Positions 1 to 32,165 of a DNA stretch of 32,165 nucleotides are shown piece after piece (positions within the stretch are counted from its first letter, which is position 1; each line of letters opens with the position of its first letter). Below the pieces are notes generated by a model. That model was not told the origin of the DNA, ran no database searches, and worked only from the letters and a program-made list of their open reading frames with translations. The position numbers and the translations under genes are program-made. The stretch is from a bacterium. Lineage in GTDB: Bacteria > Patescibacteriota > Minisyncoccia > UBA6257 > 02-FULL-45-10c. The stretch covers positions 66,748 through 98,912 of the forward strand of contig JAUYKI010000017.1 of assembly GCA_030700025.1 (NCBI GenBank). The letters are read 5' to 3'.

Positions 1-72
1 AAATCACGAAGTGATGAGGTCTCGACCGAAGGGAGAGGCGAGTCCCGTCCACCGCGCATTAGTTTTTCTTAA
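1..72 (+). CDS. Possible C-terminal tail of an upstream gene (partial)
   Basis: Frame 1 is open from the first base to a TAA at 70-72 and reads a polar tail containing VSTEGRGESRPPR. No start is in the window. It may be the end of a protein coded upstream or an untranslated stretch. I cannot assign a family. The GIY-YIG gene cut off at the other edge is a different locus. Confidence 0.2.
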   Translation, partial: KSRSDEVSTEGRGESRPPRISFS

Positions 73-98
73 CGAAGAATGAGTTTAGAAAAAATTAT

Positions 99-116
99 GC
101 CCCGCCTTGGCGGGGC
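99..116. repeat. GC-rich palindrome
   Basis: GCCCCGCC and GGCGGGGC arms are separated by TT. On the minus strand the hairpin is followed, after four bases, by a run of T, so it could act as a weak terminator there. On the plus strand there is no T run. It lies just upstream of the transporter start. Confidence 0.5.
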
Positions 117-126
117 AACTATGTTA

Positions 127-132
127 TATACT
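127..132 (+). promoter_or_regulatory. -10 box of the EamA transporter gene
   Basis: TATACT ends 6 nt before the ATG at 139. No Shine-Dalgarno sequence fits in between, so the transcript is probably leaderless. No good -35 is visible. Confidence 0.45.
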
Positions 133-138
133 TAGCTT

Positions 139-1050
139 ATGAATTGGTTTCTTATCGCCTTATCGGCTCCGGCGCTCTGGGCGGCCTCCAGCCATATTGA
201 CAAGTATTTGCTGGAAAAGTATTTCAAGCATCAGGGCATCGGCGCCTTGCTTATTTTTTCCGGACTGATCTATCTTTTTATTTTGCCGGTATTTTTGCTG
301 ATTCAGCCAAGAGTATTAGAGATATCAGCTTTTCAAGCGGGAATTCTGGTGGCTGGCGGCATTCTGGAAGTCTTCGGCTTTTTAATTTATTTATACGCCA
401 TTGAAAAGGATGAGGCGTCGGTAGTTATCCCGATTTTTCAGGTGATGCCGGTAATTTCTTATATTTTCGGATATTTTATATTGGGCGAAACTTTGACTGA
501 AAAACAAATCTGGGGGTCATTATTGGTTATCTTGGGGGCAATTATTATTTCTTTAGATCTGACTCGGATAAAAACCAGTTTTAAAACTAAGGTATTTTTC
601 TTAATTTTATTAGCCTCACTCATTTTTTCCCTAGACGGCGCTATTTTTAAGTTTGTCGCCATTGAGGAGGATTTCTGGGTTTCTAATTTCTGGGCCTCAA
701 CCGGAGACAGCATTATGGGCCTGGCCTTTTTTGCTTTTGTCGGGAATTACCGCCGGCAGTTTCTGAATCTTTTTCGCACTAATGCCGCTAAAGTTATCGG
801 TATTAATGTTTCTAACGAGCTTATAACTTTAGGAAGTGGGCTATTATTCCGGTATGCTATTTTGCTGGCGCCGCTGGCTTTGGTGCAAACCGTTAATGGA
901 TTCCAACCGTTTTTTGTATTTTTGTTCGGCATTATTTTGACTTTGTTTTTCCCTAAATTAGGCCGGGAAACTTTATCCCAAAAAATCATCTCTCAAAAAT
1001 TAATCGCTATTGTAATAATGTTTATCGGCACTTATATTATCAATCAGTAG
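139..1050 (+). CDS. EamA/DMT-family membrane transporter
   Basis: A 303-aa protein with about ten hydrophobic helices in two similar halves, the architecture of the drug/metabolite transporter superfamily (EamA). The end of the first half reads ILGETLTEKQIWGSLLVILGA, a typical EamA helix-loop-helix with the conserved GE and G-hydrophobic-I-G pattern. The second half starts near residue 150. Proteins of this family move small metabolites across the cytoplasmic membrane; the substrate cannot be read from sequence. The ATG at 139 follows a -10 box by only 6 nt. The gene stands alone and is followed by a separate promoter. Confidence 0.8.
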   Translation: MNWFLIALSAPALWAASSHIDKYLLEKYFKHQGIGALLIFSGLIYLFILPVFLLIQPRVLEISAFQAGILVAGGILEVFGFLIYLYAIEKDEASVVIPIFQVMPVISYIFGYFILGETLTEKQIWGSLLVILGAIIISLDLTRIKTSFKTKVFFLILLASLIFSLDGAIFKFVAIEEDFWVSNFWASTGDSIMGLAFFAFVGNYRRQFLNLFRTNAAKVIGINVSNELITLGSGLLFRYAILLAPLALVQTVNGFQPFFVFLFGIILTLFFPKLGRETLSQKIISQKLIAIVIMFIGTYIINQ

Positions 1051-1061
1051 AGGACACCGGG

Positions 1062-1089
1062 TTGACCATTTAAAAAATTATGGTAATAT
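1062..1089 (+). promoter_or_regulatory. Promoter for the 1135-1826 gene pair
   Basis: TTGACC (1062-1067), 16-bp spacer, TAATAT (1084-1089). It fits sigma-70 consensus well and leaves a leader of about 40 nt before the ATG at 1135. Confidence 0.6.
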
Positions 1090-1134
1090 TCAACGCGGTA
1101 GTTTGATAGTTAGCGGGGATTAAAGGGGGATGGA

Positions 1135-1284
1135 ATGGTGTATGTAAATCTGGGCTTTCTGGTCGGTGGCGTTGCCATCGGAGCAATAGGGAATTTTTTG
1201 GAGGGGGCTCTTGGATTGGTTATCCGAGTGTGCGGAGGTTTAATTATGGGCATTGCTACTTTGAATCTGGCGGGAGGCCGGTGA
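1135..1284 (+). CDS. 49-aa glycine-rich membrane peptide
   Basis: A short ORF (MVYVNLGFLVGG...LNLAGGR) begins at ATG 1135, just after a GGGGGA ribosome-binding-like stretch. It is almost entirely hydrophobic, with glycines spaced as in glycine-zipper helices, enough for two short membrane helices. Its stop codon overlaps the start of the next gene (ATGA at 1284), which argues for translational coupling. I do not recognise a family. The tight overlap and the promoter upstream support it as a real gene. Confidence 0.6.
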   Translation: MVYVNLGFLVGGVAIGAIGNFLEGALGLVIRVCGGLIMGIATLNLAGGR

Positions 1285-1826
1285 TGCGCCACCTAGATTC
1301 GGATGATCCGCATAGCCAGGATAAAGATTGGGCAGTCATTCAAGAAGCTCGGACTTTAGCCGAACAGCGTTCAGAATCCGAAATTTTTCGGATGCAAAAA
1401 CGGCGCGCCAAGATTCTTCTTGGAAACGAACAGCCGGAAGGTTTTACCGCGCCCACCTCGTTTTATCTTTTTTGGTGCCATTATTGCGAACATTGGGCCA
1501 AAGATTATCCGCACGGTTTTGAATCCAGCCAGCGCCTGAATTGCCATTTTTGCGGAGAATCGCATAAGCTGACTTCCTGGCGGGTGAGTTTTTGGATGAC
1601 CGTTGGAACTTTACGGTTTGGCGTTGCAACTTTGGCGCATCGCTGGTTCGGATTGAATTTGATTAAAAATTCCACTCCGGAGGAATATTTGAATGACGAG
1701 GTAAAAGTTAGCGGTATTTGTGAAAAATGCGAGAGACCCTTTGAAAGATTAATGATGGGCTGCCAATTGAATGAGTACATCCGCCATTGCCAGGATTGCC
1801 GGCCGCTGCCTCCATCTTCTAATTAA
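1284..1826 (+). CDS. Cysteine-rich zinc-ribbon protein, function unknown
   Basis: A 180-aa protein with nine cysteines, most in CxxC pairs: C65-C68 with C87-C90 form one likely zinc ribbon, and C146-C149 with C169-C172 (plus C160) a second. Between them (about 100-125) is a moderately hydrophobic aromatic stretch that could be a buried or membrane-proximal helix. The N-terminal 50 residues are charged and likely helical. The ATG at 1284 overlaps the stop of the membrane peptide, so I prefer it over an in-frame upstream start at 1230 that lies inside that peptide's coding sequence. No catalytic motif is visible; a nucleic-acid or protein-binding role is only a guess. Confidence 0.65.
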   Translation: MRHLDSDDPHSQDKDWAVIQEARTLAEQRSESEIFRMQKRRAKILLGNEQPEGFTAPTSFYLFWCHYCEHWAKDYPHGFESSQRLNCHFCGESHKLTSWRVSFWMTVGTLRFGVATLAHRWFGLNLIKNSTPEEYLNDEVKVSGICEKCERPFERLMMGCQLNEYIRHCQDCRPLPPSSN

Positions 1827-1833
1827 TTAAAAA

Positions 1834-1860
1834 CCCCGATTTTATCGGGGTCATTTTTTT
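1834..1860 (+). terminator. Intrinsic terminator
   Basis: CCCCGAT/ATCGGGG stem with a TTT loop, followed by TCATTTTTTT. It ends the 1135-1826 pair and faces the convergent NlpC/P60 gene. Confidence 0.85.
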
Positions 1861-1872
1861 CTATAATATAGG

Positions 1873-2349
1873 TTAGAAATTAGTTGGTCGCGGGAGCGGA
1901 GCTAAAACTCTCCCGATTCTTACTGCGGCTTCCGGTAGGTCTTGCCAAGTTATTTCGGCGACGGATCTGGTTTTGCCATTGGCATGAATTATTTTTCCAT
2001 CGCCAACGTACATGGCAACGTGGCCGATATAAATCCGATTTGGCTCGTCGGGAAACAGTGAATCGTCATAATGGCCTTTGCCGCCTTGGAAAAATAATAG
2101 ATCGCCAACTTTGCAAGTTCCAGTGACCTTTTGAATGCTAGCGGCTTGCGCGATTCCGCTTCTTGGTAACTCCAGGCCGAATTGCCTATATAGGTATTGA
2201 GTCCAGGAAGAGCAATCAAAAGCCTCCGGAGCGTCTTCGGGCTTGGCGCCAAATTTATAAGGCGTTCCCAAAGTTGATCTTGCTAGAGCTACTAATTTTT
2301 CTCGGATGTCCGTATAGCCAGACCATTCGTAGGACTCGGGATCTTGCAC
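1873..2349 (-). CDS. NlpC/P60 family cysteine peptidase
   Basis: A 158-aa single-domain NlpC/P60 protein. The nucleophile is C46 in FDCSSW, the general-base histidine is H110 in GHVAMYVGDG, and H122 in IIHANG fits the third polar position. The family cleaves peptide bonds in peptidoglycan stems, usually D-gamma-glutamyl-diaminopimelate. No signal peptide or SH3 domain is present, so either the start is incomplete or the enzyme acts in the cytosol or leaves by another route. The start is GTG at 2349, with GGAGG 5 nt upstream. A good promoter sits further upstream. Confidence 0.88.
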   Translation of the reverse strand: MQDPESYEWSGYTDIREKLVALARSTLGTPYKFGAKPEDAPEAFDCSSWTQYLYRQFGLELPRSGIAQAASIQKVTGTCKVGDLLFFQGGKGHYDDSLFPDEPNRIYIGHVAMYVGDGKIIHANGKTRSVAEITWQDLPEAAVRIGRVLAPLPRPTNF

Positions 2350-2382
2350 GTTAACCTCCGGTGTTTTAAAAAAACTAACAAG

Positions 2383-2411
2383 ATTTTAGCACTAAAAACT
2401 GTTAAAGTCAA
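2383..2411 (-). promoter_or_regulatory. Promoter of the NlpC/P60 gene
   Basis: On the minus strand TTGACT (2411-2406), 17-bp spacer, TAAAAT (2388-2383). Confidence 0.65.
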
Positions 2412-2419
2412 ATTTCTAA

Positions 2420-3967
2420 TTAATTTTTTATTTGAAAAATAAATTCTCGGCTGTTATCAAATCGCTTTTCAAATTTAGGATTTAAATCCAAATATTGGTA
2501 AAGCAGGGGATTGCGCTGTTTTTCCACAAAGATATATTGGGCGCCGAAATCCTTTATTAAAACGTCGTCTACATTTTCCTGATTTTGGGTGGTGCAAATT
2601 GGTTCGGCGCAGGTAAGCCCCCAAAAATCATCTTTAGAAATATGATGGAATTTCCAATAGAGCCCAGCGTCATAATCATATTGGAAAATAGGATCCATCC
2701 CGCCGACATAATAATTTTCTTGATTCCAGAAAAAGAGCGCGGAAAAATTGTCCCAGTGCGTATTGAAAACTAGGTCTTTTGGATTAGTATTGTCCCGTAG
2801 CCAGACTGCCGCATCTTGAAATTTATCCGGCGTTACCGCGCGATTGGCTAAATTAAAGCCATTTTGATAAACACTGTATGGAAAAATAATTAAAAACACG
2901 GTTAGCAGGGCCATAGAAGCGGCGTTTTTAAAATAAGACTTTTGCGAGATTAAATAGGTATAAACCGCGGCGATAAATAAAACTCCGAATGCCACCCATA
3001 AAATATAGGCGCGGCGGGCAATGAATAAGCTCATTAGGGCAAAACCCAGGGAAAGCGCGCCGCTGGACCACAAAACAATCTGTTCGCGGACAGTAATTTT
3101 AGAAAAATAAAATTGGCGCCGGTATAAAGTCCAGGCGAAGATGACAATGGCCGGAAGCCAAATTATTAAGAATAAGGCGGAAGATTGCGTAAGCGCCCCC
3201 AAGCTTAGGGGAAACAATTCTTGCCCGAATAATAGCGGCAAATTATCCTGTTTTTCTAATAAAAGCTTTACCACCTGGACATAGGTCAGCTGGGCAATTT
3301 CCCAGAAATTAGGCCGTAAAATCCAGCCGAGAAGCGCCCCGCCCAAGGCGCCTAAATAGCCAGGCCAATTAATTTGTTTATAGATCGCTTGGGCGATAAA
3401 TATTGTCAGGGCGATTAGCGGGATTATCCAGAAAAAACTGATGTGGAAAAAAATAATTCCCGCGCTAAGCAAAGCCGTCAGCCGCCAGGAGCCGTTAATG
3501 ATTGCCGAAAACAGCAGAAGGCTGAGCGCTAAAGAAAGAATGTGGGGGCGGACCATTAATAACTGAAAAAGAGAATTAGGCACGGCGAGCAGGAATAAAA
3601 ACGGCCAAAAATATTTTAAGGAGAATTTTTCTCGGACAGCGACGCGGGCATAAGCCAGGAGAAGTAGGGAAGTAAGGGCTAATCCGGCAAGCTTAATTCC
3701 GGTATTTAAATCGCCGAAAGAAAAAGGAATTAAAAACAGATGGAAGCCGTACCATAAATCCGCCCCATAAGTCCGGATAGAAGAAAAATAAGTCCAGGGA
3801 AACTCGGTATTAAAAAGCGATTGGGTTTGATAAAGCCAGGCGTGGCGGATATGGTAAAAAGCGTCCGGGTCGGGAATATTCTGAGAGCTGAAGTGGAAAA
3901 ATGCGGAAGTGGCAATTACAATTCCGATAAAGACAAGAGTGTGTTTCTTGGTTACATTGTATATCAT
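2420..3967 (-). CDS. Multi-spanning GT-C-like membrane glycosyltransferase
   Basis: A 515-aa protein with about a dozen hydrophobic helices and a soluble C-terminal region of about 120 residues. After the first helix it has DPDAFYHIRHAWL (about 33-45), which resembles the acidic first-loop motif of GT-C enzymes such as STT3/AglB and PMT. These use polyprenyl-phosphate sugar donors on the outer face of the membrane. It is divergent from a GT2 polyprenyl-phosphate glycosyltransferase, which would supply such a donor, so a joint role in cell-surface glycosylation is plausible. ATG 3967 is preferred; TTG 3970 is an alternative. The two divergent starts lie only 6 bp apart. Confidence is high for a membrane GT-C-like protein and lower for the substrate. 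Confidence 0.65.
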   Translation of the reverse strand: MIYNVTKKHTLVFIGIVIATSAFFHFSSQNIPDPDAFYHIRHAWLYQTQSLFNTEFPWTYFSSIRTYGADLWYGFHLFLIPFSFGDLNTGIKLAGLALTSLLLLAYARVAVREKFSLKYFWPFLFLLAVPNSLFQLLMVRPHILSLALSLLLFSAIINGSWRLTALLSAGIIFFHISFFWIIPLIALTIFIAQAIYKQINWPGYLGALGGALLGWILRPNFWEIAQLTYVQVVKLLLEKQDNLPLLFGQELFPLSLGALTQSSALFLIIWLPAIVIFAWTLYRRQFYFSKITVREQIVLWSSGALSLGFALMSLFIARRAYILWVAFGVLFIAAVYTYLISQKSYFKNAASMALLTVFLIIFPYSVYQNGFNLANRAVTPDKFQDAAVWLRDNTNPKDLVFNTHWDNFSALFFWNQENYYVGGMDPIFQYDYDAGLYWKFHHISKDDFWGLTCAEPICTTQNQENVDDVLIKDFGAQYIFVEKQRNPLLYQYLDLNPKFEKRFDNSREFIFQIKN

Positions 3968-3973
3968 CAAAGT

Positions 3974-4654
3974 ATGCGTATTCTATCCATTATTATACCC
4001 GTTTTTAATGAGGAGCAAACAATAGAATCTATTCTTCGGCGGGTGGAACAAATCAATTTAGATAACATCCGGAAAGAGGTGATTGTGGTTGATGACGGGT
4101 CCGCGGATAAAACTAGAACCCTACTTAAGGGCTGGGAATCAAAATTTACAGTTTTGTATCACGAACGCAATCAAGGCAAGGGATCCGCAATTAAAACCGC
4201 TCTGTCTCTGGCGCATGGAGATTATACTATTATTCAGGACGCGGATTTAGAATATGACCCGAAAGACTGGCCCCAGCTTTTAAGGGCAATAGAAGAAGAA
4301 AAAGTAGCGGCGGTATATGGATCGCGGAATTTGGGCCCGGCCAAGCGGGGATATTTCTTTTTTTATTGGGGGGGCCGGCTGCTTACTCGTTTAATGAATT
4401 TTTGGTTTAGGTCGCAGCTCACCGATATTAATACCGGTTACAAGCTTTTTCGGACTGATATTTTAAAATCTTTAAATTTGCAGAGCCGGGGCTTTGAATT
4501 TTGCGAGGAAGTAACCGCGAAGCTGTTAAAGCGAAAATACGCGATTAAAGAAATTCCGATCGGCTATTCCCCCCGGACTTTTACCGAGGGCAAAAAAATA
4601 ACGTCCTGGGACGGTTTAGTTGGCATTTGGACGATTCTTAAAAATATTATTTAA
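3974..4654 (+). CDS. GT2 family (dolichol-phosphate mannosyltransferase-like) glycosyltransferase
   Basis: A 226-aa soluble GT-A fold enzyme. It starts MRILSIIIPVFNEEQTI and has the nucleotide-binding VVDDGS at 38-43 and the metal-binding DAD at 89-91 within DADLEYDP. The later NTGYKLFRTD segment is typical of DPM1-like proteins that transfer a sugar from a nucleotide donor to a polyprenyl phosphate. There are no C-terminal membrane helices, so it is the single-domain form. An in-frame extension to 3821 would run through the opposing gene and lacks family similarity, so ATG 3974 is chosen. No ribosome binding site is visible. Confidence 0.85.
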   Translation: MRILSIIIPVFNEEQTIESILRRVEQINLDNIRKEVIVVDDGSADKTRTLLKGWESKFTVLYHERNQGKGSAIKTALSLAHGDYTIIQDADLEYDPKDWPQLLRAIEEEKVAAVYGSRNLGPAKRGYFFFYWGGRLLTRLMNFWFRSQLTDINTGYKLFRTDILKSLNLQSRGFEFCEEVTAKLLKRKYAIKEIPIGYSPRTFTEGKKITSWDGLVGIWTILKNII

Positions 4655-4680
4655 CCTTGTTGGGCGCTTGCCCCGCTTGT

Positions 4681-4740
4681 CCTGAGTTGTATCGAAGGGA
4701 GCTTTATTGAAGGAGTGCCTGCCCTGAGTTTATCGAAGGG
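4681..4740. repeat. Two copies of a CCTGAGTT...ATCGAAGGG repeat
   Basis: CCTGAGTTGTATCGAAGGG (4681-4699) and a near copy one base shorter (4723-4740) lie in the spacer between the glycosyltransferase and the tRNA. The unit resembles the short CCTGAG...CGAAGG intergenic repeat seen in many bacterial genomes; this comparison is from memory. Confidence 0.6.
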
Positions 4741-4812
4741 TGCCTGTGGGAAGGATCGAACTTCCGACCAATGCCTTATGAAGACACTGCTCTACCACTG
4801 AGCTACACAGGC
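4741..4812 (-). tRNA. tRNA-Met (anticodon CAT)
   Basis: A 72-nt cloverleaf. Acceptor GCCTGTG/CACAGGC, T8-A9, D-stem GCTC/GAGC, anticodon stem GTGTC/GGCAT with loop TTCATAA (anticodon CAT), T-arm GGAAG-TTCGATC-CTTCC, discriminator A. CCA is not encoded. It lacks the initiator C1xA72 mismatch, so it is elongator Met, or possibly Ile after lysidine modification. Confidence 0.9.
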
Positions 4813-4840
4813 AGTTTGTGTTGAATATATTATATTAATT

Positions 4841-5224
4841 TTACTCTTTTGTAAAATTAAACTCTATATCTTTAAGTATATTAGATAAAATGGTTTTGCT
4901 ATAAACACCGGCTCGGCATACGCCATGCTTATATTTGTTATTTTTTCCAGCCGATTTTTTAATATAAGTTTTTGTAAACTGGCTTAGCGGCACGGATAAT
5001 TTATCAGACCAGTATTTTTTAGCTATATTTTCATTGCTATCGGGCCAAAGATGCAATCGTAATTTGATTTTATTGGCAGAAATTTTATAAAATTTATCAA
5101 GCCAAGCCATAAAATTTTTAATAATCCAGTAATCGGTGGAGGTAACCGCGACCATATAAACTCTATTAAAAGTTTTATCGCCTTCGCACCAATAGAGCAT
5201 TAAGCCTTCTCGTTTAGTCAGCAT
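4841..5224 (-). CDS. LAGLIDADG-like homing-endonuclease-type protein
   Basis: A 127-aa protein. MLTKREGLMLYWCEGDK resembles the LAGLIDADG helix followed by an acidic active-site turn. It continues with VAVTSTDYWIIKNFMAWL and then KIKLRLHLWPDSN and YSKTILSNILKDIEF, the alternating helix/strand layout of small single-motif LAGLIDADG proteins. This is family-level pattern recognition and not certain. It starts at ATG 5224; the longer in-frame ORF to 5356 would run through a terminator and tRNA-fMet and is rejected. It lies in the same orientation just downstream of the intron-containing tRNA gene. Confidence 0.5.
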   Translation of the reverse strand: MLTKREGLMLYWCEGDKTFNRVYMVAVTSTDYWIIKNFMAWLDKFYKISANKIKLRLHLWPDSNENIAKKYWSDKLSVPLSQFTKTYIKKSAGKNNKYKHGVCRAGVYSKTILSNILKDIEFNFTKE

Positions 5225-5250
5225 ATTAATTAATAATATAGTAAAAAAAC

Positions 5251-5276
5251 AAAAAATGCCCATTTGGGCATTTTTT
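5251..5276. terminator. Bidirectional intrinsic terminator after tRNA-fMet
   Basis: AAAAAATGCCC/GGGCATTTTTT stem with an ATTT loop. It has T runs in both directions. On the minus strand it follows tRNA-fMet and precedes the endonuclease-like ORF. Confidence 0.85.
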
Positions 5277-5284
5277 GTTTTGCG

Positions 5285-5567
5285 TGGTTGCGGGAGTTGG
5301 ATTTGAACCAACGACCTCAAGGTTATGCGTACCACTACGGCTTGCGCCGCGTCCAATTATTATTGGAATTTGTGGTCTGGACTATACCTTAATCCGATTT
5401 TTGTCGGATTCCTACCGTCTAGTCTCTACACCTTATCGCCGAGGGCGATCTTGGCTCGGTATTATCCATAAGCGGACTTCACCGAATTTGATAGGTTATC
5501 CATTGAATATTGCTACTCAACGAGCCCATATTGAGCCTTGCGAGCTACCAGGCTGCTCTACCCCGCG
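5285..5567 (-). tRNA. Initiator tRNA-fMet (CAT), interrupted by a group I intron
   Basis: The exons are 5567-5534 (34 nt) and 5327-5285 (43 nt), giving a 77-nt tRNA with encoded CCA. The acceptor has the C1xA72 mismatch that marks bacterial initiator tRNA (5' CGCGGGG, 3' TCCCGCA-A-CCA). The D region reads GAGCAGCCTGGTAGCTC, the anticodon stem CAAGG/CCTTG with loop CTCATAA, the T-arm GTTGG-TTCAAAT-CCAAC. The split falls between U33 and C34. Without removing the 206-nt insert no tRNA can fold. A consensus promoter stands directly upstream. Confidence 0.93.
5328..5533 (-). ncRNA. Group I self-splicing intron in tRNA-fMet
   Basis: A 206-nt insert in the anticodon loop. Its catalytic-core words appear in the right order on the minus strand: a P-like segment (AATTCGGTGAAG), Q (AATACCGAGCCAAG), R (GGTGTAGAGACTAGACGG) and S (AAGGTATAGTCC). 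The 5' exon ends in U and the intron ends in G, as group I introns require. GGCU at the exon end can pair with GGCU in the intron with a U-G pair at the splice site (P1). The core resembles the small IC3 introns of bacterial tRNA genes. No ORF is contained in it. Confidence 0.92.
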
Positions 5568-5572
5568 AAGCT

Positions 5573-5601
5573 ATTATACCGACAGACCCGCGAATTGACA
5601 A
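5573..5601 (-). promoter_or_regulatory. Promoter of tRNA-fMet
   Basis: Minus strand TTGTCA (5601-5596), 17-bp spacer, perfect TATAAT (5578-5573), 5 nt before the tRNA 5' end. Its -35 shares bases with the opposing promoter. Confidence 0.85.
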
Positions 5602-5622
5602 TAGTCAGAATTTAATCATACT
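5595..5622 (+). promoter_or_regulatory. Promoter of the 5660 gene
   Basis: TTGACA (5595-5600), 16-bp spacer, CATACT (5617-5622). The -35 overlaps that of the tRNA promoter on the other strand. Confidence 0.6.
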
Positions 5623-5659
5623 ACGCTAGTTATTTGATAATTCCGCGATAGGAGGATTA

Positions 5660-5983
5660 ATGATCATAAAGAGGGCAGTCATCGTGTTAATCGGCGCGTC
5701 TATTACACTGTTCGGATTTTATTTAGTCGCACTGCTTAGAGAAACTCAAGTGCCTCTCTTGCTGATACCTATTATGTGCGTGGTATGTTTTGGATTGGTG
5801 ATTGCTTGCGAGGCTTTGAGGAAAGATATTTGGAACAAACTTAAAAATAAAGGAATTGGTCATTTTCTGAAAACTAGAACGATCTTACTGATCAGTTCTT
5901 GCTTAGCTATTTTCCACGAGGTTGGCACAGTCAAAATAGACAGAATTACGGGAGAATTGATCCCGGTTATTAAAAAAAGATAA
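5660..5983 (+). CDS. Small membrane protein, function unknown
   Basis: A 107-aa protein with two clear hydrophobic helices (about 5-28 and 33-52), then a basic stretch (RKDIWNKLKNK) and a third weaker helix (about 73-87). The ATG at 5660 follows AGGAGG at ideal distance. No family recognised. It has its own promoter, divergent from tRNA-fMet. Confidence 0.65.
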   Translation: MIIKRAVIVLIGASITLFGFYLVALLRETQVPLLLIPIMCVVCFGLVIACEALRKDIWNKLKNKGIGHFLKTRTILLISSCLAIFHEVGTVKIDRITGELIPVIKKR

Positions 5984-6010
5984 TCCGTTGAGCTAAGCTC
6001 GGCGGACTTG

Positions 6011-6045
6011 CCCCTTACTCTTGTGAAAGAGTGCGGGGTTTTTTT
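6011..6045 (+). terminator. Intrinsic terminator
   Basis: CCCCTTACTCTT pairs with AAGAGTGCGGGG with one mismatch, followed by TTTTTTT. It ends the 5660 gene. Confidence 0.75.
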
Positions 6046-6046
6046 A

Positions 6047-6075
6047 TTGACAATTTAAAAAGGAAATGCTAAGAT
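6047..6075 (+). promoter_or_regulatory. Promoter of the 6138 gene
   Basis: TTGACA (6047-6052), 17-bp spacer, TAAGAT (6070-6075). Its -35 begins right after the preceding terminator. Confidence 0.75.
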
Positions 6076-6137
6076 ATTCAACGCACGTTAACAATACGCA
6101 CTCTCTAATACAGAGGGGCGCAAATAAGGAGTCGCAA

Positions 6138-6905
6138 ATGACAGCAGCGCGCGTGATCTTGGGGTTGATAATGGCGGGAACTGTGGTGAGTAATTGGCTG
6201 GTTTGGCATTGGGGCTGGCAGGAGTCGGGATGGGCGATGGCTTGGATGGTTGCTTCAGCGGCGCTGTTCGTAGCCGCGGTTACGGTAATGGCTATAACCT
6301 TGGTAAACTTCCAGCAAAAAAACGGACGATTTGTTTTGGACAGCAATAGTTGGATTGCCAGAATTATGGGCTGGGGGCGTGGCGATAAAGTTACGATTTG
6401 TTCCCTTTTCTGGACAACGGTCCTTTTAATTTCGGCAGCGGTGGTTGGCTTTGTTTTGTTGCTAACCGGCCTTTTTGCCGCCACAGAAGCGGGCTGGGTA
6501 GAAACCATCAGGGTTGTCCTATTCGTTGTTGCCACGGTAGCCGGAATTGTTCTATTGGTGGTAGGGGCAGCCAACGCAGAGGACTACGTTGGGACTAAAA
6601 TGCGCCAGGGTTCAACGGTCTGGCGAGGCGTAGGTAATATAGCGACTTATGTTCTTCCGGTGGTTACTGTGGTTATTTTGCTGGCAGTATTGGGATTTAT
6701 TATTTATGACGCGGGAGTAGTGAAATTTTTCACCGGCCTTGTTCTTGTTTGTTTGATTGTTGGCGGGGCGTTCGGGCTGGTATTCGGCGTTGTGGCTGGC
6801 GTTAAGTCGATTCGGGAGTCCGCGGTGGGCAAAATTTTGTCTTCCGGCTGGCATCACGTTAAGTCCCGCACTTGTCCGGTTGTTTCGGTAATGGATTTGA
6901 AGTAA
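6138..6905 (+). CDS. Polytopic membrane protein, function unknown
   Basis: A 255-aa protein with about six hydrophobic helices (for example residues 4-24, 33-58, 85-110, 124-146, 167-190 and 197-222) joined by short loops. The ATG at 6138 has AAGGAG upstream; the upstream in-frame extension to 6066 would start inside the promoter region. No conserved catalytic or transport motif is recognisable. It is monocistronic, between a clear promoter and a terminator. Confidence 0.65.
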   Translation: MTAARVILGLIMAGTVVSNWLVWHWGWQESGWAMAWMVASAALFVAAVTVMAITLVNFQQKNGRFVLDSNSWIARIMGWGRGDKVTICSLFWTTVLLISAAVVGFVLLLTGLFAATEAGWVETIRVVLFVVATVAGIVLLVVGAANAEDYVGTKMRQGSTVWRGVGNIATYVLPVVTVVILLAVLGFIIYDAGVVKFFTGLVLVCLIVGGAFGLVFGVVAGVKSIRESAVGKILSSGWHHVKSRTCPVVSVMDLK

Positions 6906-6913
6906 GTATTTAT

Positions 6914-6942
6914 TCCCCCTGGCTTAGGCCGGGGGATTTTTT
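6914..6942 (+). terminator. Intrinsic terminator
   Basis: CCCCC-GGC stem pairs with GCC-GGGGG (one bulged T) around a TTAG loop, followed by ATTTTTT. Confidence 0.8.
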
Positions 6943-7016
6943 ATCCCGTTAGAGATCCGTCCTCGCCAATGGCGAGTGGCGGCAGCCACCTCGGGGCGGC
7001 TTATCTCTAACGGGAT
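6943..7016. repeat. Folded palindromic element (three-way junction) upstream of pheS
   Basis: A perfect 14-bp outer stem (6943-6956 with 7003-7016) encloses a 46-nt inner region. That region holds two more hairpins (CTCGCC-AAT-GGCGAG at 6962-6976; TGGC-GGCA-GCCA at 6977-6988) and a further short closing helix. A T-rich stretch follows on the plus strand. It may be a structured RNA, a second terminator or a REP-like mobile palindrome. Confidence 0.75.
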
Positions 7017-7030
7017 TTTATTTTTTGTAG

Positions 7031-7036
7031 TATAAT
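7031..7036 (+). promoter_or_regulatory. -10 box of pheS
   Basis: Perfect TATAAT ending 9 nt before the pheS ATG. No ribosome binding site fits, so the mRNA is probably leaderless. No clear -35; that region is inside the folded element. Confidence 0.65.
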
Positions 7037-7045
7037 TTTATATAA

Positions 7046-8086
7046 ATGGCCAATCTCGAACAGCTTAAAAAACAGGCGCTGGAAGCCGTTAAGCAGTCTA
7101 AGGATATTAAGAACCTTGAAGAATTAAGGGTTCGGTTTTTGGGCAGGGAAAAAGGAGAATTGACTAAGATTTTGCGGTCTTTGGGAGCCATGCCGTTGGA
7201 AGAAAAAAAGAAAGTCGGACCCGCGGCCAATGCTTTGCGGGCGGAGCTGGAACAAGCGTTAGATAAAAAATCAGCCGAGTTAAGAGTTAATAGTCTGAAG
7301 TTTGAAGTTGGTTTAGACATTACTATGCCGGGAACTAAAGTCGGCGTAGGCCATTTGCATCTTTTGACTCAAGTGGAGAAGCAGGTCCGGGAAATTTTTA
7401 AAGCAATGAATTTTTCGGTGATTACCGGCCCGGAAGCGGAAACTGAAAAGTATAATTTTGACGCCTTAAATATACCCAAGGATCATCCGGCCAGGGATAT
7501 GTGGGATACCTTTTGGCTTCGCCAAAACGAACAACTAACTATTAACAAAAAACTATTAACAGAAAGTAAAAAGTTAAAAGTTAAAAGTGAAAAGTTATTG
7601 ATGCGGACCCATACTTCCCCGATGCAGGTCCGATTCATGGAAAAACACAAACCGCCGTTTCAAATTATTGTTCCGGGACGGGTTTTCCGTTTTGAGGCCA
7701 CGGATGCTTCGCACGAAATTAATTTTTATCAGGTAGAGGGCTTGATGGTTGGCAGGGATGTTAATTTGGCAAATTTTAAATTTGTTATGAATGAATTTTT
7801 TCAAAGGCTTTTCGGGAAAGGGATTAAATTACGTTACCGGCCAAGTTATTTTCCTTTTGTGGAGCCGGGCCTGGAAATTGATATTGAATGGAAGGGGAAG
7901 TGGCTGGAAATTATGGGCGCCGGCATGGTGCATCCGCGGGTATTTGAAGCGGCCCATTATAATCCGCGCGATCTTCAAGGCTTTGCTTTCGGCCTTGGTT
8001 TGGAAAGAATCGCGATGATTAAATACAATATTCCGGACATCCGGCTTTTTTACTCGGGCGATTTACGATTTATTAAGCAGTTTTAA
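7046..8086 (+). CDS. pheS: Phenylalanyl-tRNA synthetase alpha subunit
   Basis: A 346-aa catalytic subunit of the heterotetrameric PheRS, which charges tRNA-Phe. An N-terminal coiled coil (about 1-85) binds the tRNA. The class II core follows, with TGPEAETEKYNFDALNIP, motif 2 around RTHTSPMQVRFM...VPGRVFRFEATDASHEINFYQVEG, and motif 3 in GFAFGLGLERIAMIKYNIPDIR. A lysine-rich insert (about 160-183) precedes the conserved RTHTSP. It is encoded by repeats (AACTATTAAC twice, then four 7-bp units near AAAAGTT) and has no counterpart in typical PheS. pheT follows after a 166-bp repeat-filled spacer. Confidence 0.97.
   Translation: MANLEQLKKQALEAVKQSKDIKNLEELRVRFLGREKGELTKILRSLGAMPLEEKKKVGPAANALRAELEQALDKKSAELRVNSLKFEVGLDITMPGTKVGVGHLHLLTQVEKQVREIFKAMNFSVITGPEAETEKYNFDALNIPKDHPARDMWDTFWLRQNEQLTINKKLLTESKKLKVKSEKLLMRTHTSPMQVRFMEKHKPPFQIIVPGRVFRFEATDASHEINFYQVEGLMVGRDVNLANFKFVMNEFFQRLFGKGIKLRYRPSYFPFVEPGLEIDIEWKGKWLEIMGAGMVHPRVFEAAHYNPRDLQGFAFGLGLERIAMIKYNIPDIRLFYSGDLRFIKQF
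7569..7596 (+). repeat. Four 7-bp repeats inside pheS
   Basis: AAAAGTT, AAAAGTT, AAAAGTG, AAAAGTT in tandem, within the coding sequence. They encode part of the KLKVKSEKL insert. Confidence 0.85.
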
Positions 8087-8092
8087 TAATGA

Positions 8093-8245
8093 AATACCAA
8101 TATACTAATACATGCGAATAATAGTATGCGAATGCCTTAACGAATAGGCGCATACGAATAAATTTTTTATATTCGTATAATTAGTATGAATTAGTATTTC
8201 ATAAGTATTATTAGTATGAATTCGTATATTAGCATTACATTAGAA
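8093..8245. repeat. AT-rich direct/inverted repeat cluster between pheS and pheT
   Basis: The spacer is made of variants of ATTAGTATGAA, ATTCGTATA and their complements, including ATGAAATAC (8090s) matched by GTATTTCAT (about 8194-8202), and GCGAATGCC against GGCGCATACG. It can fold on itself and has no coding potential. Confidence 0.6.
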
Positions 8246-8252
8246 TAAACAT

Positions 8253-10241
8253 ATGAAATTTAGCTTTAATTTAATCAAAAAATTGGCGCCGGGGCAGTAC
8301 GATGAAAAACTTTTAACCGAAAAGCTGAATTTGCATTCTTTTGAAACAACGGATTTGGGCAATGGCGTTCTGGATATTTCCGTGCCGGCCAACCGGTTTT
8401 CGGATATTGCTTCTCATTTAGGAGTTGCTTTGGAAGTATCAGTAATTTTCAAAACTAAATTAAGCGATTTTTTATCTAAAATGCCGAAATTTGATTCCAA
8501 GCTATCCGGGCCTTCAGTAGAAGTTCAGGATAAAAATCTTTGCCCTCGTTATATGGCGGCTTTTGTTTCCGGTGTGAAAGTCGGCCCGTCGCCGAAATGG
8601 CTGAAAGATATTTTAGAAGACTGCGGCATCCGTTCCATTAATAATGTGGTGGATGTGATGAATTACGTGATGCTGGAAATCGGCCAGCCGATGCACGCTT
8701 TTGACGCCGATAAATTAAAAGGCGGGATTGTTGTCCGCAAGGCAAAAAAGGGGGAAAAAATAGAAACCATTGATGGCCAAAAGTTTGATTTAGACAGCGA
8801 CACCTTGGTAATTGCCGATTCTAAACAGCCGTTGGCTATCGCCGGCATCAAGGGCGGTAAATCCAGCGAAGTAACCGATAAAACTAAAAATATCTTAGTG
8901 GAAGCGGCGAATTTTAACGGCGTGAATATTTATAAAAGCTCCCGTCGGCTGGGACTGCGCACGGATGCCTCTAATCGGTTTATGCACGATTTGAGTCCGG
9001 CCCTGGTTGAAATGGCAATGCATCGGGCATTGGCGCTTCTGCGGGAATTAGCCACCGCAAATGCGGGGCAAGCCGACGGAAAAGACGGCAAGCCGACGGA
9101 TGTTTATCCGAAAAAACAATCCAAGAAATTATTGGAATTAAATACGGGTAAAATAAATAAATTAATCGGATATGATTTTAACGAAAAAGAATTAGCCGAT
9201 CTTTTTAGCCGTTTAGGTTTTAAGCTGGAGGGGAAGCTTTGGCAGGTTCCGGAATGGCGGATGGATATCAATAATCTGGAAGATTTGGCGGAGGAAGTAG
9301 CCCGGTTTTCCGATTACAACAAGCTTCCGGCGCTTCCGCCGGCAGTGGCTTTGGGCGTGGCCGAGGAGGCGGAAGAAATCAGCTTAGTGGATAAAGTCAG
9401 CGGTTTTTTGAAGGGCGCCGGTTTTAGCGAGTCCTATAATTATTCTTTTATATCTAAGGAAGAAGCCGGAGCCTTGCCTAAGGGGATTTTTGGCGCCGAG
9501 AAGCCTGTGGAGCTGTTGAATCCTATCAGCAATCAATCGGCTTATTTGCGCGATAGTTTGGCACCGGGATTATTGCGGAATTTGAAAGATAATTCCCGAT
9601 TTTATAGTGACATGAAAATTTTTGAAATGGGAAAAATTTTTGGAGAGGGGCGGAGCGGAGTTAAAGAAACTTTGGCGCTGTCAGCGGTTATTTCCGGAAA
9701 AAATAGCGCGCTGGAAATTAAAGGATTAGCAGATTCGTTATTTACCCAGTTGGGACTGACTGAATATTTAACGCCGGATTTGAATATCGTTTCTGATTTT
9801 TTGAAATCCGGAGAGGCGTTGCGGATTGAAACCCCCGAACATCAGGTGCTGGGTTATTTGGGCTCCCTGAAAGATTTTAAAAACGGAGCGATTATGGAAA
9901 TTGATTTGGAAAAATTATTAAAAGAAGTGGACGAAGAACGCGAGTTTGAGCCGATTGCCAAATATCCGGCTATTGAGCGCGATATTTCTATTTTAGTTTC
10001 TAAATCGGTACGCACCGGCCCGATTCTGAATTTTCTTTACAGCGTCAGCCCCAAATTAGTGGAAGACGTGGATTTAATTGATTACTACGAAGATTCCAAA
10101 CTGGGCGCCAATCATAAGAGCCTTACTTTCCGGATTGTTTTTCGAAGCGAAGACCATACTTTAACGGATCCGGAAGCCGATCGGGAAATTGCTATTATTA
10201 ATCAGATTTTGACGGACAAGTTTAACGCGGAGTTAAGGTAG
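8253..10241 (+). CDS. pheT: Phenylalanyl-tRNA synthetase beta subunit, short form
   Basis: A 662-aa PheT; the bacterial norm is about 790-800. After MKFSFNLIKKL the chain passes within 40 residues to LDISVPANRFSDIASHLGVALEV, the segment that normally follows the EMAP/OB-fold tRNA-binding domain, so that domain is missing. The B3/B4 editing region (RYMAAFVSGV...NVVDVMNYVMLEIGQPMHAFD), B5 (ELNTGKINKLIG), the catalytic-like core (ESYNYSFISKEEAG...LLNPISNQSAYLRDSLAPGLL) and the C-terminal ferredoxin-like anticodon domain (KYPAIERDISILVSKSV) are all present. No ribosome binding site stands out before ATG 8253. Confidence 0.96.
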   Translation: MKFSFNLIKKLAPGQYDEKLLTEKLNLHSFETTDLGNGVLDISVPANRFSDIASHLGVALEVSVIFKTKLSDFLSKMPKFDSKLSGPSVEVQDKNLCPRYMAAFVSGVKVGPSPKWLKDILEDCGIRSINNVVDVMNYVMLEIGQPMHAFDADKLKGGIVVRKAKKGEKIETIDGQKFDLDSDTLVIADSKQPLAIAGIKGGKSSEVTDKTKNILVEAANFNGVNIYKSSRRLGLRTDASNRFMHDLSPALVEMAMHRALALLRELATANAGQADGKDGKPTDVYPKKQSKKLLELNTGKINKLIGYDFNEKELADLFSRLGFKLEGKLWQVPEWRMDINNLEDLAEEVARFSDYNKLPALPPAVALGVAEEAEEISLVDKVSGFLKGAGFSESYNYSFISKEEAGALPKGIFGAEKPVELLNPISNQSAYLRDSLAPGLLRNLKDNSRFYSDMKIFEMGKIFGEGRSGVKETLALSAVISGKNSALEIKGLADSLFTQLGLTEYLTPDLNIVSDFLKSGEALRIETPEHQVLGYLGSLKDFKNGAIMEIDLEKLLKEVDEEREFEPIAKYPAIERDISILVSKSVRTGPILNFLYSVSPKLVEDVDLIDYYEDSKLGANHKSLTFRIVFRSEDHTLTDPEADREIAIINQILTDKFNAELR

Positions 10242-10269
10242 GCAAAAACTTTTTATACCAAGAAAATCT

Positions 10270-10300
10270 TTGACAGAAGCCACTAGGCGGGAGTTATAAT
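10270..10300 (+). promoter_or_regulatory. Promoter of the 10339 gene
   Basis: TTGACA (10270-10275) and TATAAT (10295-10300) with a long 19-bp spacer; TTATAA one base upstream would give 18. Confidence 0.6.
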
Positions 10301-10338
10301 TAATTTAGAACCGCACTTTTAAAACTCGGGAGGTAAAA

Positions 10339-10896
10339 ATGGTCACCAGCGCCGGCGTGGAAGTCCTGGGTCCTTTTTCAACTCCGGTTAATTATGACGC
10401 TGATTTGGAAAAAACAATTTCTTTGGATAATTATGACGTCCGGGATCCGCGTATTACTCCTAAGAATTTTCCGCCCCGCCGCGCCGGAGAGGCAAAATTG
10501 GATATTTATTTAATTTGTTTTGGAAAGCCGATTGCCACCCGGAAGGTTAACGCGGAGTTGAAAAATATGAAGATGCGGCCCGCGGAACTTCTGGAAGTAT
10601 TGCCTTGGGCTAAAGAACATCCGGATTTTCAACGCGAATTTCCGATTGTGGTTGCGGGAACAGTCTGGATTGACCATAGTCTGACGCGTTCTCGGCGCAG
10701 TACCCCAGTAAAGCCGGATAAAAACCAGAACAGCGACCGCTATATGCCGTGCCTTTGGGGATTGCGGGATCAGCGCGCGTTGAATCTTAATTTGCTCGGA
10801 GCGACTTTTGAAGAAGCGGTTAATAAGGAATGGCAGCCGTTTTGCCGTTTTGCGGCAGTTCAGTTGCGTCAGGGCAGTAAAGCGCCGGGTGAATAA
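10339..10896 (+). CDS. DGR-target-like protein (undiversified paralogue 1)
   Basis: A 185-aa soluble protein, clearly homologous to the DGR target at 15348. Shared blocks are ITPKNFP with ITEKNFP, MRPAELLEVLPWAKEHPD with YRPAELPEGLAHAKANPD, FPIVVAGTVW with YPIVILGSVW, and the final CRFAAVQL with YRFLAVRK. The last 80 residues correspond to the C-type-lectin-like region that the DGR diversifies, but the DNA there does not match the template repeat. It also has a proline/lysine insertion after TVW. GGGAGG precedes ATG 10339. A terminator hairpin begins before its stop codon. Function unknown; ligand binding is inferred from the fold. Confidence 0.75.
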   Translation: MVTSAGVEVLGPFSTPVNYDADLEKTISLDNYDVRDPRITPKNFPPRRAGEAKLDIYLICFGKPIATRKVNAELKNMKMRPAELLEVLPWAKEHPDFQREFPIVVAGTVWIDHSLTRSRRSTPVKPDKNQNSDRYMPCLWGLRDQRALNLNLLGATFEEAVNKEWQPFCRFAAVQLRQGSKAPGE

Positions 10897-10906
10897 CCCG
10901 GCTTTT
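10884..10906 (+). terminator. Terminator overlapping the stop codon
   Basis: GCCGGGT/ACCCGGC stem with loop GAATA, then TTTT. The TAA stop of the upstream gene lies at the loop and 3' arm. Confidence 0.7.
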
Positions 10907-10928
10907 AAATACATAACATAAAGTTGAG

Positions 10929-10968
10929 ACCGCGCTTTTTTTAAGGAACATCCAAAAAAAGGCGCGGT
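10929..10968. repeat. Long hairpin, ACCGCGC-T7 / A7-G-GCGCGGT
   Basis: A 7-bp GC stem continues into seven T-A pairs with one bulged G and a short apical GGA/TCC. There is no T run after it, so it does not look like a normal terminator. It lies 9 bp before the next promoter. Confidence 0.65.
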
Positions 10969-10976
10969 TGAAACCC

Positions 10977-11005
10977 TTGACAGATTAAAAAAATATTGAT
11001 ATAAT
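10977..11005 (+). promoter_or_regulatory. Consensus promoter of the 11060 gene
   Basis: Perfect TTGACA (10977-10982), 17-bp spacer, perfect TATAAT (11000-11005). The strongest promoter in the window by eye. Confidence 0.9.
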
Positions 11006-11015
11006 GTAAATAGTT

Positions 11016-11030
11016 ACGTTTTCAAAACGT
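11016..11030. promoter_or_regulatory. Palindrome at the transcription start (possible operator)
   Basis: ACGTTTT-C-AAAACGT begins about 10 nt after the -10 box. Its position suits a repressor site or a 5' stabilising hairpin. No matching copy was seen elsewhere. Confidence 0.4.
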
Positions 11031-11059
11031 TTAAAAAAACCGCAGAAAGGAGAATAGCC

Positions 11060-11548
11060 ATGGTGGATGCACCGCTCAAACCGTTAGCGCTTGCGCCGAA
11101 AATCGAAACGCTGTCTCTCGGTGGCTTTGACTACGGCCGTCCGCTGGGAGAGCTGATTGATGATGGCGGATTTGAGGGGATTCATCCGGATATCAAAATT
11201 CCGGGTAGATTCCGAATTTTCGGAAATCGCTGCAGCCAGGAAGTTCAGCTGGTGTGCTTCGACCGGATCCTGACCTTTGATGAGGCGATCGCCGGGTTGG
11301 ACAATCTGGCCTGCCGTCCGGCAGCTCTTCCGGAGCAGCTGGCGTTGGCGGTCAAGTTCAAAGAGGCGTATCAGCAGGGGTGGATTCCGGCCCTGGATTC
11401 GATCTGGCACAAGAGCAGCGAGGAACGCCTGGTTCCGCTTCTCTGCGTGATGGAGTTGAAAGGAAAGCCGAGCCAGCGCACCTTGACCCCCTACAACTGC
11501 CTCCGGAGATTTCCGTCTGCAACCCGTTTTGCGGCTGTGAAGCTGTGA
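11060..11548 (+). CDS. DGR-target-like protein (undiversified paralogue 2)
   Basis: A 162-aa protein of the same family as the DGR target. GRPLGELIDDGGFEGIHPDI matches TRPLANMLKEDGQFDWVHSDI in the target, CRPAALPEQLALA matches YRPAELPEGLAHA, then DSIWHK aligns with GSVWRD, and the end is TRFAAVKL. Its codon use is richer in G and C than that of its neighbours. No TR-like sequence is present in its 3' end. ATG 11060 follows AAAGGAG. Strong promoter and terminator make it a single-gene unit. Function unknown. Confidence 0.75.
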   Translation: MVDAPLKPLALAPKIETLSLGGFDYGRPLGELIDDGGFEGIHPDIKIPGRFRIFGNRCSQEVQLVCFDRILTFDEAIAGLDNLACRPAALPEQLALAVKFKEAYQQGWIPALDSIWHKSSEERLVPLLCVMELKGKPSQRTLTPYNCLRRFPSATRFAAVKL

Positions 11549-11554
11549 AACACC

Positions 11555-11588
11555 CCCTCCGACCCCTGGTCGGAGGGCTATTTTTTTT
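11555..11588 (+). terminator. Intrinsic terminator
   Basis: CCCTCCGACC/GGTCGGAGGG stem, CCT loop, then CTATTTTTTTT. The stem closely resembles that of the terminator at 18418. Confidence 0.92.
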
Positions 11589-11590
11589 GT

Positions 11591-11619
11591 TTGATTCCGC
11601 CGAGATATCTTGCTATAAT
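11591..11619 (+). promoter_or_regulatory. Promoter of gyrB
   Basis: TTGATT (11591-11596), 17-bp spacer, TATAAT (11614-11619). Confidence 0.75.
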
Positions 11620-11638
11620 AAATATGTAAAATAGAGAT

Positions 11639-13617
<1,979 letters not shown>

Positions 13618-13619
13618 AA

Positions 13620-13648
13620 TTGACACATTAGAAATTTTGCTATATTAT
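13620..13648 (+). promoter_or_regulatory. Promoter of secE-nusG
   Basis: TTGACA (13620-13625), 17-bp spacer, TATTAT (13643-13648). The start codon of secE is 19 nt after the -10. Confidence 0.75.
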
Positions 13649-13667
13649 ATAAACTAAATTCACAAAT

Positions 13668-13856
13668 ATGTTTACCAAGGCTAAAACTTTTTTTCAGGAA
13701 TCCATGGAGGAGCTGCGCCGGGTTAACTGGCCGTCCCGCCAAGAAACAGTCCAATTAACCGGGGTAGTTATTTTCGTATCGGTCGCCATCGCGGTTTTTT
13801 TGGGCGTTTTAGACATGATTTTTACTTACGGCTTAGAATTTATAATTAAGATCTAA
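13668..13856 (+). CDS. secE: Preprotein translocase subunit SecE
   Basis: A 62-aa single-span protein. EESMEELRRVNWPSRQE-type amphipathic segment (about 11-26) precedes one membrane helix (about 31-55). This is the minimal bacterial SecE that clamps SecY in the translocon. nusG follows after 20 bp, the conserved bacterial order. No ribosome binding site is obvious. Confidence 0.95.
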   Translation: MFTKAKTFFQESMEELRRVNWPSRQETVQLTGVVIFVSVAIAVFLGVLDMIFTYGLEFIIKI

Positions 13857-13876
13857 TTTATTTAGAGGTCATATAT

Positions 13877-14452
13877 ATGGCAGAAAAAAAAGAAAAAGTA
13901 CCAGCCCAAGCTAAAGCGGCGCCGGAACGGCACTGGTATGCGATTCACACTTATTCAGGATATGAAGACGCAGTGGTGCGGTATCTTCGCCAACGGGTAG
14001 ACTCTCTGGGAATGAACGATAAGATTTTTACGGTTATTGTTCCAAAAGAAACTAAGATTAAGGTTAAAAATGGCAAAAGGCGGACGATTGAGGAAAAGAT
14101 TTATCCCGGCTATGTTTTGGTAGATATGTTTTTGACCGAAGACTCTTGGTATGTGGTTAGGAATACTCCCCGGGTAACCGGATTTGTCGGTCCGGACTCC
14201 ACTACTCCGGTTCCGCTATCTACAGACGAAATAGACGCATTGATGGTAAGAATGGGAGCGAAGGAAACTAAGTTTAAAGTAGAGTTAGAAGTGGGAGATA
14301 TGGTGAAAATCATTGACGGACCGTTTAAAGATTACGACGTTAAAGTCTCGGAAGTAGACGAAGAAAAGGGAGGAAAGATTAAAGTTTTGGTTCCGATTTT
14401 CGGCCGGGACACTGTCGTGGAGCTTGACTCTCTGCAAGTACAGAAGATTTAA
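13877..14452 (+). CDS. nusG: Transcription termination/antitermination factor NusG
   Basis: A 191-aa protein. The NGN domain starts RHWYAIHTYSGYEDAV after a lysine/alanine-rich 18-residue lead, with IYPGYVLVDM and VRNTPRVTGFVG. The KOW domain has GDMVKIIDGPFKDYDVKVSEVD (about 138-160). It binds RNA polymerase and couples it to Rho or ribosomes. Only 20 bp separate it from secE. Confidence 0.97.
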   Translation: MAEKKEKVPAQAKAAPERHWYAIHTYSGYEDAVVRYLRQRVDSLGMNDKIFTVIVPKETKIKVKNGKRRTIEEKIYPGYVLVDMFLTEDSWYVVRNTPRVTGFVGPDSTTPVPLSTDEIDALMVRMGAKETKFKVELEVGDMVKIIDGPFKDYDVKVSEVDEEKGGKIKVLVPIFGRDTVVELDSLQVQKI

Positions 14453-14490
14453 CAACACATGTCACGTATCATGCATCGGGCGTTAAAAAA

Positions 14491-14518
14491 CTTGACACCT
14501 GACTCTTGATACTTGATA
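14491..14518 (+). repeat. Four degenerate 7-bp repeats between nusG and rplK
   Basis: CTTGACA, CCTGACT, CTTGATA, CTTGATA in tandem, then CTT. The first unit resembles a -35 box and GATACT 17 bp later a weak -10, so it might double as a promoter. Confidence 0.75.
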
Positions 14519-14527
14519 CTTTCAACC

Positions 14528-14953
14528 ATGGCAAAAGCAATTAAAACAATTTTAAAGCTTCAACTTCCGGCTGGGGCAGCTAATCCGGCTCCGCCAGTGG
14601 GAACGGCCCTTGGCCCGCACGGCATTAACATCCAGGACTTCTGCAAGAAGTTTAATGAAGCGACTAAGGATATGATCGGAGATGTGGTGCCCGCGGAAAT
14701 AACTATCTATGAAGATCGCAGTTTTGAATTTAAGTTAAAAACTCCTCCGGCTTCCGCGCTTTTGAAAAGAGCGGCGGGAATAGAAAAAGGTTCCGGTGAC
14801 CAGCTGAAAATTAAGGTTGGCAAGGTGACCCGGGAAGACGTGCGGAAGATTGCCGAGCGCAAAATGATTGACCTAAATGCCTATGATGTAGAAGCGGCTA
14901 TGAAAATAGTTGAAGGAACCGCCAGAAACATGGGAATTGAAGTGAAAGATTAA
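14528..14953 (+). CDS. rplK: 50S ribosomal protein L11
   Basis: A 141-aa protein of exactly the usual L11 length. [29 protein letters not shown] and [15 protein letters not shown] are the proline-rich N-terminal domain; the C-terminal domain (about 70-141) binds the GTPase-associated 23S rRNA. ATG 14528 is chosen over an in-frame ATG at 14513 because it gives the family N-terminus. rplA, its usual partner, does not follow; the cluster is broken here by the DGR region. Confidence 0.97.
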
Positions 14954-14990
14954 AAAATTACTCTGAATAGATTCGGGGTAATTTTTTTTT
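14953..14990 (+). terminator. Intrinsic terminator of rplK
   Basis: AAAAATTACTCTGAAT pairs, with some G-T pairs, with ATTCGGGGTAATTTTT, then more T. Confidence 0.8.
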
Positions 14991-15016
14991 ATTTTCTTTA
15001 ATTGCTGTAAAACTCA

Positions 15017-15196
15017 CCAACCCCTTCTTCTACCCGACCCGTATCCGGTCGCAGAAATTCTAATTCGCTCATCTACGCAAAATACCGCCCTGCGCATCCG
15101 TCAGCTGGCGGATTAGCGGGCACCCGGCATTTTGCTATTTGCTCATAAGAATTTCTAAACTCCCTTCACTTGTGGTCGGTACGAAGAAGGGGTTGG
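15017..15196. repeat. 180-bp imperfect inverted repeat (MITE-like)
   Basis: The outer arms CCAACCCCTTCTTC (15017-15030) and its exact complement (15183-15196) are followed inward by imperfectly matched segments (CCGACC; AGAAATTCT against AGAATTTCT; GCAAAATACC against GGCATTTTGC) around a central ATCCGTCAGCTGGCGGAT palindrome. No ORF or target duplication is seen. It fills the gap between rplK and the DGR target promoter. Confidence 0.7.
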
Positions 15197-15225
15197 CTCT
15201 TTTCTTAATTTATATCCGAGGTTGG

Positions 15226-15254
15226 TTGACAGGTTGTATAAAATATGCTATATT
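15226..15254 (+). promoter_or_regulatory. Promoter of the DGR target gene
   Basis: TTGACA (15226-15231), 17-bp spacer, TATATT (15249-15254). The leader of about 85 nt has a TGCC/GGCA mini-hairpin. Confidence 0.8.
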
Positions 15255-15347
15255 TATAATGCCTAAAAAGGCACAGGTTCTTTAAGAAGAAACTAAAACC
15301 AACCAAGCGGTAGATCGCCCTTGGCGACAGGCCGAAGGAGAAAAAAG

Positions 15348-15950
15348 ATGAAGAGCGAGTATGCTTCCGGGTTTAAGATTGCGGCAAGCATCTTTCAGAA
15401 GCTTTTGGAAGCCGTGGAAGATGCCGGCGGAACGGATGCGGATGTCCGCCGGATTGAGACCAATAGCAATCTGCGCAAGCAGATTGCGGAGTTGGTGGTT
15501 CAGGGAAAAAAGTTGGTTGATGGCACCATCCGTCTCCTCGTTGACTACACCCGCCCTCTGGCAAACATGCTCAAGGAAGATGGCCAGTTTGACTGGGTCC
15601 ACTCGGACATCACCGAAAAGAACTTCCCAATCACCAAACGTCCCAACGGGGAAGCGGACCTGAAAATGTTCCACTTCAATCGAGACATCAGCTCTGACCA
15701 AGTCATCCAAGAAATGAACAAAGAAGGATACCGTCCCGCGGAACTCCCGGAAGGCTTGGCCCACGCTAAAGCTAACCCGGATGAGCAGCGGAAATATCCG
15801 ATCGTGATTCTCGGCTCTGTCTGGCGGGACTTCCTTGGTCGCCGCTTCGTCCCGTATCGCTGCAGTGATAGCGATGAGCGGGGCCTGTACCTGAATTGGT
15901 TCGACCGTGAGTGGCTCGAGGGCTACCGTTTCCTCGCAGTTCGCAAGTAG
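15348..15950 (+). CDS. DGR target protein with variable C-terminal lectin-like region
   Basis: A 200-aa protein. Residues 1-65 look helical (FQKLLEAVEDAGG...LRKQIAELVVQGKKLVDG). Residues 66-156 are the domain shared with the paralogues at 10339 and 11060. Residues 157-200 are encoded by the variable repeat and have the C-type-lectin-like pattern ending YRFLAVRK. Codons differing from the template at adenines give residues 161, 163, 165, 167, 172, 179, 181, 185, 187, 190 and 192; R171 stems from a non-adenine difference. AAGGAG precedes ATG 15348; the TTG at 15321 would give an unlikely basic extension. No signal peptide is seen, so the ligand may be intracellular or export is unconventional. 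Ligand unknown. Confidence 0.92.
   Translation: MKSEYASGFKIAASIFQKLLEAVEDAGGTDADVRRIETNSNLRKQIAELVVQGKKLVDGTIRLLVDYTRPLANMLKEDGQFDWVHSDITEKNFPITKRPNGEADLKMFHFNRDISSDQVIQEMNKEGYRPAELPEGLAHAKANPDEQRKYPIVILGSVWRDFLGRRFVPYRCSDSDERGLYLNWFDREWLEGYRFLAVRK
15816..15946 (+). repeat. DGR variable repeat (VR)
   Basis: 131 bp aligned without gaps to the template at 16297-16427 (offset 481). Eighteen differences are at template adenines and one is T to G (15859). The last 20 or so bases (CGTTTCCTCGCAGTTCGC) are identical and act as the presumed initiation-of-mutagenic-homing segment. Confidence 0.95.
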
Positions 15951-16010
15951 CTCTTTGAACTTTGGTTCTTGGAACCTTGGGCCTAGCCCTTTGTTTCTTT
16001 GAACCTTTGG
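15951..16010. repeat. Heptamer-like CTTTGAA/TCTTGGA tract after VR
   Basis: CTTTGAA, CTTTGGT, TCTTGGA and similar degenerate units with about 7-bp spacing. It includes small hairpins GGTTC-TTG-GAACC (15964-15976) and GGGC-CTA-GCCC (15979-15989). Confidence 0.5.
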
Positions 16011-16011
16011 A

Positions 16012-16040
16012 CCCCATACGCTTTCAGCGTATGGGGTTTT
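16012..16040 (+). terminator. Hairpin after the DGR target gene
   Basis: An 11-bp perfect stem CCCCATACGCT/AGCGTATGGGG with a TTC loop, then TTTT. It serves as a terminator. It may also be the DNA hairpin/cruciform that some DGRs need downstream of VR, though 66 bp away is further than in the phage BPP-1 system. Confidence 0.8.
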
Positions 16041-16059
16041 GTATTTTTTAGACAATTGC

Positions 16060-16065
16060 TATAAT
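16060..16065 (+). promoter_or_regulatory. -10 box of the template RNA
   Basis: Perfect TATAAT with only a poor -35. The next functional item downstream is the template repeat, so this probably starts the DGR template transcript near 16072. Confidence 0.55.
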
Positions 16066-16071
16066 CAATTC

Positions 16072-16430
16072 GGATAGTAGGTTAATATAGTTCGTGGTTA
16101 CGGCTGCGAACGACCAAATTCTGAAATTATGGAAAAGAGAATATTACCGGGTACGCTTGGTAATAGAGTTTTTCTTTAAATTTCTAAATCAAAATAAAGC
16201 TACTTGGTATAAAATACTGGCGGATTTTAGATCCCAAATAAGATACAGCCCTAAGAGTATTCAAAGAGCAGTGGTTTAGATGGTATTTTATACAATTCTG
16301 TCTGGCGGAACTTCAATGGTAACCGCAACGTCCCGTATCTCTACAGTGATAGCGATGAGCGGAACCTGAACCTGAATTGGTACGACAATGAGTGGAACGA
16401 GAACTACCGTTTCCTCGCAGTTCGCAAATC
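16072..16430 (+). ncRNA. Predicted DGR template RNA
   Basis: The stretch from the TATAAT box through TR has no convincing gene; a 61-codon ORF at 16094-16279 has no recognisable features. An 11-bp stem GTATAAAATAC (16207-16217) / GTATTTTATAC (16283-16293) closes a 65-nt loop and ends 3 nt before TR. A GTTCG/CGAAC stem lies near 16090-16111. Extent is estimated; the 3' end is not visible and may run into the avd antisense region. Confidence 0.55.
16297..16427 (+). repeat. DGR template repeat (TR)
   Basis: 131 bp with about 35 adenines, many in AAC/AAT codons: ten AAY codons, nine of which are altered in VR. AAY codons are favoured in DGR templates because adenine changes give broad amino-acid variety without stops. 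It lies 350 bp downstream of VR and upstream of the reverse transcriptase. Confidence 0.95.
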
Positions 16431-16433
16431 GCT

Positions 16434-16766
16434 TTATTTTATCAATTGTTTATTCCAGCCCCAAAGCATTTTGCCTATATTATTTAATTGTTCAGAAAGA
16501 ACAATATATTTTTTATTGTCTAAGGATTTTATCTCCCAAGATAATTGAAGGAAGAATTTTAATAAATCAATTTTAGAAATTGCTTTTTGTATGTAAGGTA
16601 TTTTTTGTTCTTTCGGCAGAGAACTAGCAATAAAAATTAACTCTATCGTTGTTATTAAAATAGAATCAATTTTTGATCCAAGTGTGTATTTTGTGGCCTT
16701 TGGAAAATTCGGCAAGTATTCTTGCCAGGTTTTATAAACCTTTATCAAATGCTGAATAATCGGCAA
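16434..16766 (-). CDS. avd: DGR accessory variability determinant (Avd), 5' end uncertain
   Basis: A 110-aa four-helix-bundle protein of the Avd family: IIQHLIKVYKTWQEYLPNFPK, YTLGSKID, LPKEQKIPYIQKAISKIDLL and LSEQLNNIGKMLWGW are typical. Avd forms a pentamer that binds the reverse transcriptase and template RNA. It is on the strand opposite to TR and RT and ends 7 bp from TR. The only nearby start is TTG 16766, which codes the L of the usual NLPIIQ opening, so the natural N-terminus should lie upstream. There an 11-G run interrupts the frame: ATG 16830 would be in frame if the run were one G shorter. Start or frameshift state uncertain. Confidence 0.85.
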   Translation of the reverse strand: MPIIQHLIKVYKTWQEYLPNFPKATKYTLGSKIDSILITTIELIFIASSLPKEQKIPYIQKAISKIDLLKFFLQLSWEIKSLDNKKYIVLSEQLNNIGKMLWGWNKQLIK

Positions 16767-16773
16767 ATTTCTT

Positions 16774-16784
16774 GGGGGGGGGGG
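16774..16784. repeat. Homopolymer of 11 G
   Basis: The run sits between avd and RT, inside the probable 5' end of avd (as C on its strand). Such tracts slip during replication and are also error-prone in sequencing. Confidence 0.9.
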
Positions 16785-16809
16785 CTTTATATGAAGAGTT
16801 ATTACTACT

Positions 16810-17775
16810 ATGAAAATTCAATTGATTCATAAATTTGAAGACATAATCAGCGTAGAAAATCTATTAGACGCCTGGAAAGAGTTTGTCCGGGGAAAAAGGC
16901 GTAAACCGGACGTTCAGGAATTTTCTATGAACTTAATGGATAATATCCTATTACTCCATTCTGACCTCGCTGATTTTACCTATAAACACGGCGGTTATCA
17001 AGCTTTTAACATAAGCGACCCTAAGCCGAGGAATATCCACAAGGCCAGCGTCCGGGACCGCCTGCTTCACCACGCTATATATAGAATACTTTATCCATTT
17101 TTTGACCGGACTTTTATAGCCGATTCTTATTCCTACCGGATAAATAAAGGCACGCATAAAGCCATAAATCGTTTCCGCTCTTTCGCTTATGAAGTCAGCC
17201 GGAATAACACTAAAACCTGCTGGATATTAAAGATGGATATAAGAAAATTTTTTGCCAATATTGATCACCGGATACTTATGCGGGCGCTATACCGCGGTAT
17301 AGCAGATAAATATATCTTATGGATCTTGAATGAAGTAATTAGGAGTTTTCCTAAGGGCTTGCCTTTGGGTAATTTAACATCCCAGTTATTGGTAAATATC
17401 TATATGAATGAATTGGATCAATTTATAAAACATAAATTGAAAGCTATGTATTATATCAGATACGCGGATGATTTTGTGATTTTATCTCAAAATAAGGATT
17501 GGCTGGAAAATCAGATAAAGCCGATCCAAGATTTCTTATCAGAAAAATTAAGGTTGGAATTACATCCCAACAAGATTGTTATTAAAACTTTAAGTTCCGG
17601 CGTTGATTTCCTCGGCTGGGTTAATTTCTTTGATCACCGGGTATTAAGGACAGCTACAAAAAGGAGAATGTTAAAGAGAATTAAAGAAAATCCGGCTGAG
17701 GCCACGATTAATTCTTATTTGGGGTTGATGAGGCACGGGAATACGGGAAAGCTAAAAAGAAAGATAATAATTTGA
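16810..17775 (+). CDS. DGR reverse transcriptase
   Basis: A 321-aa group II-intron-like reverse transcriptase. Motif A is KMDIRKFFANID (D143), motif B-like LPLGNLTSQ (184-192) is the form typical of DGR enzymes, and motif C is RYADDF (Y218-D221). It ends with LGWVNFF and LMRHGNTGKLKRK; there is no maturase or endonuclease domain. It copies TR RNA with adenine-specific errors. It is a little shorter than most DGR RTs (roughly 330-400). ATG 16810 has no good ribosome binding site. The family motifs and the TR/VR pair make the call secure. Confidence 0.96.
   Translation: MKIQLIHKFEDIISVENLLDAWKEFVRGKRRKPDVQEFSMNLMDNILLLHSDLADFTYKHGGYQAFNISDPKPRNIHKASVRDRLLHHAIYRILYPFFDRTFIADSYSYRINKGTHKAINRFRSFAYEVSRNNTKTCWILKMDIRKFFANIDHRILMRALYRGIADKYILWILNEVIRSFPKGLPLGNLTSQLLVNIYMNELDQFIKHKLKAMYYIRYADDFVILSQNKDWLENQIKPIQDFLSEKLRLELHPNKIVIKTLSSGVDFLGWVNFFDHRVLRTATKRRMLKRIKENPAEATINSYLGLMRHGNTGKLKRKIII
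17286..17303. repeat. 18-bp perfect palindrome inside RT, copy 1
   Basis: GCTATACCGCGGTATAGC. The same palindrome occurs at 22517-22536. Here it encodes LYRGIA within the reverse transcriptase. Confidence 0.85.
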
Positions 17776-17800
17776 CAAATGGGTTTTTTTATTGTATACT
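17772..17800 (+). promoter_or_regulatory. Promoter of the 17836-18393 region
   Basis: TTGACA (17772-17777), 17-bp spacer, TATACT (17795-17800). The -35 overlaps the end of RT. Confidence 0.8.
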
Positions 17801-17835
17801 AGATTTAGTCCTTAAAATACGCGCTCACTGTATTA

Positions 17836-18027
17836 GTGGGTGTCAAAGGAGGCGGCGCATGGACCCGTTTGATACTGGCGAAACAACACCAGTTTGCGAA
17901 CTTCAAGAAAGGTATTCGGGCGTATCTTTGGAATAACCCCTTTGGCAGAGCTTTGCTGATGGCGGTTATTAAGAAGGGAAGGCCATGGCTCGCGAATTGC
18001 CGGTTTGCGGCAGTGCGCGCTCAATAA
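17836..18027 (+). pseudogene. Degenerate fragment of the DGR-target family (paralogue 3)
   Basis: This frame ends ANCRFAAVRAQ, matching the CRFAAVQL and TRFAAVKL ends of the other paralogues, and resembles only their last 50 or so residues. The strong AAAGGAGG (17845-17852) is correctly spaced for ATG 17859, but that ATG is in another frame and stops after 25 codons (MDPFDTGETTPVCELQERY...). So the ribosome site and the conserved C-terminus are out of frame. Either a frameshift has killed the gene, or a 25-aa leader peptide is translated ahead of the 18043 gene. Truncated paralogue is the preferred view. Confidence 0.5.
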
Positions 18028-18042
18028 CTAAGGAGGTGGATC

Positions 18043-18393
18043 ATGCGTCGAGTCGGCAGACTGTACGGGTTCGTGAATGGCGATGGCCGGACGGAATGGC
18101 GCCGGCTGGTTGCTAAGCGTCCCAATGACCTGAAGAATCCTCTTCAGTTCAGCGCGATTCTGGCGGTGACGAACGTGGGTGACAATCCTCCCGAGCGTTA
18201 TCCGGCAATTGATGAAAGCATCATCTGCCGGAAGTGCGAAGGAAGCGGTTGTTTTCCGTCGGCGTTCTGCCGTTGTTCCAAGTGCCAGGGAACTGGCCGG
18301 AGGGCGATGCCGCGGGTTCTGAGGCCGCGCAGCCGTCCGAATCCTATCTGGCTGTCCAGTCCGATGTCCCAGCTCTTTCCGCATCTCGGCTAA
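18043..18393 (+). CDS. Small protein with DnaJ-type zinc motif
   Basis: A 116-aa protein. The middle has two DnaJ-like CxxCxGxG motifs, C62RKCEGSG and C78SKCQGTG, with extra cysteines C70 and C76, enough for one zinc site of the DnaJ cysteine-rich type. No J domain or DnaJ C-terminal domain is present. The N-terminus is basic and the C-terminus rich in R, P and S. ATG 18043 follows AAGGAGG. It shares a promoter with the degenerate target paralogue upstream. The role is unknown; binding of unfolded protein or RNA is possible but not shown. Confidence 0.65.
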   Translation: MRRVGRLYGFVNGDGRTEWRRLVAKRPNDLKNPLQFSAILAVTNVGDNPPERYPAIDESIICRKCEGSGCFPSAFCRCSKCQGTGRRAMPRVLRPRSRPNPIWLSSPMSQLFPHLG

Positions 18394-18417
18394 TAGCTGA
18401 ATAAGCTAGGTGGCCAG

Positions 18418-18450
18418 CCCCTCCGACGCAATGTCGGAGGGGTATTTTAT
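18418..18450 (+). terminator. Intrinsic terminator
   Basis: CCCCTCCGAC/GTCGGAGGGG stem with loop GCAAT, then TATTTTATT. The stem is nearly the same as at 11555. Confidence 0.88.
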
Positions 18451-18505
18451 TATTTTATTTAGTCATGTTATTCTAAATAAAACATTCTTTGAAAAGAGGT
18501 ATATA

Positions 18506-19150
18506 ATGAGAAACAAGATGGCAATGGTTAAGCGGGGAAAATTTATTGTTCTAGATGGTGTTGATGGCTGCGGCAAGGGAACGCAGGCAAAGCTTTTAAC
18601 GGCTTACATTTTTGATAAAAGCAAAGACAACCATGTTTGCCTTACCCGCGAGCCTTATCGTTCGCGTTATTATCAGGAAATCCGCCGGCTTTTGAAATCC
18701 GGACTGGATCCTTTAGCTAATGCGCTGCGTTTAGCCTGGCTGTTTGTCGCCGATCGAAAGGTGCATGTTAAAATGATTTTTCGGCATCTTCGGGAAGTTC
18801 ATCATATTATTTCCGACCGTTATAAATATTCCACCTTGGCTTATCAGCAGGCGCAGGGAGTTTCCTTAAAGAAATTAATCGCCATGCATCGGGGTATATT
18901 GGTTCCTGACTTAACCATTATCGTGGATGTTCCGATTAAAGTAGCTTTGCAAAGGATTAAGAAGGATATTAAAGGCGGAAAACGCTATAAAGAAGTTTTT
19001 GAGCAAAAAGCTTTCCAGGAAAAACTCCGTAAAAATATGCTGGCCTTGCCTAAACAATTGCCGAAAGAAAGAATAGTAGTTATCAACGGCAATCAATCTA
19101 AAGAAAAAGTCTTTGAAGCGATTAGGAGAGAAGTAGATAAGATACTGTAA
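18506..19150 (+). CDS. tmk: Thymidylate kinase
   Basis: A 214-aa P-loop nucleoside monophosphate kinase that phosphorylates dTMP to dTDP. It has the Walker A motif GVDGCGKGT (18-26), the TREP motif, and DRYKYSTLAYQ (about 103), which is diagnostic of thymidylate kinases. The C-terminal part is lysine-rich. ATG 18506 with AGAGG upstream is chosen; a longer ORF from 18410 would span the preceding terminator. It lies near two nucleoside-deoxyribosyltransferase-like genes, suggesting a nucleotide salvage theme. Confidence 0.9.
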   Translation: MRNKMAMVKRGKFIVLDGVDGCGKGTQAKLLTAYIFDKSKDNHVCLTREPYRSRYYQEIRRLLKSGLDPLANALRLAWLFVADRKVHVKMIFRHLREVHHIISDRYKYSTLAYQQAQGVSLKKLIAMHRGILVPDLTIIVDVPIKVALQRIKKDIKGGKRYKEVFEQKAFQEKLRKNMLALPKQLPKERIVVINGNQSKEKVFEAIRREVDKIL

Positions 19151-19155
19151 GAATT

Positions 19156-19183
19156 TCTAAATCCTAATATCTAATTTCTAATA
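19156..19183 (+). repeat. Four degenerate 7-bp repeats after tmk
   Basis: TCTAAAT, CCTAATA, TCTAATT, TCTAATA in tandem. Confidence 0.75.
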
Positions 19184-19185
19184 CG

Positions 19186-19207
19186 GCTCCGCAAAGCGGA
19201 GCTTTTT
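19186..19207 (+). terminator. Terminator of tmk
   Basis: GCTCCGC-AAA-GCGGAGC followed by TTTTT. Confidence 0.85.
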
Positions 19208-19210
19208 GTT

Positions 19211-19238
19211 TGATACCTGATACTTGACACCCGATACT
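19211..19238 (+). repeat. Four degenerate 7-bp repeats
   Basis: TGATACC, TGATACT, TGACACC, CGATACT in tandem. The units are close to those at 14491-14518. Confidence 0.75.
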
Positions 19239-19280
19239 TTTAATTTTACCCTCTAAGTGGAACATTGACACCGCCCAAAT

Positions 19281-19333
19281 GCGCTCTCTGCATCAATATT
19301 TCTACCAGCCGAAATCATTGATGCAGAGAGCGC
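19281..19333 (+). promoter_or_regulatory. Long perfect hairpin in the leader of the 19351 gene
   Basis: GCGCTCTCTGCATCAAT (19281-19297) pairs perfectly over 17 bp with 19317-19333, around a 19-nt loop. The 3' arm ends 6 nt before the AAGGAGG ribosome site. It could control translation, or be an operator; TTGACA at 19265-19270 lies just upstream but has no good -10. Confidence 0.7.
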
Positions 19334-19350
19334 TAACAAGGAGGACACGA

Positions 19351-19971
19351 ATGAACAACCGAAGACGGCGTTACCGTTACACCACCTATCTGGCGGGTCC
19401 AATGCAGGCGGTTGCCCATAGCGGCGCCGGCTGGAGGGTTTTTTTCACTAAGCTTCTGGAGCGTTATGGCGTTCGGGTGCAGAATCCGGTTACATCGGAA
19501 TCCAAAAAGACCGGCATGACGGCTACCCGCACCAAAAGCTTTTTAAAAGTTTTGGCTCCCGCGGTAATTTTAGGAGATAAGTACGCGAGAAAGAAGTTTC
19601 GGAAGATCATGGGCCGTATTAAGCGCGCTGACTTTAGGATGGTGGATCGTTGCCATTTTATTATTGCCCAGGTGATTGAGGGAGTGGTATCGCAAGGTAC
19701 GTCATCGGAAATCAAGTACGCCGCCGACAAGAAGATTCCGGTTTATGTTTTATACAGCGGACGGCCGCAATACTTTAGCCATTGGCTTTTGGATGACGTG
19801 CTGGCGTCCGGCGGACGGGTATTCTTGGAAGAGAAGAGACACGGCTTTAAGAAGTGTTTGGACTTCCTTCGCAGCCGGTTTGCTCTGGAAGAGTTTGAAA
19901 GGAACGGCAAGCGGCGGATAGAGCGGGCCAAAAATAAGGCCGACAAAGCCGCGGCAGTTTCCAGCAAGTAA
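19351..19971 (+). CDS. Nucleoside 2-deoxyribosyltransferase-like protein
   Basis: A 206-aa protein. It opens with a basic stretch and then YLAGPM (13-18) and SGAGWR (24-29), followed later by ADFRMVDRCHFIIAQV, GTSSEIKYA and KKIPVYVLY. This is the order of the nucleoside deoxyribosyltransferase superfamily, where the E in GTSSE is in the catalytic position. The C-terminus is a charged helix (about 160-206) not usual in the family. ATG 19351 follows AAGGAGG. It may exchange nucleobases on deoxyribose, hydrolyse modified nucleotides, or belong to a related Rossmann family; substrate not determinable. Confidence 0.65.
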   Translation: MNNRRRRYRYTTYLAGPMQAVAHSGAGWRVFFTKLLERYGVRVQNPVTSESKKTGMTATRTKSFLKVLAPAVILGDKYARKKFRKIMGRIKRADFRMVDRCHFIIAQVIEGVVSQGTSSEIKYAADKKIPVYVLYSGRPQYFSHWLLDDVLASGGRVFLEEKRHGFKKCLDFLRSRFALEEFERNGKRRIERAKNKADKAAAVSSK

Positions 19972-19977
19972 AATTTA

Positions 19978-20006
19978 AGCCCCGTTTATATAACGGGGCT
20001 TTTTTG
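19978..20006 (+). terminator. Intrinsic terminator
   Basis: AGCCCCGTT/AACGGGGCT stem, 5-nt loop, then TTTTTG. Confidence 0.9.
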
Positions 20007-20007
20007 T

Positions 20008-20013
20008 TACAAT
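20008..20013 (+). promoter_or_regulatory. -10 box ahead of the gatB leader ORF
   Basis: TACAAT ends 7 nt before ATG 20021. The expected -35 lies inside the preceding terminator and is poor. Confidence 0.45.
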
Positions 20014-20020
20014 TTTAGTA

Positions 20021-20149
20021 ATGAAATACAACCCGACAATTGGCTTGGAAGTTCACCCCGCACTAAAAGAAATAGTGCTTTCACGGCTAATCGCCGGAAA
20101 GCGGAATCGCTATTTCTTTAGTGACGGGGCAAGCGCGCTTTATGTCTAA
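20021..20149 (+). CDS. Leader ORF mimicking the GatB N-terminus
   Basis: A 42-codon ORF starting MKYNPTIGLEVHP, almost the same as the GatB opening MSKYIPTIGLEVHA, but with many different codons, so it is not a recent copy. After residue 13 it runs through an inverted repeat and ends at TAA 20147-20149, overlapping the gatB start (ATG 20142) by 8 nt in another frame. It is either the relic of an older gatB start split off by insertion of the palindrome, or a leader peptide coupled to gatB. It has the -10 box; gatB itself has no separate promoter in view. Confidence 0.6.
   Translation: MKYNPTIGLEVHPALKEIVLSRLIAGKRNRYFFSDGASALYV
20056..20129. repeat. Imperfect inverted repeat inside the gatB leader ORF
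   Basis: The left arm, CCCCGCACTAAAAGAAATAG (20056-20075), matches the complement of 20110-20129 except for one base in each of two places. The centre holds a GC-rich CGGCTAATCGCCG turn. It looks like an inserted palindromic element. Confidence 0.7.
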
Positions 20150-21596
20150 ATACATTCCTACAATTGGTCTTGAGGTGCACGCTGAGCTTCGTACTAAAAC
20201 GAAGATGTTTTGTGATTGTCCGAATAATTCGGACGAGATTCATCCGAATACCAACGTGTGCCCGATTTGCTTAGGCCACCCGGGAACTTTGCCGACAATT
20301 AATAAAAAAGCCGTGGAAATGGTTATCAAATTAGGATTCGCGCTTGGTTCGGAAATCAGCCCTAATTTTAAGTTTGATAGAAAGAATTATTTTTATCCGG
20401 ACCTGCCTAAGGGTTATCAGATTTCCCAGTTTGATCAGCCGATCGTTAAAGGGGGCCAATTATCCGGCGTTAAAATCAATCGGGTTCATTTGGAAGAAGA
20501 TGCCGCTAAATTGCTTCATGCTCCGGACGGCCGGTCTTCTCTGGTGGATTTTAACCGCGGCGGCGTGCCGTTGATGGAGCTGGTTACGGAGCCGGATATT
20601 CATGGAATTAAAGAAGCGTCCGCTTTTGTCAGGGAATTGCAGTCTATTTTGCGTTATTTGGAAATTTCGGACGCGGATTTGGAAAAGGGGCAAATGCGGG
20701 TGGATGCTATCATAAGTTTGACTTACGACCAACGACCAACGACCAACGACCAATTAGGGACCAAGGTAGAAATAAAAAATCTTAATTCTTTCCGGGCTAT
20801 TGAAGAGGCGCTGAATTATGAAATTGAACGGCAGTCCCAAGCTTTGGATTCCGGAAGTGAAATCGCGCAGGAAACCCGCGGTTGGAATGACATCAAAAAA
20901 ATAACCACGAGCCAGCGCAGTAAGGAACAGGCGCACGATTACCGGTATTTTCCTGAGCCGGATTTACCGCCACTGACTAGCGATGCTTTTGATTTGAAGG
21001 CCATTAAGTTGTCCGTGCCGGAATTGCCCGCGGAAAAGCGAGAGCGATTTCAGAAACAATACGGATTGCAAGATATCCAAGCCGCGCTTTTGGTAGAAGA
21101 ACGGCTAATGGCTCAATTTTTTGAGGAAACAGTGTCGGAGCTAGAGGAGGAAAATGATAAAACTGCTTCACCGGAGCAAGTTAAATTAGTTTTTAATTAT
21201 TTAACTTCAGACCTGCGGGGCTTAATGGCGGAGTTGGAAGCTGGCTTTCGGGATATGAAAATTACCGCGGAGAATTTTGCTGATTTAATTAAGTTAATTG
21301 CCAGCGGCGGCATTTCCAGCCGAGTAGCGAAAGATGTACTTAGAAAAATGATGGAAACCGGCTTAGATCCGCGGGAAATTGTTAAGCAGGAGGGACTGGA
21401 GCAAGTTTCCGGCGGCGAAGAGTTGGAATTAATGGTTAAGAAAATCGTGGAAGAAAATCCGAACGCGGTGGCGGATTATAAAAAAGGAAAAACTAACGCC
21501 CTCCAATTTTTAGTGGGCAAGGCAATGGGCGCTTTGAGGGGCAGAGGCCATCCGGAAGTTCTGCGGAAATTGTTTGAGGAAGAGTTGATTAAATAG
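20142..21596 (+). CDS. gatB: Asp-tRNA(Asn)/Glu-tRNA(Gln) amidotransferase subunit B
   Basis: A 484-aa kinase-like subunit of GatCAB, which converts Glu-tRNA(Gln) and Asp-tRNA(Asn) to the amide forms. TIGLEVHAELRTKTKMFC and NVCPICLGHPGTLP carry the zinc cysteines. KNYFYPDLPKGYQISQ, VHLEEDAAK, DFNRGGVPLMELVTEPD and KVEIKNLNSF are hallmark segments. The C-terminal tRNA-binding tail (YqeY-like, about 345-484) is present, ending near GRGHPEVLRKLFEEEL. A short insertion before LGTKVEIKN is encoded by four exact ACGACCA units. Its start codon is overlapped by the leader ORF. gatA and gatC are not next to it. Confidence 0.96.
   Translation: MSKYIPTIGLEVHAELRTKTKMFCDCPNNSDEIHPNTNVCPICLGHPGTLPTINKKAVEMVIKLGFALGSEISPNFKFDRKNYFYPDLPKGYQISQFDQPIVKGGQLSGVKINRVHLEEDAAKLLHAPDGRSSLVDFNRGGVPLMELVTEPDIHGIKEASAFVRELQSILRYLEISDADLEKGQMRVDAIISLTYDQRPTTNDQLGTKVEIKNLNSFRAIEEALNYEIERQSQALDSGSEIAQETRGWNDIKKITTSQRSKEQAHDYRYFPEPDLPPLTSDAFDLKAIKLSVPELPAEKRERFQKQYGLQDIQAALLVEERLMAQFFEETVSELEEENDKTASPEQVKLVFNYLTSDLRGLMAELEAGFRDMKITAENFADLIKLIASGGISSRVAKDVLRKMMETGLDPREIVKQEGLEQVSGGEELELMVKKIVEENPNAVADYKKGKTNALQFLVGKAMGALRGRGHPEVLRKLFEEELIK
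20725..20752 (+). repeat. Four exact 7-bp repeats inside gatB
   Basis: ACGACCA four times in tandem, encoding DQRPTTNDQ in a surface-loop position between two conserved segments. Confidence 0.92.
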
Positions 21597-21652
21597 TTAT
21601 TTTGAATTAATATTGTAGCGCACCTTAAGAATGGGTTGGGGAGAAAAAAACG

Positions 21653-21871
21653 ATGACCACGCTATTTGTGGTGGCGGTAGCTCTTTGGCTGGCGGATATG
21701 CTTGGAATTGGCAATCGGCGGTTCGTGAATTTGGCGCTAGCGGGATTTTCGGCTGTAATTGGGGCGGTGCTCTTTTTATCTCTTTTAGTGGCGTTTAACT
21801 TAGTTAATGCTTTGTTGTGCGTTGTTTGGACCATTTGCGGTGCTCGCGCTTATGAAAAGGCGAATAGTTAA
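21653..21871 (+). CDS. Small two-helix membrane protein, function unknown
   Basis: A 72-aa protein that is hydrophobic over most of its length: helices about 3-20 and 25-63 (likely two spans), with a short charged tail (AYEKANS). GGGGAG lies upstream of ATG 21653. Terminator follows at once. No family recognised. Confidence 0.6.
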   Translation: MTTLFVVAVALWLADMLGIGNRRFVNLALAGFSAVIGAVLFLSLLVAFNLVNALLCVVWTICGARAYEKANS

Positions 21872-21877
21872 TCAAGT

Positions 21878-21909
21878 AAACCTCGATAAGATCGGGGTTT
21901 TTATTTTTC
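21878..21909 (+). terminator. Intrinsic terminator
   Basis: AAACCTCGAT/ATCGGGGTTT stem, AAG loop, then TTATTTTT. Confidence 0.85.
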
Positions 21910-21921
21910 AACATTTGGTTC

Positions 21922-21950
21922 TTGAAGAGAAATTAGGGTAATGTTAAAAT
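21922..21950 (+). promoter_or_regulatory. Promoter of the 21986 gene
   Basis: TTGAAG (21922-21927), 17-bp spacer, TAAAAT (21945-21950). Confidence 0.6.
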
Positions 21951-21985
21951 AATTCAAGCAGTTTGAAAAAGCTAGGGAGGGAATC

Positions 21986-22477
21986 ATGACGATATACCTT
22001 ATCGGCTCTTTGAAGAATAAAGAAATTCCGGCAATCGGCGTTCAGTTGCGGGCATTGGGCTATGATGCGTTTGATGATTGGTTTGCTCCGGGGCCGGAAG
22101 CGGATGATTTCTGGAAGAAGTATGAAGAATCCAGGGGAAGAACTTATGCCGAGGCATTAAAGGGCCACGCGGCGAAGCATATTTATGAATTTGATAAATT
22201 TCATCTAGACAGGGCAGATATCGGACTTTTGATTATGCCCGCGGGAAAATCAGCGCATATGGAATTGGGTTACATGACGGGAAGTAAGAAACCCACCTTT
22301 GTTTTAATGGATAAGCCGGACCGTTGGGATGTTATGTATCAGTTTGCTTCAGGTATTTTCTTCAGCATGGCCGAGGCGCTGGAATACTTTAAAGACAGGG
22401 CAAAAGTTCTGAAAGAAATTCGGAAGCTAAAGAGAAAAAAGAGGAAGAATCATAAAAATAAATCCAAGCCCGCATAA
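21986..22477 (+). CDS. Nucleoside 2-deoxyribosyltransferase family protein
   Basis: A 163-aa protein. It opens MTIYLIGSLKN, the first strand and loop of nucleoside deoxyribosyltransferases, and has DRADIGLLIMPAGKSAHMELGYM, in which the E of MELG is the usual catalytic glutamate, then KKPTFVLMD. The C-terminal 25 residues are almost all K and R, so it may bind nucleic acid. GGAGGG precedes ATG 21986. It is the second member of this superfamily within 3 kb; sequences differ clearly from the 19351 protein. Confidence 0.72.
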   Translation: MTIYLIGSLKNKEIPAIGVQLRALGYDAFDDWFAPGPEADDFWKKYEESRGRTYAEALKGHAAKHIYEFDKFHLDRADIGLLIMPAGKSAHMELGYMTGSKKPTFVLMDKPDRWDVMYQFASGIFFSMAEALEYFKDRAKVLKEIRKLKRKKRKNHKNKSKPA

Positions 22478-22490
22478 TTGCGGGTTTTTT
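22466..22490 (+). terminator. Intrinsic terminator overlapping the gene end
   Basis: CCCGCA-TAAT-TGCGGG then TTTTTT. The stop codon lies inside the hairpin. Confidence 0.85.
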
Positions 22491-22516
22491 GTTTTTTGAT
22501 CAAAGTTATTTTCAGA

Positions 22517-22536
22517 TGCTATACCGCGGTATAGCA
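22517..22536. repeat. 20-bp perfect palindrome, copy 2
   Basis: TGCTATACCGCGGTATAGCA, 8 bp upstream of a -35 box. It shares 19 bp with the palindrome inside RT at 17286. Position suits an operator. Confidence 0.85.
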
Positions 22537-22544
22537 ATGTGAAC

Positions 22545-22573
22545 TTGATAAATTATTACTAATTTAGTAATAT
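22545..22573 (+). promoter_or_regulatory. Promoter of the 22605 gene
   Basis: TTGATA (22545-22550), 17-bp spacer, TAATAT (22568-22573). Confidence 0.65.
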
Positions 22574-22604
22574 ATAGTGGAAGTTCTTTGAATAGGAGGA
22601 ACAT

Positions 22605-22856
22605 ATGCTACTAGATGTCTATAAAGAGCGTAGTTCGTATCGAAGAAAGTTGTTGGTAGGTTTTGTAGGCAAGATATGTCTTTGCGACGAATGCGGTTAT
22701 AAATTAAAGATTTTGCTAAGAGACGTTCGTAAGATTGTCGTGGTATCTTATGGATCAGGCGGGTGGAGTAATTCTTGGTTTGGATTAAAATGCCCCAACT
22801 GTAAAGAGAATATATGTGTAGGAATTCCCTCGGATAAAGATTTAGGGAATTTATAA
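22605..22856 (+). CDS. Small zinc-ribbon protein, function unknown
   Basis: An 83-aa protein with C27-D-E-C30 and C63-P-N-C66, spaced to form one zinc ribbon (C25 and C71 are additional). Between them is a beta-rich stretch (KILLRDVRKIVVVSYGSGG). The AGGAGG before ATG 22605 is strong. The palindrome at 22517 lies upstream of its promoter. Convergent with thrS, sharing a terminator. No family recognised. Confidence 0.65.
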   Translation: MLLDVYKERSSYRRKLLVGFVGKICLCDECGYKLKILLRDVRKIVVVSYGSGGWSNSWFGLKCPNCKENICVGIPSDKDLGNL

Positions 22857-22866
22857 ATTCATTATA

Positions 22867-22900
22867 AAAAGCGGCTAAAAAGCCGCCTTTTCTTTTTTTG
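22867..22900. terminator. Bidirectional terminator between the 22605 gene and thrS
   Basis: GCGGCT-AAAA-AGCCGC with A run before and T run after. Confidence 0.85.
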
Positions 22901-22921
22901 ATTCTTAGTTCTTAGTCTCTA
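22901..22921. repeat. Three 7-bp repeats at the thrS stop codon
   Basis: ATTCTTA, GTTCTTA, GTCTCTA. The complement of one TTA is the thrS stop, so the repeats extend from coding to non-coding DNA. Confidence 0.65.
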
Positions 22922-24138
22922 TTTTTTATTTCTTTCTTCACTCGTTTCAATAATTGTGCAATCGGCATCTCTCCAAGGTTGGCTTCTTTATAGTGCCGGA
23001 CATTCACGGATTTATTTGCGAGTTCTTTGTCGCCGATAACTAAAACATACGGCACCCGAAGGATTTCCGCTTCCCGGATTTTTTTGCCGATAGATTCATT
23101 TTGATTATTAAGTTTAACCCGGATGCCGGCTTTCTGAAGTTTTTTAGCAATTTGCTGGGTAAATTTAATTTGCCCTTCGCCGATATTCATAACCTCTACT
23201 TGAGTAGGGGAAAGCCAGACCGGCAGTTTGCCGTCCGTGTGTTCTAAAAGCACGCCAATGAATCTTTCAAAAGAGCCGAATATCGCTTTGTGGATAACCC
23301 AGGGCAATTGCTTGGAGCCGTCTTCGGCAATGTAGTAAGTTTCAAATTGTTTTGGCAACATGACCAAGTCCAGCTGGGCAGTGCCCATTTGCCAGTCCCT
23401 GCCTTGTGAATCCTTAAGGTGGGCTTCAATTTTCGGGCCATAAAACGCGCCTTCACCGGCGGCAATGGTAAATGCCTTCCCGGCTTTGGTTAAGGCGTCC
23501 GCAAGGGCTTTTTCGGCCTTATCCCAATCGCTTTTTTCACCCAGCGCTTTTTCCGGACGGGTCGCTAAAACATAAGTCGGCTGTAAGTTGAACATTGAGT
23601 AGAACTGATCAATCGTATTAATAATCGCCACCATTTCTTTTTTTACTTGATTTGGCAAGGCGTAAATATGAGCATCGTCCATGGTAATTTGCCGGACGCG
23701 CAAAAGTCCGCCCAAAGTTCCGGACAGTTCATTGCGGTGCAAGTGGCCGATTTCGGAAAGCCGTAAGGGCAAATCGCGGTAGCTCCGGACCTTGGAATTA
23801 TAAACATAAGTGGATTCCGGACAGTTCATCGGCTTGATAACCAAATGTTCGTTTTCATCGCGGGGATTGTCAAAATAAAACATATTTTCTTTGAAATGCT
23901 GCCAATGGCCGGATTTTTCAAAAACTTCGCGTTTCACCATGATTGGGGTAGAGATTTCCTGGTAGCCCATTTCATCGGAGACCTCCCGCAGGTATTTTTC
24001 CAGTTCTTTGAAAATTATCATGCCATTGGGATGCCAAAACCGCGCTCCCGGAGCGATGTCGTGGAAAGAGAACAGATCCAGCGCTTGGCCGATATCCCGA
24101 TGGTCGCGCATTTTTGGCTTTTCTTGATTGTTATCCAT
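22912..24138 (-). CDS. thrS: Threonyl-tRNA synthetase, minimal form without editing domain
   Basis: A 408-aa ThrRS; the usual bacterial enzyme is about 640. It begins directly at the catalytic core (RDIGQALDLFSFHDIAPGARFWHPNG, motif 1 region), so the TGS and the second-additional editing domains are absent. PMNCPE, LSEIGHLHRNELSGTLGGLLRVRQITMDDAH (motif 2) and GSFERFIGVLLEH (motif 3) are present, and the C-terminal anticodon-binding domain (about 305-408) is complete. A separate editing protein is not seen in the window. The ATG at 24138 is 7 nt after a TATAAT box, so the mRNA is probably leaderless. Confidence 0.95.
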   Translation of the reverse strand: MDNNQEKPKMRDHRDIGQALDLFSFHDIAPGARFWHPNGMIIFKELEKYLREVSDEMGYQEISTPIMVKREVFEKSGHWQHFKENMFYFDNPRDENEHLVIKPMNCPESTYVYNSKVRSYRDLPLRLSEIGHLHRNELSGTLGGLLRVRQITMDDAHIYALPNQVKKEMVAIINTIDQFYSMFNLQPTYVLATRPEKALGEKSDWDKAEKALADALTKAGKAFTIAAGEGAFYGPKIEAHLKDSQGRDWQMGTAQLDLVMLPKQFETYYIAEDGSKQLPWVIHKAIFGSFERFIGVLLEHTDGKLPVWLSPTQVEVMNIGEGQIKFTQQIAKKLQKAGIRVKLNNQNESIGKKIREAEILRVPYVLVIGDKELANKSVNVRHYKEANLGEMPIAQLLKRVKKEIKNRD

Positions 24139-24145
24139 AAGCTTG

Positions 24146-24174
24146 ATTATAAATTATTTTATTTAATTTTCCAA
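24146..24174 (-). promoter_or_regulatory. Promoter of thrS (leaderless)
   Basis: Minus strand TTGGAA (24174-24169), 17-bp spacer, TATAAT (24151-24146), then 7 nt to ATG. Confidence 0.75.
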
Positions 24175-24233
24175 TGAACGTGAAAAAACAGAAAACGGAT
24201 GTATTAACCCAATATATAGTAGGAAAACAATAC

Positions 24234-24267
24234 ACTACAAAAATTTGCCATGGCATAAATTTGTAGT
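24234..24267. promoter_or_regulatory. 34-bp imperfect palindrome upstream of the PaaX/Cas2-like gene
   Basis: Centred on GCCATGGC, with outer arms ACTACAAA/TTTGTAGT; 14 of 17 pairs match. It covers the -35 zone of the following gene (its -10 TAATAT is at 24274-24279) and shares its core with the palindrome at 24852-24903. Possible autorepressor site or element end. Confidence 0.7.
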
Positions 24268-24287
24268 AGATGTTAATATAGTAATTC

Positions 24288-24827
24288 ATGGGTCCGATAC
24301 AAAAGAAAATACTTATTTTACTTCTCGGTGGTTTGTCTTTGGGTTTAGCCTATACTCCAAAACAAAGATATAAGACACTAAGAAGCATAGAAAAAGAATG
24401 GGAAAAGGTTAGTAATGATACTTTGCGCCGGGCTATTGACGGTCTTTATAAGAATAAACTTATTGATTTAAAGAAGGGAGACGGCAATTTAATAAAAATG
24501 ACTCTTTTGGATGGTGGCAAAAAAAGAGCGCTGAGCTATAAATTGGGAGAAATAAATATTAAAAAGCCGAAGTTATGGGATAAAAAATGGCGAATAGTTT
24601 TATTTGATATACCCAAGGATAAAAAGAAAATCAGGGAAGCATTTAGATTCCACTTAAAGCGGCTCGGATTTTATCAATATCAAAAGAGCGTTTTTGTTTT
24701 ACCTTATGAATGCGGTAATGAAATCGACTTTTTAATAGAATTTTATGAAATAAGGCCTTACGTTAGGCAAATTATAGCCATAGGTTTGGACAATAATTTG
24801 CATTTAAAGAACATCTTTAAATTATAA
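24288..24827 (+). CDS. PaaX-like protein with Cas2-like domain
   Basis: A 179-aa protein. Residues 1-90 look like a winged-helix domain (IEKEWEKVSNDTLRRAIDGLYKNKLI is the recognition-helix and wing area). From about 98, KKWRIVLFDIPKDKKKIREAFRFHL, LGFYQYQKSVFVLPY and the strand YVRQIIAIG give the ferredoxin-like fold shared by the PaaX middle domain and Cas2; D107 is where Cas2 has its catalytic aspartate. No cas1, cas4 or CRISPR array is nearby. It is bracketed by two related palindromes. It could be a self-regulating repressor or a nuclease of a small mobile unit. The ATG is 8 nt after the -10 box. Confidence 0.75.
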   Translation: MGPIQKKILILLLGGLSLGLAYTPKQRYKTLRSIEKEWEKVSNDTLRRAIDGLYKNKLIDLKKGDGNLIKMTLLDGGKKRALSYKLGEINIKKPKLWDKKWRIVLFDIPKDKKKIREAFRFHLKRLGFYQYQKSVFVLPYECGNEIDFLIEFYEIRPYVRQIIAIGLDNNLHLKNIFKL

Positions 24828-24851
24828 GCAAATTAAGCATTGTAAAAATTT

Positions 24852-24903
24852 CAGACTATCACTACAAATTTATGCCATGGCATAAATTTGTAGTGATAGT
24901 CTG
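24852..24903. repeat. 52-bp perfect palindrome without spacer
   Basis: 26-bp arms meet at CC-AT-GG; the arms start CAGACTATCACTACAAATTT. There is no T run after it, so it is not a usual terminator. It shares ACTACAAA...TGCCATGGCATAAATTTGTAGT with the 24234 palindrome on the other side of the PaaX/Cas2-like gene. Confidence 0.95.
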
Positions 24904-24937
24904 CGGCAATTAATGGCAGTTAATGATGGTTTGAAAT

Positions 24938-24966
24938 TTGACAAAAATTAGATAATAAATTATACT
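24938..24966 (+). promoter_or_regulatory. Promoter of the 25019 gene
   Basis: TTGACA (24938-24943), 17-bp spacer, TATACT (24961-24966). Confidence 0.85.
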
Positions 24967-25018
24967 ATCGCCAAGTATTATAAAGAGATACGGTTCGTTG
25001 AAAAAAGGAGGTGTAGGT

Positions 25019-25579
25019 ATGTTAGACTCGTTGGTTGTTGCAACTTTAGTTTTTACTGCCAGCCTTAATGGTGAACAGGTATCAATACCAGTGAATCAAA
25101 AACACATCTGTGCTATTTGGGAAAAAATCGCAGACAAGGCTGAATTATCTGATATTGATGTTAGTGCGCCATTGCCGAAAATTCATTTTTTACAAAAACG
25201 TCGTTTTTATGACGACGATGTTATGGGAGAATATTATAAAAAGACGAAACGAAGAGGCCCGAAAATTAATATCTATTTAAAGACTATTCAAAAATCTATA
25301 CGGGAGAGTACTGGGGGGACAGAAACCAATCGTTATAAGGATTTAAAACTGGGGCGCTCTTTCAGGCAGAAGGTCCGGTTTAAAATTTATTCATGTATTG
25401 CACATGAATTAATGCACCACGCTATTGCCTTGAAAGGAGTTTATTTTTCAAGTCAACAACAAGAAATTATTATACTGCGGTGGATGTATGGCATTAATCT
25501 TAACGGACCCGCTGAATTGGACTCCCCATCCCCAGTGTTTATTTACCTCCGAGATTACTTAAATAATTATTCAGAATAA
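25019..25579 (+). CDS. HExxH-motif protein, possible zinc metallopeptidase
   Basis: A 186-aa protein with HELMHH at 129-134, an HExxH zinc-protease signature in a helix after a basic stretch. A third ligand could be one of the acidic residues about 20-30 residues further on, but is not certain. Residues 3-15 are hydrophobic (LVVATLVFTAS), a weak signal-like start. The N-terminal half has no known fold. ATG 25019 follows AAGGAGG; a TTG at 24998 is rejected because it precedes that site. Strong promoter and terminator isolate it. Confidence 0.6.
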   Translation: MLDSLVVATLVFTASLNGEQVSIPVNQKHICAIWEKIADKAELSDIDVSAPLPKIHFLQKRRFYDDDVMGEYYKKTKRRGPKINIYLKTIQKSIRESTGGTETNRYKDLKLGRSFRQKVRFKIYSCIAHELMHHAIALKGVYFSSQQQEIIILRWMYGINLNGPAELDSPSPVFIYLRDYLNNYSE

Positions 25580-25605
25580 AACTTAAGTTTAAAGGAGGAA
25601 TAACT

Positions 25606-25632
25606 CTGCCAAGTTCGACTTGGCAGTTTTTT
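25606..25632 (+). terminator. Intrinsic terminator
   Basis: CTGCCAAGT-TCG-ACTTGGCAG then TTTTTT. An AAAGGAGG without a start codon lies just before it. Confidence 0.9.
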
Positions 25633-25674
25633 GTTTAAAGTGAGTTGATCGAACTATTTTGTGGTAAAATAAAT

Positions 25675-25680
25675 TATAAT
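25675..25680 (+). promoter_or_regulatory. -10 box of the HIT gene
   Basis: TATAAT ending 8 nt before ATG 25689; no -35 at proper distance. Confidence 0.5.
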
Positions 25681-25688
25681 AATATCTT

Positions 25689-26069
25689 ATGAACTCAAAA
25701 CTTCCTATACCGCCGAAGCGGGCGATAATTTATCAGGACCAATTATTGTATGTCTGCCTTGCCTCCTACCCGATTACCAAGGGGCATGTGGTGGTAGTCT
25801 GGAAAAAAGACGTTTCCGACCTTCGCAAGCTGGCGGAGCGGGATTATGATTATCTGATGGACACGGTGGACGCGGCGCGCGATGCCATGATGAAAGCGCT
25901 GAAAGTCAGCAAAGTTTATTTAATTTATATGGACGAGGCCCGCCACGTGCACTGGCATCTGGTGCCGAGATACAACGAAAAGGGCTTTGACATTTTTTCC
26001 CACAAACCCAAAAAGACCAGCGATTTTTCTTTAGCGGCGAAAATAAAAAAGCGCTTGGTTTTTAAATAA
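25689..26069 (+). CDS. HIT family hydrolase
   Basis: A 126-aa histidine-triad protein. The N-terminal strand-loop RAIIYQDQLLYVCLASYPITKGHVVVVWKKDV and the triad motif HVHWHLVPRY (about 91-100) are those of HIT hydrolases, which cleave AMP or similar groups from phosphate esters and phosphoramidates. The C-terminus is basic. It converges with dnaE, whose stop is 5 bp away. No terminator lies between them. Confidence 0.85.
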   Translation: MNSKLPIPPKRAIIYQDQLLYVCLASYPITKGHVVVVWKKDVSDLRKLAERDYDYLMDTVDAARDAMMKALKVSKVYLIYMDEARHVHWHLVPRYNEKGFDIFSHKPKKTSDFSLAAKIKKRLVFK

Positions 26070-26073
26070 AGAT

Positions 26074-29000
26074 TTACAACTCTTTCACGCCATCACAGAC
26101 GAATTTCGGTTCGCCGTTCCGCCAGGACATTTTGCCGGAAACCGCCACGATTTTATTCTCCTGCCAGATGAGCGGGGTTTTCTGGAGAGTATCGGAAAAA
26201 ACTATTACTTCTAGAGAATCATTAAAATCCTCCAATTTAATAAACGCCATCGGCTGGCCCAGCTTGGTCATAACTTTGTGGACTTTGGAAATAATGCCGG
26301 CAATTATCGGTTTTCTTCCGCCGGCCTTAGGGTCAAAGGCGTCGCTGTTGGAAGTCAGCAGAGTTTTAATGGGCGATACGTTGGCTTTGGAAATTTGTTC
26401 CCGATAGCTGTTTAGCGGATGGTCGGAAACGTAAAGCCCCAATAATTCTTTTTCCCAGTTTAGTTTTTCTTGGGAAGTGGCGGGCGGACAGGGTTTTAAT
26501 TTCAGCGCCTGGCTGGAAGCAACGGTTTTGCCGAAGAGGGAAGATTGGTTGGCCAGCCGGGAACGGCGGAGGCTGCCGGTAAAATTAATAATGTCTTCAA
26601 TGTTGGTTAAACCGGTATTTCTTTCAATGCCCAACGAATCCAGAGCCCCGCATTTTAATAAGCTTTCCAAAGATTTTTTATTTAAATCTTTATGCTCCAC
26701 TCTTTCCAAAAATTCTACCAGCGTGGAAAACGGCCCGCGTTTTTGCCGTTCGCTGATAATGGCGTCCACGATATTATTGCCGACATTTTTGATGGCCAGC
26801 ATGCCAAAACGGATATTCGGGCCGTCCGGAGTAAAACGGGCGGAACTTTTATTGATGTCCGGCGATAAAACATTGATGCCGGCTTTTTTGGCGTCGGCAA
26901 TTAAAACCGCAATCCGGTCGGTATCGCCGGAATCGGAATTCAGCAAGCTGGAATAAAACTCAACCGGATAACGAGCGCGGAGATAAGCGGTGCGGTAGGC
27001 AATCATGGCATAGCAAGCGCCGTGGCTTCGGTTAAATCCATAGCGGTCAAACGGTTCAATTAAGGCCCAGAAATGTTCGGCAATTTCTTTGCGGACGCCG
27101 TTTTTAATCGCGCCGTTAATTACTTTTTCTTTTTGTTCCTGGAGCAGCGAAGCGATTTTCTTGCCGACGGCTTTTCGCAAGGTATCGGCTTCGGCCAAAG
27201 TCAGTCCGGAAAGCACCCGGGCGGCCGCCATTAACTGTTCCTGATAAATCATGATGCCGTAAGTATTTTTAAGAACCGGTTCCAGCAGGGGATGAAGATA
27301 AGTAACCCGTTCTTTTCCAAATTTTCTTTTAATGTATTGCGGAATCAATTCCATCGGGCCCGGCCGGTAAAGAGAAATCATGGCAATAATATCTTCCAGC
27401 TCGGTCGGTTTTAATTCTTTTAAATAACGCCGCATGCCGCTGGATTCCAGCTGGAATACCCCAGTCGTATCCGCAACTTGCAGAAGTTCAAAAGTTTTTT
27501 TGTCGTCCAGCGGAATCTGGCTGATATCAATTTTTTCCCCGGTCATTTCTTCCAATAAGCGGAGCGTATCTTCGATAATGGTCAGATTTTTCAGGCCCAG
27601 CAAATCCATTTTCAACAGCCCTAAATCTTCCACGCTGTGCATTTCAAATTGAGTGATGATGGTGTTTTCGTCTTGCGGAGCGTATTGGATCGGCAAGTAG
27701 TGGGTTAACGGTTCCTTAGAAATCACGGTTCCGCAGGCGTGGACGGAGGCATGCCGGGCAACGCCCTCTAGATGCTTGGCAGCTTCTATAACTTTCTTCG
27801 CGTCTGGATTATTGCGATATAGATTTTTTAATTCCAATACTTCATCTAAGCACTGATCCAGCCAACCCTCTTTCATTCCCTGGGTCGGATTAAATGGAAT
27901 CAATTTGGCGATTTGATCGCAAAAGCCGTAGCTTAATCCCATTGCCCGGCCGGCATCGCGAATAGCGGCGCGGGCGGCCATAGTTCCAAAAGTAATAATA
28001 TGGGCAACGCGGTCTTTGCCGTATTTTTCTTCCAAGTAGCCGAAAACTTCATCGCGCCGGGTATCGGCGAAGTCAATGTCAATATCCGGCATTTGAATCC
28101 GGTCTGGATTTAAAAACCTTTCAAAAAGAAGATTATATTTCAGCGGATCAATATCGGTAATGTTTAATACGTAAGAAACTAAACTGCCGGCGGCGGAGCC
28201 TCTGCCCGGACCTACCACGATGCCGCGTTCTTTCGCCCAGTTAATAAAGTCCTGGACGATTAAGAAGTAATCGGCAAACCCAGTTTTTTCAATAACTCCC
28301 AATTCATATTCCATCCTATTTTTTATTTCTTCGGTAATATTTTCAAAGCGCAAAGGCAATTTTTCCATTGCCAGTTGTTTTAAATAAGCGTTGGCCGAAA
28401 CCCCATCCGGCAATGGAAAAGACGGCAATTGAACTTTGCCCAGCTCCAACGTTACGCTGCAGCGGTCGGAAATTTTAACGGTATTTTCTATTGCTTCCGG
28501 AAGTTGGGAAAAAAGCTCCGCCATTTGTTCCGGAGAGCGCATGGAAAAATCCTCTCCTTTTAAAGTCAGCCGGTCGCTATCGTCTAATTTTTGCCCGGTT
28601 TGGACCGCGAGCAGAATATCGTGGAATTCCGCGTCTTCCGGTTTTAAATAATGGATGTCTTGAGTGGCAACTAGGGGAATATTAGTTTCTTGTGATAATT
28701 TAATCAGCCCCTCGTTTACTTTAACTAATCCGGGAACGTTAGGATGGTGGCCGATTTCCAGGAAAAAATTATTTGCGCCGAAAATATCCCGGTATTCTAA
28801 AGCGGTTTTTTTTGCCGTTTCAAATTTATTGGCATGCAAGTTTCTGGCTACTTCTCCGGCAAAGCAAGCGGACAGCGCGATCAGGCCTTCGCGGTGCTGG
28901 CGCAATAATTCTTTATCTACGCGGGGCTTATAATAGAAGCCCTCCAAGTTAGCTTTGGTAATTAGCTGGATTAAATTTTGCCAGCCGGCATTATTTTCCG

Positions 29001-29283
29001 CCAATAAAATTAAATGATAATATTTTTCGTCTTTATTATTTTTTTCGGTCCGGTTTCCGGGCGCGACATAAGTTTCCACTCCCAAGATTGGTTTAATGCC
29101 GGCTTTCTTAGCTTTTTTATAAAATTCTACGGCGCCGTATAAGTTGCCGTGGTCGGTAAGGGCGATGGAATCCATGCCCAGTTCTTTGGTTCGCGCGATT
29201 AAGTTATCAATTTTGGCTAAGCCGTCCAAAAGGGAATAGTGCGAGTGAGTGTGTAGGTGAACAAATTTATTCATAGTTAACAT
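26074..29283 (-). CDS. dnaE: DNA polymerase III alpha subunit
   Basis: A 1069-aa replicative polymerase. The PHP domain starts KFVHLHTHSHYSLLDGLAKID; the catalytic palm has GRGSAAGSLVSYVLNITDIDP and PDIDIDFADTRRDEV (near 405), which includes the two metal-binding aspartates. The fingers region has GVFQLESSGMRRYLKELKP and SLYRPGPMELIPQYI; YGFNRSHGACYAMIAYRTAYL is also typical. The C-terminal OB domain (IIAGIISKVHKVMTKLGQPMAFIKLED) is present and the far C-terminal domain is short. I prefer ATG 29283 because it is 7 nt behind TAAAAT; ATG 29274 gives the usual MNKFVHLH start. Confidence 0.96.
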   Translation of the reverse strand: MLTMNKFVHLHTHSHYSLLDGLAKIDNLIARTKELGMDSIALTDHGNLYGAVEFYKKAKKAGIKPILGVETYVAPGNRTEKNNKDEKYYHLILLAENNAGWQNLIQLITKANLEGFYYKPRVDKELLRQHREGLIALSACFAGEVARNLHANKFETAKKTALEYRDIFGANNFFLEIGHHPNVPGLVKVNEGLIKLSQETNIPLVATQDIHYLKPEDAEFHDILLAVQTGQKLDDSDRLTLKGEDFSMRSPEQMAELFSQLPEAIENTVKISDRCSVTLELGKVQLPSFPLPDGVSANAYLKQLAMEKLPLRFENITEEIKNRMEYELGVIEKTGFADYFLIVQDFINWAKERGIVVGPGRGSAAGSLVSYVLNITDIDPLKYNLLFERFLNPDRIQMPDIDIDFADTRRDEVFGYLEEKYGKDRVAHIITFGTMAARAAIRDAGRAMGLSYGFCDQIAKLIPFNPTQGMKEGWLDQCLDEVLELKNLYRNNPDAKKVIEAAKHLEGVARHASVHACGTVISKEPLTHYLPIQYAPQDENTIITQFEMHSVEDLGLLKMDLLGLKNLTIIEDTLRLLEEMTGEKIDISQIPLDDKKTFELLQVADTTGVFQLESSGMRRYLKELKPTELEDIIAMISLYRPGPMELIPQYIKRKFGKERVTYLHPLLEPVLKNTYGIMIYQEQLMAAARVLSGLTLAEADTLRKAVGKKIASLLQEQKEKVINGAIKNGVRKEIAEHFWALIEPFDRYGFNRSHGACYAMIAYRTAYLRARYPVEFYSSLLNSDSGDTDRIAVLIADAKKAGINVLSPDINKSSARFTPDGPNIRFGMLAIKNVGNNIVDAIISERQKRGPFSTLVEFLERVEHKDLNKKSLESLLKCGALDSLGIERNTGLTNIEDIINFTGSLRRSRLANQSSLFGKTVASSQALKLKPCPPATSQEKLNWEKELLGLYVSDHPLNSYREQISKANVSPIKTLLTSNSDAFDPKAGGRKPIIAGIISKVHKVMTKLGQPMAFIKLEDFNDSLEVIVFSDTLQKTPLIWQENKIVAVSGKMSWRNGEPKFVCDGVKEL

Positions 29284-29290
29284 TGTCTCA

Positions 29291-29319
29291 ATTTTAATGG
29301 AAATAGATTTTCTTAGCAA
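29291..29319 (-). promoter_or_regulatory. Promoter of dnaE (leaderless)
   Basis: Minus strand TTGCTA (29319-29314), 17-bp spacer, TAAAAT (29296-29291), then 7 nt to ATG 29283. Confidence 0.65.
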
Positions 29320-29361
29320 GAAAAATTGTGAAAAACTTATCTTTGTGGCTTTAAATAAATA

Positions 29362-29656
29362 AAATCTCCCAGCGGGGAATTTTTTATTATCTTCACTAAA
29401 TTGAAATTATTGATTTTGAGCTTAATTTTAAGGCGCGAGGAGCGAAGCGTACTTATTGCTACGCAAGCGACGAGTAACGCAAAAATTAGCCAAAATCAAA
29501 ATTCCCGCAGGGTAAGCAAATTTTAACCGTCTTCTTCGTTACTCCTCCTCAATGCGGTTAAACCGCAATTTCGTCGTCGCGCCTTGAATCCAGATTAAAA
29601 TTTGCTTATCAATTAGGGAAGATAATAAAAAACTCCCCGCTATTGCGAGGAGATAT
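29362..29656. repeat. 295-bp imperfect inverted repeat (MITE-like)
   Basis: The left arm contains AGCGGGGAATTTTTTATTAT and then CTTC; the complement of the right arm (about 29611-29655) has AGCGGGGAGTTTTTTATTAT and CTTC. Shorter matched blocks lie further in (GATTTTG, AATTTTAA, GGCGCGA). No coding potential. It fills the gap between dnaE and the protease gene. Confidence 0.65.
29627..29652 (-). terminator. Terminator of the protease gene
   Basis: On the minus strand CTCCTCGC-AATA-GCGGGGAG followed by TTTTTT. It forms part of the right arm of the large inverted repeat. Confidence 0.8.
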
Positions 29657-29659
29657 TTT

Positions 29660-30727
29660 TCAAAATTCGTTATCAAAATCTTTTCGTAGATCGTCAATCG
29701 GCAAGCCGATGCTGATAATGCCGGCCGCATCGGGGATAACGCCCACGTTTACCCCGACTAACTGCCCTAATTTATTAAAAAGCGGTCCGCCTGAGAATCC
29801 GCTGGCGATAGTTATATCACCCAGAATAACGGTGGGCCATTTGTAATCTTCCTTTTTCTTACCCGGGGCGGGATAGCTGTTGTTATTTGGGAAATAGAAC
29901 TTATGAGGCTTGCCCGAAACTATGCCTTTGGTCAAAAGGAATGTTCCCGCCGTGCCATTGCCAATGCCGTAAAGTTCGGTTCCGATATTTAGCAATGAAG
30001 ATTTTCCCAGAGTTGCCGTTCGGGCGGGCCGAAAATTAGGATCCGTAAACTGCAGAATCATGGCGTCATAGTTCTGAGAAGCTTTCACCAATTTGGCGGG
30101 CTGGGGATTAGCCATTCCTCGGAAGTAGATCATTAGCGTCGAATCTTTTTTATAGTATGGCGATTTTAAAAGATGCTCAGCAGTTAATACGCACCAGCCG
30201 TATTTGCTGGAAGAAACGACTGTTCCGGATCCCATAAAATGGATCGGACTGGCGCTGTCGGTAGAAGTAGAAGAATCTTTGGTGGCTATGAAAACTATCG
30301 CGCCAACATTCATCCGGTAAATTTCTCCGGGTGTTTTTGCGCGTTGGCTGTCCAGCCAATTGGAAGTTTCCGCTTCGGCTTCTTGCAGTTCTTGAACCCG
30401 CAATTTGCTTAAAGTGTCGGGGGGTAATTTTCCTTTGGAAAACCACTCCGGCGCGTTATACGGATTGCCGTAAGGATCATTGGGATATGGATTGGGGGCA
30501 TTAGCAGGGGTTCCGCCTAAATAGGGCAGAACAAAAATTAATCCAAAAACTAAAACAAAAATTGCAATAGTGCTAGCCCAGCCTTCATTTTGGGCGCTAG
30601 GCCAATCTTCATTGTGCGGCGGAACTGATTCGGACGGAAGATGATCGGGAGATTCGGAAAGCGGTACAGCCGGCGCGGGAGAAGAGATTGATTCAGGCGG
30701 TAAATGTTCGTCCGGATTAGTGTTCAT
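29660..30727 (-). CDS. Membrane-anchored trypsin-like serine protease
   Basis: A 355-aa protein. Residues 1-50 are cytosolic and rich in P, S and E; one membrane helix at 52-70 (STIAIFVLVFGLIFVLPYL) places the rest outside. A proline/asparagine-rich linker leads to a chymotrypsin-fold domain with the triad H185 (LTAEHLL), D221 (NYDAMIL) and S312 (ASGFSGGPLF). No PDZ domain follows, so it is shorter than DegP/HtrA. ATG 30727 has AGGAG upstream. A surface quality-control or processing role is inferred from topology. Confidence 0.85.
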   Translation of the reverse strand: MNTNPDEHLPPESISSPAPAVPLSESPDHLPSESVPPHNEDWPSAQNEGWASTIAIFVLVFGLIFVLPYLGGTPANAPNPYPNDPYGNPYNAPEWFSKGKLPPDTLSKLRVQELQEAEAETSNWLDSQRAKTPGEIYRMNVGAIVFIATKDSSTSTDSASPIHFMGSGTVVSSSKYGWCVLTAEHLLKSPYYKKDSTLMIYFRGMANPQPAKLVKASQNYDAMILQFTDPNFRPARTATLGKSSLLNIGTELYGIGNGTAGTFLLTKGIVSGKPHKFYFPNNNSYPAPGKKKEDYKWPTVILGDITIASGFSGGPLFNKLGQLVGVNVGVIPDAAGIISIGLPIDDLRKDFDNEF

Positions 30728-30742
30728 GGCGCGCTCCTAGGC

Positions 30743-30760
30743 ACTCTCTTACGGAGAGTA
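30743..30760 (-). promoter_or_regulatory. Leader hairpin of the protease gene
   Basis: ACTCTC-TTAC-GGAGAGT lies in the leader, a few bases upstream of the ribosome site. Possible 5' stabiliser or regulatory hairpin. Confidence 0.4.
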
Positions 30761-30826
30761 CTTTTGTTAAAGATCAGACTTGGAATTAAGATTAACAGCG
30801 TAGGAATAATAAGGCAAACCCCCCCC

Positions 30827-30901
30827 TTGACTAAGTATTTATATTATGCTAATATATATGTATATTAAAACGTTGACGCAAGGTAATAATCCCTATATAC
30901 T
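30827..30901 (+). promoter_or_regulatory. Tandem promoters of rpmF
   Basis: P1: TTGACT (30827-30832), 17 bp, TAATAT (30850-30855). P2: TTGACG (30873-30878), 17 bp, TATACT (30896-30901). An 8-C run precedes P1. Confidence 0.75.
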
Positions 30902-30940
30902 TTTAAATAAAGTTATTAAAAATTATAAAATTTAAACAAT

Positions 30941-31105
30941 ATGGGTGGAGTACCAGTAAAACATCATTCTAAATCCAAGGTTGGCAGGCGCCGGTCTCAT
31001 TTGGCGTTGAAGAAAATTAATCTAACGGCTTGTTCTAATTGCAAGTCGCCGATTCTGCCGCACCGAGTTTGCGCCAACTGCGGAAATTATAGAAGTTCCA
31101 AATAG
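30941..31105 (+). CDS. rpmF: 50S ribosomal protein L32
   Basis: A 54-aa protein. It opens MGGVPVKHHSKSKVGRRRSH, the basic start of bL32, and has the zinc-ribbon cysteines in ACSNCKSP and VCANCGNYR (CxxC-12-CxxC). It binds 23S rRNA near the exit tunnel. ATG 30941 gives the standard start after the conserved M-(G)-V-P pattern. Two promoters lie upstream. The WD40 gene follows 19 bp later and may be cotranscribed. Confidence 0.95.
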   Translation: MGGVPVKHHSKSKVGRRRSHLALKKINLTACSNCKSPILPHRVCANCGNYRSSK

Positions 31106-31124
31106 GTAAAATAGAGTAGGTAAT

Positions 31125-31925
31125 ATGAATTTTGAAAAAAATATGTTTCGAGCGCCGGACGCAAAAGAAAAAGAGAAAAAACCGCAAGAAAATTTTGAAA
31201 GATTCGCAGAGCTGGATGCTATGGAAGCGCCTATTGGCGGCATGTTAAACGGGGCTTTTTCGCCGGACGGAAAATTTTTTGCTGGCAATGAGGGGAATAC
31301 CGTGCGCCTTTTCAATGCCCAAAATGGCAAGGAGGCTTTTAAATTTGAAAGCCAAGCCGGAGTCCGGGATATTGCCTTGCGGCCGGACGGCTTTGTGGTG
31401 CTAAACGAAGAAGGCAATTTTAAAATTTTTGTCGGTTCTACGGCCGTTGAGTACCGCAGTTTTATCTCTAATAGCGATATGACCGCGATTGCGACTACTC
31501 CGGACAATCAAGTTATTTTTGCCTGCAAAGATCAGTCTATTAAAATATATGATCCGGCCGAAAAACGTTCTAAGCCCTTGATGGTAGCTAAGTTTCCTGT
31601 TGCCACGATGGCGATTTCTCCGGATTTGATATTGGCTTATGCGAATAAGGATGGCAAGTTAGAAATTTGCGATCCGGTTTCATTGCGCTGTTCTTACTCG
31701 TTGGATTTTAAAAGCCGGGTCTCATCTTTATCTTTTACTCCAGGTGGAAAATTATTAGTGGGGTTGGAAAGCGGACTTATTAAGATTTTAGATTCTAAAA
31801 CCGGAAATGAAGTGAAGTCTCTTGAGGGCCACTCTGAAGAAGTGCTGTCTGTAGCGTGGACTCCGGAGGGGCGGGTAAAATCCGCCAGCAAGGATGGTTC
31901 TATCCGCACTTGGGCGGAGCGTTAA
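31125..31925 (+). CDS. WD40-like beta-propeller protein
   Basis: A 266-aa protein with repeated blade motifs of about 40 residues: GAFSPDGKFFAGN...VRLFNAQNGKE, AIATTPDNQVIFACKDQSIKIYDP, SLSFTPGGKLLVGLESGLIKILDSKTGNEV, and the last GHSEEVLSVAWTPEGRVKSASKDGSIRTW. These fit six to seven blades of a WD40/YVTN propeller. The first 35 residues are charged and likely disordered. No signal peptide, so probably cytosolic and a protein-binding scaffold. Follows rpmF closely. Confidence 0.85.
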   Translation: MNFEKNMFRAPDAKEKEKKPQENFERFAELDAMEAPIGGMLNGAFSPDGKFFAGNEGNTVRLFNAQNGKEAFKFESQAGVRDIALRPDGFVVLNEEGNFKIFVGSTAVEYRSFISNSDMTAIATTPDNQVIFACKDQSIKIYDPAEKRSKPLMVAKFPVATMAISPDLILAYANKDGKLEICDPVSLRCSYSLDFKSRVSSLSFTPGGKLLVGLESGLIKILDSKTGNEVKSLEGHSEEVLSVAWTPEGRVKSASKDGSIRTWAER

Positions 31926-31949
31926 TCCCTCACCCTTAAAGCATTGAAT

Positions 31950-32165
31950 ATGTTTTTCGTCTATGTTTTAAGGTCAAAACAAAATAACAGCTTTTACGTA
32001 GGTTTTGCAGAGAACTTGAAGGATAGATTAGAAAAACATAGTAAGGGTTTGGTACAATCAACTAAGAGATATATGCCCATGGAATTAATTTATTTTGAAG
32101 GATACAAGTCAAAAAAAGACGCCTTAATACGCGAGGCAAGATTGAAGCATTTTGCCAAAGGGTTT
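31950..32165 (+). CDS. GIY-YIG nuclease domain protein (cut by window end)
   Basis: The first 72 codons of an ORF that runs off the edge. MFFVYVLRSKQNNSFYVGFAENLKDRLEKH has the GIY-YIG elements (here VYV and YVG) with the conserved R of the LKDRLEKH helix, followed by ALIREARLK with the catalytic E. Small standalone GIY-YIG proteins of this UPF0213/YhbQ-like type are common in bacteria; the function is not settled. Confidence 0.85.
   Translation, partial: MFFVYVLRSKQNNSFYVGFAENLKDRLEKHSKGLVQSTKRYMPMELIYFEGYKSKKDALIREARLKHFAKGF

Follow-up and report, generated by a model that had tools for sequence, protein, structure and literature searches.

An ORF-less group I intron, very probably self-splicing, in the single detected initiator tRNA gene of a Patescibacterium

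The introns of Azoarcus tRNA-Ile(CAU) and Agrobacterium tRNA-Arg(CCU), which belong to subgroup IC3, are about 200 nt long, lack an ORF, are built on a P-Q-R-S core and follow the anticodon. The intron analysed here lies in a window of 32,165 nucleotides (the whole stretch of DNA under analysis) and resembles them in size, tRNA host, P-Q-R-S core and lack of an ORF, but it precedes the anticodon. The tRNA-fMet intron of Synechocystis is larger, with about 655 nt and an ORF, whereas that of the window has 206 nt and is ORF-less. Group I introns have been reported in the initiator tRNA-fMet of Synechocystis PCC 6803 and Gloeobacter violaceus (PMC8450103; PMC4033280), and these cyanobacterial introns, like the one in the window, interrupt the anticodon loop. 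In CPR bacteria, group I introns are described in rRNA genes (PMC11270868); they share the lineage and the group I core with the window intron, but have rRNA hosts and often carry LAGLIDADG ORFs. A 2025 preprint (bioRxiv 10.1101/2025.07.03.662931), cited in PMC12641178, deals according to its title with group I introns that interrupt tRNA genes of Patescibacteria, and to judge from that title these represent the same organism group and intron class. Given the cyanobacterial introns and this preprint, the window intron therefore joins an already known kind, and the principle of a ribozyme-dependent initiator tRNA is itself known from cyanobacteria. The original prediction, which called an intron in the initiator tRNA of such an organism notable, overrated it on these grounds, and also because the same-site intron is scattered through the order and beyond.

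The interrupted initiator tRNA gene

Minus-strand positions 5567-5285 comprise a complete initiator tRNA, with 206 nt (5533-5328) inserted after U33 and before C34. Read from 5567, it consists of CGCGGGGTAGAGCAGCCTGGTAGCTCGCAAGGCT, then the 206 nt, then CATAACCTTGAGGTCGTTGGTTCAAATCCAACTCCCGCAACCA, ending at 5285. It has C1xA72, a CAU anticodon and an encoded CCA, and C1xA72 together with the fMet-like body marks it as an initiator. When the exons are joined, ARAGORN calls a clean tRNA-Met(cat) with encoded CCA. No tRNA is called by ARAGORN in the unspliced gene; the intron explains why tRNA-fMet is missed here by a standard finder. The tRNA identity and the split between U33 and C34 had been predicted exactly, to the coordinate. 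Two G-C pairs close the anticodon stem at its lower end in 19/19 carriers, while the third pair is variable and is A-U in the window. The promoter-like and terminator-like sites listed in Table 1 would bracket a one-gene unit, as judged from sequence. A 107-aa ORF on the plus strand (5275-5598), antisense to tRNA and intron, is most likely no gene.

Table 1. Parts of the interrupted tRNA-fMet gene and its flanks (window positions)
Feature	Position	Strand	Evidence
Promoter-like site TTGTCA-17-TATAAT, just upstream of tRNA	5573..5601	-	Consensus scan, 11/12 matches; consensus match only
5' exon of tRNA-fMet (positions 1-33; last bases GGCU)	5534..5567	-	Stems of acceptor, D arm and anticodon arm conserved in 19/19 aligned carriers
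Group I intron, 206 nt, terminal G	5328..5533	-	RF00028 full-length match, E 2.3e-11; covariation
P1 (exon GGCU paired with intron UGGGCU; U33-G wobble conserved)	5523..5537	-	UG pair in 19/19
Guide bases UAUG, able to pair with 3' exon CAUA (P10)	5527..5530	-	Sequence
P2 hairpin	5501..5522	-	Double changes in 8/8 counted pairs
P3 5' strand, CCUAUC	5490..5495	-	99.1% of cells paired; double changes in 4/6 pairs
P4-P5-P6-P6a domain	5431..5486	-	Paired: P4 98.2% (UA/GC exchange), P6 94.7%, P6a 83.5%, P5 70.7%
P7 5' strand, GACUA	5420..5424	-	100% paired; AU/UA double change in one pair
P3 3' strand, GGUAGG	5411..5416	-	Same count as P3 5' strand
P8 hairpin	5391..5410	-	80.5% paired; double changes in 7/7 pairs
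P7 3' strand, UAGUC	5380..5384	-	Same count as P7 5' strand
P9.0 5' strand, ACCAC	5372..5376	-	91.6% paired; double changes in 3/5 pairs
P9 hairpin	5352..5367	-	82.4% paired
P9a hairpin, GCAA tetraloop (GAAA in most relatives)	5337..5350	-	98.9% paired
P9.0 3' strand, GUGGU	5331..5335	-	Same count as P9.0 5' strand
3' exon of tRNA-fMet, starting at C34 (CAU anticodon) and including the encoded CCA	5285..5327	-	Anticodon-stem pairs covary across intron, 19 carriers
Intrinsic-terminator-like hairpin and T run	5246..5281	-	Sequence scan

Fold and covariation of the intron

The original prediction had read the insert as a group I intron and proposed a covariance-model check with Rfam Intron_gpI (RF00028). 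This returned a match at 5351-5543 of the minus strand that covers model positions 1-253, which is the full length, with a score of 48.3 bits and an E-value of 2.3e-11 (search of 451 bases against all Rfam families). The score lies 1.7 bits under the curated gathering score of 50 bits, and for that reason the intron was missed when the whole window was scanned with Rfam at the default gathering cut-off; most of the same-site relatives score above it. The hallmarks of the class are present, namely the P3-P8 and P4-P6 domains and P7 with its pseudoknot, and they show compensatory changes. The R word, GUGUAGAGACUAGACGG, suggests by eye an IC3-like intron of the tRNA type. The precursor is predicted to fold with -96.8 kcal/mol, compared with -75.1 for dinucleotide shuffles (z -4.25), and 0/200 shuffles were as good.

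Covariation was counted over 19 fMet introns that occupy the same site; they were aligned by MAFFT, the alignment was not fitted to a structure, and the structure tested was named from the window sequence. Of 1236 cells, 90.4% were paired, with changes on both sides in 43/66 intron pairs. The covariation score reached 0.502 against 0.207 in shuffles, none of which (0/500) scored as high, and when the partners were slid as a control, pairing fell to 31-43%. Counted across the intron in the 19 carriers, the tRNA stems were paired in 99.7% of cells, the anticodon stem with double changes. RNAalifold independently recovers P2, P3-P6, P8, P9 and P9a; P7 is absent from its fold because the program cannot draw pseudoknots. 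Failure of the core to fold, which had been named as a possible refutation, was thus not what was found: P3-P8 and P7 form and covary. The predicted U before the intron and G at its end are borne out in all 19 aligned sequences, where the U pairs as a U-G wobble in P1 at the 5' splice site.

Copy number and distribution

The window's own genome (G000) is a draft of 830,402 bases in 18 contigs with 98.7% completeness. It contains 42 tRNA matches over the cut-off, among which the elongator at 4738-4813 is the sole intact tRNA with a CAT anticodon, and the full tRNA-plus-intron query finds one place only. No second intact tRNA-fMet, which had been named as part of a further possible refutation, was found in this 98.7% complete draft of 18 contigs, in keeping with the single copy that had been considered; as the genome is a draft, it is possible that a second one lies inside an assembly gap. 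Neither tRNA-Phe nor tRNA-His was detected in G000 by tRNA matches and then pattern searches, so that some tRNA genes may sit in gaps. The genome has a tRNA-Ile(UAU), and no tRNA-Ile2(CAU) was seen in it. A second group I intron (C12:17339-17564, minus strand; L061, L346; 71.4 bits) interrupts the only tRNA-Asn found in G000, where it separates U35 from U36 within the GUU anticodon; it has an HNH-like ORF in its 5' part.

The GyrB protein of the window has 60-64% identity to records of Parcubacteria, Kaiserbacteria, Nomurabacteria and Staskawiczbacteria, and 52% to Omnitrophota, from which the host can be taken to be a Patescibacterium. Outside G000, the full-query search recovered a tRNA-fMet gene split in this way from G048 (76% identity), G043, G017, G005 and G020. 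Within the order, the tRNA-fMet intron occurs in at least 10 of 244 genomes, which comprise G000 and these five together with G138, G146, G169 and G191. In many other genomes of the family and the order tRNA-fMet is intron-free, and the site is empty, with abutting exon matches, in relatives such as G025, G004, G011, G015 and G002. This scattered distribution suggests gain and loss. The tree of the 19 aligned introns resolves few groupings, and a constraint that joins the two carriers from the window's own family is not rejected (p-AU 0.15).

Intron_gpI matches are present in 141/244 genomes of the order. Where flanks were fetched, the other hosts included tRNA-Asn, tRNA-Phe-like, tRNA-His-like and 23S rRNA genes, as assigned by eye from the 3' exons; on the same basis, group I introns recur in the order's tRNA-Phe-like, tRNA-Asn and tRNA-His-like genes (L093-L222). 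A DNA-pattern scan of contigs for the 5' exon plus P1 listed matches that were mostly due to chance, some being real fMet introns, and among the matches listed these real introns were in records of Parcubacteria, Kaiserbacteria, Nomurabacteria and Omnitrophota. Cyanobacterial introns were not among the matches listed, to which no weight can be given. In the Omnitrophota records L226, L251, L255, L271, L291 and L293, tRNA-fMet is likewise interrupted at U33/C34, an occurrence for which no description was found in the literature searched, of which coverage was partial. An intron at this site thus occurs both in Patescibacteria and in Omnitrophota, which are deeply separated from each other. It could be argued that one U33/C34 family was spread across both by lateral transfer and was retained since the need for GTP in splicing the sole initiator tRNA ties the start of translation to the energy state of the cell, but this proposal is very improbable.

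Proposed splicing and alternative readings

With high confidence, the insert in the only tRNA-fMet gene detected in this small-genome Patescibacterium can be regarded as a small, ORF-less group I intron, IC3-like by eye, which would self-splice to leave a normal initiator tRNA. The intron would be transcribed together with the tRNA, and very probably cuts itself out. P1 would set the U33-G wobble into the core, and an exogenous guanosine, bound in P7, would attack after U33. The freed U33 would then attack after the terminal G, with P10 (UAUG with CAUA) aligning the 3' exon, and ligation of the exons would yield the mature, normal initiator tRNA-fMet. P10 has just four pairs in the window intron and is weaker in some relatives. 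We infer this course of splicing from the chemistry established for the group I class, and the need for it in initiation from the gene content. If no second tRNA-fMet gene exists, initiation would depend on the ribozyme and, as far as the draft shows, the tRNA that starts every protein would have to pass through it.

The split gene might instead be a decayed or unspliced copy, with an intact tRNA-fMet elsewhere serving translation. The draft state of the genome, in 18 contigs and with tRNA-Phe and tRNA-His equally not found, leaves some room for such a gene, but 19 carriers have intact exons and an intact core, both under constraint, and a second copy was neither found in the own genome nor seen in the five carriers searched likewise, which makes decay highly unlikely. 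Removal by a protein endonuclease and a ligase, in the style of archaeal tRNA introns and with an incidental likeness to group I, would agree with the position of the insert in the anticodon loop, where many tRNA introns lie. This explanation is almost certainly wrong in view of the complete group I core, the covarying P3 and P7, the invariant U-G wobble and the terminal G, and by eye no bulge-helix-bulge is seen at the boundaries.

Another possibility accepts the group I reading and adds that a neighbouring 127-aa ORF acts in trans to mobilise the intron, which would then be an active homing element. This ORF sits directly between tRNA-fMet and the elongator tRNA-Met, and in G048 one of its relatives is found about 380 bases downstream of the intron. 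However, its family occurs just before many kinds of tRNA genes, most of them without introns, and the window ORF lacks the N-terminal part of its relatives and has no significant Pfam match, so that mobilisation by it appears very unlikely. The ORF was at first suspected to be the homing endonuclease of the intron, a candidate given up as its family proved to be tied to tRNA genes in general.

The ORF and its family deserve attention in their own right. The ORF (4841-5221, minus strand) lies 28 bases ahead of the elongator tRNA-Met and is without the HTH part. Its relatives (L078-L092, L351-L370) have 224-255 aa, with an N-terminal HTH and a C-terminal part that has no Pfam match and is LAGLIDADG-like by eye only. 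In 28/35 places checked, the gene stands immediately ahead of a same-strand tRNA gene, whose start it sometimes overlaps, and two further copies stand just before a group I intron. The downstream tRNAs are Ile-UAU, Gly, Lys, Trp, Arg, Thr, Val and Met. By this association, the family would be a tRNA-linked mobile or tRNA-related gene family.

Elsewhere in the window, the plus strand encodes at 16810-17775 a reverse transcriptase (RVT_1, E 9e-28), upstream of which three ORFs (10339-10896, 11060-11548 and 15321-15950) have C-termini that are similar by eye. Together they resemble a diversity-generating retroelement that has two or more targets.

Follow-up and report, generated by a model that had tools for sequence, protein, structure and literature searches.

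A conserved folded RNA beside the template repeat of a Patescibacterial diversity-generating retroelement carries an arm complementary to both the template flank and the target border

A conserved folded RNA lies next to the template repeat (TR) of a diversity-generating retroelement (DGR) in the window, by which we mean the whole stretch of 32,165 nucleotides of Patescibacterial DNA that was analysed. A single-stranded arm of this RNA is complementary both to the 3' flank of TR and to the 3' border of the variable repeat (VR). Both complementarities are read directly from the sequences while their function is inferred. The reading we favor, and consider likely at a probability of roughly 0.7, is that of a Patescibacterial-type DGR with a stand-alone structured template RNA, the arm of which primes cDNA synthesis and directs homing. 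Promoter, binding, priming site, stop and guidance are all inferred in this reading, with no transcript, cDNA or homing data at hand.

The cassette in the window is a complete DGR that is ordinary by kind; its homing activity is inferred. VR (15816-15946, + strand) and TR (16297-16427, +) form a gap-free alignment of 131 bp. Re-measured in the window, the two repeats showed 19 differences, of which 18 fell at TR adenines (8 A>G, 6 A>T and 4 A>C from TR to VR), the sole non-adenine difference being T>G at 15859. With 35 adenines among the 131 TR positions this bias had a hypergeometric p of 1e-11, and chance is therefore excluded for the adenine signature. The repeat was found to extend to 137 nt with 21 differences, 19 of them at adenines, and 9 out of 10 AAY codons of TR were altered in VR. 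An earlier sequence-only reading had placed TR and VR at these coordinates as a gap-free 131-bp pair with 18 of 19 differences at adenines, which held exactly on re-measurement, as did its count of altered AAY codons. The DGR-type motifs it had named in the reverse transcriptase (RT), the adjoining avd gene and the order VR-TR-antisense avd-RT, unlike that of phage BPP-1, held as well. Its interpretation, a complete DGR whose target has undergone heavy diversification, is supported, present-day homing activity being left without read data.

VR forms the C-terminus of a 200-aa target gene product (15348-15950, +) for which no family match was obtained in Pfam, PHROG and NCBIfam-type profile searches. 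An AlphaFold model of the target reached a mean pLDDT of 91, and most of its top matches in the PDB were C-type lectin domains, albeit weak ones (best E 0.007, TM about 0.5). The predicted fold is accordingly C-type-lectin-like, in line with other DGR targets, on the strength of the model and these weak structural matches only. A hairpin followed by a T-run 3' of the target (16009-16039, +) is likely a terminator, or else a homing stem-loop. Elsewhere in the window, two genes (10339-10896 and 11060-11548) matched the DGR target family (E 3e-14 and 2e-8) with no TR nearby, and possibly represent undiversified relatives of the target.

The avd gene, a 110-aa open reading frame, runs antisense (16434-16766, -). 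It matched Pfam bAvd above cut-off and the PHROG 'Avd protein of DGR', while the match to NCBIfam DivGenRetAVD (E 1.7e-18, 66.8 bits) remained below the 80-bit cut-off. The RT (16810-17775, +; 321 aa) carries LPLGNLTSQ and YADD motifs, and its nearest solved structure by sequence belonged to the reverse transcriptase group 8ub7 (E 6.6e-42), which we take to be the BPP-1 DGR enzyme. On the retron RT model it scored 59.5 bits, under the cut-off of 235, and hence does not qualify as a retron-type RT. A run of 11 G at 16774-16784, in the gap from which avd and RT diverge, is a possible phase-variable tract. A perfect 52-nt palindrome was also observed in the window at 24852-24903, with a related copy at 24233-24267.

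The interval 15953-16296, left unremarked in the sequence-only reading, contains this conserved RNA structure with its pairing to both TR and VR. The whole 5' element spans 16072-16293 (+) and ends 3 nt short of the TR start. Its core (16187-16299, +) was matched at 112.8 bits (E 8.6e-26) by R1, a covariance model built from a structure-blind MAFFT alignment of 18 relatives from which the window was left out. Covarying pairs were observed in the hairpins H1 (16090-16111, +) and H2 (16142-16165, +). The 12-bp stem P3 joins 16207-16218 (+) to 16282-16293 (+), the latter strand ending 3 nt before TR, and both-side changes were found in 10 of its 12 pairs. All three helices, P3, P4 and P5, were supported in the alignment of the 18 relatives, which rests on sequence without structure. 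In the helices of the element 98.3% of pair cells were paired and both-side changes occurred in 20 out of 23 pairs. Compensatory cells numbered 101 versus 29±5 in shuffled alignments, none of which reached the observed values, and sliding the structures along the alignment resulted in a drop in pairing to 31-55%. The covariation result also held with 38 sequences, in an alignment fitted to the model.

Within the genome, R1 matched the window, a second cassette (DGR2, E 1.4e-21) and the scar on contig C3 described below (E 1.1e-6), and nothing else. The third cassette, DGR3, gave no match to the R1 model, yet an arm-like stretch in it complements its own TR end. The leader preceding TR is conserved among the window cassette (DGR1), DGR2, the C3 scar and about 25 relatives despite their differing TRs. 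A TATAAT at 16060-16065 (+) is inferred to be the likely -10 box of the template RNA, and in many relatives a TATAAT-like box lies 6-7 nt ahead of a conserved GG(A/C)xAGTAGG. The template RNA thus likely starts at about 16072 (GGATAGTAGG) from a promoter of its own, an inference made from sequence alone with no transcript data.

The distribution of the element among relatives shows that it is coupled to TR and not to RT. It was present in 34 genomes among 151 relatives and, phylum-wide, in 49 out of 287 genomes, and 39 of the 50 strong R1 matches were located 492-641 nt (one 1021 nt) upstream of a DGR RT. Coupling to TR follows from four observations. In named relatives found by RT alone, the distance between the end of the element and the TR start was within -10 to +5 nt at 29 of the 30 loci. 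At one locus (L133, 2242-2514, -) TR and the element are inverted together relative to RT. Three loci (L097, L100 and L101) had no RT in the stretch read and kept the element, TR, avd and an A-mutated VR, and a fourth (L094) kept the element and TR with only a remnant of RT. Finally, two copies of the element with TR precede a single RT in L095 (2719-3331). The four loci without an intact RT are in or near genomes with an RT elsewhere, and use of that RT in trans is a possibility. Among viral contigs with related RTs the element was found in only 1 of 31.

In the RT tree, the window RT grouped in one supported clade with RTs of Patescibacteria, e.g. Moranbacteria, Magasanikbacteria and Uhrbacteria, and the RTs accompanied by the 5' element formed, together with those of DGR3 and locus L131, one clade with support of 100/98. 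The order VR-TR-antisense avd-RT is the rule in this lineage, with avd antisense in every R1-bearing relative examined. In DGRs without the element, taken from RT relatives collected by protein alone, avd runs in the same direction as TR. Most relatives also carry a GC-rich hairpin and T-run in the first 10-25 nt after TR, before the avd stop codon, likely a terminator for two convergent transcripts; this hairpin is missing from the window cassette.

The arm itself (CAAAATAAAGCTACTTGG, 16190-16207, +) is the unpaired stretch before P3. Its portion AAAATAAAGC (16191-16200) pairs with GCTTTATTTT (16431-16440) in the IMH*-like 3' flank of TR (16428-16440, +), and 16204-16206 pairs with 16425-16427. 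The minimum free energy fold of 16073-16445 forms this cis pairing. Over 55 loci, cognate arm and TR flank scored 18.1 as compared with 12.95±0.36 for swapped partners (z 14.1), and dinucleotide shuffles of the flank gave a combined p of 1e-32 over the same number of loci; in the window the score exceeded nearly all shuffles (p 0.003). On the target side, the 3' border of VR (CAAGTAGCT, 15944-15952, +) is a 9-nt exact match to the reverse complement of arm positions 16198-16206. Cognate arm and VR border were again separated from swapped partners (z 12.8, 51 loci). With one row per distinct arm (n=17), the exact run averaged 6.9 versus 4.0±0.28 (z 10.4), and runs of at least 7 nt were found for 10 of the 17 distinct arms where 0.13 would be expected.

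The two complementarities were compared position by position in 36 loci, in a register where the last CAA of the repeat is anchored on the UUG of the arm. At offsets 0, 1 and 2 the arm matched VR in 36, 33 and 25 of the 36 loci, as compared to 10, 32 and 6 for TR, while at offsets 3-11 the arm matched TR. At the first points of TR/VR divergence the arm thus follows the target VR, as the sequences themselves establish. The signal is confined to this comparison: arm scores over whole flanks did not separate TR from VR (18.1 and 17.5, p 0.4), nor did pooled discriminating positions (62 for VR and 71 for TR, p 0.49). A coarse search with wide windows for complementarity between spacer and VR, run on 15 to 23 further DGRs that lack the element, gave nothing clear (z 0 to 2.8). 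The guide idea is therefore not shown outside this clade, BPP-1 being one suggestive case.

The genome (830 kb in 18 contigs, of which the window makes up 32 kb) was searched for further cassettes and targets. The sequence-only reading had given the window cassette alone; two more cassettes and four more targets lay beyond its view. All three cassettes have the order VR-TR-antisense avd-RT. DGR2, on contig C10 (locus L024), is the sister of DGR1 in the RT tree, yet has a different TR and target. In its VR (L024 2734-2879) a 1-nt deletion opposite a TR adenine causes a frameshift with loss of the target C-terminus, which may be real or may equally be an assembly error. In DGR3, on contig C5 (locus L023), all 24 TR/VR differences are at adenines, 20 of them A>G.

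The four further target paralogs, on C3, C11, C13 and C5, differ from the TR of DGR1 mostly at adenines and also at 11-22% of non-A sites. That they are current trans-targets of this TR was considered and rejected as far as recent donation is concerned, since the non-A divergence implies that it was not their recent donor; another, ancestral template was shared. Upstream of VR, 37-49% of third codon positions are different in most pairs of target paralogs; at non-A third positions within VR the figure is only 10-33%. The VRs of the paralogs have accordingly been homogenised by homing. Beyond the C3 target, a 64-bp piece of the DGR1 leader (at 95% identity) is fused directly to 51 bp of the RT 3' end, a junction (L020 3520-3634) that is the scar of a deleted DGR cassette. 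A dispersed palindromic repeat begins at the end of this scar and was also found at window 8084-8257, L023 799-915 and L026 5543-5695.

Among known systems, the Bordetella phage BPP-1 DGR shares with the window the RT family, Avd, adenine-specific TR/VR changes and a VR at the target C-terminus. The two differ in layout. The BPP-1 order is mtd/VR-avd-TR-brt on one strand, with a sense avd ahead of TR and a structured spacer downstream of TR and before RT; in the window TR is preceded by the structured element and followed by an antisense avd. A BPP-1-type layout was found neither in the window nor in any R1 relative examined. According to PMC12875486, BPP-1 cDNA is primed at the end of TR by an adenine inside the 3' spacer; direction is set by an IMH of 21 bp that contains five mismatches (PMC3240598). 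Spacer nt 47-56 (UAGGUGGUCA) were found to complement the VR IMH TGACCACCTG and not the TR version; at the four IMH mismatches covered, the spacer matched VR three times and TR never. The priming base in BPP-1 is A56, the last of these nucleotides. The Patescibacterial arm may do the job of the BPP-1 spacer from the 5' side.

As a DGR, the window cassette does not differ from described Patescibacterial DGRs (clade 2, Roux et al. 2021, PMC8144416; Paul et al. 2017), with which it shares the host lineage, a cellular rather than phage setting, a target without recognised domains and RTs in one supported clade. The consulted sections of PMC8144416 say nothing of the 5' RNA element or of its pairings. 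The Rfam RT-16 RNA (RF03019) resembles the element in place, strand and general layout (GCUAC..., outer stem, GAUACAGC...GCGGU). On the window the RT-16 model scored only 25.6 bits, short of the gathering score of 50, which was reached by none of the 151 relatives. A bridging sequence upstream of a DGR3-like RT (L103) was matched by both models (R1 39.9 bits, RT-16 37.2 bits). Given the below-threshold score and this shared match, we class the element as a relative of RT-16 and not a member. No Rfam family reached its gathering score within the element, and weak Rfam matches other than RT-16 and RT-7 were dismissed as unrelated. In a Ruminococcaceae genome, the Rfam RT-14 RNA (80 bits; L145 2807-2953) was found directly upstream of a DGR-like RT, from which another RT-n family likely belongs to DGRs. 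The window RNA is also laid out like retron RNA (msr-msd), with a structured 5' part, a template and a 3' end folding back on the 5' part; the system departs from retrons in its RT, which is not of the retron type, and in its template, a TR that serves a VR target.

In the mechanism we propose, the template RNA would be transcribed from its own promoter and consist of H1, H2, the arm, P3 enclosing P4 and P5, then TR and its 3' flank. Folding of the arm onto the TR 3' end would make TR a loop closed by arm and flank. RT-Avd would bind this RNA and use the arm to start cDNA synthesis, the primer probably being an internal 2'-OH next to the UUG that is paired with the last CAA of TR, and P3 would help to halt synthesis at the TR 5' end. 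The arm is also an antisense, without mismatch, to the bases that immediately follow VR, where TR differs. It follows from this that arm and cDNA would form one continuous antisense strand across the VR border that mismatches TR, and this strand may send the mutated cDNA to VR instead of TR.

The rival that survives best, and that remains possible, takes the VR border to be a copy of the arm, the cDNA-attached RNA primer having been copied into the target and the match being a trace of homing rather than a guide. The arm and cDNA reading as a continuous antisense strand across the VR border speaks for it, as does the likeness of paralogous targets at non-A sites. Against it, the match covers the stop codon of many targets and is perhaps held by selection, for which there is no direct test.

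Two further alternatives appear unlikely. One restricts function to the arm/TR pairing and takes the match between arm and VR for a by-product of the common descent of IMH and IMH*. The whole-flank scores, alike for TR and VR (p 0.4), favor this, whereas offsets 0 and 2 follow VR (36/36 and 25/36, against 10 and 6 for TR) and distinct arms track distinct VR borders. The other is that the DGR is decayed and no longer working, its differences old and its fate that of the C3 scar. The one non-A difference in VR, the lack of a hairpin after TR, the deleted sister cassette at C3, the frameshifted VR in DGR2 and the lower recent activity reported for clade 2 by Roux et al. (PMC8144416) are in line with decay; against it, all open reading frames are open, nearly every pair of the element is kept and 18 of 19 changes are at adenines. 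Least tenable is a mere regulatory leader for RT/avd (attenuator, riboswitch-like UTR or terminator) with no role in reverse transcription, for which speak the position upstream of RT and the lack of any measured function, and against which stand the coupling of the element to TR instead of RT (L133, the RT-less cassettes, L095 and the 29 of 30 loci), the opposite direction of avd and the specific pairing of the arm with the TR 3' flank.

Our preferred reading thus remains the arm-bearing, stand-alone template RNA. A bolder version, in which Patescibacterial DGRs are RNA-guided and the arm is both the cDNA primer and the guide that chooses the target and the TR to VR direction, falls a little short of even odds in our estimation, priming and guidance being inferred.

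For the RNA architecture of this known kind of DGR no description was found in the literature searched, a search that left out several key BPP-1 RNA papers. Few known hypermutation systems are as abundant as DGRs, and Patescibacteria are rich in them, in genomes under 1 Mb. The 5' element explains where the RNA platform is located in a large cellular DGR lineage. Target choice and the one-way flow from TR to VR in BPP-1 rest on an unexplained IMH (PMC3240598), and an arm that matches VR, not TR, at the first mismatches offers a concrete and testable answer to both. If Patescibacterial DGRs are indeed RNA-guided, retargeting would require no more than matching changes in arm and TR, the same logic may apply to BPP-1 via its 3' spacer, and the arrangement would point to programmable targeted mutagenesis.

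Follow-up and report, generated by a model that had tools for sequence, protein, structure and literature searches.

Matched palindromes bracket a PaaX/Cas2-like gene in Patescibacteria and also occur apart from it

Results

A PaaX/Cas2-like gene between two related palindromes

In a genome of the Patescibacteria, a gene for a predicted winged-helix protein with a Cas2-like domain is bracketed by two related palindromes, and the same arrangement recurs, with other palindrome sequences, at many homologous loci. The reading we prefer, to which we give an about even chance of being right, is that the gene would encode a DNA-binding protein accompanied by its own dispersing recognition palindrome, organised like the RAYT/REP systems without being a member of them. 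By the window we mean the whole stretch of 32,165 nucleotides that was analysed, which comes from an 830 kb genome (G000), and its relevant features are as follows:

24234..24267, no strand: upstream palindrome U, 34 bp, 14 of 17 pairs, overlapping the presumed promoter region
24277..24282, + strand: possible -10 box TATAGT, 5 bp ahead of the ATG, putative
24288..24827, + strand: PaaX/Cas2-like gene, 179 aa, with an N-terminus of winged-helix type and Cas2-like residues 95-179 (from Pfam, alignment and AF2)
24852..24903, no strand: downstream palindrome D, 52 bp, perfect, spacerless
24234..24903, + strand: whole unit U-gene-D, 670 bp, with ends deduced from related units in different neighbourhoods

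An initial annotation of this DNA had described both palindromes, and the spacerless, perfect 52-bp palindrome was indeed present downstream of the gene, at 24852-24903. The 34-bp upstream palindrome was found where it had been placed, but its symmetry is imperfect, with 3 of the 17 pairs mismatched, at positions 5, 7 and 8 counted from the centre. That the two have sequence in common was also right: U and D are 91% identical over 35 nt and have the common centre GCCATGGC. Palindromes this strong occurred about 0.09 times per kb in flanking DNA at distances above 1 kb, and not once in locally shuffled stretches of the same genome. Were TATAGT the -10 box, as is possible, the transcript would be leaderless and the -35 region would lie within U. 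Intrinsic terminators were considered and rejected, since the palindromes are loopless, have no T-run and also lie upstream of the gene.

The two domains assigned to the gene in that annotation were recovered as a Pfam match to PaaX_M (E = 1.8e-19, 70.1 bits against a cut-off of 24), a fold match of the AF2 model, and a weak MarR/SlyA-type winged-helix resemblance of the N-terminal half in profile comparison. The Pfam match to Cas2 was weak (E = 1.3e-4, just under the cut-off); the score against TIGR01573 (CRISPR Cas2) was 28.8, the cut-off being 24.5, and that against the equivalog model TIGR02277 (PaaX) was only 25.7 bits, against a cut-off of 264.55, so the protein does not qualify as a full-length PaaX. 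The AlphaFold2 model, made with 79 aligned relatives, had a pLDDT of 92.9. Because Foldseek alone gave no PDB match for it at E 0.001 or better, the fold was assigned from Pfam and VIA-align re-alignment; residues 95-179 of the model matched PaaX 8a39 with Z 9.6 and an rmsd of 2.5 across 80 residues, and Cas2 structures with Z 8-9, 8.9 among them. No cas genes were recognised by eye among the ORFs of the window, whether beside the gene or farther off.

Among the 79 sequences the invariant residues of the Cas2-like domain are D98, D107, R116, Q132, S134 and E151. D107 belongs to an FDIP sequence whose counterpart in profile alignments is the Cas2 YD/FD motif. We think it unlikely that the protein is a non-HUH palindrome-mobilising enzyme, whose Cas2-like domain would cut or nick the palindrome, seed solo copies and move its own gene. 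A hairpin-dependent transposon working by IS200/IS605 logic, with the Cas2-like domain instead of HUH cutting the palindromes, is in our judgement quite improbable: the alignment of D107 with the Cas2 motif and the invariance of D98, R116 and E151 speak for it, but the same 79 sequences contain no invariant His pair or Tyr of a HUH or catalytic-tyrosine pattern, and PaaX, a known repressor, has a Cas2-like domain too.

The palindrome pair recurs at homologous loci

At 105 homologous Patescibacteria loci, counted at the strictest of four thresholds, a palindrome was found upstream in 58, downstream in 66 and on both sides in 44, the expectation from flanking DNA beyond 1 kb being about 0.035 per side. 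A further 70 loci, mostly from a phylum-wide search and scored at a laxer threshold, gave 36 upstream, 39 downstream and 22 on both sides; these are largely new loci, five of them having been fetched twice. Since the pair in the window recurs at homologous genes, it is not a product of chance. Chance or an assembly artefact is thus extremely improbable as an explanation, for although a palindrome marks the start or end of some contigs, and self-complementary repeats can confuse assemblers, most pairs lie inside long contigs from many assemblies, the background rate is low and the recurrence refutes it. Contigs starting or ending at a palindrome (L135, L138, L146 and L129) are likely an assembly effect of self-complementary repeats, and we no longer take such ends as proof of a high copy number, since self-complementarity of a repeat can be enough to break an assembly.

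The palindrome sequence varies between loci yet is generally matched within a locus: of 59 testable loci, 49 had a U and D more similar than the 99th percentile of pairs taken across loci. Distances between palindromes were correlated with those between the proteins (Mantel r = 0.22, p = 2e-4, 80 loci), and shared ancestry may lie behind part of this. PaaX_M was present in 90 of 287 sampled genomes, with up to 11 copies per genome; one genome (G171) has at least 8 paralogues, most with a distinct palindrome of their own. The initial annotation had regarded homologues with no palindromes nearby as telling against its proposal, and such homologues do exist: they are a minority, together with most of the PaaX_M proteins of at least 230 aa, which served as an internal control. 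No relative was found on viral contigs.

A conserved core, variable arms and symmetric changes

In 94% of half-sites G occupies the third position out from the centre, mirrored by C on the opposite arm, which sets a core frame CNNNNG whose commonest forms are CGATCG, CTATAG, CCATGG and CGGCCG. Positions 4-8 from the centre tolerate mismatches, and the outer arms are paired but variable in sequence. A pattern with these three parts would be compatible with a dimer that touches the DNA both at the centre and farther out. In the reading we prefer, a dimer of the protein would bind the palindrome, with the variable outer arms read by its winged helices and the conserved CNNNNG core by the Cas2-like dimer; from U, the bound protein would repress the gene's own promoter, and the palindromes would spread by a copying process, with symmetry kept by template switching, selection or both.

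Of the positions at which U and D differ, 66 show symmetric and 105 asymmetric changes, a ratio biased upward because the palindromes had been chosen for symmetry; despite this bias, symmetric double changes far exceed what independent hits would be expected to give. Changes of this kind preserve arm pairing, a point in favour of the hairpin-dependent transposon, and both selection for pairing and template-switch repair (PMC8794818) can explain them. According to that source, replication template switching can also maintain such symmetric changes. The earlier inference from perfect symmetry to a recent origin or a strong function is weakened by this, symmetric changes being seen here both between and within genomes. 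Asymmetric pairs had no preferred orientation (7 direct, 7 inverted and 35 ties). We dropped the idea that symmetry spreads by copying into the local flanks, since outer arms that differ between paralogues may be paralogue-specific recognition arms.

Unit boundaries, neighbourhoods and the promoter

Three related units (L092, L099 and L106) have about 75% nucleotide identity over the gene and different neighbouring genes, and the similarity begins at the outer edge of U and ends at the outer edge of D. That relatives with differing neighbours are similar only between the outer palindrome edges indicates that the bracketed unit is real. The unit of the window sits between thrS and dnaE, and this site was filled in none of three relatives (G008 and G006 lack the unit, and in G022 thrS abuts dnaE), the emptiness of sites being judged against distant relatives and not against strains. 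Many units occupy conserved positions, as expected of vertical inheritance. The place beside trxB is one of these, filled in several genomes, and one homologue there (L017) is inverted relative to the others.

No near-identical gene copies were found at different loci, the best reaching about 78% nucleotide identity, and recent movement of whole units is therefore not seen. Nor did we find a cleavage site, a target duplication or a guide-like motif, which counts against the hairpin-dependent transposon. The suggestion in the initial annotation of a minimal mobile element, whose Cas2-like protein would act on cruciform ends, gained support as far as the unit itself goes, which ends at its palindromes and whose thrS site is, like two solo sites described below, empty in relatives.

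Of 47 loci, 37 have a -10-like box at the edge of U or just past it; among control segments the figure is 49 of 187. Since U usually touches such a box, autoregulation of the PaaX/Cas2-like gene is plausible, and to that extent so is the other suggestion made in the annotation, a self-regulated repressor with two operators. An ordinary autoregulated repressor would go further, in that two operators 600-700 bp apart would loop the DNA, the solo sites would form a small regulon and nothing would be mobile. We take this to be a serious possibility, though one we doubt. The position of the -10-like box favours it, sites and protein would co-evolve under it, and PaaX itself represses its own promoter, the E. 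coli protein reading TGATTC(N27)GAATCA, a 39-bp inverted repeat (PMC9493321); on the other side, the units retain their ends in new neighbourhoods, and the exact repeats of at least 34 bp are longer than a winged-helix dimer should need.

Right after the unit, at 24998-25579, lies a 193-aa ORF with an HELMHH motif and no Pfam match above the cut-off, possibly a metalloprotease to judge from that motif. Elsewhere the window holds a reverse transcriptase gene at 16810-17775 (321 aa, RVT_1 E = 9e-28) and three ORFs (10339-10896, 11060-11548 and 15321-15950) that look similar by eye, with a motif like RPAELPExLAxAxxxPxxQRKYPIV; another such ORF, also recognised by eye, directly adjoins a solo palindrome in L123.

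Solo palindromes away from the gene

Palindromes without a gene were found in the five genomes examined (G000, G006, G010, G012 and G171), the counts coming from sampled genome stretches or pattern searches. The genome containing the window has 3 + 1 such solo copies. The palindrome of its second paralogue, on contig C4, has three exact 34-bp copies elsewhere, one between convergent genes, one between divergent genes and one between a KH-domain gene and trmD, and on C9 a pyruvate-kinase-like gene has a degraded copy of the window palindrome upstream of it. Three solo copies were found in G006, two in G010 and one or two in G012. In 200 kb of G171 there are 17 palindromes with a PaaX-type core, 11 of them away from the gene, two of which (L295:5692 and L296:5217) are unlike any known element arm and are possibly unrelated. 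The compared stretches contained 6 PaaX-type palindromes in 278 kb and the 17 in 200 kb of G171, against none in 400 kb from three genomes without PaaX_M, a comparison that is not blind, as the core list was drawn from palindromes beside the gene.

Copies within one genome also differ symmetrically from one another, as CCAATT and CCAGTT in G006 and, on both arms, as CCAGCT, CCAGGT and CCAGTT in G010. The flanks of solo copies diverge beyond 36-40 bp, these copies have no GTAG/GTGG head, and no gene remnants were found within 600 bp of nine of them. The gap at trmD measures 312 bp in G000; in 19 relatives it does not exceed 170, and no PaaX-type palindrome is present there in any of them. In the gap upstream of rpe, the palindrome present in G010 is absent from 14 of 14 relatives. 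Further solo sites lie in a gap within an operon and within coding sequences, and the sites have no shared function. This argues against the small regulon of an ordinary repressor, the sites falling between convergent genes, in an operon gap and in coding sequence without being conserved at trmD or rpe. Palindromes at many unrelated loci without the gene had been named beforehand as evidence against the initial proposal, and the solo copies are of this kind, yet they are what a REP-like system would be expected to produce.

One solo palindrome of G171 lies within a mutM/fpg-like coding sequence (L288 3541-3572). At the identical mutM codons, a palindrome or near-palindrome is present in seven further genomes of this family, with length unchanged and arms that differ (orthologues with the site include L328, L330, L333 and L336), and other family members have none. 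In at least two genomes the mutM palindrome equals the genome's own PaaX palindrome: in G157 it equals that of the PaaX gene over 32 bp, and in G277 34 bp are common to three places. This indicates exchange or co-selection of sequence between mutM and the unit. The mutM site would be better accounted for by conversion, or by a conserved binding site, than by insertion, and a site that is fixed in position while its sequence tracks the genome's own palindrome is a point in favour of the ordinary repressor.

An ArsR-like twin with the same layout

On contig C13 of the genome containing the window, palindromes of the form AACATTCYRACATTCT..AGAATGTYRGAATGTT flank two small ArsR-like winged-helix genes:

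L300:6790-7059 and L300:8681-8956: ArsR-like genes, bracketed by AACATTCYRACATTCT..AGAATGTYRGAATGTT
L300 (G000:C13) 1089-9010; L304 19880; L306 2708; L168 1423; L290 684: positions of the AACATTCYRACATTCT..AGAATGTYRGAATGTT family

The encoded protein has 89 aa, with neither a nuclease domain nor a Cas2 domain, and solo copies of the palindrome occur on C13, C12 and C2. A related ArsR-like gene with one palindrome of this type was found in G017, and the palindrome only in G171. Because this twin has no Cas2 domain, the bracketed layout needs none, and the odds that the Cas2-like domain is a mobilising enzyme are lowered; its want of a nuclease domain likewise counts against the hairpin-dependent transposon. 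A repressor of 89 aa with the same layout is also in keeping with ordinary autoregulation, and the twin suggests a wider class of DNA-binding genes that would be bracketed by their own sites.

Discussion

If the reading we prefer is right, Patescibacteria, which are tiny, hard-to-culture bacteria, would have a widespread REP-like palindrome economy run by a protein unrelated to known REP enzymes, and this would connect the Cas2 fold with mobile DNA in a way open to testing. Were the protein in fact a mobilising enzyme, a Cas2-type domain would be at work in a mobile element outside CRISPR. The loci also offer many natural pairs of protein and palindrome in which the joint change of DNA-binding specificity and binding site could be studied. 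Searches of the open literature, outside which most subscription journals fall, returned nothing that connects PaaX to Patescibacteria, or to Cas2 together with palindromes, and nothing on such units, judged by title, for Patescibacteria with palindromes and mobile elements; these negatives do not prove novelty.

Among known systems, PaaX likewise has a winged helix followed by a Cas2-like domain, and its site spans a length similar to these palindromes. The 179-aa protein differs in having no C-terminal domain and in not belonging to a phenylacetate cluster, and its palindromes in being near-perfect, in bracketing the gene and in being dispersed. Residues 95-179 are like the Cas2/VapD fold, including the Asp that ends the first strand, but here the domain is fused behind a winged helix. 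PATEs of Haloquadratum are mobile units with palindromes near both ends (PMC3119063). We rejected them as relatives, as they are IS605-type transposon remnants without a gene.

RAYTs are HUH endonucleases with a catalytic tyrosine, related to IS200/IS605, and REPs are typically present in hundreds of copies. The Patescibacteria protein, in contrast, combines a winged helix with a Cas2-like domain and has no HUH/Tyr pattern, and its palindromes are longer (32-60 bp), loopless, without a GTAG head and lower in copy number. Of the features that define RAYT/REP systems, the HUH/Tyr enzyme and the GTAG/GTGG head are thus missing, and the two bracketing cognate palindromes and the dispersed copies are present. 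In the REP/RAYT organisation that we took for comparison (PMC2817692, PMC8266576), RAYT orthologues sit at fixed loci, with symmetric stem changes and no clear IS-like movement of the gene (PMC2817692). The Patescibacteria units are likewise found at fixed loci with no clear IS-like gene movement, and they resemble RAYT/REP further in the placing of the gene between two cognate palindromes, in co-evolution, in symmetric stem changes and in dispersed solo copies.
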